Source: Cercospora beticola (lineage: Eukaryota; Ascomycota; Dothideomycetes; Mycosphaerellales; Mycosphaerellaceae). From it: 64,000 bases of DNA. The translations under genes and the position numbers were made by a program. The notes beneath the pieces were generated by a model. The model saw only the letters and a list, made by a program, of their open reading frames with translations. It was not told the DNA's origin and did not search any database. Each line of letters starts with the position of its first letter. Within the stretch, counting starts at the first letter, position 1. The stretch is from contig NC_088937.1 of NCBI RefSeq assembly GCF_033473495.1, positions 1,860,001-1,924,000 on the forward strand. Direction: 5' to 3'. Shown here piece by piece: positions 1 to 64,000 of this stretch.

Positions 1-560
1 GTATATGTCCCCTCGTACTGTTTGAACCGAATCGTGGCTTCGCCGCGTTGACCGGTGACGTTTCTTTCGAAACGTCCAGGACTCGTGTTTTGAGCGAATG
101 GGTCCTTGGGAATGTAGCGTGTCAAGTTGAGCTGTGGCGTGGACACAGTCTCCTGCAGTGGTGAGCGTCTCCATTTGCCCATCACATATCCAGTGACGTT
201 GTTGTATAGCGGGATGGGATTTCTCCCTTCTGCGTGTCCCTCCAAGGCCGCAGTTCCCCAGTCGCCCAGCGCATATTCCAGCCGCTCTTGCGCCCGTGCT
301 CTCACCGCAGGCACGGCGTCCCAGATGAAGCCACTATCTGTCTCGAAGCCTGTGATGTTCGCTGTCGGGCCCTCGCGCTCGACTTCGGTACTCCATGATG
401 AATTTCCAATTGCCCACAACTGCTCCTGCTCGGCAACAATGGCATCTTTGACGGTCGGACGGGCGGCAAAGCCGGGCTGGCGTAGGGGTTGGTGAGATTG
501 ACTGAACCAGAACCAGGTCAGGAAGACTAGGGGCAGCAGCACATTCCTTCGATCCGCCAT
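1..560 (-). CDS. Dsc1/Tul1-like Golgi/endosome RING E3 ubiquitin ligase, N-terminal part
   Basis: Open reading frame that runs off the left edge; the ATG is at 558-560. About 186 residues are visible. They begin with a hydrophobic stretch (residues about 7-20, rich in L, V, F and W) that would be a signal anchor. A segment with several N-glycosylation sequons (NSS, NIT, NVT, NLT) follows, with a short ANITGFETDSGFIWD block. This arrangement matches the lumenal N-terminus of fungal Dsc1/Tul1 transmembrane ubiquitin ligases, which act in the Dsc complex at Golgi/endosomes (SREBP processing and membrane-protein quality control). The diagnostic multi-helix region and RING finger would lie outside the window, so the name rests on the N-terminus only. 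No intron is needed in the visible part. Confidence 0.6.
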   Translation of the reverse strand, partial: MADRRNVLLPLVFLTWFWFSQSHQPLRQPGFAARPTVKDAIVAEQEQLWAIGNSSWSTEVEREGPTANITGFETDSGFIWDAVPAVRARAQERLEYALGDWGTAALEGHAEGRNPIPLYNNVTGYVMGKWRRSPLQETVSTPQLNLTRYIPKDPFAQNTSPGRFERNVTGQRGEATIRFKQYEGTY

Positions 561-1296
561 CCACCACAGTCCATTGCACGGCAGCAGGCAGGAGAGGTGT
601 CGTCTGTCTGTTCTCGGAGGATCCTCGCGCCTCCTCAATTAGCCTCGGCGCTAGTGCAGGCAGAACAGATGGCGCGTGCTCGCCGATCTGTGCGTCATCT
701 TCCACTCTCTCCTTGCAGATTTGTTCTCTACACCTCGCAGAAGTTGCGACATGGAAGCGCGTAGTACGAGGGACCCGAGCCGGCTACTCGATCGTGAACA
801 GATACCCGCAAAGGTGTTCATGATGTGTATTGGCAGAGTTTCGGCTCATGCAGGCCGACGAGCTCCGACAACGTTATCTCTTATCGGAAGTGGGGCAGCC
901 ACTTCGACTACTGCCTGCTCGTGATGCATCGTCCTGGAGCTTCACCATCTGCTGATCAGCAGTCGAGAGCTGTCGCTGCTCTGCCGCTGGCACCGCGACA
1001 AGCACACGTAGCTCTGCTATACAACGCGCCTTCCTCGCATTGCGTGCGCTCGCTCGTCTGCAAGTGAAGGTGTTGGTGTCACCGCCGCACGCGTTTCAGG
1101 GCGGCCCCAGGCAGCAAGCAAGCTGTGAGTGAACGTGCAGTCCCCCGCCCTGCCGCTGCCGCTCTGTACCAGCAATTCGACGACCACTGCTCCATTTCCG
1201 CCCTCTTCCACCTTGTCACCACTTCACTTTCCTTCACTCCGCCGCGTCCAGTTTTGCCTGCTTGCCGCGACAACACCAATTGCCATTGCCATTGCC
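561..1296. promoter_or_regulatory. divergent intergenic region
   Basis: About 740 bases between two divergently transcribed genes, presumably holding both promoters and 5' UTRs. I see no convincing gene, tRNA or repeat in it. Pyrimidine-rich sequence occurs just before the start at 1297. Confidence 0.5.
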
Positions 1297-3774
1297 ATGG
1301 CCGCCGCCCGCCAGGACGCCGACGCCGTGGCCGAGCCCGCCATGGACTCCCAGCTGACAGGTCATGTGTCACAGGCTGCCGGTGAAGGTCAACTGTTCTC
1401 GCCGCCGTCTTCGCCCTCTCCACCTGAGGCTGCTCAGCACCCGTACAACTTCGACTTCCCCACCTTGGAAGACGACGGCTCTGTGTCGGACCTCACTACC
1501 CACCAAGCACGACCCGGACCCTACGCAACTCCTCCAGCCGCTCTGAGCGCACTGGGAAACAAGAACATGGCCGATCGCGGCTACACGAGCGAGTCGGAAG
1601 GCTCTCTCGCCGACCAATATGACATGATCGACCACGACGACTTGTCTGAGATCTCCAACGACGATCATGACACCGCCAGCATCACCTCGAATGAACAGGA
1701 CCACGATGGCCGCTTCACACCAGAACTACCAGAGAGTGAGCAAGAGGAGGACGAAGCACAATATGTGGACACCGCACTCGAGTTCCAAGACGTGACTGAT
1801 TTGACCAGCGGCACAACTTCCCATCTGCCCAGTTCGTCGGTGGTCATGGTTGACTCGTCCACTGCCCAGCAGATTCAGGCCGAGAACGAGCTGATCGACA
1901 GCTACATGTCTGATGATCTTGAGACACCACGACAGTCCGTTCTGCCAGTGCCAGTGCCAGAACCGAAGGGCCACACTGCTGCCAGCCAGCCCCCACTCAA
2001 GATCCTCTTTGTCTCCAACGAAGATGAGACCCAGGCCGACATGGATCTGATCGTCTCTCGTGTCACCGCTGCTATGCGGCCTTCATCGTCCGACGCTGTC
2101 AACCACCACAGGGTGGTCCGCTTGCCCCCAACACCAGCAGAAGCCGACTCATCAGCCATGACTGTTGTATACGGTCCAAACGGCGTCGAAGCAACCGTTC
2201 AGCACTGTGTCACTGCTAAGCGCCAATCGTTCGGTTCATATGCTTTCTGTTTGAAGGACCACGACGGCTTCCGACACCCGTGGATCACGGTCAGTGCAGA
2301 TGGCAAGTTTGACGGGCAGAAGCCGGACTTGATCATCTATCACGCACGCCACTACGGAGCTGAGGTTGCTATGGAGGCAGTGGCCAACTTGAAGGTTCCA
2401 AGCTTCGCCATCCTCGAGAAAGACATAGGTTATCTCGAATCCCGAATTCCTGGCCTTTCCGGAGCGTCCCAGGTCATTGTCAAAGGCGAGGACTTCATAG
2501 GGATGGACCGTGTAGCACTGTCCCGCAAAATCGGTAATGTTGTCGGACAAGCACCAAACAAGTCAGTCCCAGAACGCGTAGCGTGGGTCGCCCCATCGAT
2601 CAAATCGTTCGCAGCGGTGTCAGCCATCGCAGCTCTCATCTTCGCCATGTTCTTCGCGGCTGTACTGTCCCCTGGTGCTGATCTGGCTTGTGACCTGACT
2701 GGTGACCTACTGGCTCGACGCGAAGCATTATCCTCCTCTCTAGTCAGTCTCGCGAGCGAGGGCACTCTACCAAATGCCACCAGTCTTGTGGACATGAACG
2801 AATTGCTGCCAGAATGCAGCGAGCACTCGGCCAGTCTTGCGTGCAAGACGGGCGCAGCCTTTGAGTGGCTGCCACCTCACCATGTGATGCTCTCCCTGTT
2901 GCGCCACAGCAATGATTCTCGGCCCGTCATTCCAAAGTTCTCGAGGTTCTCGGCATCCAATCGCATCGATGTCGCATTCAACATCAACGAGCTCATTGAT
3001 GGGGTATACCTCCTCACGATCGACCCAAGTGAGGTTTACGGTGGTATCGAATTCAACGCTAGCAGCGCAAAGCCTTCGTGGAGCTTCGCCGCTATCAATT
3101 ATTATGGGCCACGCTCGCGGCGGCCGCAGAGTGTTGAAAAGGCCGGCACCGAGGTTGGAACGAGGATTGGCAACGACATTGCCTCTATGACCAAGACCGT
3201 ACAAAAGCTCAATGGCATTCTCTCTCATGAGATTGCTGCTAGCGTCCAGGCAACATGCAACGTCACTTCTCAGCTTGCACTCTACATGAGCCGTGAATTG
3301 CAGGTATTCGGCAAGACCACCGGCTCAATGCTCCACAAAGCTGGACGCGCCAACAAAGAGGTCGCCAAAACCTTCGTCAAAGACTTGACAGTCATTCAGC
3401 AAGATGTCGTGAAGTTCACGAAGGATGTTTCGCTGTCATTCAAGTCTTCCATGATGGCAGTCAAGAGTAATACCAAAGCTTTGATTCAATCTCCCCTGGC
3501 TCGATCCCGCCAACGTGTGCAAGAGCTCAAACAAGCTTTGCAATCCAAGAAGATTGACAGTGAGGCTGCGAAGGCGGACGTGGTGGACAGGGTAAAGATC
3601 CAGCGACGTCTAAGGAACGCAATGTCGAAGATCGAGGCTAAGTATAAGGCCGCTCGGCCATACTCCAATCAACCTGCTGGTTCTAAAGCATTGCCAAAGG
3701 TACCAAATAGATGCACGAAGACTGGCAAAATCCATGGACAGCGCCTTACTCCTGCTGCTGCTCAGCGCCGTTAG
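1297..3774 (+). CDS. conserved single-pass membrane protein with acidic disordered N-terminus
   Basis: Uninterrupted frame of 825 residues. The ATG at 1297 sits in an optimal GCCATGG context; the frame is open upstream, but only through a non-ATG start and low-complexity sequence. The first ~250 residues are disordered and rich in D, E, S and P. Residues about 260-430 look folded. One strong hydrophobic helix lies at about 436-458. The segment after it (about 460-680) has several N-glycosylation sequons and paired cysteines, consistent with a lumenal domain. The C-terminal ~150 residues are basic and helical, with repeated K/Q/S-rich heptad-like sequence. I do not recognise the family and assign no function. 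It is convergent with the gene ending at 4335. Confidence 0.8.
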   Translation: MAAARQDADAVAEPAMDSQLTGHVSQAAGEGQLFSPPSSPSPPEAAQHPYNFDFPTLEDDGSVSDLTTHQARPGPYATPPAALSALGNKNMADRGYTSESEGSLADQYDMIDHDDLSEISNDDHDTASITSNEQDHDGRFTPELPESEQEEDEAQYVDTALEFQDVTDLTSGTTSHLPSSSVVMVDSSTAQQIQAENELIDSYMSDDLETPRQSVLPVPVPEPKGHTAASQPPLKILFVSNEDETQADMDLIVSRVTAAMRPSSSDAVNHHRVVRLPPTPAEADSSAMTVVYGPNGVEATVQHCVTAKRQSFGSYAFCLKDHDGFRHPWITVSADGKFDGQKPDLIIYHARHYGAEVAMEAVANLKVPSFAILEKDIGYLESRIPGLSGASQVIVKGEDFIGMDRVALSRKIGNVVGQAPNKSVPERVAWVAPSIKSFAAVSAIAALIFAMFFAAVLSPGADLACDLTGDLLARREALSSSLVSLASEGTLPNATSLVDMNELLPECSEHSASLACKTGAAFEWLPPHHVMLSLLRHSNDSRPVIPKFSRFSASNRIDVAFNINELIDGVYLLTIDPSEVYGGIEFNASSAKPSWSFAAINYYGPRSRRPQSVEKAGTEVGTRIGNDIASMTKTVQKLNGILSHEIAASVQATCNVTSQLALYMSRELQVFGKTTGSMLHKAGRANKEVAKTFVKDLTVIQQDVVKFTKDVSLSFKSSMMAVKSNTKALIQSPLARSRQRVQELKQALQSKKIDSEAAKADVVDRVKIQRRLRNAMSKIEAKYKAARPYSNQPAGSKALPKVPNRCTKTGKIHGQRLTPAAAQRR

Positions 3775-4334
3775 GGATGGTTCTGATCAACGGTCGAGCA
3801 GTGTAGCAACTGGGAAGGCGTTTGGATCAACAGGACAAGGCGTATGTTCATTTTGCAAGGTTGGGCGTGTTGCAGAACTACAGCAAGACGGTAGGCTATA
3901 CGAGTTATAGCCACGTTTTCGCATGCGAAAGGCGTAGGATCAGGCCGCGGGAAAACACGAGATACCACGTTTGAAACTGCACGAATACTGTACTGGTTCT
4001 GAGATTGAGAGCTCGTCATCAGAAGCGCACCAGTTGGAAGCTTTGCGCTTTGCAGAGCAAAATAATTCAGACAATGACAATGTTGACACATTCGTCAGAC
4101 TCGACCTCCCTTTTCTGTGATGATGCAATTGTCCCCGTCGACTTCGGTAGCATCCCTACTCCATCTTCGGTGGCATGACGAAGCTCTCCTCTTCGGTACA
4201 TGTAGACAGGTCTCGTCATGGCAGCTGGTTCCGTCAAGTGTCCGTTGTAATGCTGATTGTAGTCCACTGAGATTTCCATCCAGCCGCCCCGTCAACTTCT
4301 CCACCTTCAGCCGTTGATAAGTCCCTCTTGCATC
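3775..4334. other. convergent intergenic region
   Basis: Two 3' ends face each other across 560 bases. No open frame here has codon structure or motifs I would defend; it most likely holds two 3' UTRs. Confidence 0.5.
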
Positions 4335-5327
4335 TCACAACCCACCCTTTCCCTTCATCATTGCCCGATACCTCTCAATTACATCCTTCCTCGCCTGTCC
4401 CAATTCCTCCCTCCTCTTCAAACTCCCACTCTTCCCTGGAACATTTTCCACTTCGACTTTGGCCCCATTCCTCACTTTGAACTTCTCTCTCACAGGTTTC
4501 AATTCCGGCGGTGCTTGCACCACATCATGTAACCCCTTCGGTTTCTCCCTCTTCTCTTTCAATACTGCCCAAGGATCCTCATCTTTATCCGCAGCTTCCG
4601 TGAGCATGCGTTTATTCTTCGCTTTGCGGCCTTCGGACGAAAGATGGATCGCTTGACCGCCGAGAGATGTTGCGAGCTCTTCGTCTTTCTCTTCTTGCTC
4701 TTCGAGGAATTCTTCTTCGGCTTCTTTGCGTTTGCGATCGGTTTCGCGCCATTCGGCGTACATGCGATGTAGTCTTTTCTCTGTTTTGGTTTGTCGTTCT
4801 TTTGCGCCTTCTACTTTTTTGCGGTTTTGGGAGATGCCGCTTAAGGGTAGGGCTTGATTGACTCGGGCTGCGAAGTCTGCGAGACGCTCGCCGGGTTGGA
4901 TTTTGAGCTTTGCGGCTGTCTCTTCGACTTCTTTCTGTTCGGCTTGGTCGGTTGCTTCGGCGTTTGTCGCGGTGATTGTGGATTTGTTCGTGGACCTTTT
5001 GGGCTTTTTGACTCCGTCGTCGAGACCGCTGCGTTGTCGTTTGCCGGTTTGTTGGAGGTGCATCATCCGGGCGAAGGCTCGGGGTGTGTCGTCTCCCTTA
5101 TATGTAATTGCTGCATTGCTCTGTCTTTTGGGCTGTGGTTTCGGTGTGCCTCTTTTCGCTTTGTGGTGCTTCTTCTCGACTTTTTCGTAGGATGCGAGCG
5201 GTCGGGCGAGTTTCGTCGGAGGGAGATCGAAGCTGTTATGGTATTAGAACCGGATGTACACTGGCTTTCACGCAATCGCATACTGATCCTTGTCATTCTC
5301 CCGCTTTCTCTTGTGCTTGTGAGGCAT
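4335..5327 (-). CDS. basic coiled-coil, probably nuclear/nucleolar, conserved fungal protein
   Basis: Two exons: 5284-5327 and 4335-5232, with a 51-bp GTATGC...CAG intron at 5233-5283. The short first exon encodes a start rich in K, R and H (MPHKHKRKREND). The second supplies DLPPTKLARPL, then TPRAFARMM and the strongly patterned segment QPGERLADFAARVNQALPL, followed by a long charged coiled coil. Fungal homologues share this PHKHKRKR start and the ADFAARV block, which supports the exon join. Total about 313 residues. Basic composition suggests the nucleolus or RNA binding, but this is inference. It is divergent from the MFAP1 gene, with 173 bases between the two starts, so they probably share a promoter. 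Confidence 0.8.
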
Positions 5328-5500
5328 GTTGGGCGTGTGATGTGGTTTGCGACAGAGTGAACTGCTGCTTGGACGTCGGAAAGTTTGGAACTTCGTCGGC
5401 ACCCCGCAAAATTGTCCTGACTCGCGCCTTCACATGAAGGCTTCGCGACTTTCCACTTCAGATTTGTGTTCTGCATCAACTTGCCAGGAACCTCGCCAGC

Positions 5501-6688
5501 ATGCCTCCTCCGTCGAGTCGCATGACCAAGCAGCCCGTCCGGCCTGCACGATTCTTTCCGGGCAAAGCAGTAGCCGAGGATCCTGATTCTGAAGAAGAGG
5601 ACTCTGAGGACGAGGAAGACGAGCCATCTGCGCCAAAGGCCCCAGCACCAAAGGCGACATCGTTTCCGAAAAAGCTTGCGATTGGCGAAGTAAAGCCAGC
5701 ACCTAAAGCACCAGAGCAGAAACCTGAGGCGCCCGACCTCGATGGATTTGTCACTGCGTCAGAGTCGGAAGAGGACGATGAAGACGGAAGTGGTAGCGAA
5801 GAGGACAGCTCAGAAGAGGATGAGGATAGCAGCTCTGACGATGAGCCCAAAAAGCCCATGCTTGCACCAAAGTTCATTTCTAAGGCCAAGCGAGCACAAC
5901 AAAGCACGCCTGCAGTATCCGAGGAACAGAAAGCTGCAGAGGAGGAACGCCTACGGAAGGAGAAAGCAGACGCATTGTTACAAGCACAGGTTGAGAGGGA
6001 AATTGCTCTGAAAAAGGCTGGGAAGAAGAACTGGGACGATGACGATGTGCCGCAGGATGAAGTGGACGACACAGATGGATTGGATCCGGAGGCGGAAAGA
6101 GCTGCTTGGAAATTGCGAGAGCTGAAACGAGTGCAACGAGACCGCAATGCTCTCATCGAGAAAGAGAAGATGTTGGAAGAGATTGAGCGCCGACGAAACA
6201 TGACGGAAGAGGAGAGGGCAGCTGAAGATGCCGAGAAGATTGCGAAGCAGGAAGCGGAGCGTGAAGAAAGAGGACAGATGGGGCACATGCAAAAGTACTT
6301 TCACAAGGGCGCCTTCTTCGACCCAGACGCTGAGCAAGACGAGGAGGTCAAGGCTGCTCTCACGCGTTCTATTGCTGGGCGGAAGTTTGTGGATGAGGCG
6401 AGTGACAAGACTGTTCTGCCCGAGTATATGCAAATTCGGGATGCCACAAAGCTAGGCAAGAAGGGTAGAACGAAGTACAAAGATTTGAAGAATGAGGATA
6501 CAGGACGCTGGGGAACTGATATCGGGCGGAAGAAGCGAGACTATGATGGGCTGGACGACCGCTTCAAACCTGACGAGAGCCGTGGAACTGCGTATGACAG
6601 TACTGGAGCAAATTCTGCGCCCCTGGGTGAAAGGCGGAGGAGAGACGATGATGGCAGGAGAGATGAGAAGAGGCCACGATATGACTGA
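5501..6688 (+). CDS. MFAP1 family spliceosomal protein
   Basis: Intact single-exon frame of 395 residues. The N-terminal half is acidic, with E/D/S tracts. The C-terminal half is the MFAP1 domain: WKLRELKRVQRDR, EEIERRRNMTEEER, then GQMGHMQKYFHKGAFF, followed by YMQIRDATKLGKKGRTKYKD and NEDTGRWG. MFAP1 proteins associate with the precatalytic spliceosome (tri-snRNP stage) and are needed for pre-mRNA splicing. Length and domain order are typical of fungal members. Start ATG at 5501 (CAGCATGCC). Confidence 0.93.
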   Translation: MPPPSSRMTKQPVRPARFFPGKAVAEDPDSEEEDSEDEEDEPSAPKAPAPKATSFPKKLAIGEVKPAPKAPEQKPEAPDLDGFVTASESEEDDEDGSGSEEDSSEEDEDSSSDDEPKKPMLAPKFISKAKRAQQSTPAVSEEQKAAEEERLRKEKADALLQAQVEREIALKKAGKKNWDDDDVPQDEVDDTDGLDPEAERAAWKLRELKRVQRDRNALIEKEKMLEEIERRRNMTEEERAAEDAEKIAKQEAEREERGQMGHMQKYFHKGAFFDPDAEQDEEVKAALTRSIAGRKFVDEASDKTVLPEYMQIRDATKLGKKGRTKYKDLKNEDTGRWGTDIGRKKRDYDGLDDRFKPDESRGTAYDSTGANSAPLGERRRRDDDGRRDEKRPRYD

Positions 6689-6920
6689 ACTTCCGCGCGC
6701 AAGAAACCATTCGGTCTATGAAGCAAGTTGGTGAAGCGGTTGCAAATGTTGGCTTGGGGCTCGTGGGCCGGAAGCGCAGCTGCCTGGTCACTACATGCTT
6801 GCAATATCCCTGTTGCATGTTTTGGTCATAGCTCGCGCTTCCCTCGAGGCAATTTCTTGCGCTGCAGCAACAATCATCTTATCCTCACTCAATCCGACCC
6901 GGACGTCCAATACGACACGC

Positions 6921-7813
6921 ATGGCGGCGCTAGAAGGGAGTGTCATCACTGCAGGCTCAGGCTCAGACGTAGGCTCCCTCGGGACACTATCAGCGACGCT
7001 ACTGACATTCTGCCGCAGGGTCATGGCACTGACGGGTGGCGGAGCACCGTGACACGCGCACTACGCACTACTGAGCTATTGGAAGCCATTCTAAGCAAGC
7101 TCTCACCGAGAGATTTGTTCGTGCTCCAACGCGTGGATCGGTGCTGGCGTGACACGATCCAGATGTCTCCTGAACTGCAAAAGTCGATGTTCTACAGGTC
7201 AGAAGAGCCACGGACCGCTATCGCTATCGACTGGTCAGATGAGGAATTCGACGAGATAGGTCGCCCGATGCAAGGTCTAAGGGTCTCTGCTCGGCTGCCC
7301 CTTACAAAAATGCCCCCAGGCCAAGAATGGCGGATCGGAGCCCGAATCAACGATATGGTGTTCGAGCCTGGCGGTCTTTTCCCATTCCATAGGCCACCCA
7401 ATATACACTGGGAGGTGCACGAGCGCCACAATAATCTCATGGACATGCCAAAGTCTAGTCTAGACCAGCTCACCCGTGCAAGGGCAGGTGATTCTCGTTG
7501 GCTGATGCACGTCATACAGCCGCCAGTGGCCGAAGTCTCTTTCAAAATTCATGGAAAGCATCCGCTGCGATTTCGGCCAAGTCGTACAGTTTGCAAACGA
7601 GACTCAGGCGGAGTCCTCGTGCGAGATATAATAGAAGAGCTTGAGCGACAACTCCTCGATTTGGGCGAACAGCGGATAAGAGATGATGAATACATCAGAC
7701 TCTCTTACAATTCAGCGAAAACAATTTGCGGGCATCCGATGATCTCCTTGAACGAAATGGAGAATGCCGAGCTGGCAAGGCGCACGCGTGATGCACCGGT
7801 AAAACAGGCATAA
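6921..7813 (+). CDS. F-box domain protein
   Basis: Two exons: 6921-6968 and 7019-7813, with a 50-bp GTAGGC...CAG intron (6969-7018) carrying a CTGAC branch point. The product is about 280 residues. An F-box lies at about residues 29-75 (TTELLEAILSKLSPRDLFVLQRVDRCWRDTI). The rest is a substrate-side region without repeats that I can name. F-box proteins link substrates to SCF ubiquitin ligases through Skp1; large families of such short single-F-box proteins are common in Dothideomycetes. An alternative start upstream in the continuous frame lacks an ATG. Confidence 0.8.
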
Positions 7814-7892
7814 CAATAGCCAAGCTTTTGCAGAAAACAGCCGGCTGAATATGGAAACTATGAGGCTTTGAGCGTCTTGGCTACCTAGTGCT

Positions 7893-7906
7893 GTCTCAGT
7901 TGAGAC
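7893..7906. promoter_or_regulatory. 14-bp perfect palindrome upstream of secreted-protein gene 1
   Basis: GTCTCAGTTGAGAC, a perfect dyad ending 140 bases before the ATG at 8046. The equivalent position upstream of the neighbouring paralogue (8389-8404) has a different sequence but keeps dyad symmetry (GGTCT, 6-base spacer, AGACC). Conserved symmetry with changed bases suggests a dimeric regulator site; this is inference. Confidence 0.35.
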
Positions 7907-8045
7907 GAACTAGTTCACCTTCATGATTGCATAGTCTCCTAGGCACGGAAGGGAAGAAATTACTCATTTGATGCCATGGCCTCAGATAAAAGGAGTGTTT
8001 TCGTCCACTGTTTCTTGCATCAACCACTACAGGATCATCCTCAAA

Positions 8046-8278
8046 ATGAACTTCCTTCAATACATCCTTGGCACTGCCCTCATGGCATCTACCTGCCTTT
8101 GTCTAGCAATACCTAAGCCAGTCTGCCACGTCGATTGCCTTGGTGGGCCCAAGAAGGAAATACCAACGCCCGAGAACTGCGACCCTAACAACCGTGCGTT
8201 CAGATCGATTCCTGGCTGATTGGGAAATCTGTGCTTTCAACTGACTGCCTGAATTTAGGCGAAAAGCCATGCAAATGA
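8046..8278 (+). CDS. small secreted four-cysteine protein, copy 1
   Basis: Two exons: 8046-8193 and 8259-8278, with a 65-bp intron (GTGCGT...TTTAG, branch CTGAC). The product is 55 residues: a hydrophobic signal peptide (about 1-21) and a mature part of about 34 residues with cysteines at 27, 31, 45 and 54. Without splicing the frame also stops soon (8219), but the fourth cysteine is then lost. The downstream paralogue shows the same exon structure and the same X8 spacing before the last cysteine, which supports the spliced form. Such proteins are candidate effectors or secreted antimicrobial peptides; I recognise no named family. Confidence 0.65.
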
Positions 8279-8388
8279 AAAGTGGTCAAGGTTGAACGAG
8301 AGACAGAAATGATCGACCGCTAGTCCTTGATGGGCAGTTGTTCAGACATGGAAGCTGTGAAGTTCATGGCGTCTTGACTAAGTAGTGC

Positions 8389-8404
8389 GGTCTCAATCCA
8401 GACC
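8389..8404. promoter_or_regulatory. dyad-symmetric element upstream of secreted-protein gene 2
   Basis: GGTCT and AGACC arms around a 6-base spacer, at the position matching the palindrome 7893-7906 in the duplicated upstream sequence. Candidate shared regulator site. Confidence 0.3.
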
Positions 8405-8515
8405 GACTAGTCTAGTCTCATGAGCACAGGAGAGGAAGGAGCATTTATCAATTGCGAAGTCCTTGGATATGTACATTACATTCGTCTTACTTTTGCGTCG
8501 ACTTTCAGGCCCAAA

Positions 8516-8732
8516 ATGAAACTTTTCCAATTGATTCTTGGCGCTGTACTTATGGCAGCTTCTTCCTGTGCTGCGGCTCCCTCCGAACCCCCAAAGTGCA
8601 CCGAAAAATGTCTTGGTCCCAAGATAAAAATACAAAAGCCCGAGAATTGCGATCGTTATAACCGTGCGTTCAGACGCGGCTTTGGCGTGGTCTGGTTCTG
8701 ACTTGTTGAATTTAGGCGTAAACTCCTGTTGA
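8516..8732 (+). CDS. small secreted four-cysteine protein, copy 2
   Basis: Two exons: 8516-8663 and 8716-8732, with a 52-bp intron (GTGCGT...TTTAG, branch CTGAC). The product is 54 residues: a signal peptide (about 1-21) and mature cysteines at 28, 32, 45 and 54. It is paralogous to the gene at 8046: both start M-(N/K)-(L/F)-(L/F)-Q with a LILG/YILG core, and share CLG, PENCD and NR. The intron sits at the identical codon (after the first base of the Arg codon). The two genes form a tandem duplicate about 470 bases apart, with related upstream sequence. Function unknown; secretion is predicted from the N-terminus. Confidence 0.65.
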
Positions 8733-9185
8733 TAGCGAACACGATTGAAAGAGAGACATACACTATCGCCCATGGACCTTTGTCGAACAAACTCTCCAGA
8801 GATAATATTTGCAGGCACGACGATTCTGATGCAAGAGAGGGGATCTGTTGGTCGGATGAGTCTTCAGCACAGCGACATGGCAGGGCGGGGGAAATTTGCA
8901 AAAATCACGAAAGAGGACATGGCATAGTCTTCACGACATAGTTCACGGTAGCCTTGCTCCATCTAACTAGACCATTCGTGCTTTTTCGTTCACAAGTTGC
9001 GGTCGGCCAATCAAAGACCGTTCGGAGGCAGTTCCGCCTTGGCGTTGCAAGCAGCGGGGCAATTCGAGTTCGAATCAACTTCCGCGTCACTTCACCTCCA
9101 ACCACACTTTTGCCATTCGGCGTTCACATTTTGACCAATCAACTCCACATGCGCCTCGTCGTCGCGGACGAGATGCGCGACGAAG
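8733..9185. promoter_or_regulatory. intergenic region upstream of the TFIIIC subunit gene
   Basis: Contains only short open frames without motifs. An AGTTCGAATC string near 9049 resembles a Pol III B box, but no tRNA cloverleaf can be built around it. Confidence 0.4.
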
Positions 9186-12100
9186 ATGGCTGGATTTGAT
9201 GAACTCATAGAGCGCCTGCTCTATGATGTCGCGCTGTCGGGCTCGCAAGGTGCGTTTTCAATTTTGTCCAACCTCCCCACCAGCTGCCGCTGTCCATATC
9301 GCGAAAGTGCTCGGTTCGAGTCGGACTTATGTCCAGCACTTTTCGACACGATACTTCGAGTGCTTTACGTCCTCTTCCGCATACTGACCGCATTGCAGGT
9401 TACGACGCTGTGCGCTTCGAGAATGCCGTCCGTGCCTACTATGCTGAGAAGAATGGACTTCGCGAGGCCGACGAAGAGGAAGTGGAGCGGGATTCACTAT
9501 TTGCAGATGTGCCCCCTGTCAGCCAAATCACAGTCGACGAAAAGCTTCTCTCTGCGGTGCTCGAGTGGTTGTGCCGACATCCCGATGTTGAATTGCGACG
9601 TGTCAACCCAGCCGATGATCTCGACATTGCCGGCCGAAACTCTCTTAAGGAGTCGGCGACGGCTGAGATTGCACAGAAGCTCGCAGACAAGCGCATATTC
9701 ACGACCGACGACCGAATATGGCAGGCGATCGCTGGCCATGGACCGGACTTCAGGCGCATCCCGCCACTCGAGTTCGAGATTCTGTCCATTATTGCTGCGC
9801 ACAGCTCGACCGGAGTGCTGCAGCCTACTATTACCAAAATGACGGGGCAAGACAAGCGCTCGGTGCCAAAACGGACGGATAATCTTCAGGCTAAGGGCTA
9901 CATCACGAAGGAAACTGTTATCGGCAGCACTGGCAAGACGAGTCTGCTGAAGCTCATCCGCTTCTCAAAGACACAAAGTCTTGAAAAACCACCAGAAGAG
10001 TCCGCCATCAACAATCTCAAGCCCGTAATTCACTACGACAAAATGTACACCACAATGATGCGCATGCTGAAAGAGAATAACGGCATCGTCACCATGGCTG
10101 ACCTCCGCTATGGTCTTGGCTTTCAAATGGCGCTTAGATGGGAGACCAAAATTCTGGCCCGATGCGTTAGGCGTCTTGCAGAGGGCGGATGCATTCGTCG
10201 CGTAACTGCCAAGATGGCCGACCGAGAGGGCGAAGTGATTACCAGAGTGGGACAACCAGTCTGGCGCAAAGCAAAAGCCATTCAACTTATGCGGGAGCCA
10301 ACAGAGTACGATCGATTGCTGTGGGAGCAGTCCGATCCGAACAAAAAGATGCGAGCTAGTGACGATGAGGACGATGATCAAGCCGACACTGAAGGCGCTG
10401 CAGATGGTGCTGATTCCTCCGATGAGAACGATGATGGACTTATTGAAATTGGTACAATGAAAGAGGTCGGAACCACTGCTCAGCAAATTCAGGCCTTCAA
10501 ACGCCAAGCTGCTGCCACTGACACCGGTGACACGGACATCAATGATCTGGATAGACTCGAGGACCGTGTACCGCCTCACTGGAATCCTGATATCCCATTG
10601 GTGAACATCTTGTTCAACCAAATCAACGAGTCCGGTGAAGGTGGTATTAGCTCAACACAACTCCAGTCAGCGGTAGTCGGACCGCTCTGGAAGCGGCCCA
10701 TGGATGAGTCTCTTGCGCATTTGACCGATATCTGGCAGCATTCACAGCCCCCTCACCTGCGCCACTTGACTGTGGTCCGGGACACCGCTGTCTTCGGTCG
10801 CTCCGCTCAATTCAAGTACCGGACTTTGGCGAACTTCGAAAAGGCAGTTGCTGCTGGCAAAGCTGTGTGGGACGCTGTTCTAGACAACACCAGTTCAAAA
10901 GCTAAGAAGAATCCACTGGAGGAAAAGCCTGACTTGGATCAATGGGGTTTTCCAAAAGTGGCTCATAAGCTCTTAGCCGGTCGCGATGGCCGAGCGTCAC
11001 TCACCGATGGTCGCAAAGGTGTACTCGTAGATCGAATGCTTGCTGTTGGGGTCGATGAAGATGAGGTCGTCGTGGAGGACGATGAAGAATTCGTCCCGGC
11101 GGCACCCAGGCCACCAGTCGTCCGCGCAAAGGCGGCTTCGGGGCGCAGCAAGAAGAAATCTGAGTCTTGGGAATCAACAGCGTCGATTCCTCGCGCGAAA
11201 AGGAAAGGCCCAGTCTCGTATGGCGGCCTTAGCAAGAACGGCAAGAAAATGGGTCGACCGCCAAAGTCAGCTCAATTCGAGGTCGAGACTCCGACGCCTG
11301 ATGATGGCATCGCGAAGGCAAACAAGAGCCCGTATGCTATGCGTCAACGACCAAGTAGGGCTAGAGTGCCAGATGCCGAGATTTGTGAGCCCAGTGTCGA
11401 CCTCGAGGATACCGCAGACGATGAGGATGAGCCTCCAGCCACCCCGAAATCCCGTCGAATACCCTCGAAGTCACCTCTTGACAGCCGAAGGAAGTCTCCC
11501 AGGGCGTTCGAGATTCCATTGGCAGCAGCAGAAGGTGATCAGTCCGGCGATTTCAACACTCAGCAAGCATTGGATTCTCAACTTGCTGTCCTACAGGACA
11601 GTGGGGTCCTGGCGAGTCCAGGATCCGGTGCCAACTCAAGGCGAGGGCCCGGGACGGTAGACGACTACATTCCATTTCACAAGCCGCGCCGGATAAAGGA
11701 GAAAGAGTACGCGGAGTATGACCTTTTCGCCCAAAAGACGGCCGAGAACCGTGTTAGACTTGAGTTGAGTGTTAGTCGCAAGAGGTCCGCTGACGAAGCG
11801 CGTCTGGGCAGCCAGCATATCGCCGCAAAGAGGCAACGTGCGATTGACGGCACCATGCGGACCGTTCCCACCGATAATGGCGATCGTTCGCAAGAGTTGG
11901 TGGCGATGCAGTCTAGCGAATTGCCAGCTGACCGAGTTGCTGAGGTCAAATCTGAAATCCTGCGACGCGAAAGACCTGGCCTTTACATCAACCCACCAGG
12001 AGCCAAGAGTTTGAAGGCTGGAAACTTCGTCTCTCGTGGACGACCGAGAAATGCGAAGATTGCTGTGATCAGGTCCGTTCGTCTGCACGAGTTGGACTGG

Positions 12101-15100
12101 TTTCATGAGGACGATTCTCCACGATTCGCACCGGCGAAGCCACTTGGTAGGAGACGTACGGCCAAGGTTGGCAGTGCGCTCAAGATCTCGGACGACATCA
12201 TTGAAAACTCGGACTCTGATGCTGGAGAAATGAACGCTAAGAGGCAGAAGACGGCAGATACTATGCTCTCGGAGGGACCTGATAATGCTGAGTCCTTGGA
12301 TCAGGACTCAGGCTTTGGAGGTGAGCTAGCATCTGGATCTGGCGACTCTGTGCGCCGCTCTGCAACACCGCGAATGAATCAAGACACGGAAGTGTCTCAC
12401 GTCGGACTTGATGTTGCAGGCGTAGCAGAGAGTTCGCAGGTGCTGCTTGAAGGCGAATCTCGCCCCTCGCATGCCGAAACAGAGGAATCTCCAGCTGGGA
12501 ATGGTATCGACAAAGAAGCTCGTGGTATCACCGAAAGCTCTGCGCCCAAAGCGCTTGACCCACCGCTTCCAGTCACGCCGTCTATCACTGGAGACAAGGC
12601 CCAGAAACAGCCACTTCCAGTTCCGATTTCCGTCGCTGCAGCTCCGATCACGCCTATCTCAGGCGTCAACGTCAATCAAGGTATTGCGAGCAAGTCATCC
12701 GCGAGGATAAAAATCGCAGATACGACATCATTCTATCTTAGCAGGTTTGCACCAGAGCATAGGGCAACCCCACAGCAGCAATACCGACTTCTCTCAGCCA
12801 AGCCAGGCCGCAAGTCTAAGAGAGACCTGGAAGTTCTGGCTGAGCTTCAGAAGCTCATCGGATCTAAAGCGAGGGAGCCCATCACCACTCCCAAATTCAA
12901 GCCTACAGAGATTCCTGACCATGCAGCTTTTGCTGCTGGAACGTCTAACGCTCGTTACGCCACATCCAGCCCAGCTTTGACAAGTCAAAAGGCCAACAGT
13001 GCTGCTCTTCCGAACGAAGTTGGCGGCGTTGTCCAAACTCCGTTCGATGTACAACAACCGCTGTCTTCCACTCCCGAACAGGAGCGTACGAGTCGTGCGA
13101 AGATTCCAGAGAGTCCGCCCAAGCTTGCCAGAAACGATGCCTCGGTCGCAAGCGACGTGGCACCTGTAGAGGACGCCATCGAAACCGAGTCCTCCGATGA
13201 CAGTGAGACCGACAACGAAGACTGGACACACCTTGCTGTATCTTCTCACGGTGCTCCGAAACCTGCAAGCAAAGCTTCACAGCCCACCACGCAGAATCCG
13301 ATGCAGCAAGCCGTCCAGCCGTTACCCTCGAGAGCACCGCCCACAGCGAAGCGAGTGGCCACACCAACGACGAGCAATGAGTATTTCTCTACAGCATACG
13401 TAGATGCTCACCCGGACGAGACGTTCTATCATGTCGGCGCAGGCCGCTGGAAGCAAGGAATGCCGCCTCCGGACAGCTTTCACGAGACATTCCGTGGTCC
13501 TGGCGCTCGAAAAGTTTTGTCACAACGCAAGGCGACTAAGTCAACAACGTCGAACCACGCGTCCCAGAGTGCTATTCGCCAGCATGGATCGGTACAGACC
13601 CCCGCCAACGAATTGGCACCTCGAGACCATGCTACTCCGGCACCGTCTCGTGTCGTTCCGGAATTGACGCCTGAGGCGGCCTCGATTACTCCACGGAACA
13701 CAGCACCTGCGTGGCAAGCCTCTCCCTTGATGATCGTTCGGCCTTACGAGCAGCCTCGCGACAGCACGACAGAGATTTTTACCACGCAAAATGAAGAAGC
13801 TGTCTTGGGGGACCGAACGGAGCTCTCTGATGAGGATGGAGACGAGTACCAAAACCTCGGGAACGACGATCCTGCAGATGGCACCTTCGGAGATGATACC
13901 ATCGCGGAAGACGAAATGGATGTGGACATCTCCGAGCAGGCTGATGTCGAGATCGCGGAAGTAGGACCGACTCGTGTCCTGAAGAGCACAACCAACAAGA
14001 AATCTGGTCCGCCACGACTCGGTGGTAGCACCCAACTTCAGCGGCATGAGCTCATCCTCAATGCTGTGCGGCAATGTGGAGGCGTATTCCCAGGTGACAG
14101 CGAAGTGTGGTACGTGCTAACAACAGCTTGGAGAAAGATTCACAATCGTCTCCCCGACAAGCACACTGTTGAGCGTGCTGTGGAGCAGCTCATGACGGAG
14201 AAGAAGCTGAAGCGCTTTCGATTCCAGTTCAAATCCAAGCACAGCGCTGTGATCACCAAACAGATATTGGCTGAGCCGTCGGTCAACGCAGAAGATGAGA
14301 TCGTCACAGAGATGCGAAAGAAGATGATGAAATGTTATCCACTGCAATACCTACCCGAGGAAGTCGAAATCAACGAAGAACTACGAGAGACAGCGAGCTT
14401 CAAGTTTGGGCGCAAGAAGGCGAAGAATGGAGATGTCAGGCTCTCCCAGAACACCGTAACTTACATGAAGCGGCGCCACGATGAATTTCCTGAGGATCCA
14501 GATCTCGTCGTTCATCAGACTGCAGATGCTGCTGCCCGAGCTGATCGAGAGGCTCAGAGCAGAGGCTTTGCCAACGCTCAAGCTTACCGTAAGCATATGC
14601 TGGAAGTGCACAATGAGTCGAAAAACAAGGCCAATCTGAAGCATCAAGAAAAGAGGCGCAAAGAGCAGCGAGAAGCGGCCTTGGAAGACGCGCAGATTGC
14701 TGCCGAAATCGCGGCTGAGGAAGCAGAACTTTTAGGGGACGCAGCGGGGCAGATCCAGTTGGACAATTACCAACACGACCTTTCCGCTGCTATGCAACCT
14801 CGCCCACCGGGTTACAAGGCCAACATATCCCAGGAAATCAAGTTTGATAATGTATTGCCTAGAGGTAAATCCACCAGACCAGTGCGCAAGACAAGAAGAC
14901 CGCTGGGCTCAATCCGCGCCCCAGCACCCAAGCCACCTCGTAAAGTGTGGTGGGAAGATGGCAGGAAATCGCGGGAGCTTGCCGCAGCACATCTTATGTC
15001 TCCTGCACAAGTCTTCACCCAAAGCAATGGAACTTTTGGTACCAGCGGGCAAGGCTTGACGCAACAGGCTTTCAATTGGCGTGCGGCGCCTGGAACGCTG

Positions 15101-17074
15101 TCCAGCGAGCAGTACCAGAGAGAGACAGCCCGCGTTATTGCTCAGATCAACCAGGGAGATCATGTCAGCGGTGGAGCAGTTTTGGAATCAACGGCGATCG
15201 TCACGCTCAAGGTTCCTAAGGAGAAGCTCGATGCGATAGTGTCGTCCGAGCCCAGACCTGCAGGTCCACGTTTTGTCGACGATGATGACGGATCCGTGTT
15301 TGAAGCAGCGCCTACGCCAAGCTCTGTCGCCATCACTCCCGAGCCCGAACCAGAGCCTCCAAAGAAGCGCAGGAAATACACATCGAGAAAGAAGCGACAA
15401 GCAGATGGTGATGAAGCTGCTCGTGACTCTGACGAGGACTTTGTACCCGCTGCAGCTGGAGATAATCCCGAGGACCGTCGGCCTGTCAAACTCCCGAAAG
15501 TGAAGGGGTCTGGTGCTCGCGGAGTCAAGAAGGCTTTCACAACGAGAGACCGTCAAGCTCATCAGGATTTCAAGGACGTCGATCGTCTCGTGATTGCCAT
15601 CGCTCTGGTCAGTGCCATAGCTGGCGGTGTGAACCAGGACAAACTCAGCTGGAACTTGATTGCTCATGCATTGAGCTATCGATATGAAGGCGAGTTCCTC
15701 CGTCGTCGCTGGGGTCATTATGTGCGCAGTCGCAGACCTGATGTTGAGCAGCTCCGCGACGACATCAGGCAGCCTTTCTTGGAGGCCTATGAACGTGGCG
15801 AGCTTCCTGTCGTCAACTTTCAAGCTTCGCACGAGACTGACTGGCCAGCACTTTTCGAGTGGGTGCAGGCAACTATTCCGATGAATATGTCTCTCACTGT
15901 GGACGAGCATCCTGATGTCCCTGATCTTCCTGCCTCGAAAGAATTGGTACAGGAGAAGTTCACAGTCGAAGAGCGGGGCCAAGTGTTCGAGCTGAACAAG
16001 GATGATTATTTCACGACTATCACCGACCAGAATCGAAGACACTTGGCGCAACGATATCTTCTGGGCAACTTGTTGCCAGGCGAGATCAAGCCTGCTGAGA
16101 ACACGAACAAGGACTTGCTCCTTGCCAAGTCATGGGTCCGTGCGGTAGCCATGACAAAGCAGCATAGCTACAACGCTGAAGATGCGGCTCGGAAAATCAG
16201 TGTCCTGGGAAGCAAGGTCCTCAAGCAAGTCGCCAATGAAATGGTCGAATCTAAGATGTTCCTCCAGGACAAGAAAGGCAGGCAACAGCCAGGTCGGAAC
16301 TTCCAGATCCACCACGAAGTCTTGATTCAGTTCCGTAGATGGCCAGCCACGAAGGATTGTGACGAGCACCGTTACCTGTGTGCTTTAGCCCACTCTTGGT
16401 CAAGGATCAACGACTACTTCAAGCAGACCGACGCTCTGCCGCTTATCCCGGTCACTTCTGATCAGGATTACACAGTCTTGACCAACTTGTGTGCAACCGG
16501 CATGGTGAAATGCACCGTGATACTGCCAGAGACGAAGCAGGAATTCGATGCACCGGCTCCGAAACTCTCGCCCTGGGGCTATTCCGGCACCAATTACCAG
16601 ACAAAGCGTGCGAATCAAGATCAGCTCAAGTTCGATCTCGTCTACGTGAAGACATCTAATTACAGGTACGAGCCGGAGTTGAGAAATGATATCCCGATTC
16701 CTCTGGCACCCCAGGTTGTCGAGGGCGAGATCGGACCACGTATTCCCTTCTGGGTTGACATTCACGGTAACCTTGTCGATGACATCTGGGACATGTGCCT
16801 GAGGTCCATTCTGCACCTTCTGGTCTTCCGCTCCGGCGAACGTGCTGTCACCATGCAGCAGGCCCACAATCATAAACTCTGGCAGTGGGAAATCGAGTTG
16901 ATTCTGCATTGGATGGAGCAGACGGGTCTGGCTCGGAGATGTGGTGAGGGCGAGGAGATTAATGGCATTTGGACTGGAGGATGGACTGCTAGTGATTGGT
17001 GGTTTTGTGCTTTCTTGCCTGAGATGATTACGTGGGAGCCTCCGCAGCAGAGTGGGTTGAGTGAGCTCGATTGA
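9186..17074 (+). CDS. TFIIIC largest subunit, B-block binding (Tfc3/tau138 type)
   Basis: Two exons: 9186-9249 and 9399-17074, with a 149-bp GTGCGT...CAG intron carrying an ACTGAC branch. The join gives LYDVALSGSQ-GYDAVRFENAV. The protein is about 2,579 residues, larger than many homologues, because of long charged, low-complexity linkers. The B-block domain is at about residues 142-195 (LEFEILSIIAAHSSTGVLQPTI). A second winged-helix-like region follows at about 240-310, and the C-terminal ~650 residues form a second conserved block ending GIWTGGWTASDWWFCAFLPE. This subunit recognises the internal B box of tRNA genes to recruit TFIIIB and RNA polymerase III. The second exon is open over 7.6 kb with no frame problem. 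The shorter start at 9329 lies inside the intron and would lose the conserved N-terminus. Confidence 0.88.
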
Positions 17075-17355
17075 GCAGTGGGAAAAGAATTGTAACAGTA
17101 GTGCGCATTGTGAAAATACTTGGGCGCTTTTGGGGGGAGATTTGAACTTCGCTTGATACCCCGAGCCTAAGAATAATAGGGCTGCAATTGAGAGTGTACT
17201 TGATATGCTTTGAAAGAGTTTCTTTACTTGTGCTGTATGCCGGACTACTAATGCTATCGAAGATGCATCAAATTCAACGCCGCCCAAATGCTCCTCAATG
17301 ATTCGCTTGCTCCTATGTGCCAGATTGCCATCACAATGTAGAGGAACTCAATACC

Positions 17356-17808
17356 CTAAACACATCCAGAGAGGCATGGGAACGTCCAGTGCCACACCTC
17401 TTCGTCCTTCTTTGCCTTTTCGCTGCGCTTTTTCTCGCCCTTTGAGCGAACCGAGCTGGCTGCAGAGCTTGTCAGCCCATTTTCGGAGCTGCCGGTGACC
17501 CATGGGTAAGCTGACATGGATGAGACGAATTCTCGGGTGGAGCGTTTGCTTGCTGTCGAATTTGCGCGGGAGGAGTTGTTTGATTTCTTCTCGGAGCTGT
17601 TGGAGCGGGAGAGGAATGAGGTGAAGTCTCGGCGAGTGCTGGATGCGGATGACTTTTGCGAGTAGGTGGAGCTGGCACTGTCGGATTGCAGAGCTGGGTG
17701 GAGGAGGTGCTTGGTCGCGTAGGTTGAGGTTGTTGCTTGAACTGGGGTGTTGTCTGCCATGCCGGACTTGTGGAGGTTGGATTCAATCTTGCGGACGAGG
17801 AATTCCAT
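17356..17808 (-). CDS. small Ser-rich hypothetical protein
   Basis: Frame of 150 residues from the ATG at 17808; the frame extends upstream but the extra part is low-complexity. It begins MEFLVRKIESNLHKSG, followed by a region extremely rich in S, T, K and N, and ends EVWHWTFPCLSGCV, a hydrophobic, cysteine-containing tail. No domain is recognised. It converges on the 3' end of the TFIIIC subunit gene, 281 bases away. Confidence 0.5.
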   Translation of the reverse strand: MEFLVRKIESNLHKSGMADNTPVQATTSTYATKHLLHPALQSDSASSTYSQKSSASSTRRDFTSFLSRSNSSEKKSNNSSRANSTASKRSTREFVSSMSAYPWVTGSSENGLTSSAASSVRSKGEKKRSEKAKKDEEVWHWTFPCLSGCV

Positions 17809-19577
17809 TGTGTGATTGATTGAGTGTTTGAGATGTCTCTGTGAGAAGAGTGTTGAAGATTGTTGCTTGGGTTTGTGTTTGCTGGTCTGAGTGATGATTG
17901 GTGTTGCTGGATGATGAAGGTGACACAGCAGGGAAACCAGGCTCGCTTTATACATCACAGTCACCGACTTTGCTGTGTTGATTGCAACGAAACAGGAAGG
18001 CACACGTTGTCAGCCTTGCCAGGCGGAGCATCAAGCCTCACAAGCCATATCGCTGATAGCGATAGCCGTTGCAGAAGATCGATTGGTGCAACAAGCGAAG
18101 CTTCCCACGTGTACGCTCGTGGTCGCCTTGTGGCTGCTGCACACATCAGCCCTACAATGCTTCGAAGCTGAAGCTTGAAGAGAAGTGGCTTGCTGAGCAA
18201 CGTGGCAGGCGGTGATAGTAGTAGCTGAGCCGCGACGATGGTATTGGTCCATCGCGCAATCCGTAAGCCGTGGCTTACCTGATCCAGCAACCAAACTGCA
18301 TGCGGGTGATGCACTGATATACAAGGTTTTGACTAATGCGCTTCGATTTGGGTATGGCCAATGATGAGTGTTTGGGGCGTCTCCATCGATTGATTCAAGC
18401 CTTTGCACGTGCGATCTCGCGTCAAATTGCTGTGCCTCGTGTTCTCGGTGTCTCCGCTCACCGCGAATGTCGACAGCGGCACATTTGGAGAGCGGTATAC
18501 CAATGACTTGGACAGAAGGCTTCGTGCTGCAGAAAATGGCTGGCGCTCCACTTTGGACGCGTCTTCAATGTGTATTACGGCACCATGTGCTTTTGCTTCT
18601 TGCATGTACTCTCCCTCCGCTGCACGTGTTTCGATCGTGGAAGTGCTCTCCACCCAACAATCGATGGACTTTGATCTTGTATCCGCTTGTCTGACTGTGC
18701 AGTTCTCTGCAGGTGAGTAACGACCATCATGATGCGGAGCAGGGTCTATCTCTCAGTCAGTCACGAGATTCGCATGAGGTCGTAATCTGCTCACTTGCTC
18801 GTAAGCATTACTCCGCCACGTCTATGCCCTCATGACAAGATGGTTTGCGAGGACTGTGGTGGATATGCGACAGTCATAGCGTTTCTGCTGCTTCTCTCGC
18901 TCTGCCTCAACTTCTCGTTCTGGCAATGTGCTCTCTGTTATGCGGACGGTCTTTAGTAGTGAGGTTTTCTCATTGAGAGAAGATGTTTCTGAGTCGGCAG
19001 CGGCATTGCTGGTGCAGTTTCGGCTGGCCAAAAGCTTCTTGAGAAGTGCCATAATGTCGAAGTGTGATTGTCTGGCGATGGTTGTTTGGTTTGACTACTC
19101 GATGATATTCAGTCTGTGGCAGACAAGTGTGTTCCAGCGACATTGAGGTCAACCAGAGCGTCTTATATCTTTACTCGCCCACATCTCACTCGGACTGTGT
19201 GCACGGGTTATACGGAACGACAGTCCGCAGATGAGGCATCCTCAAAGCTCTGTGTTGATCCATTACCGTTGTCGACAGCATACTGGCTGCGGTCCTGGAT
19301 GGAGGCAATGCGAGCATCCAATCGCTTGCATGGCGTGCTCGTCGCCAAACTCCAGACGTCAGTGGTCGCAAGCCATCGGAATGGATGCCTACGCTGTGAA
19401 TGCCGTCCACAATGTGAATCGTGCAGACTGAGAGGAGTGTGGCAGGAAGGAGGATTTGAGTCCGTCGAGCTGGTTCCGAGTGCCGAAAGTCACTCCGCTT
19501 TAGAATACTCCGCTCTTGCTCCGTCTCCCCCATCCATTCCGTTCCACTCCCACACACATCCTGATCCCCGACATGAC
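17809..19577. other. long intergenic region with one weak small frame
   Basis: About 1.8 kb with no gene I can support firmly. The minus-strand frame at 18822-19052 (76 residues, starting MALLKKLLASRN, with a charged E/R/K tail) could be a small gene but has no recognisable motif. The rest has no repeat or RNA structure that I can see. Confidence 0.4.
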
Positions 19578-21783
19578 ATGGTCGACCGCAACCCAGCCAG
19601 CAGGCGGAATGGCAAGCTCGCTTCTTGTGAGCCATGCAGGAAGGGCAAGATCCGTTGCGACCATGGGGTGAGAGATCTGTATCGTTGCAATTGTCTCGCC
19701 TCACTCACGGTGAACTACTAGCGGCCAGTATGCTCAAGGTGCAAGCAGCGAGGTCAGGTAGCGAAGTGTTACTACCACCCGGCGCCGCTCACCAAACCCC
19801 GGGCGTCTGCGGCTCAGAACAGCGACTCAAGCGTTTTCGCCCAGACTTGGACATCGTCGAACTCTTCCCTGGAGAAAGCTGGACCACCGGAGCGAGGGTG
19901 CGAAAATGCCATTGAGCACGCGATTCGTGTAGAGAACGAATCAGACAGCAGGCGAGCTCAATTCGAAAGCCGCGAGACCACCCATAGACGACTTTTGCAA
20001 GACACGATAGAGAATTTGCGGCAACTTCGACATATTGAGGCTGTATCGCTACTCATATCGACCTATGCAAGCGAGGCCCAAGTAGCACTCGTGCCTGGTC
20101 CCCTCATGAATTATGCCGCTTCCACTCTGTCTGCGACTGTGAGGAAATTCTCGCTTCATGAAGATCAAGAGTCCACGGGGAATATCAATCTGTTGGCGGA
20201 AGCGGTCATTCATTCCACGTCTGCCAAGTTGAACATACAGCCCGATCAGGACTATCGAACGTTCGTTGAAATGTTCACGGGAGACAACCTTCGCCTGGAG
20301 ATGCTGGGCCTGATATACACCATTGCGGCTCGAGCTCATGGAAAGAGCATGCCGATAGAAGTCGAGCAGGATGATGAATTGTTGCATGCATTGTTCAAGG
20401 CCGCTCAATCTTGCTTGTACCTGGCGCGGGAGCTGGCTCCGAGTGTCAACGACGTTATGATATGGCTGTCGTTTGAGCTCACACGACTATACACAAATGC
20501 GCAAGGAGACTCACATCCGAATGTCTGGAGATCTCTGGGGGACCTTACCTCGGATGTCTACATACTGGGCATCCATCGCGAATCTAAGGCAGCTAGCGGT
20601 ACTCCCTTTTGGCTTGCAGAGTGTCGGAGAAAGAGTTGGGCTGGTAAGGGCGCTCGTGGACTAACTTCTTGAGCACAAGCACTTACGATCTCTCCAGTTA
20701 TTTACCAATGGGATAAATTCGGGGCTAAGCTCTTCAACAGGCCGCCAAGACTGAATTATTTGTACTCCGACTGCGCATTACCCGCGAACCTCAGTGACCA
20801 TGAGCTCTTGGGAGATCCAGTCACTCTCCAGGAAGCGCGGAGCAAACTGACGGCCAACGGCTGGAACCCGGACGGGCTATACTGCAGCACTACTTGGTGC
20901 CGCATGCGGTACATGGCGAGCGTGATTCAAGAAAAGATTATCGCCTACGAGTACCAGACAGTTACGCCCGACTCTACTCGTGAGTTGCTTGTGCTTTACG
21001 ACCAATTGAATGCATTTTGGGACTCTGTTCCTGACAAACTGCGCTACACGCCCGAAGTGTGGTATACAAAGGTTCATCCGAAGGAATGTTTAATGCTGGC
21101 TGTCGTCTACCTGCTGCATCTTCAAAGCAGTTTCCGCATTCACCGCAAGCTGATGTCGTCAGATGCACTACATGCAAAAAAAGCCCTGGAAGTGGCAAGT
21201 CTGATAGTCAACACTGTCAATCATCTTTCACAAGTACGAGATCGCAGCATTTTCCTGCGATTTGACAACTCATACGTAGTGAGTTGATCAAAGGGCGTCG
21301 ATGCTTCCGAAAGGTACGCTGACGACTCTTCAGATGCTGGACTACGGGCTCTCGGCCGCAGCAACGATGATCGAAGCCATTTCCAATAAAGGTGCTCAAA
21401 ATTGGCACGGGATCATTAGTCGATCGAAGCTGGTTCGCGATTTGTCCGTGTTCGTGGCCAGTCTCGAGGGCATCTGTCAGCCCGGAGAAGCCAACCATGC
21501 AGTTTGCACGAGGGCTGCACGAAGAATTGCCAAGGCTTTGGATGAAGTGCTTGATTCTGGCACAACTACAAAAGAAGATGAACGCTCGAATCAAATTGCT
21601 CAGACGGCCGCTACAGGAACTTTGGTTGACACGACAGCAGCCATACAGCAGACGGTAGAGACTAGCGGATGCGACTTGATCGTCGGAGAGCAAAATGGCT
21701 TTGATGAACTAGATTATTCGGACCTGGATTCTTGGCTAAGAAGCATCGATTGGACGGGTGTTGGCGCGGATTATACCTTTTAG
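19578..21783 (+). CDS. Zn2Cys6 fungal-specific transcription factor 1
   Basis: Four exons: 19578-19667, 19722-20643, 20698-21278, 21334-21783 (introns of 54, 54 and 55 bp). All joins keep frame, giving 680 residues. The binuclear cluster is split by intron 1: C-X2-C-X6-C before it and X6-C-X2-C-X8-C after it (CEPCRKGKIRC then CSRCKQRGQVAKC), near residues 17-48. The middle part resembles the fungal-specific regulatory (MHR) domain, with a charged R/E segment after the zinc cluster. Expected to be a nuclear DNA-binding regulator. Targets cannot be inferred; the nearest downstream gene is the membrane protein at 22193, transcribed towards it. Confidence 0.88.
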
Positions 21784-22192
21784 ATGTGTGCTGTATCGAC
21801 TTCCGCTAGGTGCTCCGAGCCTCTTGACAACTGGAGTTGGTTTGACCTGGTGTCCTTGGGACGAAGTATGGATATGGCAGCGCAGCGGAATGTGATTTGA
21901 TATCGACCGAACTCCTCAATCGAAGTTCAACAAAGAAAGGTGGGTAAGGTGCAACTCTGTTGCTTGTGCCGTGCCACTGATTTACAATCTCCGCCAATCT
22001 GTGCAGGCTAAATGCGAAATCAATCTCAGATTCGAGAGTTTTGCCGCATCGGTACACTATTCGTACATATTCATTGCCCATGCTCGCTCATGTGGTATCA
22101 TGCTACACCAAATCGTCAAGGTCGTCATCACATCATTCCTGTGGTCCAAGAGACTGGAACTCCACTATCCTCCATTTTCTCTCCAGCTTGAT
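21784..22192. other. convergent intergenic region
   Basis: About 400 bases between two facing 3' ends; nothing recognisable. Confidence 0.4.
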
Positions 22193-23158
22193 CTATACAG
22201 TGGCTTCCTTGTCTGTCTCCGGCTCTTTATCCATGTCTGACTCATGGTCCAACGCATTCTCGTCGTTCTGTTTCTGTTCTTCTGTGGCGACTTCGAACGT
22301 CTTGCGCTTACTACTGCCGTCGGGCACGTGGAATCGTCGATCCACACGTACAGCGAGGAAAAAGTACAGGATAATGATCTCCAGCACGAAGAAAAAGACG
22401 TAGAAGCACGCCTTCGAGTGGTACCATGCAGGATTGTTGATTGGTCGCGGTGCCTGCCAATTGACACCAGCCTTGAATCCGGCTCCAAGAGTGCAGAGGG
22501 TGCTGGAGACGGCCAGTACCAGACTCTTCGCTGTCATGCTACCAGCTCCGAAAGTCTGCGCATTCTTAGATTTCGGCAAGACCCATGCGAGTACAAGGAG
22601 CACAAGCGGCAGAGCAGCGACCACGAGTAACCAAGTAATGGCAGCCAATTGAATGTCTCGGCAGATCGTCCTGAGATGCGTTTCCAGAGTGTAGAAGCTA
22701 AGGACGATAAAGACGATGACCAGTACCAGTGCCAACGCTACCAGAGAATATACGATCTTGAACAGAAGCCGGAATAGAGGATGCCAGCCAATCTCAGGCT
22801 GTCCAGCTCGAATGATTCGTTGAACGAAGAGGAGATCCACGATGTATACGATGAGGATACCGGCGTTGACGAAGATCATCGAGGCAATCGAGAGCGAGAC
22901 GTTGGTCGGGTGGTATGCGACTCCTATTCGTAGTGATAGTGTTAAGATTCGTGCCATGGAGAAGCCGAATAGTAACCCAGAGAGGAGGAATTTGTGGCCT
23001 TTTCGTCTGTTGAGTTGGAGTATGGTCATGTTCCCGATCGCGGATCCAACATAGAAGACCAGAAGTACAGAGGCGATTGGGACGTCTGGTATAGGCATGG
23101 CTCTTCCGCCTACGCCGGCTACCTTTGATGGGTAGGGCGGCCCTTGTGATTGCTCCAT
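22193..23158 (-). CDS. seven-helix fungal membrane protein (DUF3112-like)
   Basis: Intact frame of 321 residues. Seven hydrophobic segments at roughly 28-45, 57-75, 90-112, 130-155, 168-192, 207-228 and 250-272 are followed by a hydrophilic, acidic C-terminal tail (about 285-321). Motifs such as NRRKGHKFLLSG, FSMARILTLSLRI, IFVNAGILIVYIVDL and GWHP between helices 1 and 4 fit the DUF3112 family of fungal membrane proteins, whose role is unknown; the family call is from memory. RTA1-like or GPCR-like proteins share the topology and are the main alternatives. It lies between two Zn2Cys6 genes, so co-regulation is possible but unproven. Confidence 0.7.
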   Translation of the reverse strand: MEQSQGPPYPSKVAGVGGRAMPIPDVPIASVLLVFYVGSAIGNMTILQLNRRKGHKFLLSGLLFGFSMARILTLSLRIGVAYHPTNVSLSIASMIFVNAGILIVYIVDLLFVQRIIRAGQPEIGWHPLFRLLFKIVYSLVALALVLVIVFIVLSFYTLETHLRTICRDIQLAAITWLLVVAALPLVLLVLAWVLPKSKNAQTFGAGSMTAKSLVLAVSSTLCTLGAGFKAGVNWQAPRPINNPAWYHSKACFYVFFFVLEIIILYFFLAVRVDRRFHVPDGSSKRKTFEVATEEQKQNDENALDHESDMDKEPETDKEATV

Positions 23159-23562
23159 TGTATTTGAGTGTGTGTAATGCGGCTTGTGAAGTTATTGTGA
23201 TACTAGAAGCTGTGTTGAAAATCTGTGTAACACTACCGTAGATGCTGTCTGGATGCAGTTGCGTTCATGGACCCTCATTACATCCGGAGCGAGGCGCCAT
23301 CTTTGTCTCTTGGTGGTATGATTGGCAAAAGCGTGGCAGAAGGCGTCGAGTTAGTGTTGCTTCTTTCGTCCGCGCTTCGTCCGAAGCCGCAGGAAGTTGC
23401 GACATGTCGTCCGTCATGCGGCTGCTCAACATTTGATTCGGATCCTAAGTTAGTTAAGCGAATTGATCCTTTCGTTTGATGCACGCGCAAAAGTCCGAAG
23501 TTCCGGACGACAGATTTCTTCCGAACGTCACAACTTCGTCCGAAGCCATCGTCGCAACAACA
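23159..23562. promoter_or_regulatory. divergent promoter region
   Basis: About 400 bases between the membrane protein and the second zinc-cluster gene. An in-frame ATG at 23479 could extend the latter by 28 residues; I prefer 23563 because of its better context (ACAATGG). Confidence 0.4.
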
Positions 23563-26083
23563 ATGGAGCGCGTGCACGCCAGCGGAGAGAGCGAATCTCC
23601 ACAAGGCGACCTCAAACGCATTCGCAAAGGCACCAAGAGCTGTGTTGAATGTCAGTATCTGCGTCCCGATTGTCCGACGTGATGCTCATGATTCACCACC
23701 AGGCCGACAGCGAAAGGTTCGTTGTCTCTGGGCGGATGAGAGGGACAGGGTTTGGTATGTTTATGGACGACAACGTACAACATACACACTCGGAAGAATT
23801 AGTTAGTGCGGTAGTCCGTACATCACTAATCGTTGTAGCACCCCATGTCAGCAACGTGGTCGAAAATGCGTACCGCAGCTGTACACTCGTCGCAACACCA
23901 CTACGAACAAGGTCAGCTCGAAGGATCGGATAGCTCGTCTGGAGTCGCAGTTGGCCCATATCGCCGCAACTGTACAAAGCAAATCGCATACCTCACCTGG
24001 AAGAGCGACCAGTGCCGCGAGTGAAACCACAGGACCTGTGTTCGATGATCATGATTCCGAAGGGGACGAGCGGTTAATGCAAGTGGGATCCCAGCCGCCA
24101 GAGCATCTCCGGATCCTATTCGACAATGCTCTGATAGGTCCTGATGAGCGAGGGCCCGACTTTGGGAGCCGCTCTCAAGAACGGCCTCCTTGTTCGACTC
24201 GCTACCTTGATCAGGCGCGGGCAAAACTGCAGGCACTTGTGCCAGCGAGAGATGATGTCATCGCCGTGTCCTCCTACGCCGTGCCATGGATGAGCTTGTA
24301 CTTTGAACTTTTCCCTGCGACTTCCGCGACTCCCAATCGCGATGAGCTGGTGAACCAGCACGAACATATGCTGAAGCCGAATGCGGATCCTGTGAAAATT
24401 GCATCCTTCTTGCTGTCGTTCGCGATGACAGCGAGGCAGATACCAGCTGACGAGCGTACAACTGTCCTGCCGGGTGAGTATACATTTTTCGACACTGGAT
24501 TTATCGATGCCTCCAGCATCTGACGACCCATCCAGGCATCAAAAACATCGACAGCTACGTCAAGTCGGTAATGGCCGTTGTAGAAGCTGTAATAGTCTCG
24601 CACACCGGCATTGCTTCAACAGTGGAGGGGATGTCTGCCACTATACTATACTTACGACTTCAGTTTGGTAAGTATGCTCTCGAGATGGATCCGCGGCACT
24701 TCACAGCTGTGGTACTTCATGTGACGAAAGGGAACATGCACCACGGCATCTGAATGTCCGCGTTGACAGTGTGACTACTAGGTTTTGGGCAAAGCAGACC
24801 GCTATGGCTCACATTGCGGCGAATTGTAGCTCTAGCAGAGCTCAGCGGCTTGCCACGCGCTTGGTACCAAGCACAAAACGACAGCGCTGGACGAGAAATC
24901 GACACTGTTGCACCATTCTCTGGCACTACCAGCAAAGTAGCACTTTGGGAGACCATTTGTGCTACCGATCGCCTCGCTAGTATGATGTTCAATCTACCAG
25001 CAGCGACTTCAACTCGCACATTCCCGCCGAGGCAAGTCATTGACACTAACGGAATGGTTCATGTGCAGCGTTTCATGTTCCAGCTGGCCGGCATCTCAAT
25101 GCATGTGACTGAACTGGATGAAGGCTACATGTGTGGACAAACAGTCGAGACGTTATACGACAAGGTTCTTGCTGCGGATAAGGAGCTCCGAGCATTGAAG
25201 TCACTTACACCTGTGGACTGGTGGCAAGAGTCTGCGCAATATCTCTCTGCGTCTCTGATGGTTCAGTTTTGGCACTGCTATTTCACTGCCAGGTACGAAC
25301 GTTTGGCGGCACCGCCGGCTACCCTGGCAATATATGCTCTGAAGATCCGTGAAATCACCGTTTCTGACACACTTTAGGGTACATCTCCACACAGCAATGG
25401 CACAGGATGAGTACAATCAATATGCCTACAGCCGTATGCAATGTCTCGAAGCTTGTCATGCTTTAGCTCGACGATACTCCCATGTCCGACGTGCACTTCC
25501 TTCAGGATTCTTTCTCTGCAGGATAGTGGACATGCAAGTCTTCACTGCTGCGGTTTACCTCCTACTCTCGTCGTTTGACAGCAATCTGCTGCCCAGGCAT
25601 GACGAGGGATCGCGTCTCCGCAGCGTTGAGCAAATCGTCATGACTATGGAGTTCGTATCTGGACAAGCAGGCAGCGACTTCGCGCGAGATGCTGCTGCTG
25701 CGCTCAAGGGATTGATCGCACATCTGAGCAAGCCGGCGAACTCGAACGAGCCAGGCTTGACTCTCCGAGTCCCACTGCTTGGAAGCATACATGTCGGGCG
25801 TCGATCAGAGGGTCCATCGATGCAAAATGCAGAGAACAATCCACAGCCGTCGGCAATTCCCACCTCTGGCACGAATGGAATTCCAAGCAGCAGTCAGCAA
25901 ATCACAGATCCATTCTACGCTGCCACTTCCTATCAACCTTGGATGCAACTTGATGTTGGAGACGCTTTTCAGGATCCGTTCTTTGCCGACGATACTTTGC
26001 TTGATCAATGGGCGAATATCAACAACACAATGCCGATGCTGAATGACATTGAGATGTACGGCCAGGGAATCAGGCACATCTAA
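23563..26083 (+). CDS. Zn2Cys6 fungal-specific transcription factor 2
   Basis: Six exons: 23563-23650, 23703-23754, 23839-24473, 24536-24667, 24782-25292, 25378-26083 (introns of 52, 84, 62, 114 and 85 bp). All joins keep frame, giving 707 residues. The zinc cluster is assembled from three exons: CVECRQRKVRC, nine residues, then CTPCQQRGRKC, i.e. C-X2-C-X6-C-X9-C-X2-C-X6-C. A coiled segment (DRIARLESQLAHIAATV) follows. The middle region has a typical MHR motif, including LRRIVALAELSGLPRAWYQ and AYSRMQCLEACHALARRY. Predicted nuclear regulator. Intron donors are GTCAGT, GTATGT, GTGAGT, GTAAGT and GTACGA. Intron 4 is the longest of the gene and its boundary is supported by the FGQSRPLWLTLRR reading. 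Confidence 0.85.
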
Positions 26084-26457
26084 AAATCTACTTACTAATC
26101 ATCTGACTTTCACACGACGTTTCCGGATGGGGCCTGGTCGCATCACCAAATCCTGCACATTCGAGACCGAATCTACAATGTGTAGAGAGCTTGTTACCGC
26201 GTGGTCGTAAGTGTGTTGTCTTCAGTCACCACCATATATCATTTGCCAGGAGGTACGCCTTTCTCTGAAAGATCAGATGCTTCGGAGCCCACGAGACTGG
26301 CCACTGGTTAATAATGCACCTTGAGGGGATGTCTGAGGTACGGCCAGTGATTGCGACACACCAGCCTCGTCTCCAGTAGCATAAGGCATTCTGTGCTTCT
26401 TAGCATAGTGAAAAGGTGCAGTGGCCTGGCAGCGAGCTATCTGAGACATTACGGCAG
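26084..26457. other. intergenic region
   Basis: About 370 bases between two genes on the same strand; no motif recognised. Confidence 0.35.
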
Positions 26458-27069
26458 ATGAACGACAAGAGGGTGCTCAAAATGTCAGAACAAGATCGGC
26501 TTGCCTTCTCAGAGCAGCGCTTCAAAGAGCTACCCAAATTCTCTTCCGAGATGGACATTGAGAGCATCCCACCACCACATCTATCGTTCCACAAAGAGTG
26601 GGAAGAGTGTCTGGAAGACGCTGCTGGCATCTGGAACTCAATGGGCATCCAGGATGATAATCCTCCAAGCTTTTCCTGCTATGCTGCCCTCATGCGAGAT
26701 CCTGACTACGTCTTCATGTGCACCCTGCGTGCGTTTGAGTACTCTTGAATGTGTGGTTACCGAGGGCCTTGCGTCGTCCAGGAGATGCTTGATTTCTGGA
26801 GCACTGTCACTGACCATGTGACTCTGTCAATAGGCATTCGCATCGACCTCGAGAACGCTAACAATGGCTACGCCGTCTGGTTGTGTTTCGTGTTGCCGCC
26901 AACGGTTCCGTGTCAAGCTTGTACAAAGACCTACAAACTCTTCAGATTTGAGTACATACTCCAGATCGGCTTGCAACGACTGACCCAAGAGAAGGCCAAT
27001 GCCATGGCTCGCGCCTGGGAGAGTCGACTCAATACGGGAAAGCAAAATGCAGGTGTCTCCCATTTTTAA
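26458..27069 (+). CDS. hypothetical protein
   Basis: Two-exon model: 26458-26728 and 26834-27069, with a 105-bp GTGCGT...AATAG intron. The join is in frame and gives 168 residues. The first exon encodes an acidic segment with FHKEWEECLEDAAGIWNSMGI; the second contains a CQACTKTYK block and ends with a helical R/E/A-rich stretch. No family is recognised. A second in-frame ATG at 26482 is possible. Confidence 0.45.
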
Positions 27070-27260
27070 GAGCTGACGGCAACCTGGAACTCGATGAGCC
27101 TTCAGCGAGACGATGTATCAAGGCTATCACCAAGCAATCGCGCAAGGCTTCTTTAATCTCCCAATTCCCAGAAGTTCTGAGCTGGCTGGCCGGGCCTTGA
27201 GCGAATTTGTGTCGCAGAAAAGTTATCTGAGACACCACTACTTCCGCTGACGATCTTTGA

Positions 27261-28779
27261 TCACGTAGAACCAGTACTCCTATTGAACAATTTGGGATGG
27301 AGCCATGGATCTTGCAGCAGCTCTCTGGCAGGGCTTCTCTCCTCGGGAAGCCATTTGATCATGCGTTTCACGAAATCGATGAACATCTTCTTGTCCTCAC
27401 CTTGCATGCATGAGATCGATGTCTCGAAGGCGAAGTTGCTGGGCACTAACGGCTGGTGCTTGAAGCAACCTGTACCGATGGGTTAGTGAAGTATAAAATG
27501 TACTCAAGCCTGAATTACGTGCCATCGGCATCATAGAATAATGCTGTTCTTCGACCAAGGGGGAAGTGGTCTGGTTTTGGTCCTAAAAGCGCGGTGATAT
27601 GTGCGAGATGGCTGCTCTCATCATAGGCATCGGTGTCACGAGCCACAACTGGGAAGAGGTCATTGCCCTCGAGTAGATCCCAGAGCTTGAAGACCATGTG
27701 GTCAGCGCAGAATCTTCGCAGCAGTAAAGGAGGAGCATCGTACCATTACTCCAAGGTTCCAGATGTCAGCAGAATATGAGTAGCCTGAATCAAGGATAGT
27801 CTCTGGGACTCGATAGACGTCTGTCTGGACGGATCCAGTGTGTTTTGCCTTGCCCCAAACGGCACGATCGAAGTCTGTAATGCAGGGAATTCCAGTCGCG
27901 CGCTGCAGAGGTCCAAAGTTGTTGCATGATAAGTAAATGACCCGACCATCTTCCAGATGTTTTTGCGGCAGAGGGTGATTGTACTCGTGCCTGGTAGTTT
28001 CTTGGACCAGTCGTGGGTCTTCCAACATTACCATAATGTTGTTTGGTTTGAGATCTATTTGAGATCTATGTTAAGGTCAGACGCTTGGTGTTTACTGAGG
28101 TGGCAATGGAGCGGGAATACCCGTGTGTACCACTTGGCAGTCCGAGTGAAGGTAGTCGAGCGCTTCTAGTATCGGCTGGAGGAGAAGCTTGAGATGATCG
28201 GGGGACACAACATGACCAGAAAGTCTTTGGCAGTACAGAGACAACGGCTCGCGCAAAAGATCAAAGACCATGCACGTGTGTTGATCTCGGCCATGGCGCA
28301 AAGGGAAGGCATCGATCAACTTCCTGACAAAGTGCCTGCCCAAATGCCCAATGTTGTTATCGGAAATGCGGCCAAGGATGTCGAGCTCACTTGTTGCGCC
28401 GCCATCATGCGAAGCCTGCCGACTCGCAGCTATCTTGATAGCTACGAACTTCTCTTCAGTCCATCGATATCTGATGCGCAATTAGCGGCGATGAACGTGT
28501 CGCGAGATAGGCAGACAACCTGCAAAGATCTCTAGCAAGCCAAACAGTTGAGCCCGAGCCATATCCCGCCTTGGCTACGATTTGGTATTGCTTGTTCAAG
28601 ATATCATAAAGTCGAGTTGGGTGAAAGCGATCTGGGTGGTAGTATGGGCCGCGTTCCTCTTCGATGGGTTCGGACGGGTCGAGTCTGAATACTTTTGCCG
28701 ATGGCTGAGCCTAGGGTTGATGATAGAGCACTGGAAGAGGCCGTTTGAAGAAGCGCGCCAGGCACTTTCGCAGCGCCAT
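27261..28779 (-). CDS. SRPK-type serine/threonine protein kinase, with an apparent in-frame stop near its start
   Basis: Five exons: 28520-28779, 28121-28470, 27744-28054, 27523-27685, 27261-27469. Kinase features in order: FHPTRLYDILNKQYQIVAK, then GYGSGSTVWLARD (glycine loop), VAIKI (lysine), VVHTDLKPNN (catalytic loop), TDFDRAVWG (metal-binding segment), YRVPETIL, SADIWNLGVM, then WDLLEGNDLF and ERSPARELLQDPWL. This order and the divided kinase domain fit fungal SR-protein kinase relatives. Two oddities: a TAG at 28711-28713 interrupts the reading that starts MALRKCLARFFKRPLP, and the last intron (27470-27522) has a GCACGT donor. A weaker alternative uses a GTGCCT donor in the first exon to skip the stop. 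The gene may be a recent pseudogene. Confidence 0.7.
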
Positions 28780-29463
28780 GGAGAGCTACCTCCCAGGTCA
28801 GACCTCCGTATCTGCCGCGTCTAGAAGGTTTTCTTGTTTTAGGAAGTAATTTACTGTCCGCGCTTCGCGAGAGTAGCCAGAACCTGAGGCACCAAACCAC
28901 CAGAGGCAAGAACACACGAGCGAGCGAAGGTACGCGCCTGACTTGAAGGTAGATGGAGAGCGGTAACAGGACATCGGAGCGTGCCGTGCATATGGGTACA
29001 GTCAGCCTTTCGGGTAGAGCGAACTCAAGGGACACCCATTGTCAACGGTACATTCGCCACATCGCGAGCCACCTGATTTTTGGTGAAAAATGGGCCATGT
29101 GCTGTGGGCGAGATCTTATTACCCGGAAGATGGGCATGTAGAGTCACCCATCAACTTGCCTTCCGATAGCTTGGAAGAGGGTAATCGGGTACGATTGAAG
29201 TGTGTGAGAAGCGGATGCAGAGGGCGCCCACACAAAACTAATCCGGATGCTGCCATGAAACCCAAGATGAACAATCAACAATCTTTGAGAATGTCTAGCT
29301 GCAGTGAAGTCATGCTGAAATCGATTGTAGCGAGCACTCTGTTCCCTTCCATGTAAAGATCCGGGCTCAGACTCTATTATTACCGCATTATCATGGCCGG
29401 ACTGGTGATCAGCGTGTCCCACAATGAGGTAGTCTCATCAGCAGGCAGAGCTCCATCTCATCT
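28780..29463. other. intergenic region
   Basis: About 680 bases between the start of the kinase and the end of the SDR gene; no gene or repeat that I can support. Confidence 0.35.
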
Positions 29464-30482
29464 TCAACCCTGTTTTGACAAACTTGCTTCCCCTCGTTTA
29501 GCAACAGCTTCTTTGACCTCCCGAGTAAACCCAACATCGCCCTCCATCGTCCCATCGAAGACTTTCCTCGGACCGAAGGTATTCAAAAACCAAACAAGAT
29601 TAGCCTTTGCCCCTTTCCAGATCCATTCGCCTTTCCCAAGACCAGGATTAGAGACGATTTCGCCCACGACTGCCTTTGCGAACTGATCGATCTTCATGCC
29701 AGTGGCTGTACTGTCTTGATTTCTTTTCTTCACTCCTGTCTCGACTTCGACGTACCAGCTGTCAGGACCAAATTGTACCCCATCGGCGCTGAAGAGGTTT
29801 GTCGATACTACACCCATGTACAAAGTGACGACTTTGATGCCGAGGGGTGCCACTTCAAGTCGCAGTGTATTTGAGTATGCTGCTATCGCGGCTTTGCTTG
29901 CGGCGTAGGCGGATGCGAACATATATGGAAGGACTGCAACGATTGATGCGGTGTTGACGATGGTTGGGGGAAGAGAAGATCCAGCCTTGGCTGCCAAGAG
30001 GAGGGGTGTGAAGGTTGAAATCATCTCCATGACGCCGAAGACGTTGGATTCAAACATTTGTCGAACTCGGCTAGGATCTTGCTCGACAGCGGGTGCTTCG
30101 TACACTGGATGAACGTCAGCGCCGCGTTGTTAGATTTGGTGGTTACAGTGGCATGCTTACATGAGCCTGCATTGTTGAATAGAATGTCCAGTTTACCTCC
30201 GGTCCGAGTGGCGATTTCCTTTTTCAATGCCTCTATGCTCTCAGACTTGCTGACGTCCAGTGTGAGGGTTTCGATGCCATGTCCTTGGAGCCCTTCTAGT
30301 GACGAGAGAGAGCGGGCAGTAGCAAACACTCGCAACCCTCGTGATGCGAATTCAAGTGCAAGGGCATGGCCAGCGCTGTTTTTGGAGCATCTACACATCG
30401 TCAGTCTTGCAGCTTTGATGCGACATATGAAATCGGTTCCGAATTACCCCGTGACCAGTACTGAGCGTTTGTTGGAAGACAT
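29464..30482 (-). CDS. short-chain dehydrogenase/reductase (Ayr1-like)
   Basis: Three exons: 30448-30482, 30161-30390, 29464-30104, with introns of 57 and 56 bp; joins are in frame, 301 residues. The cofactor motif spans intron 1 (VLVTG then CSKNSAGHALALEFA), the NNAG motif is at LDILFNNAGS, and the catalytic YAASK is at ASAYAASKAAI. The C-terminal hydrophobic stretch and overall pattern resemble NADPH-dependent 1-acyldihydroxyacetone-phosphate reductases and related SDRs of lipid droplets/ER. The substrate is inferred from family only. It is divergent from the reductase at 31098, with 615 bases between the starts. Confidence 0.85.
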
Positions 30483-31097
30483 TGCTGATAATTGGGCAAG
30501 TGCTGTGGTGGACCGACGTGGCTTGAGCAAAAGCGGCAGGAGGGCTGGAGGTTTCCCGCGGCAGTTATAGTCGATTGGGATGAACCGGGAATGTCTGCAC
30601 TTGTCAGGCTGCTCAGAGCCGTGTCAGCGGCCCTTATCATTACTGCTCAGCCTTGCAACTTGTAGAACGATCTGTTGTATGAGTGGCCAGCGAATGAGCC
30701 TCGGCGATACTAATCAGCTTTTTAATCAGCTTTCAACCAAAATCACGTCAATCATTGCCTTGCCGGCTAGGCTGCTCTATGGCACAACACATATCAACCT
30801 TGACAGATTCTTGTTGAAACAGGCGGATCCGTCCCATGACTTTCCACCTCCGCTTTGTCATCGGTTGTGTTGTTGAATCCATCATTGCAGATCAAATAAA
30901 GTTGCCGGATCAACTGTTGCGCCGTCGGGACTGTATGGATGGCGCGCTTGGCGTTTCCGAGGCCAATGATTCCCTACAGATCACTAATCGTCAAAGCCAT
31001 AAGTAAGAAGGTGCTTTCTACGGCCGTGTCGCTCCTAGCACAGTACACTAGTACACTGCCGCCATACAGGATCTGCACGCTAAGAAAGTCTCTCACA
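30483..31097. promoter_or_regulatory. divergent promoter region
   Basis: Shared upstream region of the SDR and MDR genes. No motif stands out. The open frame upstream of 31098 includes an ATG at 30939, but the family alignment begins at 31098. Confidence 0.4.
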
Positions 31098-32162
31098 ATG
31101 AAAGCCCTCGTCACGGACAATGGATTACTCATAAGATCAGCCAACCTGCTCACCAAAAGGTCGATGGGCAATGGCCTCAAAGAGGTGGAGGTTCCCAGGC
31201 CAGTGATCAACAAGAACGAAATTCTGGTGAAAGTTGGTGCAACTGCGCTCAATCCCATTGACACGAAATTCGTGGATGTGCTTGCCCCGGCTGGAAATGT
31301 GGCTGGATGTGACTTCGGTGGAACAATCGAGGAAGTCGGAGAAGATGCGCGCGGCTCATGGAATATTGGTGATCGTGTGGCGGGATTTGTGCAGGGTAGT
31401 ATCGACGAAGAGCGTGGCGCATTCGCCGAATATGTCAAAGTCGAACGGGATCTGGTGTGGAAATTACCTGACGAAGTGAAAGATGAGGAAGGTGCGAGTT
31501 TTGGTTTGGCAGTGGCAACTGCGATGCAAGCGTTGCATCTGCACCTTGACGTGCCCTGGCCCGACGAAAGTGCTAAATCTCCTGGCTCGCCAATTTTCAT
31601 CTACGCAGGATCGAGCAGTGTTGGTATCTTTGCCATCCAATTGGCAAAAAAGGCAGGCTGCACTGTTGTGACTACGGCATCGCCGCATTCTTTCGAACTG
31701 GTCAAGAAATATGGAGCGGATCATGTATTCGATTACCACGCGCCAACTGCCGCCCAAGATATCGCGAAAGCACATCCGGACATTACCCGAGCGGTCGACT
31801 GCTTCTCAGAGGGCGAGTCGACCGAATTCTGCGCCCAAGTGATGCAGGACAATGGCGGCAAAGTGGTGAAGTTGCTGGACAGCAAGACCCGCGTTCCTGG
31901 TGTCGAGACAACATTCATCATGTCTTTCCAGCTACTCGGCAAAGCCTTTGCTTGGTTACCTCCCATCGGACCCAAGTTTCCTGCTGCCACCAGAGAGCGT
32001 GACGCGCTGGTCAAATTCTACGCAAGCCTACCAGAGCTTGCTAAGACGCTCAAAACACCTCCAGTCAGGTTGGTAGAGGGTGGCTTCCGGGGAATACAAG
32101 AGGGACTCGACATGATCCGCGCAAAGAAAGTCTCAGGCGCGAAGCTTGTAGTGAAGCTTTGA
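31098..32162 (+). CDS. MDR superfamily oxidoreductase, enoyl-reductase-like
   Basis: Single exon, 354 residues from the ATG at 31098. An N-terminal GroES-like half carries VGATALNPIDTKFVD and AGCDFGGTIEEVG. The Rossmann half has YAGSSSVGIFAIQLAKKAGC and TASPHSFELVKKYGADHVFDY. It lacks the zinc ligands of classic alcohol dehydrogenases, as in fungal zinc-binding-dehydrogenase-like and trans-acting enoyl reductases (LovC relatives). NADPH-dependent reduction is inferred. It is 17 kb from the polyketide cluster, whose synthase has its own ER domain, so a link is unlikely. Confidence 0.85.
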   Translation: MKALVTDNGLLIRSANLLTKRSMGNGLKEVEVPRPVINKNEILVKVGATALNPIDTKFVDVLAPAGNVAGCDFGGTIEEVGEDARGSWNIGDRVAGFVQGSIDEERGAFAEYVKVERDLVWKLPDEVKDEEGASFGLAVATAMQALHLHLDVPWPDESAKSPGSPIFIYAGSSSVGIFAIQLAKKAGCTVVTTASPHSFELVKKYGADHVFDYHAPTAAQDIAKAHPDITRAVDCFSEGESTEFCAQVMQDNGGKVVKLLDSKTRVPGVETTFIMSFQLLGKAFAWLPPIGPKFPAATRERDALVKFYASLPELAKTLKTPPVRLVEGGFRGIQEGLDMIRAKKVSGAKLVVKL

Positions 32163-32527
32163 GTCTTAGCATGATGGACTCGATAGCACAGGGCGTGTTC
32201 GCCGATTTGGAGACAATCTCGTGTCAGGAGGAATGGCCATCTGGTTGGCAGGGCAGCTGGGTGGCGCTGTGTTGGCTGTGGTTGATCCTGAGCCATCAAG
32301 TGCAGGTGCACCTCTACGGGCGATGAAGATTGTGATCACCACACGGCATTGTGCTTTTCATTCGACAAATCCAATGAGTGCACGTTAGCTGTTCTCAAGC
32401 ACCTCCAAAGTGACCGAGTCCAAGAAGACAGCTCGTATTGCAACTGAGCCAAAAGCTCCTGTGCTGATAGTAGCACAACGTTTGTGGGTATCAACGAGTC
32501 GTGGCTGGCTCGAAGGGCTGATAATTT
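32163..32527. other. convergent intergenic region
   Basis: About 365 bases between two 3' ends; nothing recognised. Confidence 0.35.
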
Positions 32528-33295
32528 TCAGCTACCAGCTGCATGGTTTTGGTAATGATGTACCACATGATGGTAATGATGGACTTCGTAGACGATTTTG
32601 TTTGGTGTTGACACTGACGTGGGTTCTGTTTGCACAGATGTAAAAGTCGTACTTTCAGATGGCTCAGTGGTCATTCCAGGGCTGGGCTCCCGCAGCATGT
32701 CAGGCGTCCATTCGGTGTCCAAGGTGAGAGCAAATGGATCATTATTGGTTGAAGAATGTGGGACCGAAGAGCATAGTTCTTGATTGGCGGGCGTTGCGGG
32801 TGTAGAAGCATAACCTGATGATTGTGCTGAGCACGGAGACGAGTCTAGCGTATGCATGAAAGCTGCTGGCGAGAACACTCCTGGAGATTGACCACCTCGA
32901 CGCCTGTTCTGAAGTGCTCGCCAGCGGTTTCGACATGTCAGCGGTGGCCGACCTGGCAGTCCCTCCGATATGGCAGTCCATCGGTGACCAATCTTGGCCA
33001 CTTCTGTCACAAGATGTGTGTCCTCTTCTGGAGTCCAAGGCTGCAAACGATCTTTGGCAGAGGGATCAAGGATCTCTGCGTAACGCTTCGAGCACTGATC
33101 GTCCTTCCGGCCAGGTATTCGATGAGCGATCAGATGCCAAACCGGTCCAAGCTGTGAGTACGCCTCTAACAGTGTCTGGTCTTCCGCCGGCGTCCAACGA
33201 CCTTTGCGCAGAGTCGAATCCAACGAGTGGAACCAGCGCTTGCGGCAGTCTTTGCTCGATCTTCCGGGCAGATGTCGTGCAACCTCTGCCGCCAT
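32528..33295 (-). CDS. Myb-type (SANT repeat) DNA-binding protein
   Basis: Conservative model of 255 residues from the ATG at 33295; the frame continues upstream to 33892 without convincing coding character. Visible repeats: the end of a first repeat (VARHLPGRSSKDCRKRW), a complete second (KGRWTPAEDQTLLEAYSQLG to CSKRYAEIL) and a complete third (QPWTPEEDTHLVTEVAKIG to CRNRWR). A Ser/Thr/Pro-rich tail ends in a His-rich stretch. R2R3-type fungal Myb proteins are nuclear DNA-binding regulators. The missing N-terminal half of the first repeat may be in an upstream exon I could not identify, or may be lost. Confidence 0.75.
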   Translation of the reverse strand: MAAEVARHLPGRSSKDCRKRWFHSLDSTLRKGRWTPAEDQTLLEAYSQLGPVWHLIAHRIPGRKDDQCSKRYAEILDPSAKDRLQPWTPEEDTHLVTEVAKIGHRWTAISEGLPGRPPLTCRNRWRALQNRRRGGQSPGVFSPAAFMHTLDSSPCSAQSSGYASTPATPANQELCSSVPHSSTNNDPFALTLDTEWTPDMLREPSPGMTTEPSESTTFTSVQTEPTSVSTPNKIVYEVHHYHHVVHHYQNHAAGS

Positions 33296-33824
33296 GATGA
33301 GTGCTCGCTGGCGCAGGGGTCGCGAGCATGTTCGAGCGCATTGTGCTGTGGTATGTGTGTCCGATTGGGGAGGATGGTGGAGTGTTCCCCGTAGAATCGG
33401 GTGGATCAAGCGCCCAAGTGGAAGTCTGGGCTCCCGGGTTGCGGCCCGCTCGCCTAGCGTGACTCGGCCCAAAAGTCCATTGGCCGCTCCGCTATCGCAG
33501 CAGAGCCGTGTCACAACAACACACTGCACATGCCCTTCGCCACGTGCGGTACTTATCTCGGCGCGCTTGTTCTGCAGTGTCGAAAGACGAGGCCCAGAGC
33601 GCGCAATGGACGTGTGGAGAAGCATGGGGCCGAGTGAATGCTCCAGACGCCCAGATGGAGAACATTGGTGAACATCAACATGCCCATCCTGCTTCTGACT
33701 CGGTTCTTGTGCCGGTATATATGCAACGGAGCAGAAGCAACAATGCGACAGACACACGCTGAGTACCGAGCATACTCTCCTTATCATCTCGTCGCCGGCC
33801 AAATCGCAAATATCCGCATTCAAG
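33296..33824. promoter_or_regulatory. divergent promoter region
   Basis: Lies between the Myb gene and the amine oxidase. Could also hold an undetected first exon of the Myb gene. Confidence 0.35.
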
Positions 33825-36069
33825 ATGTCCGATCTCCACCCGCTGGACCCTGCTACGGCAGACGAGATCTCATTTGCAACGGCTCTGGTCAAGAAAAGCT
33901 TTGGAGATGTTCAGCTGCATTTCAAAGCCGGAGGCCTGGAGGAACCCATCAAGAGCGATCTCGTGGCCTATCTGGATGCAGAACACAATGGCAAGCCACT
34001 GCCCGAGCTGCCACGGCGTGTGTTCCTCATGTGGTACATCAAACGTACACCACGCTTGTTTGAGGCCATCGTCGATGTCACAAACGGGAAGATCGTGCAC
34101 CAAGTGGAGCTGCCACGCGACTTCCACGCCCCAGTCGACAGGACGGAGCTCAGAGAGGCTGCCGATACAGTTATGGCTGCCGATACATTTATGGCTGCCC
34201 CCAGAGTGCAAAAGGAATTCCAGCGACTTCAGATTGACCCCCAGAATGTTGTTCTCGATCCCTGGGACTATAGTGTCGATGGAGAGGAGACACAGGAGCG
34301 TCATACTCAGGTAACAGGGATAACAACGGGCCTTCAATGGCAAGACTGACCACATTCAGGTTTTCATGTACATGAAGAATCCAGCCAACAATGACCTTGA
34401 CTCGAACCATTACGCCTTCCCACTTGACTTCATGGTGGTCGTAGACCTGGTGAAGATGGACGTCAAGAAAATTGTTCGCATTCCGGTCGGTTCTGATGAG
34501 ACCGTCACCACAGGCGAGCACGTCATACAACGCAAGACAGCTCCAGAGGAGCCAGAGTATCTTCATCGCCTACAGAAGACTCCGCCGCGGACGACAATGA
34601 AGCCGTATCAAGTGGTGCAGCCAGAGGGAGCTAGTTTCAAAGTGACTGGACATATGATTGAGTGGGAGAAGTGGCGCTTCCGAGTTGGCTTTAACTGGCG
34701 CGAAGGCAAGACAACCTGAGCGACTTGCTAGAGTATTGCTAACGTGGGACCAGGTCTAACGCTTCATAATCTCTGGTTCGACAACAAGAGTGCCTTCTAC
34801 CGACTTTCGCTCGCGGAGATGTTCGTACCCTACGGCGACCCACGTAACCCAATCTACCGAAAGGGTGCTTTTGACCTTGGCAACGTTGGCGCTGGTGTGA
34901 CTGCAAACAATCTTCAACTTGGCTGTGATTGCCTTGGTACAATCAAGTACTTCTCCGGACACGTCGTTGCTGTGGACGGCTCTCTAGCTCCTCGACCAAA
35001 CGCCATTTGTGTTCACGAGGTGGATAATGGCATACAATGGAAGCACACCAATCACCGAACAGGCAACGCAGCCGTTGTGAGGAAAAGACAGCTGGTCCTG
35101 CAGACAATACTCACTGTGGCCAACTACGAGTATATCTTCGCTTGGATCTTGGATCAATCCGGCGAGATCACCTTCGAGACGCGAGCCACCGGCATCTTGT
35201 CGACACAGCCTGCAGAGAAATATGCCAAAGTACCATGGGGAACGCTTGTCGCTGATGGCGTGATGGCTCCCTACCATCAGCATTTGTTCAACATTCGAAT
35301 CGACCCGGCAGTCGGAGGTCACGAAAACACCTTCGCATACACTGATGCAGTGCCAATGTCATGGGATGAGAAGCTCAACCCGCTAGGTACTGGCTACGTG
35401 ACGGAGGAGACTCAAATCGTTCGAGCAAGTGCAGTACCAGACGATCTGTACAAAGGTCGAGTTTTCAAGATCCCGAATGAGAACAAGACGAACCCCGTGT
35501 CACTCACGCCCATCGGATACAAGCTGGTTCCAATCAGATCACAGATGTTATTGGCACAGCCTGGCTCATGGCACTGGAAGCGTTCAGATTTCTGCGAGTC
35601 ACCAATTTGGGTGACAGAATACAAAGACCGACAGCTCTTTCCAGCTGGAGACTACACGAACCAGTCTCTGGGTGGCACCGGTATCAAATCCTGGATCAAG
35701 GATCCTGCGCCCGTCAAAAATAAGGACATTGTCATCTGGCATACATTCGGCTTCACGCATAACCCTCGAGGTAAGAAAACAAGTCGCGTATGGTAACATG
35801 AAGTCAGTTTACTAACGTTGACGTGTGTTACAGTCGAGGACTTCCCTATCATGCCCGCGGAGATCGCCCAAGTTCACCTCAAGCCCTACAACTTCTGCCT
35901 ATTTAACCCAACCAACGATGTTCCGCCATCGACACAGTCATTCTATAAGAGTACAGCGTATGAGGAGACTTTACCTGTGCGGACCAATGGTTGTTGCTCG
36001 GAGAATGGCACGGCAGCGACGAATGGAGTGAACGGCGTTCACGAAAGCAATGGTGTCAACGGGCACTGA
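33825..36069 (+). CDS. copper amine oxidase
   Basis: Four exons: 33825-34310, 34360-34705, 34754-35770, 35834-36069 (introns of 49, 48 and 63 bp; the second has a GCAAGA donor). In frame throughout, 694 residues. Family landmarks: [50 protein letters not shown] (substrate channel and catalytic Asp), [11 protein letters not shown] (the NYE tyrosine that becomes topaquinone), the copper ligands HQH, and [11 protein letters not shown]. These enzymes oxidise primary amines to aldehydes, H2O2 and ammonia, often in peroxisomes or the cytosol. The C-terminal tail is a run of NGVNG-type repeats without a clear peroxisomal signal. Exon 1 contains an in-frame duplication giving [13 protein letters not shown]. 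Confidence 0.92.
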
Positions 36070-36844
36070 GACTGGGGTATCGATGGAGCATGACGTTCGT
36101 ATATATTGTCAGGCATTACAAGGTTGTATAGGCAGATTGCAAGCGAATTGTTGACACTCTACAGGCTGCCGAAAGAGTACCTTCTTCTTCGACCAGGTTG
36201 AGAGGATCCATATAACGGCAGGCTCCGTCGAGTGGCTCATTGCAGCTGCAGTCACGCTGAGCAGAGGGACTGCAAAGCCCCAAGTGATCTCCAGAGCCTC
36301 AATGTCGGTGAGCATTTAGTGACCGCTGAACGCGCGCTATTGTGTCCCGGGCGACAAACACCCGGTCATCTAGCACGTTTGTTCACTAATCAGGATCAAG
36401 CTGGGCGACCCTCCAACATAGTATCTCGACAATTTCTCGCTATCATCTGATCGCCAAATGCCAACAGAACAGTAAATGCGCCTTTGACCAGTGTGGAATC
36501 TCAAGGGCGGCAAAACACTGAAAATTGGCAGACACGGTCTTGAGGAAGTCCGTAAATGTGCAATATTTCACACTAGCACTGACCATGCTAGCGCTTATTG
36601 ATACACATAGTTAGCACGCAGGTCTCAGTGTTTCCCCTAGCATACGAGATCCAGACCGTGATGCTCGCAACAAAACTCGACACCACACATTGGACGTCTC
36701 TTTTCGATCTTGCAGCACATTGATCTGCTTTACGCCGAGCCGTACTGCAACGAAGTTCACTAAGTAAGGCGACATAATAATTCAAATATCGATTTCTGCT
36801 TACGATCAATTCTAGAGCTTCTTGTTACAAGCATACGAGCAAAT
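36070..36844. other. intergenic region
   Basis: About 775 bases; no gene, RNA or repeat recognised. Confidence 0.35.
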
Positions 36845-37138
36845 ATGCAGACTTTTACCACCAGATCGCTACTTCTCACGACTCTTCTCTGGTTCCTCGT
36901 CGCACTCGGTGCCCAAGCTGCTTGCCCGATACTTTGCACTTGCTGCACGACCAACGAAAATCCGGAGGTATGCACAATAGTATCAAAGTTGCAAATGGTG
37001 CTCCGCTGAATACAAGTCTAGCTGGGCCCGGGAGGAGTACCATACTTTGGTTACCAACACACACATCCACTTTATCCAGATGCTTGTCAATGTGTGACTG
37101 GAGCTAGAGGCTGTGTTGGACCTTGTCTCAACCCTTGA
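36845..37138 (+). CDS. small secreted eight-cysteine protein
   Basis: Two exons: 36845-36967 and 37022-37138, with a 54-bp intron (GTATGC...TCTAG). The join is in phase 0 and gives 79 residues. A strong signal peptide (LLLTTLLWFLVALGAQA) is followed by a C-X3-C-X-CC cluster (cysteines 27, 31, 33, 34), a Gly/Pro/His/Tyr-rich middle, and a second cluster at 63, 65, 72 and 76. Eight cysteines in about 53 mature residues is typical of disulphide-stabilised apoplastic proteins. No family is recognised. Both exons are too short to stand out without splicing. Confidence 0.6.
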
Positions 37139-37444
37139 TGTACGGATGCTCACAAGCTGGCAAGCAGCCGGAGGAATGAATATGCTGTCGTTACTTCGAC
37201 GTACTGCCACCTACAATGCGCTGATTTCGAACACCACGAGTGGACATAAGACTCTGGGCGGAAACCGTTCTGTCGGACCATAGCTCTCAGAAACTCGCGC
37301 GGGGCAATTCCATTCCTTACAAATAGCTTTGTCAGCGATCGTTGGCTCATATGACTACCATTGTCCCATGAACATCGCACTCTGGCCATACTGAGCATAT
37401 TGTAACATATTTCGTTAAGATTGTTCTGCACAAGGTCTCAAAGC
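37139..37444. promoter_or_regulatory. upstream region of the NmrA-like gene
   Basis: About 300 bases, no recognised motif. Confidence 0.3.
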
Positions 37445-38380
37445 ATGTCTGTATCGCGTACCATAGCAATTGTTGGCGCAAGCGGACACCTCGGGAAGGA
37501 AGTCGCGGGGTCCCTCTTATCGTCCACTTTTCGCCAGAGCTATGGAAACGTTCTCCTTCTGACACGGGACCGAGGCGACTCGCAAGTCGCAGCTACTCCG
37601 GACGGCGCTGAAACACGGCGCTTCTCCAACGATGAATTGGCGGATGCGCTCCAAGGAGTGGATGTGTTGATTAGCACGGTCGGTCCAACAGGACACAGCT
37701 TCAAGGACACTCTGGTCGATGCAATTGCACAGTCCAGTGTCAAGCTGTACATCCCCTCAGAGTTTGGAGTCGACCATACAGTCCATGATTTCTCGCAGCC
37801 TGAGTGGGATCATAAGAAGCATCATGACGCATTGGTGAGAGCTCGCCTCCAGAAGACGAAAGTGTGTCGGATCTATGATGGGCTATTCCTTGAAGATAGT
37901 CTTGGACCTTGGTTTGGAATGGACGTCAAGCGTGGTATCTTCCACAGTGTTGGCTCTGCAGACTCACCAATATCTTTCGCTACGAAGGCCGATGTCGGCA
38001 AGGTCGTGGCTCAGCTTGCTAGAATGCCATACGATGAGGTACCCCCGCATCTGCGCATCAGCGGCGATGCGTTGAGTATGAGGCAGATTGCGAAGGTTCT
38101 TGAGGATGCTGGGTCTTCTCCGATTGCCGTCAAGGAGATTGAGCTCAACGAGTACAAGCGTCGAGCAATTGCTGAGAATGTGCCAGATCCAATGAAGTAC
38201 CTGCGGTTCTTGATGGGAGAGGGCAAGATCAATCATACGGAATCTGGTTTGGGCAACGATAATGAGCTCGTCAATCCTGGACAATCTCTGTGGAAGTGGA
38301 AGACCGTTTCCGAGTATGCAAAGGAGGTGAATGGGAGACCTTGGGCCGATTATGATTGGCCTGCCGAAGGGACTGATTAG
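37445..38380 (+). CDS. NmrA-like / isoflavone-reductase-type NAD(P)-binding protein
   Basis: Single exon, 311 residues from the ATG at 37445. N-terminal dinucleotide motif IAIVGASGHLGKEVAGSLL, a second strand at VLLLTRD, then VDVLISTVGPTGH and VKLYIPSEFGVDH, which is the hallmark IPSEFG of this atypical SDR family. It lacks the classical YxxxK and in fungi covers both redox sensors and reductases of aromatic or secondary metabolism. The specific role cannot be derived. An upstream non-ATG extension of eight codons was rejected. Confidence 0.88.
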   Translation: MSVSRTIAIVGASGHLGKEVAGSLLSSTFRQSYGNVLLLTRDRGDSQVAATPDGAETRRFSNDELADALQGVDVLISTVGPTGHSFKDTLVDAIAQSSVKLYIPSEFGVDHTVHDFSQPEWDHKKHHDALVRARLQKTKVCRIYDGLFLEDSLGPWFGMDVKRGIFHSVGSADSPISFATKADVGKVVAQLARMPYDEVPPHLRISGDALSMRQIAKVLEDAGSSPIAVKEIELNEYKRRAIAENVPDPMKYLRFLMGEGKINHTESGLGNDNELVNPGQSLWKWKTVSEYAKEVNGRPWADYDWPAEGTD

Positions 38381-39428
38381 TTTGTTGCTCGGCTTCTGCA
38401 CAGAGTTGTCGACAGAAGGTGCATGTAGTCGTGTCTCAGAGGCGTTGCGCCTCCCAAGGCGAAAGAGCAGAGAGTCGATGCGTCGCGGTTACTTTGACGC
38501 AACAACAGTGAGCCGCAGACATTTGCAAACGCTACGCTGCTGGACCGCAGCTCATGCCGTGGGTTGATAAGGCTCCATCCCTTCGAAGCAATTGTGCTTT
38601 CCGGTGTTTGCTTTGGGTATCAGCTTAGACAAGATGGAGGCATTGAGCTGAACGTGCATATATCGCGATCTCATGTTAATATGCGACAAACTCTGTACCA
38701 GCCGTACTCATTGATCCGTCGTCATCGCTCAAAAGGAGCGGTCCATCTACTGAGAATCAAGCTCTCGCTGTTCGTCACGAGTGCTTTCGGACCATCTGCC
38801 GCCCAAGCTGGGTATGCCAGGGCCTGGAGAGATCAGTTGTGATATTTGCAGTAAGTAGAAAGGTCTCTAAAAAGCGGCCTGGGCCTGGTAGCTGTGGGAG
38901 ATAATCCGAATACTTGTCGGGAAAATCAACATCCGAAAAGTGTGGAAATTTGAACCATTCGATGGGGCAGGCAGGAAGGGAAGATGACTTGGACGGCATG
39001 TTTGCGTAGCTTTTTGAAGGCCAATGACCGCAACAGTTCTAGAAATACTGTTAGACCGTTGTGTGCGGAGAAGTGCAGTCGAGGTAGATGATGGTAGCAG
39101 GGTGTGAAAGATTCAACCCGCCATCTGAATTGTAGTCGGAGACATGTTTCATTTCGCAGTAGCTGTTCCAGATCACCATGGTTCCTCGCAATGGGCAATG
39201 ACTGCCCTGAGTCTGCGTTGGGGAATGCAATATCGAGTGGTGACAAAAATTGGAGATTTTGAATGGCAACGACGGATGGTTTTTCGCGGAAAATCCGTCA
39301 TCGCCAATGCAGGCCGACGGACCTCTCCCCGGTACGCATTGAAGTGGTTTGATTGGGTCAAATTCGCTTGGCGGGCTCCTCAAAATTTGTGCTTCATATT
39401 TGCGTAACAACATCACACTTTCATCGAA
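38381..39428. other. gene-poor region with tRNA-Gly-like fragments
   Basis: No convincing protein gene. At 39259-39277 a 19-base exact inverted copy of the anticodon region of the tRNA-Gly gene (39451-39469) occurs. Directly after it, 39277-39327 resembles a degenerate direct copy of the same tRNA (TGGTTT, GGAAAATCCGTC, GCCA, GACGG). Confidence 0.45.
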
Positions 39429-39464
39429 GCATCGTTGGTTTAGTGGTAAAATCCGTCGTTGCCA

Positions 39465-39491
39465 TTCAATTCACTTGAATTAGATGCCGCG
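39465..39491 (+). other. canonical-position tRNA intron (27 nt)
   Basis: Begins one base after the anticodon GCC, the usual site of nuclear tRNA introns cut by the tRNA splicing endonuclease. It contains a small TTCAA/TTGAA inverted repeat. Confidence 0.75.
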
Positions 39492-39508
39492 TCGACGGGC
39501 CCCGTGTT

Positions 39509-39564
39509 GTAAGCAGCTGCCTCATAACCGTTCAAACAAGGATTCAATACTAACAGATCACCAG
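39509..39564 (+). other. spliceosomal-type intron inside the tRNA T-loop
   Basis: 56 bases with donor GTAAGC, branch sequence TACTAAC 8 bases before the final AG dinucleotide, and acceptor CACCAG. Length and signals match mRNA introns elsewhere in the window. It starts and ends exactly where excision regenerates a standard tRNA T-loop; no target-site duplication is visible. It contains CGTTCAAAC, which weakly resembles a B-box core. Confidence 0.8.
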
Positions 39565-39592
39565 CGATTCACGGACGATGCAATTGAATTTC

Positions 39593-39597
39593 TTTTT
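39593..39597 (+). terminator. Pol III terminator
   Basis: T5 run 10 bases after the discriminator base of the tRNA-Gly gene. Confidence 0.7.
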
Positions 39598-40137
39598 GGC
39601 GTTGGAGCTGGGATATTTTTGCTCCAAAGATAGATGATGAATGATGGACCGTACCATACGGGCAATTGAAGAAGATACTGCTCCTGTTTATTGATGAATT
39701 TTTGCTACAGCTGTTGGGAGACCCCGACGTGAGTCTTCGACACACCGTAGGATTTGCAGCATGCCCTCCAAGCGCCATGCTTACCGACATGAAGAAGTTG
39801 TCAAGGCCCTGGCGACACCAGTCCGGCGGTTCCCAATCGATCTGTTGTTGTTAGTAAACATCATCGTGCGGAATCTTTGGCCTCCAAAGCATGGACTGTA
39901 AATTGGGACAGCATATGATCGTTCCGCGAACGACAGATCATTACTAATTTGTCCATAATTTGTCCATCAATTCCCAAGCTACATACATCCAACGAACATC
40001 ACGTAGCGGGTCAAAGCTTGCAAGAACGCTCCAAGCCGATCAACCCACGCCACCTGGTGCCAAGCAGAACACTGTGGTGGTAGTACATATGCATCCACCA
40101 TTTGAGGTTCCCAGGAACTAATTGCAGAGCATGCGAT
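39598..40137. other. intergenic region
   Basis: No gene. Around 39878-39925 a short stretch (containing AAAGCATGGACTGTAAATTGG) resembles part of the repeat found at 42127 and 48957. Confidence 0.35.
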
Positions 40138-40665
40138 CTATGTACAGCAAGAGAGTGTTCCTGGCGTACAGCAAAGCGGACTTGAAACGTACTCCGGACC
40201 ATAATCGACAACACAGCACTGTGGTCCGCCATCGTCTTCTTTACACTACATGGCAGCAGCGTTCTAATCAGTGCGAGGCCATGTGCTTTGGGAGGTCTGT
40301 GAGAACAGATGTGAAGCTTACGATATTTTTTTTTCCTTCAGCTTCTTCCAAGTCGCATGCATGATAATCAGGTCCATCGTTGGGAGGTTCATAGTAGTTC
40401 CCTTCGTCATCTTCACAGAGCACACCGTAGTGGGCATTGCTGACGCAAAATGTTGAATCCTTTGGACACTGTGGCCATGTAGTCAATGCGTGAACAGCAT
40501 CGTCAGCAAGGTGGCACCTACGTAAGACTTCAGGTCCTCCGAAGCTTTACAGTCACTATTGTCGAGCTCATAGTCTGGGTCGAAGTCGAATGGCTTCAAT
40601 TCAACTGGGTCTCTAGCCCAGGTGAGCGTCGCGAGTGCAGTGGTAAGGAGGACAAGAGTGTGCAT
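40138..40665 (-). CDS. small secreted twelve-cysteine protein (three-exon model)
   Basis: Exons 40522-40665, 40322-40468 and 40138-40245, with introns of 53 bp (GTAGGT...CACAG, branch TTGAC) and 76 bp (GTAAGC...ATGTAG, branch CTGAT). Both joins are in phase 0 and the product is 132 residues. A signal peptide (LVLLTTALATLTWA) is followed by an acidic, D/E/P/Y-rich region with five cysteines. The last exon has seven more cysteines in 35 residues, including three CC pairs (PQCCV, PLCCT, SCCT). If the second intron is not used, the frame ends at 40268 with 115 residues and five cysteines. The even cysteine number favours the spliced form. No family is recognised. Confidence 0.5.
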
Positions 40666-40748
40666 GGCTTTGCAATGGTGTACGAACTTTTCCTGGACTG
40701 AGGGATTGAACGATGTTGACAACATTATCTACCCTAACGGTCAAGGCT

Positions 40749-40756
40749 CTTATATA
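40749..40756 (-). promoter_or_regulatory. TATA box
   Basis: TATATAAG on the minus strand, about 85 bases upstream of the ATG at 40665 of the secreted-protein gene. Confidence 0.45.
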
Positions 40757-42126
40757 TGCTCCCAATCTTCTATCCCCACAGTTGTGTCCAGCAGTATTCT
40801 TGGAAAAGTATAAAACCCAACATCCAATCTTCTAGCCCGGATCGAAAGACTTTGTCGTCCAACTGCGGGTCTTGTTGGTGCTCCTTGAAGTGATGCATGC
40901 TTTGGTGACCGAGTCTGTGTTTGGTCCTCCGCGAGCCACTTTCATGTCAATCCGAGCGACCCAAGTTCCCTGTCTGTCTCCATTGATGCATTGTGTGTCC
41001 ATATGTTCGAGAAAATCGTCGGGAAATGCCTTGCACGATGCATGCCGCAACAGCCCGCAACGAACGCCTCATTACCAGGTCTAGGTTCATCATGAGCAGC
41101 AGGATTTAGACAACGGTCTTCGTAGCAGGCTTCCTACTTGTCTATTCGTGGATGATGCTCAACAACGCCCATGGTGCATCCTCTGTTCGTCAATGCACTA
41201 ATCTTGTAAAAGCTTGGTTGACGGCCAAATTAGCTTCGCGTGCTCATACAACGCTGAGGATAGAAAAACGTTTCCCTGTCAGCGTGGAGATGCGCTTGAA
41301 ATAGTTATCAGGATAGCAAGGCAGTGGGCAACGCAGTCCTTGCGTCGACGTGCATCACGATAAGCAATCGTGCTGCACAAGGTCTGACTCCAGCGCTCTC
41401 ACCAAGTTTGTCCAAAGAACTGCCAACTGTCCCGTTTGCAGTGCTGCTGTGACCAACTTCTTCGTATGGTGTCTGAATCACAGATGTCCTTCGACGGTGC
41501 TCTATACTCAAGCGGCTAAGCAGTTGCATCTTTGGTTAAATGCATAAGGAGTTACTAGGCAGTCCATGGTCCACTCTCCCCTCTCGAGACGAGGGTCAAG
41601 ACGAATTTGGCCCCAGATGGCCTGAATGCTATGGACTTTAGTCACTACAGTCATTAGTCCTACTAGCTTTAGTCACTGCTAGGCACCACTGAACATGCTC
41701 CTATTCAGCAAGGTCATCCCTTCCAGCTGTGCAGCCAACAGCTCTGTACTGAAAAGGTCGAATGCTCGGATCTCCACGGGAGTGATCAAGACTGAGTCGC
41801 CGGCACCATCGTTGAATGTGATATGCCATTGTCCGACTGAAGCAGATGTGAGTTGTCGTCGACGGCAGCATCTTACCTGGTATAGCATCGCGTTCATTCG
41901 GGAGTCTAGGGACTTAGAGATTCCAGCCAGAGCTGGTTGCAAGTGGGCTCTGCAACATTGTCAGCATACCGACGGAGTACACTGCCTCTTGACCGTCAAC
42001 GACGAAAATGGCTCGGCGATCTCGTTGATCAGTCTCGTCTCAATTTGTTACGGCGAGCACGCTCTTTGTGCTATACCCTCAAGACAATGGAATATCACAT
42101 CACTCGCGTCTGATTCAGTAGGACTA
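40757..42126. other. gene-poor region
   Basis: No gene I can support. On the minus strand, 41679-41873 reads as a protein-like string (GQWHITFNDGAGDSVLITP, then FSTELLAAQLEG) that could be the last exon of a decayed gene. A matching upstream frame is interrupted by a stop near 41915. Confidence 0.3.
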
Positions 42127-42480
42127 AATTTATGCCCTGCGAGTTGTTTTGCCCTCAGAGCGTGGACTGTAAGCTGGCGGCATCTGTCCGACCAATGGAC
42201 GCTGGACCATGGCTTCTTACGCTATAACAAACGTGAGGGTTTGGCGAATTAAGCTACTCTGCATAGTTGACGTTTGGCTGGCAGCGCTGTTTCCCAAAAC
42301 CATTGCTTTCCTTTTTGAAGCTCCTGCCGGTTCACTGGTCCATCCAATCGCAGGCCTTGTGCTGGAGGTACTGACAGCTCCATCCACTTGCTGAACGTGA
42401 TACGAAAGTCACGATAGAGATTCATAGCCGATACCGCACGGTCGGTTTCTTTTGCGCGGTCGGTATTCACCACTCACTAT
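42127..42480. repeat. diverged repeat copy A (matches the PKS 3' flank)
   Basis: Aligns over its length with 48957-49297, the sequence directly downstream of the PKS stop codon. Shared blocks include GTGGACTG/CATGGACTG, AAACGTGAG, a CTGCATA string, GATAGAGATTCA and CACGGTC. Many differences are transitions. It ends within a few bases of the HET gene stop codon, matching the PKS stop position. Confidence 0.6.
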
Positions 42481-44574
42481 CTAGACAACTCTGAAAGATC
42501 TCCTTGGCAGCTTTTCCCGCCAGGTCCTTATCCTGTCGTCTGTGTCATCCTGGAACAATATCCCAACTCGTGTGTACACGTCGACCTTGTGATCCTTTGC
42601 AGCTAACAATATGTATATAGTCTGCCCGTCCCAAGCTTCAGCAAATGCTACCGCGTCAATGGTCCTGCGGTTCCAACAAGCTGAATCAGCCTCGTCATCT
42701 AACAAAAATGTCGAAAGCCCTGTGAGCTCGCCATACTCCGGGTCATCTAGACTCCAATCGCGTGTTCTCTCTTTTTGCAGGAGTGTCAATCTCAGAGTCG
42801 GGCCCTCGACGCCTAACATACCGCCAGATACTACACTAAAAGGACCGGTATTCCCGTATTCGCATTCCGCCGAGAGTACCTTGGCGAGAGCCACCTTCAC
42901 CTGCTTGTACTGTACAGCACCAGTTACTGAGGCCCAAGACCAGCTGGGCGCCACACCAGCACCAAGTCGCTTGCGGCCGAACTCCATAGCCCACCACACC
43001 AGATCATCGATGATTGAGCCGGACCACAACCCTGCGAGATACTTCTCTCCTGGTCTGATACCAGCCTCGTGGTAATGTTGCGCAACTCCGCCGAACGCTG
43101 GGAGCCGGTCTGTGTACTTGGTCAGTCTAAGCTCCGAGTATTGCTCGACGACGCTGTGCCACTGATGCACGCGATACTCGCGTCGCAGCTGCTCGTCCGC
43201 GAGTCCCCTCGCTGCTGCGCTCGGGACGGAACTCAAGCGAAAGGATGTTGCATTAGTTTTGTCTATGACCCGCTCTCGGAGGTCGTCATACTGCGCATCG
43301 GCCAATGCAGCGAAGTGCTGGACCTTCAGATTATCAATGTCTTGCGTTGAGTTGGATGCGGGACAAGTGCACTCGCAAGAGGCGTTGCTCCAGCATTCCC
43401 ACAGAAGCTCCTGCTTCGTGAAAAAGACGACCCGGGAAGAGATGATCAGCTCCTGAAAACACCATGCTCGTCCGAACAAAGGTGCTTCAGATGAAATCTG
43501 TCGCCAATCATGGAACGGAGTGGTCGCCTCCCGGGTGTAGAGTTGATAATCATGACCATTGAACGCAACGGTTTTTGGGGACGCCCTCTGGGCTGCGGTA
43601 CTGGAGTAGAGTCCCACGGACCCATCGCCAGCATGTACCCCGACTAGGGTGACATGAGCATTGCCATAGACAGAGAACATCATCGACGCTTCACGGAGCC
43701 AGTCCTCTGTGTCATTCTGGACAATGCACATGCTATCAATCCAGATATAGTCAATGCCGAGCCGTCTGGTGAAGTCGACTGCGTCTTGAAAGGTGCGCGT
43801 CAGACTGCTCCACGGAACACACTCCAGCTGCTGCAACAAATTCTCCTTCTTCGTCAAGCACTGCATGTGAATCTTTCCCCAACAATGGCTGAGAGCGATG
43901 TACCTTGCGGAGGATGGCAGATTTTTGCTTTCAATCAACCGAATGTCCTGACTGCCCGGATTTGGCCGAACGCTAAGAAGCCTGGTAGGGAGGAATTCGC
44001 CCTGCTTCCTCTGGCATTGTGCATGTGAGTGTGTGCAAGCGTTGATCTGTTCCTGAACCCAAGACAGAGCTTGATCCGAAGACGTATTGCTGGAGATCAT
44101 CGGGCAATGCGGTAGACACGGCACTTGAGCGTCCAATCGAAGACCATCTCTGGAAGATGATGTATAGATCATCATCATCGTTGAGAGCGGCTTGCGCTTT
44201 CTTTTCAGATACAAGCCACCATTGCTGCGCATCACTTGCACGTCTGCTAGACCCAGCAATCCTTGACTTGCGAGGAAGCCAGACAAGAGCGAACAGCAGA
44301 AGCAGGCATACACTTTGTCCGGTCGCCACTTTCGCGCGCTTATGAGCTTATACTGGCAGTCGCCGTCGTGTGCATTGAGGAGTTGGTCGAGCTTTCCAGA
44401 CCAGAGGCATCGCCCGCATTGTTGTCGAAAAGCGGCAAGAGATGTAGAGCGCTCGGAAGGCTTTTGGACTTCGTCAATTTGTCTGGCGTCAGCGTTTTTA
44501 TTTGAGCCTGAGGCGAGGGAAAATCTGAACCACGCGGACTTTGCAAATTGTTTGAGGCCAGAAGAAGAAGCCAT
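42481..44574 (-). CDS. HET-domain (heterokaryon incompatibility) protein
   Basis: Intact single exon of 697 residues. The HET domain covers about 225-375: ALSHCWG at ~227, LTRTFQDAVDFTRRLGIDYIWIDSMCI at ~258-284, then SMMFSVYGNAHVTLVG. The N-terminal ~200 residues are rich in C and basic residues; the C-terminal half is the variable region with LAGLWSG and APSWSWASV. HET proteins trigger cell death on non-self recognition. The gene lies between two repeat copies derived from the PKS 3' region, and its stop codon coincides with the position of the PKS stop in that alignment, suggesting it arrived here by recombination. Confidence 0.9.
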   Translation of the reverse strand: MASSSGLKQFAKSAWFRFSLASGSNKNADARQIDEVQKPSERSTSLAAFRQQCGRCLWSGKLDQLLNAHDGDCQYKLISARKWRPDKVYACFCCSLLSGFLASQGLLGLADVQVMRSNGGLYLKRKRKPLSTMMMIYTSSSRDGLRLDAQVPCLPHCPMISSNTSSDQALSWVQEQINACTHSHAQCQRKQGEFLPTRLLSVRPNPGSQDIRLIESKNLPSSARYIALSHCWGKIHMQCLTKKENLLQQLECVPWSSLTRTFQDAVDFTRRLGIDYIWIDSMCIVQNDTEDWLREASMMFSVYGNAHVTLVGVHAGDGSVGLYSSTAAQRASPKTVAFNGHDYQLYTREATTPFHDWRQISSEAPLFGRAWCFQELIISSRVVFFTKQELLWECWSNASCECTCPASNSTQDIDNLKVQHFAALADAQYDDLRERVIDKTNATSFRLSSVPSAAARGLADEQLRREYRVHQWHSVVEQYSELRLTKYTDRLPAFGGVAQHYHEAGIRPGEKYLAGLWSGSIIDDLVWWAMEFGRKRLGAGVAPSWSWASVTGAVQYKQVKVALAKVLSAECEYGNTGPFSVVSGGMLGVEGPTLRLTLLQKERTRDWSLDDPEYGELTGLSTFLLDDEADSACWNRRTIDAVAFAEAWDGQTIYILLAAKDHKVDVYTRVGILFQDDTDDRIRTWREKLPRRSFRVV

Positions 44575-44754
44575 GCTCGACTTTCAAAGGCGATATTTTG
44601 AAACTCTTGAAGCTGAAGACCATATGTGGTGGGCATCGGCCGATCTTGGCCCCGCCTTACTGTGGCGCCATCCTGCGAAGCTGAGGATCGCACAGCATCG
44701 CTCGTTCTCGAAAACATTCGGCGATATGTTCGCGCAAATCCGTGCAAGCTGTCT

Positions 44755-45160
44755 CCTTGTTAGGGGTTGGCGGATCTAACTACGTTGCATCGTGGATGCC
44801 TCGCTGGCGAAGCTGTTTTGCAAGGCCATCACTTTCCCCTTTCATTTTCTGGCAGTTCATCATCCCACTCGATTGCGGAACCTCGCTGCGAGTATTTACC
44901 GTCACGTTAAATCGCAGCGCGTAACACCAGGGCCAAGATAGCTGTCCACGGGCGGCATCACATCATCCCTTTTGTGTGGACATCGTCCGCCGATACGTGC
45001 CACTCGAAAGCTGATGTCGTAATGCTCTTTGCACAGCATGGCTTCATATTTGACGCAACTTTCCGCCTGTTTCCGTGTCGGTCCTTGCGAAGTGAGAACG
45101 AAAGGAATTAATTCTGGCTGTATGCCATCGCATACCACAAATAGCCGTGGCGTGCGGCAT
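44755..45160 (-). pseudogene. repeat copy B: remnant of a PKS 3' end plus its downstream flank
   Basis: 44755-44995 aligns with the non-coding sequence after the PKS stop. 44995-45160 aligns with the last ~50 codons of the PKS (49298-49450), seen as the blocks GTGCCA, GTAATGCTCT/GTAACGCTCT, ACAGCATGG and CGCATACCACAA/CGCATGCCACAA. A minus-strand frame still shows a CDG-x-x-PEL segment matching CEGSRSEL of the intact ACP tail. No upstream PKS domain is left here. Confidence 0.55.
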
Positions 45161-45702
45161 GTGGTAGCATGCCGTGAGCGACCACACCAATCCAGCAGCG
45201 TAAGTCATCTCACTGCCTCCTGCACTGCCGATGGTTCACAAGCATTAGCAATACAGCTCCCGCGGAAGCAGAGATGGTCAGAGGCACGGATGATTCGATA
45301 GCGGTTGAATAGACCTGGTTGTCCTTCGAGACTCGTGTCGATGCAATGACTACAAGCAGCCCGCAAGGTAGCCGATGAGACACCATGAGGTTCGTGATCG
45401 TCGTTCACGGGAAAATGCATAATGATGGCAGTTACTCGTAACGAAGTAACGGCAAGTCCATGGAGGACAATTGACTTCCGATGCAGAAAGACATACCACC
45501 GGGAACTTGACAATCCGTCTGCACATACGTCTGTGTGCTTCTGAGGATACTCACTCTTTCAGACCGATATCGGATATGGCTGCAGCTGAGAGCAGATTCG
45601 ATGTGGCCGATGATATACCTCTTCTGTCCCTGTATATCAGGAGTTGCTTCATCTGGCTTGTAGGTGCTCGCCCAACCTGACTTTGGCATCGTCAGACTCA
45701 AC
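45161..45702. promoter_or_regulatory. region upstream of the CoA-transferase gene
   Basis: About 540 bases; no gene or clear element seen. Confidence 0.3.
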
Positions 45703-47413
45703 ATGCCGACCGAATTCTTAACCTCCCGGCAGATCGCCGAACAGACTCTTCAAGATGTCCTTAACGACTTCGACATCAAACTCCCAAGCCATGTCCAAAA
45801 TTTTGCCATTGATTTTCCCTACCCTATTCCATCTCCTGAAGAGACAAACTCGGAGAAGCTCAATTTATCTCTCGTTGGCGCAATACCGGCTTGCGCCAAT
45901 GCCATTATCGCAGCAGCGATCTTCCAGGCTCGTGGCGGTGCCGCCCAACGAGTAGGAATCGATTTGAGGAGAGGCCATAATTACATCGATCCAGACATCG
46001 GGATGACACCGTCCCTCAACCGCCAGGAGGTTCCTCTGGACGTTGTCTTTGGGAATCCTTTCTTGAAGAACATCTACGAAACCGAAGATCACAAGTATGC
46101 AGTGCTCAGTGCCGTGTATGTGGACCTCGTCTATCAGTGGAGCGCATTTCTGGGTTGTTCCGTCGCGCAGAGCGCCGTCGCAGAAGCTGTCAAATCCTGG
46201 AATGCAACTGGTAAGCCTGATAAGATCGTGTGGCCGTCACCTGGTGAGACACTCGCTAATGCACAGTTTTCTAACCTCACCAGATCTGGAAGAAGCAGCC
46301 GCAGCGGCTGGGTTGCCCATGGCCATCTGCCAAACCGAAGAGTCTTGGAAACGTCATCCACAGGGAGTAGAACTTGGCAAGAAGCCGTGGGTACCAGTTG
46401 AAGAAGTGCCTTCCGTCCCTGCAGAGAATGATTCTCTCCCCCTTCCGCTCCCGTGTCATCCAGCTCGACCTCTCTCGGGCCTCCGAGTTCTGTGCCTCAC
46501 GCACGCCATCGCTGGGCCTTCAGCAGGTCGCACGCTGGCAGAGCATGGAGCATCGGCTCTGCAGGTAATGTTCACACATGGATTTGAACATCTATTTGTG
46601 TATTCCTACGCAAGCCTCGGGTTATCAACGACTCGCCTCAGTCTACACAAAGAAGCCGATCGTGCAAGATTACGGACGCTGGTCAAAGACGCCCACGTGT
46701 GGATCGACAGCTACAGACCTGATGCTATCGCAAAGTTCGGCTTCAGCAATTCAGACCTGCACCATATCAATCATAGCCTGATCATATGCCGAGTAACATG
46801 CTACGGCACCAGTGGACCATGGAACTCCAAGCCTGGGTTCGACATGCAAGGTTCCTCGTCCAGCGGAATGATGACCCTCATGGGACAGGGTGTAGGCGAC
46901 GGCCAACCTCAGTGGCCACCAGGCATGGTAATCAACGACTACACAACGGGCTATGCAGCGGCCTTGGCGATCCAGAGCATCATCGTGAAGCGAGTGCAAG
47001 GCGAAGTCGGAGCTCAACATGGCTGGCTCGTAAGCCCAAGCTTAACTGGTACTGCCATGGCGATCTCGAAGTACTTCAAGACATCTCGTTTCAGCCCGCC
47101 AACTGATCAAGAAGGCTCTCATGCTTTGCCGCCAGAGACGCTCGAAGGGGACACGGGCCTTGGCTATTTGAAAACATTGGCTTCTCTGCCGAAGCTCAGT
47201 GTTACTCCTATCTTCTATGAGGTTGGGTTGCTGGGTTCCTTGGGCTCAGCGCTACCTCGGTTCCCTGGGTATGATGCCGATTTTGATCTGGAAGATGCGA
47301 CACCAATGAAGAAGGAAGATGTGGCAGAACAGGTGGGAGCTCCAAAGGCCCAGCGTTTAGAAGAGCTGAGAAAGCTAGCAAAGGCCTACAAAGCAAGGAG
47401 GGACCGGACCTGA
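45703..47413 (+). CDS. CaiB/BaiF family (class III) CoA-transferase-like protein
   Basis: Two exons: 45703-46210 and 46284-47413, with a 73-bp GTAAGC...CACCAG intron; the join gives VKSWNAT-DLEEAAAAAGLP. 545 residues. The C-terminal half is the family core: PLSGLRVLCLTHAIAGPSAGRTLAEHGA, HVWIDSYRPDAIAKFGFS, CYGTSGPWNSKPGFDMQ, then GMVINDYTTGYAAALAIQ. Class III enzymes move CoA between acyl groups using an aspartate in the core. Fungal members are often clustered with metabolic genes, but the substrate is unknown. It is the first gene of the accessory block and might supply or trim acyl-CoA for the PKS. Confidence 0.85.
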
Positions 47414-47462
47414 TGCGAGTGTAGGAAAGACTGACCGTGATCCAATGCAAGAATTTCCTCCT

Positions 47463-48200
47463 CTAAGCCCGCTTAAGCTCTTGTTGTAAGTTGTACTTGA
47501 TAGTCCAAGTTACGCCAGTGCTTCCTCCATTTTCCCTAATGATTTCTGTTATTAACGCCGTGTCAATTCTGAACAAAGTGCCCTGAGCGAACGCCCGTCC
47601 CCTAACCCACATCGTCCTACCATCGTCGCCTCTATACCGCGGGGTCGCCGGTCGGGGAACAGGATACAAATATCTGCCGCCATTTCCTGAGACCTGGATA
47701 CATATATCCGTGATAGCATACACGCCATGAGGATCAATGTTTTCGGATAAATCGAGCGAGATATCGAAGCCCCGGTTAACATGTGTCTGGGCGGCCGCGA
47801 TCCAGGCATCGGAGGTATGGTAAACACTACGAAAGCCTTCAAAACCTACATCAACCCTGAACTGAAGTTCGTGTTGGAATTGCGGGATCAACTGCTTCTT
47901 TCTTCGTGGCGGGTTTGGACTTGGTGGCGGATTTGGCTTCCTTCCCCCAGATCCAGATGGAGGGCAGACGAAGGGGTTGCACTGTCTTATGATACCAAGT
48001 TTGCATCCCAAGCAATTGGCCTGGTAGGCGTCTGAATCTGCGTCGAGAGGTTGGCGTTTATCGTGTAGAACTTTTGCACCATAGTGGCTAAACTCTGTGT
48101 CTCGCAGTTGTGGCGTTGCAAGATAGTAGTTTTGCGGCACGATGAATGGCCAAGCAGAGTCAATGACGCTGAGCGTGATGAGTGTCGTAATGAGCCTCAT
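47463..48200 (-). CDS. secreted hypothetical protein
   Basis: Intact frame of 245 residues with a signal peptide (LITTLITLSVIDSAWPF). A short cysteine cluster C-X2-C-X7-C-X4-C lies at about 63-79 (NCLGCKLGIIRQCNPFVC), then a proline-rich linker (PPPSPNPPRRKK). A ~140-residue domain with alternating hydrophobic beta-like strands follows. No homologue is recognised. The cysteine cluster plus Pro linker plus beta domain layout is seen in fungal extracellular proteins of unknown role. Its 3' end faces the CoA-transferase gene, 49 bases apart. Confidence 0.7.
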   Translation of the reverse strand: MRLITTLITLSVIDSAWPFIVPQNYYLATPQLRDTEFSHYGAKVLHDKRQPLDADSDAYQANCLGCKLGIIRQCNPFVCPPSGSGGRKPNPPPSPNPPRRKKQLIPQFQHELQFRVDVGFEGFRSVYHTSDAWIAAAQTHVNRGFDISLDLSENIDPHGVYAITDICIQVSGNGGRYLYPVPRPATPRYRGDDGRTMWVRGRAFAQGTLFRIDTALITEIIRENGGSTGVTWTIKYNLQQELKRA

Positions 48201-48956
48201 TTTTATGGAGATGCAACCCCACTCGAAGAGGTGGCTCTATGCGGCAAGGTTTGGTTGAATAGTGTAAAGTGGGGAGGCAAGAAGATTGGCGTTAGCCGCA
48301 ATTTATGGCCTTTGTTAATACGTCAACCTGCACAAACCCTTCACCGTCTCACGAGCCCAGCAACGCAGAGACCAGCATAGGTAGTCAAATATTGTCACCT
48401 GCATACAGGGAGCAGATGGCAGGGTATATTTCGCTTTCCGGGCAGTTACAAACTTTCTGGCAACCGACTTAGGGCAGTCTATTCGCAAGGGAGCCCCTGA
48501 AAGACCTTGAACTTGAACTCTTTGAATCCGTGTATACAGGTAACAGACTGTACATCAGAGTTGGATAAACCCTACGCTATAAATAGCGCAGCCTCAGCTT
48601 GTGCACGCTCACTGTGCACATAGATGGAATGTCGTGGGACTGAGGTCTGGGCGCAGAGCGCGAGGAATATGATGACCGACGTCGAGACACCAATGGCGAA
48701 TCAATTGTGCCCCAGCACAGTTCGAGGGTTATACGTACCATTCCTCTGTTTGCTTCACGGACGATGCGACAGTACGCAGCTTCTTCTTGTTGGTGTTTGC
48801 CCCAGGTGTCACCCAACCCTAACGTGAGAATCCACTGCAACGTAGAATATCGCACAACGCTTTCCAAGCGATATACCTATCATTACGAAAAAGTTGCAAA
48901 GGCTACAGCAGCATAAGTCTGGCAATCCACAGCAGATCCATTACGAACTTCTGATT
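48201..48956. promoter_or_regulatory. intergenic region
   Basis: Contains TATAAATA at 48578-48585 followed 38 bases later by an ATG opening a 67-codon frame (48624-48827) with no recognisable features; I do not call it a gene. Confidence 0.3.
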
Positions 48957-49297
48957 TTTCCAGTAAATCTTCGCCCTGGGGATTTTCCTCTGCAAAGCAT
49001 GGACTGGACATCGAGAAAACAGTTCTTCAATCAACGAACGTTGGATCATGGTTCGGTTTGCTACAAGAAACGTGAGAATCTGACGGATTAGCTATACTGC
49101 ATAACAACTATCTGGCTGGCGATGCTGCTTATAGGACCGCAGCTCTTGCATCTTCTGCCTTCCCACCGTTCCATTCAATTGCAAGCCTCTGCTGGAATTA
49201 TTTACAATCACATTCATCCGCTGAACGCTACACCCAAGGCACGATAGAGATTCACGGCGATTCCACACGGTCAGTCCCTTTACGCGAACACCACCCA
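48957..49297. repeat. repeat copy C (PKS downstream flank)
   Basis: The reference copy of the family seen at 42127-42480 and 44755-45160. It starts upstream of a TGGACTGGACATCG block and runs to the PKS stop codon. Confidence 0.6.
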
Positions 49298-52200
49298 CTA
49301 TGTGCCATGCAAAATTTGACACCGTAACGCTCTCTCTACAGCATGGTCATGATATAGCTTCCGGCCTACCTCCTTTTCGAACCTAGTGGCTCGAATAGAA
49401 AGTGGTAGCTCTGACCGGCTGCCTTCGCATGCCACAATGAGCCGTGCTATCTTCCTGCTCAGTTCGTGAATGGCGACAGTACTAGTCAGCTCAAATATGC
49501 TAATGTCACTATGAAGTTGTGAGGATATCCAGTTGCGTAACTCCACGGCGATCAGGCTATCGACACCATACGAGCTGATGGGCAAAGCCGTGTCGATGTC
49601 CGTCTCCGATAACGAAATGATGCTCGCGATTTTGCCCACAAGCAATTTCTGTACTACAATGCTTGCCTCGTCCAGAGAGTCGCATGTTGCCAGCAGAGCA
49701 GAGCTGTCTTGCATTCCAGCTCCAGTGTCGATTTCTTGCTTTTGCAGAGATTCTGTGCCAAAGCGCTTCAAGAGAGCGAAAGGCGCCAGCATCCGGAGGA
49801 AAGGCAAATCGGCATGCGGAGACTCTTTCTGCATCTCTTGCAGTCGGCCGCCGCTTCCGGTACCGCTAAGGATTTGTTCACTCGTTGGCTCGTCACTGTC
49901 AGACATTCCCGCCATGGCACAGCCGAGCATGTGGAAGAACTGCGCCTTTGGCATCGGGGGCTATCTTCTTGTTAGTCGAGCAATGAATTCTTTCCGCGAG
50001 TGAGCTTACCATGCGAGACGCTCCCACCGCAACACTCTTGTTTTCTGCCACGTAACCTATTCCTTCGATGGCCCCGAGATTAAGGCTCACTGCCGGCAGA
50101 ACTTTCGACCGGCGGTAATATGCAAGCTGGTCCTGACATGTGTTTCCTGCCGCATAGTTTGCTTGCGATATCGCACCTATGATGCCGGCCAGCGACGATA
50201 GCATCACAAAAAAGTCAAGATCTTTAGGAAGAAGCTCGTGCAAGTTCCAGCTGCCTATAGAAAATCAATTAGTTCGCGTTGACAGTGGAAAAAGTTCCAT
50301 CCATACCTTGTATTTTAGGCCTCGTAGCCTTGACCCATTGCTCAAAGGTCATTTTGTGGAAAACGGTATCCTGGAGCACCATGGCGCCCTGGACCACGCC
50401 ACGAATGGGTGGCATCGTCGAGGCGATATCTTCCAGTACCGCAGTAAGCTCGTCTCTTTGGGCAACATCGCACGCATATGTCTTCGCGCTAACCCCGGCG
50501 GCGACCAAGCGGGTGATGAGGTCACTGGCTTCTTTCCCGGCTTTGCCTGAGCGAGAAATGAAGGCAAGGTAACGTGCTCCATGTTGAACCATATATTCTG
50601 CTTGCGCTCGGCCCAGCCCTCCAAGACCACCGACCAGTAGATATGTTGCTTCTGAATCCAGGGTCCAAGTGAAGGGTGTCTGCAGCTTGACAGGTGCTAT
50701 CGACTCAGTCGTGAAACGCAGTACAAGTTTTCCTAGATGGGTCCCTCGCTGCATGTCTCGAAACGCTCTCTCCGCATTGCCAAAGTCATAGACGGTGATT
50801 AGCCGAATGAGGCCAATCGTACTCTGCTTCAACAGAGAGAATACTCGATCCATAAGTCTGCGGATTTCTTCCGGTTGATCCATCATGGGTTCGAGGTTTA
50901 CTGCTGCAAAGGTAGCATTTCGAAGGAAAGGACTCATGTCGAGTTTGCTGTTGCCCAGGATGTCTCTCTTGCCGACTTCGATAAAGCGTCCGTATGACGA
51001 TAGACAAAACCAGGACCGTCGCAAAGCCTCTCCTGCAAGTGAGTTCACCACGACGTCGACACCCTTCCCATTCGTGGTACGCTTGATTCCCTTCTCAAAA
51101 GTCAAGTCGCGTGAACTGAAGACTTGTTCGGCAGCCACACCCATTGCCACAACCGCTTCCTTTTTCGTATGGGTGCTCACCGTGCAGAATATGTTTGCGC
51201 CGAGTGACTTGGCCACCTGGATCAGAGCCTGACCCAGACCTGTAGAACAAAAATCAGCCGTTGACCTTCTAAACATGACGAGACTCGACGCACCTCCAGC
51301 CGCTGCGTGAATGAGGACACTCTCCCCCTTTTGCAAATGTGCCACTTCCACGAGGCATCGATACGCCGTACAATATGCAACAGGGATCGAGGCGAGTTCT
51401 TCGTCTGTCAAATGCGCCGGAGCACGGTGGACATATGATGCGCTCACCCGAACTTCGGTCTGCATCGACCCTTGGCTCATCCACACGACTCGATCGCCAG
51501 TGGCCACATGTTCAACCTTGGCTCCTGTGCGACACACGATCCCGACAGCCTCATGACCAAAAGCGGCCCGGTGAATCTCACCTATAGCGATTAAGACGTC
51601 GCTTGATAGAATTAGCTGCGCGCTCAATACGTATCACCAAGCAATGAATGACTTACAGGAAGTTCAGCCCACACGCGGTGACCTTGATCTCGACTTGGTC
51701 GTCCCCCAAAGCCTTTGGTACGTCCAAATCCACAAAGTGGAGAGTCTCCAGAAGTCCTGGTTTTCCGAGTACCAAGCGCAAAGGTTTTCTGACGTTGGAA
51801 AGTTTCATAGTCACGGCTTTCACCTCCCTACCAGTCTCCCTGGCCAAGCTTGAGTTCAGTTTGGTGTCTGGGACATAGCGCGGAATACAGAGAGTGCCCT
51901 GGCGCTGTGCAGTTTCTATTTCTCCAACACCTTTGCGATTTGTCCAACAGCTTGCAAGCCGGGACAAGATTATTTGGCTCAGAGCGGCGGCAGTTTGAGC
52001 TGCTGGGTCTTCGATGTGCATCTCCATGAACTTCCGTGTGGCATCCTCCATCTTCAGGCACCTCATGAGCCCGGAGATGATGCGAAAGCTGGGGTGATTA
52101 TATCCATCCGCATCTTTTGACTTGGCCACCCAGAGCAGCTCCTTGGCATGTGCAAATATTGTCTGCAGCTTCAGAAATTGAGTGGCATCCATGTTGTCCA

Positions 52201-55200
52201 GAAGAGGCGTCTCAATTTCCAGGAGCGAGATGCAAGTTTTCTCCTCGAGGTAAGCAGGACTGACATGGTCCAAACCTTTGATGATCGCGGTCACGCCAGA
52301 TTTTGCAAAGCATTGCTCCAGATTCGAGGCGAGATGCTTGATGCCGTTCGAATACTCTGTAGGAGTAATGATCAAGATGTCCTTCGACCTTGCATCTGTT
52401 GTCATATTCGTCTTTTGACTCACGATCATGGACATTCGATGCACATTGTCTTGATCGCCATCATGCACCATGGCCCTGGCCCTGGTGAAACCCGTCTCTT
52501 CGAGCTGCTCGTCCCATTCTTTCGGTAGCAACAGGGGCCCGTTGTGTCGGCCATCCTCAGCAAGCCACCACCCAGGGAGGATCCCAAACACGAAGGTGCC
52601 GAGATCGTGTGCGCCCGTGATCTCACCCAGTACGAGATGGCCTTCGGGCTTCAACATGCGGTGGCAATGGCGAAGCGATTGACGAATATCTTTAGTTGCA
52701 TGGATTACGTTAACAGCCACCATGACATCGTACGATTCGCTCTCGAATCCTTGCCCTACGGGATCATGCTCGATATCGAGCACCTTGTAGTCGATATGAG
52801 ACTGCCAGTCGCTCAGCACTCGTCTGGCGCTGTCGAACCATCCTGCAGAGATATCAGTAAACGTCCACTTGGCAAATCGAGGGAGACCGTCGTCCGCCTG
52901 GCTTAGGGCCTGCAGTATTGGCAATGTTGTCGATGCTGTGCCGGCGCCAACCTCGAGGACGTGCAAGTCCGGCTTCTTGTGAGCGATCAGATCAAACAGT
53001 CGCTGAAAAGCTGTTTCAATGCGAGTCATTCCGTACGCCTCCCTGTAAAATCTGGTGAAGTGTTCGCTAGCCGTCATGGCTTCGATGGGAGTAGTCTTTT
53101 GCCGTAAAACGTCGTCCAAGGAATTAAGCATATGGTGCATAAGGGGTCCATCGGAGGGATACTTGGCGGAAAACTCTTGAACGAGTTCTGAGATGTTGCT
53201 AAATTGATCTGAAGCACTCCCGGCGTTATGTGTTGTGCTGATCCCAGCATCGAGATGGTCAAGCGTCTGAGGATAGCGGGTGCGCATCCACTGTAAGTAC
53301 TTTTGCAAATGCATAGGAAGACCGCTCGTGGGAAAATATGCAAACTTTGTGGCGGCGGTCTCGCACATCTTTCCGAGAACGTGATCAGCATCCATCAGAA
53401 ATCGCTCCATGTCGACGGCCAAGTGTCCATTTTTGGGTGCCAACAAGGACTGTTTGAGCTCACACGGGCCCAGAAGTTCAAAAATCTGGCTTCCAAATGA
53501 TGCGGGAGTAGCTATCAGCGATCTTCGCACCAAGTCCGTCAGATGAGGTGATGGGCAACTCGACGCCACGACACTGAAGGCCACTGAGGATAATGTAGGG
53601 CATGCTGTTAAATGCACCGTCACCGGCCATGAGATCACATGTCAAGCTGTTCTGGCCACCGAATGAGCTCGTGCATGTTCCATGGACACGAGTATCGATA
53701 TTTTGCGGAAAGTCGCTCGAAACGTCCAAGGAATCGATGCTAAGGGGAACCCAGGTCTGCTTCGGAATCTCAGATGCATTTCTGACGGCGACAAAAATCG
53801 GCTGCATGAGAGCATCGAGCATCGCCGGATGGATCAGATAAGAGCTCTGAATCCCCTTGGGCATTGCGGACGGGAAGTAGAGGCCCTTGACCTCAAAACA
53901 AGCCGTAGACATATCGTGATGCACTTCGTTGACTCCTTGAAAGGTCGAGCCTGTTCTACGTCAGACGAGCATTCGTTGCATTTGGATATTCTGTACTTAC
54001 CATAGCAAACGCCAATACTGTCACAGTACTCGTAGTGACTCTTACCAGATACTGTTTTTGTGCAGCCAGCGTGGTTTTGCCGATAGCGCCTTCGATAAGC
54101 CATTACTTCTTCCCCAGCCTCTGTGCCGCCGTCAACTTCGGTGATAACATCTTTGCGAGTAACCCGTATACTGCCACAGCCATGTTCCACAAAGACGTCA
54201 TTCGTGACGGAATACAAGGAGAAGTCGTACCAGGGTTCGCGCAGCGTCTTTGCTTGCGCTTTCCTCTTTGTGAAATGCAAGGACGTCTCGACTCCATTGT
54301 CACCCTTTGGAATGACAAGGGATTCCAACATGGTGATGTCGCGCAGTTGGTAGCTCGATACGGTTGCAATGGTGCCCCATTCCTCCTCGAGCTGGCGCAT
54401 GGCTTCGATCGCTGAACAAATTACACCGGTGAAGGGAAACAAAATCTGACCCTGGATCTGGTGATCGCTCAGCCACGGCAACTCTGGCACGCGTAAACGA
54501 TTACCCCATACAGGCTCCTGGGGATTAAAAGCTTCCGATCGTGATCCGATTAGGTCGTGTCGTGCGAACGTGGGAAAGCGGCGGTTTCGCGACATTCGCG
54601 TCTCATGCCAATAAGCCGTCGAATGGTTCCACTGATAAGAGGGCAAATCGGTGAGAACTGCCTTGTCAGGAGCTGAATTCGGCCTTTCGTTGAGCTGGAG
54701 AGATCAGCATTGTAAGGGCTGTGTAGACATGCAACGAATGTCGAACATACCTTCTTCAAGTCAAGGGAGACACCACGTGCCCAAAGAGAAGCCGCGGCGC
54801 CCATGGCTGTAGTGTTTGCGTCCACTTGACGGGATAGTGCACTGCAGTAGAACATATCATCACAACTTTCTCGAGTGCGGCGGAACTCGTTGAAGGGGGC
54901 GGCCAATCCGCCGTGTGGACCAATCTCTACCATGATGTCGGGTACAGATTCTACGCTGCTGTCCATAAGACTGTTTAGCGCAGACACCAGGTCGACGGTC
55001 GAGCACAGATTTGCGACCCAATAGTCTGCGTTGAGCTGCGAGTGTGGAATCCGACGACCGTACACCGTTGAGTAGAAGTGGACAGCGGCATGGTCGTTGC
55101 TGTCGGTGTTGGGCGTAATGCCTGCAATGCGGCCGTGATACTCGTCACGAAAGGGGAACAGCTGTGGACTGTGATACGCAATGTCCACGCGCAGCATTCG

Positions 55201-57515
55201 GCAAAAGATGCTTTCGCTCTGCAATGAGGCCCTCAGTGTGTCCAAGCAACCCTTATGCCCGGCAACCGCCACGCTCTCAGGACTGTTGATACAAGCCAAC
55301 GTAATGTTGTCGTCCAGGTATTGTTGTATCTGACCACTGGATAATCCCACGGCCATCATCGAGCGACCCGGACTTTGCTCTTGAGCCGCCTGAGAGATGA
55401 TGCCCCGGTGAAGCGCAACTGTGAGGCAGTCACGTCGACCTAAAGCACCAGCCGCATACGCTGCGGCAATCTCGCCGGATGAATGCCCGACGACCGCAAC
55501 GGGTGATAATCCCCAGTACGAGAACAAGTCCACCAGAGCCATTTGCAGCACGGCACACAGGGGTTGCGAAAACTCGGCCGTATGTATCCGTGACCCCAAC
55601 TTCGGCGCCAAGAGCTCGACCTCTGCATCCCATTCAGCCCCTAGCTCTCGTAGACATGTTGCCGATGCACGGATGGACTGTGCGAAGATGGGATGGAGCA
55701 CTAGCTCACGACCCATTCCCGGCCACTGTGCTCCTTGTCCTGTGAACAGGAGCGCGACTCGGGCTTTCAATGCTTTCGTAGGGACGATACGGCTTTCAGC
55801 CCAGCCAGTTAACAGCTCGTTAATGTCCCGAGCCAAGACAGCATGTCGCCATCGGAAGATGGATCGTCGTTGGTTGAGTGTATACATCAGATCAGGCAAG
55901 AAAGACTCGCGGTGATTGGACGTACCGAGCCTTTCAACGTAGTTATAATGAGCCTTGCACTGGCGCGCAACACCGTCTCGCACCGGCGAAGACAGCACAA
56001 AAATGAACGGCAACCCTTTAGACTCCGGATGCGGTGTCTTCACGATGCCACGGGAGTTCGTTGCCGCTTCGAGCACGATGTGAACGTTCGTTCCGCCAAA
56101 ACCGAAACTATTCACGGAACAACGCCTCACTGCACTGGAGCTGGGCCATGGTAAGGGAGTTGTTGGGATGGCAACTCGGCCCTGTGCGATCTCAGGTGCC
56201 AGAGTTGGGTTGGGCGTTTCGAAGTTGCGATTCGGAGGAATCACACCTACCTCCATGGCCAGGATACATTTGACAATACCAGCAACTCCCGCCGCGGCTT
56301 CCAGATGACCAATTTGTGTCTTCACTGAGCCGCAATAGAGTGTCGAGGGCCGCTGTCCCGCCAGAGCGCCCAAGACAGCTTGCATCTCAGCCGGATCGCC
56401 AGCTTTAGTGCCTGTTCCATGCATCTCCACGTATTGCGTATCATTCGGGTCCAATGCAGCAAGTGCGTACGTGCTACTAATCAAACGCTGTTGAGCATGA
56501 GAACTTGGGAGGGCAATACCCGCTGTCTGACTCCATTGTTAGAACACCGGTAGAGAATTTGATCTAAGACGACCTACCCTTCCATCTGAGTTCATGCCAG
56601 TGGCTTTGATCACAGCTCGAATGGGATCACCGTCCCGAATAGCATCGTCCAGGTGTTTGAGCACCAAGACAGAAACACCCTCGCCTCGCGCGTAGCCGTT
56701 CGCACGTGCGTCAAAAGCGAAGCAGTGGCTTTCGGGACTGAGAAACCCCAGAGCACTGAACGCACTTAGATCGTCTGGATCAAAAGCCAGATTCGAAGCC
56801 CCAACCAGTGCACAACGAGTCGTGCTGGAACTGGACTTGATGCCTTCGCATGCAAGATGCAGGGCTGCGGCAGAGCTGGAGCAAGCTGTATCGAGTGTGA
56901 CCGAAGGGCCCCGAATGTTGCTGAAAGCATTTGACATTAACACCATGAATGAAGACTTGAACAAGGGAAGAGACGTACAGAAACCAGCTGATGCGATTGG
57001 CCAGCATTGAGGACGCACATCCGACAATGGTGTATCGAGGAGTATCAAGAGGGTCTCGACCGATGACGCCCTTGTAGTTCGAGGCAACTGTCCCCATGTA
57101 GCAGCCCATATCTGTGTCAGCGATGGACTCTATAGATACACCCGCGTTTTCGAGGCTCTCATATGCGAGCTCGAGCAGCAAACGCTGCTGAGGGTCAACT
57201 GCTCGTGCTTCGGCGGCTGGAAGGCCAAAAAACGGAGCATCCCACTTGGCAATGTCGTCCTTGAGGAAGTAGCCCCCGTTGCAGATCTGCACAAGCATGT
57301 CAGATATTTCCAGCACTGTATCAGTCGCAACGTACTATGCTGCCTCTGCGACCTTGAAATGGGTGATGAAATGCATCCGCATTGTACCGAGAGCTGGGAA
57401 CTTTGGTCCATGCATCGCCACCTTCCATAAGCATATCCAAATAGCCGCTGGGAGTGGTTGCTTTGCCTGGAAACCGACAGGCTACGCCAATGATTGCAAC
57501 GTTCGCGCCAGACAT
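49298..57515 (-). CDS. highly reducing type I polyketide synthase (KS-AT-DH-MT-ER-KR-ACP), with a single-base frameshift
   Basis: Ten exons: 57336-57515, 56979-57286, 56578-56920, 54751-56526, 54001-54694, 51657-53950, 51294-51601, 50307-51239, 50010-50254, 49298-49960; nine introns of 49-58 bp. [61 protein letters not shown] and [45 protein letters not shown] across intron 7. [10 protein letters not shown] and [27 protein letters not shown]. About 2,580 residues, typical of HR-PKS, without TE or R domain. All splice phases agree except one extra T in a T5 run (A5 at 53480-53484 on the plus strand) between DH and MT, which puts a TGA in frame after WKPDF. Either the gene is broken or the run is miscalled. 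Confidence 0.9.
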
Positions 57516-57620
57516 GATTGTCGTTAAACAATGTTGAGACAGGAACACTGTATACGAGCAGAGCTCTAACTTGCGGTGCACATTACTATCAGTCCTACAA
57601 CGTAAGCCAAGCTCTCGACA

Positions 57621-57967
57621 CCCTGTGTCCTATGCTTATAGTATAAGTTATAACTAGTCCGCAAAGAGATGTCGCAGCCCGGGAGCTCGACTAATAATGC
57701 GTTAGCAGAATTCAATCCTGCGACGGCCTGATTTGGCCTAGATCATCGACACGGTGCATGCTGCAACCTCATAGCGCTGCACCCGGACCAGAAATCTTGA
57801 CCCTCTGTTTCCTATGCTTTATAGTATAAGTTATGACTAGTCCGCAAAAAGGTGTCGCAGCCCGGAAGCTCGACAAATAATGCGCTAGCCAGATTTCGAT
57901 CCTGCAACAGCCTGATGTGGCCTAGATCATCGACACGGTGCATGCTGCAACCTCATAGCGCTGCCAC
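57621..57967. repeat. tandem direct duplication, ~165-bp unit, two copies
   Basis: Copy 1 about 57621-57784 and copy 2 about 57801-57967, offset about 180 bases. Long shared blocks include TATAGTATAAGTTAT, ACTAGTCCGCAAA, GTCGCAGCCCGG and the stretch from GGCCTAGATCATCGAC to CTCATAGCGCTGC, which is identical. Differences are mainly transitions. Confidence 0.85.
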
Positions 57968-57981
57968 CAGACCAGATGATA

Positions 57982-58485
57982 CAGTGATACCTGTTTATAA
58001 GCATGTGGGTCCGGCAGAGGAGGTGTATGCTTATAGGGAGATTATGCATATACGCGGTTACGAGTAGCCTCGAAATCGATCGCTTCCTCTCGCTAGAAAC
58101 GTGCTAAGTAAGGCAGTATTGGCGCCGGTAAGGTGAATTGAGCTCCCGTATTGCGTCGTGTTTCTGAAAGGCTGTTTTATCGTCGTTATAGACTAAACTA
58201 AGATGGATCCAGCGCGTTTCGAGATGGAATTCGACCGTTCTAAGATAGATTTTCAGGCAGGTTAATGTTCAAACGATCGAAGAATCTACCTGTCTATAAG
58301 CATACATACTGAGAATTCTCTAACTCTATAAGCATAATGCTAATAGCTAGATTATGCTTACAGCCTCACCCAAAAAAGCAGTTGCAAGGGGGTGCTATGC
58401 TTATAGCCGGTTTATGCTTATAGCCGGTTTATGCTTATAGCCGGTTTATGCTTATAGCCAGTTTGTTTATAAGCAGGTATCACTG
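57982..58485. mobile_element. mariner/Tc1-type MITE with TA target duplication
   Basis: 504-bp element. Terminal inverted repeats begin CAGTGATACCTG and continue (T/C)TTATAA(G/A)CA, 20 of 22 positions matching. TA flanks both ends (57980-57981 and 58486-58487), the target duplication of Tc1/mariner elements. It has no coding capacity. The inside carries many TGCTTATA/TATAAGCA motifs in both orientations, including four tandem 17-bp units near the right end, which may be transposase-binding subterminal repeats. Confidence 0.75.
58396..58463. repeat. 17-bp tandem repeat, four units
   Basis: Unit TATGCTTATAGCCGGTT; three identical units and a fourth with one change (CCAGTT). Lies just inside the right terminal repeat of the MITE. 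Confidence 0.9.
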
Positions 58486-58702
58486 TAACTCTTTCGCTTA
58501 AAGACTCATGCGAGCGTCGGCAACTTTGGCTTGCATCGTCGTGCAAAGGTCTTTCCCACTTCCTGGAAGGAATTCCCTTGGAAGGAATTTCCATCTCAAT
58601 GTCGTCTCGCTTTTTGATCGCTGTTCTTCCCCCTGAGGCATTTTGCTTTCCGACTCGACACCTTTCTCGTTTCATCCCAGTCCAGACAGACCCTTAGCGC
58701 CA

Positions 58703-59771
58703 ATGGGGTCCTTGACATTCACACCGCTTCACAAGACCTTTGGCGCCGAGTGCAACGGCGTCGACTTCCAACAGCCGCTATGTGAGCGAACAGTGACGGC
58801 CATCCGCGATGGCATGGCAGATTACGGTGTCCTGGTGTTCCGTCGCACTGGACTCGATGATGACGGGCACGAGCAATTTGCGCTGCGCTTCGGTGATCCA
58901 GACCTGTCGGCCGTGGCTGTAACGAGACGTGCGGGTCGACTGGCAAACAGCAAGATTCTGGTGGACGTCAGCAATGTCGGACCCAACGGCCGAGTAATGC
59001 CAGTAGAGAGCACCATGGCAAAGGTTTCGCGAGGCAACAATCTGTTCCACGTCGACTGCTCGTACAATCCCCGCCGAGCCGGCTATTCCATTCTGCGCGC
59101 TGACCAGCTTCCACCGCCCGGCCATGGTGGAAGCACGCAATTTGCAGATACACGCACGGCCTATGACGAGTTGCACGATGAGTTCAAAGACCAGATAAAG
59201 GATTTTGTCATTTGTCACTCGATCATGCATAGCCGCAGGGTTGGCGCGCCTGACATCGCTCTGTTCCGCTGGCTGAGAATCCGGGATTTCCCACATCGCT
59301 TCCACCGTCTCGTTCAACAGCATGAGCCTAGTGGACGGACGAATCTCTATATTGCGAGCCATGTTCATCACATAGAAGGCATGAGCGAAGAGGACAGTCG
59401 CCCAATCATCCAAGAGTTGCTGCGACATGCTTCACGAGATGAGCATGTTCTCACGGTGGAGTGGGAATCGAAAGGAGATCTCGTGATATGGGCAAGCCCT
59501 TCTAGCCGGGTGTTTAAACATAATCGTGCTAACCGTCGTACAACAGGACAATACCTGCGTCATGCATCGTGCTGGCGGTGGCTCCTTTGAGGGAAGATAC
59601 GTTCGTGATCTGAGAAGAGCGACTGTGTATGATAGCTCTGCAGATGCGTATGGTCTGCCTCGACCTCAGCCGTGGGGCATCAAATGGACTTTTTGGTTCT
59701 TTATGCTCTTGCATTCGGTGGACAAGTTTTGGCGCAGTTTAGCGACGTGGGGTACAACTAAGAGGACGTGA
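58703..59771 (+). CDS. TauD/TfdA family 2-oxoglutarate-dependent dioxygenase
   Basis: Two exons: 58703-59491 and 59547-59771, with a 55-bp intron that has a GCAAGC donor, CTAAC branch and CAG acceptor. The join gives DLVIW-DNTCVMHRAGGG, the canonical family sequence. 337 residues. Iron ligands: HVD in NLFHVDCSYNP and His in CVMHRAGG; 2-oxoglutarate-binding Arg in GRYVRDLRRATV. These enzymes hydroxylate small acids, often as catabolic or tailoring steps. The divergent position relative to the PKS suggests a tailoring oxygenase. The reading without the intron would stop after a short divergent tail and lose the second His and the Arg. Confidence 0.85.
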
Positions 59772-59934
59772 GCCCTGCATTGCAATAGCGCATGACGTGT
59801 GTGGGTACGCTCGGAGTCGAAATGCGGTGAGGTGCACGTGAAAAAACGAGCGTCGGGCATCTATAGTGCTAGACTGTACTGCTCTTATGCGTCACGGCTG
59901 TTTATTCTTCGATCTCCGGTACAAATTCTCAAAC

Positions 59935-60816
59935 ATGCGGATCCTCTGCCTTCATGGAACTGCCATGAATGGTGGCATGTGTCGAGACCAGGCGTCCAAT
60001 CTTACAAGTCTCTTGCCATCCCATTATGTGTATGATTGGATGGACGGACGGCACCACGTCGACCCGCCAAGAATAATGACCGAGGTCTCTTCCGGGCCTT
60101 ACTTGTCATATCTCGACAATCTGACTCCTGGTGCGGTCGCAGAGGCTCTTCAGAGGCTAAACTCGTTCATAGAAGAGCATGGCCCCTATGATGGCATTCT
60201 GGGATTCTCCGAGGCAAGTTGCACGATCCATGTCTTGCAACCTGTACACTAGATATTGCAGTCTGACGTTGAGCAGGGAGCATCATTGGCTGCATCGCTG
60301 TTACTCAAAGAGCAGATGGGACCGCATAAAGACACTTCGTCCTTTCGTTTTGCCATTTTCATCGCGGGCCTCCTTCCCTTGAGCTGGACAAGCATGGTTG
60401 GTCACGCCATCGACGATCTCCACGATCGACTGCCTCCAATTATATCGCCGGACACAAACACAATGATATCTTATGATCGTTTGCAACTGGTCGGACTACG
60501 ACTGCATTCGAGAGACCGGGGTTTGCCACCGGATAACGCGATCTCTACTGCAGGCAGCACAAGTATCGCGGTTGAAGCACGTTGTATTCATCCGGATGTC
60601 TTCCCCGAAAGGCTGGATATGCCGACATTACATATCTGGGGCCGGCAAGACGAGCTTCGCGCATACTCTGACCTGCTGTCGCAGATTTGCGAAGAGGATT
60701 CAGCCGAGATCTACCAACATCAGGGCAGCCACGATATGCCTCAAAAGCGGGACGATGTCGAAATGATCGCTGCGCTTGTCCAAAGCACGGTGACGCGCAG
60801 CGAGTACGCGAAATAA
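59935..60816 (+). CDS. FSH-family serine hydrolase, putative PKS-releasing thioesterase
   Basis: Two exons: 59935-60213 and 60277-60816, with a 63-bp intron bearing a consensus GC donor (GCAAGT), CTGAC branch and CAG. The join restores the nucleophile elbow GFSEGAS. 272 residues. N-terminal RILCLHGTAMNGGMCRDQ and FAIFIAGLLPLSW are typical of fungal FSH1 hydrolases; the acid is in GRQDELR and the His in GSHDMPQKR. LovG, a member of this family, releases the HR-PKS product in lovastatin synthesis. The PKS here has no TE, so a similar release role is a reasonable inference. No frame problem. Confidence 0.85.
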
Positions 60817-61100
60817 TAGCCCCCGGCAGAAACGGCGAGCCCATGACCACGAACCCGATCGAGCGTTGGGCACTGCAGAAGGCTAGCATTTAGGTTCGCG
60901 CTAGTTTTATAGCTATGCTACTACTGCAACATGCGTTGGGACAGCACAGTATGCAAATGACAAGTGCGATGCACACGCGGGGCAGCTTGAGCTCAACTTG
61001 AATATCTCTATCCATTGTAATAACTCTATTGACAGCAGCGCTCTCATATTCGATTAGCAAGCTGGAGGTTCTTCACCTCCAGGGAAAGCCAAGCTACGCT

Positions 61101-62822
61101 ATGTCACTTCCTACGACACCGCAACCCGCTTCAGGGTCAGAGCCCACGGATGCACAACATACATGGCGGTTCTGGATCGTGTTCCCAGTGCTGTGGCTGA
61201 CAGCCCTGATGGTGTCTCTGGAGGCGACTGTAGTCTCCACCGCATTGCCTCTGATCAATACAGAGCTGGGAACCGGCGACGACTTCATTTGGGTGCTCAA
61301 TGTCTTCTTCCTGACAAAGTGAGTCGTGTGTTCAAACTTGACAGAAGTCTTGATCTTGTCTGTTGCTCACCGACATGTCTGTGCCCAGTGCCGCCTTCCA
61401 GCCCTTTCTTGGACAGCTTGCTAATGCCGTCGGTCGACGATACGTCATGATGGCTTCTATAATTTTGTTTCTCTTGGGCAGTGCGGTTGGAGGATCTTCT
61501 ACCTCCAGTAAACAGCTCATCGCTGGCCGAGCGATACAAGGAGCAGGTAGCGGCGGAGTAACCATGCTGGTAAGACAACATAGATGACTCTAAGTCTTGT
61601 TCAATTCTAATCGACAGTCACAGCTTGATTTGATCGTCTCGGATCTTGTGCCCGTTCGGTCACGCCCAGGTTATATCGCGGCCACATTTGTCGCTGTGAA
61701 CATTGGGACTGCACTCGGACCTTTCCTCGGCGGAGTCATCGTGGAGAGAATTTCCTGGCGTTGGATTTTTTACATCAATCTTCCGGTCGCAGCATCGCGC
61801 TACTCGCGGTCACATTCTGTCTTGATACAGGCTTCAAGCGGGAACTGATGCGTGAGCGCATCTTGTCCATCGATTACGTGGGAAACTGTATGCTGATCGC
61901 GTCTACGACTTCGGTCCTCTTCGCGATCTCTTATGGCGACATACGGTATTCTTGGAGTAGCTGGCACGCTATTCTGCCTCTAGTGATCGGACTCTTTGGG
62001 TTCGGGATATTTTCAGTGTATGAAGCCTTCGTCCCAAGACTACCGATTGCGCCTCGTCGATTCTTCAGCCGACCCACCTCCGCTGCAGGGTACCTCATCA
62101 CCTTTTTCTGGAGCATCCTATCGTTCTGGAGGATCTATTTTCTCTCGGTCTATTTCCAGGCTGTACAGTTGTCCAGCCCAAGCCGGGCCGGAGTTCAGGT
62201 TCTTCCTTCGGTCATCATGCTGATCCCGGCCGTAGTGGTTGGCGCTTGGGTTACGAAGAAGACAGGCAGATATCGCACCGTCCACTTTGCCTCGTTGGCC
62301 GGACTACTCCTTGGGCATGGACTGTACATCCTTTTGTCACCGTCCTCGACGGCAGTGGAATGGATTCTTTTTCAGCTCGTCACAGGATTCTTTGGCAACA
62401 TGTTGATTCCCGCCATACTGCCCGCCATTCAGGCTGGGATGGAAGAGACAGATGCTGCAGCCGCGACTGCATTCTGGGGCTTCGTCCGAAGTTTTGGAAT
62501 CATATGGGGAATCACTATCCCGGCTGCTGTACTCAACGCCCGCTTCGACTCGCTCGCGTATCACATATCCGATCCCACCCTACGTGCCAGTCTCACTGGT
62601 GGGAAGGCTTATGAGAAAGCCAGTGCGTCTTTCATCAAGACGATCCCAGGCTCATCCCGGGATGAGTTGGTGGGTGTTTATGCCGGTGCCTTGACAAGAG
62701 TTTGGGAGGTTGCGATGATATTCCCGAGTCTAGCACTTATATTTGTCTTTCTAGAACGCAAGATCGACATGCGGACGACTATCAATAGTGAGTTTGGCCT
62801 GAAAGAGGTGGAAAAAGGGTAG
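61101..62822 (+). CDS. MFS drug/metabolite exporter, with a single-base frameshift
   Basis: Three exons: 61101-61318, 61389-61569, 61618-62822 (introns of 70 and 48 bp). The first exon has a short hydrophilic start, then [28 protein letters not shown]; the second [19 protein letters not shown] (motif A) and GAGSGGV; the third [27 protein letters not shown], the mark of DHA2-type proton antiporters. After YINLPV the frame slips by one near 61787-61791 (one base missing compared with the usual LPVG-S-IALL reading) and continues in another frame to the normal end ([14 protein letters not shown]). Otherwise complete, about 533 residues. A likely exporter of the cluster product. The break may be real or a miscall. 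Confidence 0.82.
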
Positions 62823-63705
62823 TACAGACTGGCTTACCTAGGCGGATGGCCTGTACACTAAGGCTAAGGGATGTATAAACGTAGGATGTAGCCGCTCAAG
62901 TCAATTGAACACCCCAGAACGACCTCTATGCAAGGCGTGTCTGTCTGTCAATTTCTGCTTCGCGCTTCCTGGCCTTTCCTCAGCTCTGCAATGATCGAGA
63001 TCTGCAATATATGCCTACTGAGACAAAGCATTTCCGATCATTGTCACCAGCTTCACTGCTCACGTGATACTGGCTTAGAAAAGCGCGTGCGGATTGCGGG
63101 ACTCGCAGTGGCGATGTGAACTATCACTTTCTAAGAGGCGTAAGCTGTGAGGAATCTCTGACGTCGAGTTTATCGAGATCACAACTGAGACTTCGACTGA
63201 GTCCCGGCAGAGTGCTGCGACCGCAGATCTGCTGATGCGCACCGAGATGGCCGATACCCGGTCGATGGTCTCAGAGGCCATTACGTTCTTGTCTACCGTT
63301 CGCATGCGAATTTTGTGAGATGAGGTGGCGTGCTGACATCGAGTTTTGACAGTGCGGAAGAGGTGCGAATGTAAGTTGCTCCTTGTACGGGCCATCCCTC
63401 ACAGCATTACAGTCCACGAATTAGCTACCTGGCAAGTCAGACGTAGCCCTCTTTCAACGTGTGTCGGCGCCCTAGGGTGGAGAAGCAGCTCTTATCTTCT
63501 TTGCGCCGCGCGAGAATGAAGCGTAACTCAGATCACGAATGACAGATCGCGGCTGACGCTTGGTGATGACAAGGCATGCCTCGCACGACATGCATCGAAC
63601 CTCTGGATAAAGCTGCGGCTGTCGCAGACCTTCAAAGGTCAAAGCAGCCTTCCGACAGAAAATCCCGAAAGAGTAAATCCCTCTAGGGGCGATGGCGCAG
63701 AAAGG
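62823..63705. other. intergenic region
   Basis: About 880 bases; no gene or repeat that I can support. Confidence 0.35.
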
Positions 63706-64000
63706 TCACCCGAAGTCTGGGCCATGACCTGCAGTTTCCAACTCTTTCAAAGGCCAATTCAGCGCATCTCGCGAGTAACTGCCCAAGTGTCCTGCAATGG
63801 CGTGGATCACGGAACTGCCGGCATCGCAAAAGGCCCAGAAGTTTCGACAACGATGTAACAATATGCCATAGTAAGCAAGAATTACCAACGCCTCCGGTCG
63901 GTGCTTGCGTAGTACGTCGACGAAGTCAGCTTCGATCTTGACAGAAAATGCAGAGACGGCCTGCAAGTAGTCGTCCTCATCCAGATTGTGACAAATGTCA
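63706..64000 (-). CDS. C6-type (UPC2-like) transcription factor, C-terminal part
   Basis: Open at the right edge; about 97 residues seen, ending at the stop at 63706. The sequence PEALVILAYYGILLHRCRNFWAF, then VIHAIAGHLG and LNWPLKELE, is the typical C-terminus of fungal C6 regulators related to sterol-uptake/UPC2 and aflatoxin-type regulators. The zinc cluster would be outside the window. Its position next to the exporter makes it a candidate cluster regulator. Confidence 0.65.
   Translation of the reverse strand, partial: DICHNLDEDDYLQAVSAFSVKIEADFVDVLRKHRPEALVILAYYGILLHRCRNFWAFCDAGSSVIHAIAGHLGSYSRDALNWPLKELETAGHGPDFG

Follow-up and report, generated by a model that had tools for sequence, protein, structure and literature searches.

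GT-AG inserts resembling spliceosomal introns interrupt nuclear tRNA genes of Cercospora beticola

Here we describe tRNA genes in the genome of Cercospora beticola, at least 30 in number and belonging to 17 kinds, that are interrupted by at least 43 inserts, 42 of them with GT-AG ends; one of these genes is a tRNA-Gly(GCC) gene with an insert in its T-loop. We propose, with a probability of roughly 0.9, that these inserts are U2-type spliceosomal introns lying in working nuclear tRNA genes. Five features visible in the sequence lead to the U2-type reading: GT-AG ends, an extended 5′ site, a branch motif at fixed spacing, a uniform length, and the recovery of a tRNA upon removal of the inserts. 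On this evidence, the machinery that splices mRNA probably also has to splice tRNAs in C. beticola. We judge it likely that the tRNA set has been colonized to such an extent that initiator-Met, Phe, Cys, Ile(AAT), and Ser(GCT) tRNAs are made only via the spliceosome, with two splicing systems acting on one molecule and with some introns that may themselves hold the B-box promoter. If so, a single tRNA would carry up to four spliceosomal introns and one endonuclease intron, perhaps likewise in fungal relatives.

RESULTS

An interrupted tRNA-Gly(GCC) gene in the window

The window, that is, the whole 64-kb stretch of DNA analyzed (C3:1860001-1924000), contains a tRNA-Gly(GCC) gene at 39429-39582, read directly from the sequence on the + strand, as are all the elements described here. 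The first exon (39429..39464) comprises the 5′ strand of the acceptor stem, the D arm, an intact A box, and the anticodon stem, with GCC at 39461-39463, and runs up to base 37; it is followed by a 27-nt intron in the canonical position of the anticodon loop (39465..39491; i(37,27) in ARAGORN notation), as the sequence-only reading of this DNA had said. The second exon (39492..39508) supplies the 3′ strand of the anticodon stem, the variable loop, the 5′ strand of the T-stem, and the first TT of the T-loop, and the third (39565..39582) supplies the CGATT of the T-loop, the 3′ strands of the T-stem and acceptor stem, and the discriminator A; all three exons agree with the cloverleaf that ARAGORN draws after removal of the insert. 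Between the second and third exons lies the 56-nt GT-AG intron of spliceosomal type (39509..39564), which reads GTAAGC...TACTAACAGATCACCAG, ending CACCAG, and whose limits are set by a GTAAGC 5′ site, a CAG 3′ site, a deletion scan, the junction of an uninterrupted paralogue, and the splice signals of the whole set. It includes a branch-site-like TACTAAC (39548..39554), whose putative branch A, at 39553, lies 11 nt from the end of the intron, and the same class of motif at the same spacing recurs in 43/43 inserts. Base for base, this is the insert that had been noted earlier, down to its three motifs and the T-loop that its removal restores.

Once the 56 nt are taken out, ARAGORN reports tRNA-Gly(gcc) with a score of 113.4 and the 27-nt anticodon intron; on the unspliced gene it reports nothing, and standard ARAGORN and Rfam scans of the 64-kb window gave 0 tRNA matches each. 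When every deletion of 35 to 90 nt was scanned, the GT-AG product was unbeaten in ARAGORN score among 3,839 distinct products. When L003, the uninterrupted paralogue, serves as the reference, a single one of the 2,301 boundary pairs tested rejoins without a mismatch, and this pair is the GT-AG one; longer flanks agree.

Upstream of the gene lies a TATA-like element, CATATTT (39395..39401), with ATAT starting at −33, and a T5 run resembling an RNA polymerase III (Pol III) terminator lies 10 nt past the gene end (39593..39597); both were read from the sequence and weighed against the frequency of such elements at tRNA genes and in control flanks. Seen as a Pol III type 2 gene, the locus thus has a whole A box and a T-run terminator near its 3′ end, and the insert splits its B box, so that contiguous A and B boxes are lacking. 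This break in the B box, too, had been recognized from the letters alone. The further claim that expression would need an unusual route is overstated in view of the intact A box, the ATAT at −33, and the T5 run 10 nt downstream. Elsewhere in the window, an open reading frame at 46097-47413 has a 100% match to C. beticola CB0940_02933 that covers 86% of the query.

Interrupted tRNA genes across the genome

By kind, the interrupted genes are Gly(GCC) (3), Ser(CGA) (1), Ser(TGA) (1), Ser(GCT) (2), Leu(CAG) (1), Leu(CAA) (1), Met(CAT) (2), initiator Met (2), Arg(CCT) (1), Arg(ACG) (2), Ala(TGC) (1), Cys (2), Phe (3), Val(AAC) (3), Lys(CTT) (1), Pro (1), and Ile(AAT) (3). There is one insert in 21 genes, two in seven, and four in two, both Ser(GCT), and many of the 30 genes also have anticodon introns. 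The inserts lie in the acceptor, D, variable, and T regions, and a first exon can consist of 4 nt of tRNA plus a leader. After removal of the inserts, ARAGORN finds a tRNA in 30/30 genes versus 3/30 before, and the identity it gives to those 3 is unlike that suggested by their exons. A spliceosomal-type intron in a tRNA T-loop, as originally put forward for the window gene, is thus borne out by the splice signals and by recurrence in 30 genes; with 43 inserts genome-wide, the idea of a single event in one Pol III gene falls away.

The loci were gathered with a tRNA covariance model (44 matches; the best 62 of 905 candidates were scored), with concatenated tRNA queries, and with D-arm patterns; two further patterns contained intron motifs and gave L038 and L121. 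The isotype called by ARAGORN after splicing differs from ours in five genes, Leu(CAA), one Cys, Pro, and two Ile (L034, L096, L090, L092, and L094), because the program places the anticodon intron elsewhere; the names of these five are our own reading, as is the label "initiator" given to the two Met genes whose T-arm is GATCGAAAC, and the Ser(CGA) assignment of L038 follows the anticodon CGA read by ARAGORN. Among the interrupted genes found, no insert outside the anticodon loop lacked a GT start. A query of hand-typed eukaryotic tRNA sequences gave 0 matches, a pattern for the Gly intron hit 6 stretches in viral contigs, none of which continues as a tRNA, and several stretches brought up by the D-arm or motif patterns could not be read as interrupted tRNA genes (L097, L098, L100, L102-L110, L112, and L122-L125).

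Several observations stand beside this set. The two Ser(GCT) genes, L111 (C6:1977.3k) and L121 (C5:2687.0k), each have four spliceosomal-type introns plus an anticodon intron; intron 1 of L111 ends in CG and its counterpart in the sister gene L121 in AG, and given this CG end L111 may be dead or mis-spliced. A tRNA-like family starting GGGGYTGTGGTCYAAYGGTAAGA (L032, L048, L053, and L054), partly clustered on C5 near 2.689 Mb, has long and varied inserts in the anticodon region. Three AT-rich, mitochondrial-like tRNAs for Ile, Lys, and Leu (L018, L026, and L029; C2:3502.6-3503.1k) sit inside a 5.2-Mb contig, in what is probably a mitochondrial insertion. Finally, L099 (C1:471.4k, two copies), L102, and L106 look like RNA genes, with A-box-like starts and T runs, and match no Rfam family at E 0.1; they may be Pol III RNAs that escaped annotation or tRNAs with many interruptions.

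Splice signals of the inserts

Since L038 and L121 were found through intron motifs and boundaries were set with GT-AG in mind, the counts that follow are not blind: the 43 inserts are 51 to 61 nt long, 42 of them have GT-AG ends, 41 have G at +5, 39 begin with GTRNG, and all 43 contain a branch-like YTNAY whose A lies 10 to 14 nt from the 3′ end. The branch motif is CTAAC in 25 inserts, CTAAT in 8, CTGAC in 6, CTTAC in 2, and TTGAC and TTAAC in 1 each; in random 55-mers from the window, the chance level is 1.1% for CTAAC and 8.8%, over a wider range, for CTRAY. These signals are shared with protein-gene introns of the same genome, in a small and partly selected sample of five (46 to 95 nt), three of which came from protein alignments to window genes and two (L123 and L124, taken as coding by eye) were met via a CTAAC pattern. 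Their 5′ sites are GTAAGC, GTAAGT, GTATGT, GTAAGA, and GTGAGT, all five end in CAG, and 4/5 contain CTAAC or CTAAT.

Exactness of the intron boundaries

The ARAGORN deletion scan was run on the first 35 inserts. The GT-AG product took rank 1 in 18 of them (ties included, with an equal-scoring other product for L071, L084, and the second intron of L094), ranks 2 to 5 in 7, and rank 22 or beyond in 10. In these 10 low-ranked cases, ARAGORN accepted between 110 and 2,974 different deletions and hence did not discriminate. A second, paralogue-based test covered the 14 inserts for which there is an intact relative, at two flank settings. With flanks of 14+18 nt, 9/14 inserts had the GT-AG boundary among their best solutions; the test was repeated with 8+8 nt because divergent flanks beyond the junction dominated the longer setting, and this then held for 12/14, with a single best product in 10 (for L096, only 13 nt upstream entered this run, and the GT-AG solution lies inside a tie set). 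Two Val genes, L074 and L075, fail at both flank lengths; the sole uninterrupted Val gene differs at the junction. Closely spaced insertion sites converge: in Val, one identical 74-nt product results from three introns whose two positions differ by 2 nt, and in Ser(GCT) two introns offset by 3 nt leave an identical junction. The deletion scan, the motif baseline, and the paralogue test together rule out chance, and 43 inserts of differing sequence at structurally exact places rule out an assembly artifact.

Transcription signals and the choice of polymerase

Signals expected of Pol III surround interrupted and uninterrupted genes alike. ATAT or TATA occurs at −70 to −20 in 22/25 interrupted and 19/25 uninterrupted genes with enough flank, versus 0 to 40% in controls taken from flanks 200 to 850 nt away at the same loci. 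A run of five or more T lies within 50 nt downstream of 16/26 interrupted and 18/25 uninterrupted genes (controls at least 200 nt away, 0 to 3 of 15 to 18 around interrupted and 0 to 6 of 25 around uninterrupted genes); runs of four or more T within the same distance are rarer at interrupted genes (18/26 versus 24/25). The A box is split in the Val and initiator-Met genes, and a contiguous B-box match is found in 20/28 interrupted genes, although in two of the 20 (L038 and L086) it lies solely inside the intron (GTTCAATTC) and three Phe genes need the last G of the intron for it. The eight genes without a match are the three Gly genes, L069, L088, L090, and the two initiator-Met genes, the last two only because of the sequence of their T-arm. 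An external B box downstream is present at 1/19 interrupted loci with enough flank.

Splicing by the spliceosome is known above all from RNA polymerase II (Pol II) transcripts, and the inserts could be spliceosomal introns of tRNAs that are released from capped, spliced, and trimmed Pol II precursors, at least where the A or B box is split, as in the Val, initiator-Met, and Gly(GCC) genes; the two Met(CAT) genes L035 and L059, which have no run of four or more T before 85 nt downstream, would suit this route as well. We nevertheless consider it unlikely, as T runs and upstream ATAT/TATA elements accompany both classes of genes, as 20/28 interrupted genes have a contiguous B-box match, with the exceptions in its location just given, and as the U6 RNA of Schizosaccharomyces pombe sets a precedent for an mRNA-type intron in a Pol III RNA (PMC10484740). 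Since the A box, the TATA-like element, and the T run are common to the uninterrupted genes, TATA-assisted transcription by Pol III is the simpler reading, if an unproven one.

Some features of individual loci bear mention next to these counts. In L038 (Ser(CGA)) and L086 (Arg(ACG)), the intron splits the B box of the exons yet holds a perfect B box at intron offset 4; none of the other 41 introns has one, and shuffled introns do in 0.6% of cases, so judging from sequence these two introns may have taken over the promoter element. Behind both L035 and L059, where the first run of four or more T comes at least 85 nt downstream, a similar stretch follows (CGCACTGGTTGTGGTTTA...CATGACCGAGATGTCT), possibly a co-transcribed RNA, for which Rfam gave no match besides tRNA at E 0.1. 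The three Ile(AAT) genes (L092, L094, and L095) have conserved 60-nt 3′ trailers, 85 to 93% alike versus 62 to 70% for their second introns and 55 to 64% for their upstream flanks, with a T run about 49 nt downstream. The window also contains, about 22 kb from the tRNA gene and separate from it, a gene for a TFIIIC subunit with a B-block-binding domain (9329..17074, + strand; PF04182 B-block_TFIIIC, E 1.5e-17), noted here for its bearing on the recognition of a split B box. The window further includes a gene for the pre-mRNA processing factor MFAP1 (5501-6688); the presence of both genes in the window of an interrupted tRNA gene is probably a coincidence.

Conservation of exons and possible dependence on interrupted genes

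With the 154-nt window gene as the query, five tRNA-Gly loci, and no others, were matched in the genome. Two of them, L002 and L004, have GT-AG inserts of 57 and 52 nt with a branch-like motif at the same T-loop base as the window gene, and the other full Gly(GCC) genes, L003 and L005, are uninterrupted, so that 3/5 full copies have the insert and intact copies, which the sequence-only reading had asked after, do exist. Its proposal of a recent insertion fares worse: over its first and last 25 nt, the product is 100% identical among the three interrupted genes, whose T-loop introns are only 59 to 63% alike and whose 60-nt flanks are 48 to 65% alike (random 55-mers, 48%, SD 4%). An identical position with such diverged introns means that the insert of the window gene is neither unique nor young. 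At L003 (C9:1838.9-1839.2k), a 3′ tRNA fragment with a T-loop GT-AG insert of its own stands behind the uninterrupted gene, which might reflect a past loss of the intron or gene conversion.

In other kinds, the exons have changed in pairs. By eye, the acceptor strands of the Cys genes pair as GCTCTTC/GGAGAGC in one and GCTCCTC/GGGGAGC in the other, in a stem that forms only with the internal intron gone, and those of Phe genes as GTCGCTT/AAGCGAC and GTCGCCT/AGGCGAC; compensatory changes, also judged by eye and uncounted, occur in the acceptor stem of Arg(ACG) and in the T-stem and acceptor stem of the two initiator-Met genes. Such paired stem changes account for the low identity of the last 25 nt of the product in initiator Met (72%) and Cys (84%).

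These patterns bear on whether the interrupted copies are merely unspliced pseudogenes or relics, with intact tRNAs supplied by other genes. With L003 and L005 at hand, the window copy need not be active; the insert-bearing fragment behind L003, the fragments of Lys and Pro genes, and the broken 3′ splice site of L111 would also fit decay. Yet exons were kept, or changed pairwise, while introns and flanks diverged, splice signals are intact in 42/43 inserts, and intact genes for initiator Met, Phe, and Cys were not found among the candidates scored, which together make us regard general decay as quite improbable. Searches with spliced sequences as queries, of which the best candidates were scored, returned no full-length uninterrupted copy of initiator Met, Phe, Ile(AAT), or Cys; these searches were not exhaustive, since a third Phe gene (L093) surfaced only via a D-arm pattern, and these four kinds are the ones used as whole spliced queries. 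Uninterrupted Ile(GAT) (L009) and Met(CAT) (L010) genes, different in sequence, do exist, which leaves initiator Met, Phe, and Cys as the cleanest cases. That essential tRNAs depend on spliceosomal introns therein seems fairly likely to us.

Endonuclease-type introns and introners

Eukaryotic anticodon introns may lack a strict bulge-helix-bulge (BHB), and if so, the following test is a weak one: a canonical BHB is formed at 0/35 junctions, and at least 3 of the 4 central-helix pairs at 5/35, versus 15% under the null. It is nonetheless highly improbable that the inserts are noncanonical introns of the archaeal or algal kind, cut at a BHB by the tRNA endonuclease, since this view, besides the missing BHB excess, leaves the GT-AG ends and the fixed-spacing branch motif unexplained; what it has in its favor is that genes of Cyanidioschyzon merolae are interrupted at similar D- and T-arm positions, according to PMC9602550. 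Between tRNA kinds, intron middles have a mean identity of 0.50 (0.69 for the best cross-kind pair), near the random value in what is a rough comparison of sequences of differing length.

Introners have been reported in Dothideomycetes, and the sequence-only reading had accordingly pointed to an introner-like family, but a recent jump of such a mobile element into one tRNA gene has hardly any probability left: the genome search with the 154-nt query found no second copy of the 56-nt sequence, the inserts of the three interrupted Gly genes share one position and are diverged, and introns of different tRNA kinds are about as unlike each other as random sequence.

DISCUSSION

If the inserts are spliceosomal introns, as we favor, the route to a mature tRNA could run as follows. 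Pol III would transcribe the gene from the A box and the upstream TATA-like element and end at the T run, by which a split B box would be tolerated. The spliceosome would take out the T-loop intron, a step that would have to come before folding of the T arm and before RNase P, RNase Z, and the enzymes that modify the T-loop could act; the anticodon intron would be removed separately by the tRNA endonuclease and a ligase. As no intact gene for initiator Met, Phe, or Cys was found, translation would rest directly on the spliceosome.

Textbooks treat tRNA and mRNA introns as separate worlds with separate enzymes. A spliceosome-dependent tRNA set would couple translation directly to splicing, would show Pol III transcripts to be spliceosome substrates on a large scale, and would explain why such tRNA genes are overlooked by annotation programs. 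It would also offer an unusual view of intron gain, as tRNA exons are short, strongly conserved, and paralogous. Moreover, it opens to experiment the questions of whether a cap, Pol II, or long exons are required for spliceosomal splicing and of the order in which the spliceosome acts on one RNA relative to RNase P and the tRNA endonuclease. Among the papers listed from the open-access PMC literature, none reports a spliceosomal intron in a tRNA gene, and none joins introner-like elements with tRNA.

Canonical eukaryotic tRNA introns sit at position 37/38 and are removed by the tRNA endonuclease. The window gene has one of these too, of 27 nt, and its second insert differs from it in position, ends, uniformity of length, and branch motif. 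The introner-like elements of Dothideomycetes resemble the present case as a bulk gain of spliceosomal introns in relatives and differ from it in that no repeated family is seen here. Introns in the structural RNA genes of fungi are also known from the nuclear rDNA of lichen fungi, where most are unable to self-splice, according to the abstract of PMC8527467; these, however, belong to a Pol I rRNA and not to tRNA.

Two precedents come closer, and neither is reported, in the parts of the sources relied on here, as a spliceosomal intron in a tRNA. The nuclear tRNA genes of C. merolae have noncanonical introns in the D, T, and anticodon arms (PMC9602550 and PMC3978253); within those same parts, the disrupted genes are treated as BHB-mediated, TATA-driven and TFIIIC-independent transcription is suggested (PMC3978253), and little is said to be known about how the D- and T-arm introns are processed (PMC9602550). 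Like the genes described here, they can have several introns per gene outside position 37/38, and upstream TATA-like elements and T stretches accompany the disrupted genes. The difference is that few protein genes have spliceosomal introns in the alga, as far as these sources go, whereas in C. beticola the inserts have GT-AG ends and a branch motif without an excess of BHB, and a TFIIIC B-block gene is present. The second precedent is the U6 snRNA gene of S. pombe, in which, according to PMC10484740, an mRNA-type intron interrupts a Pol III RNA. The likeness is that of a spliceosomal intron in a short noncoding RNA transcribed by Pol III; the difference is one of scale and setting, with one intron in one snRNA gene there and, in C. 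beticola, dozens of candidate introns in tRNA genes, side by side with anticodon introns of the endonuclease type.
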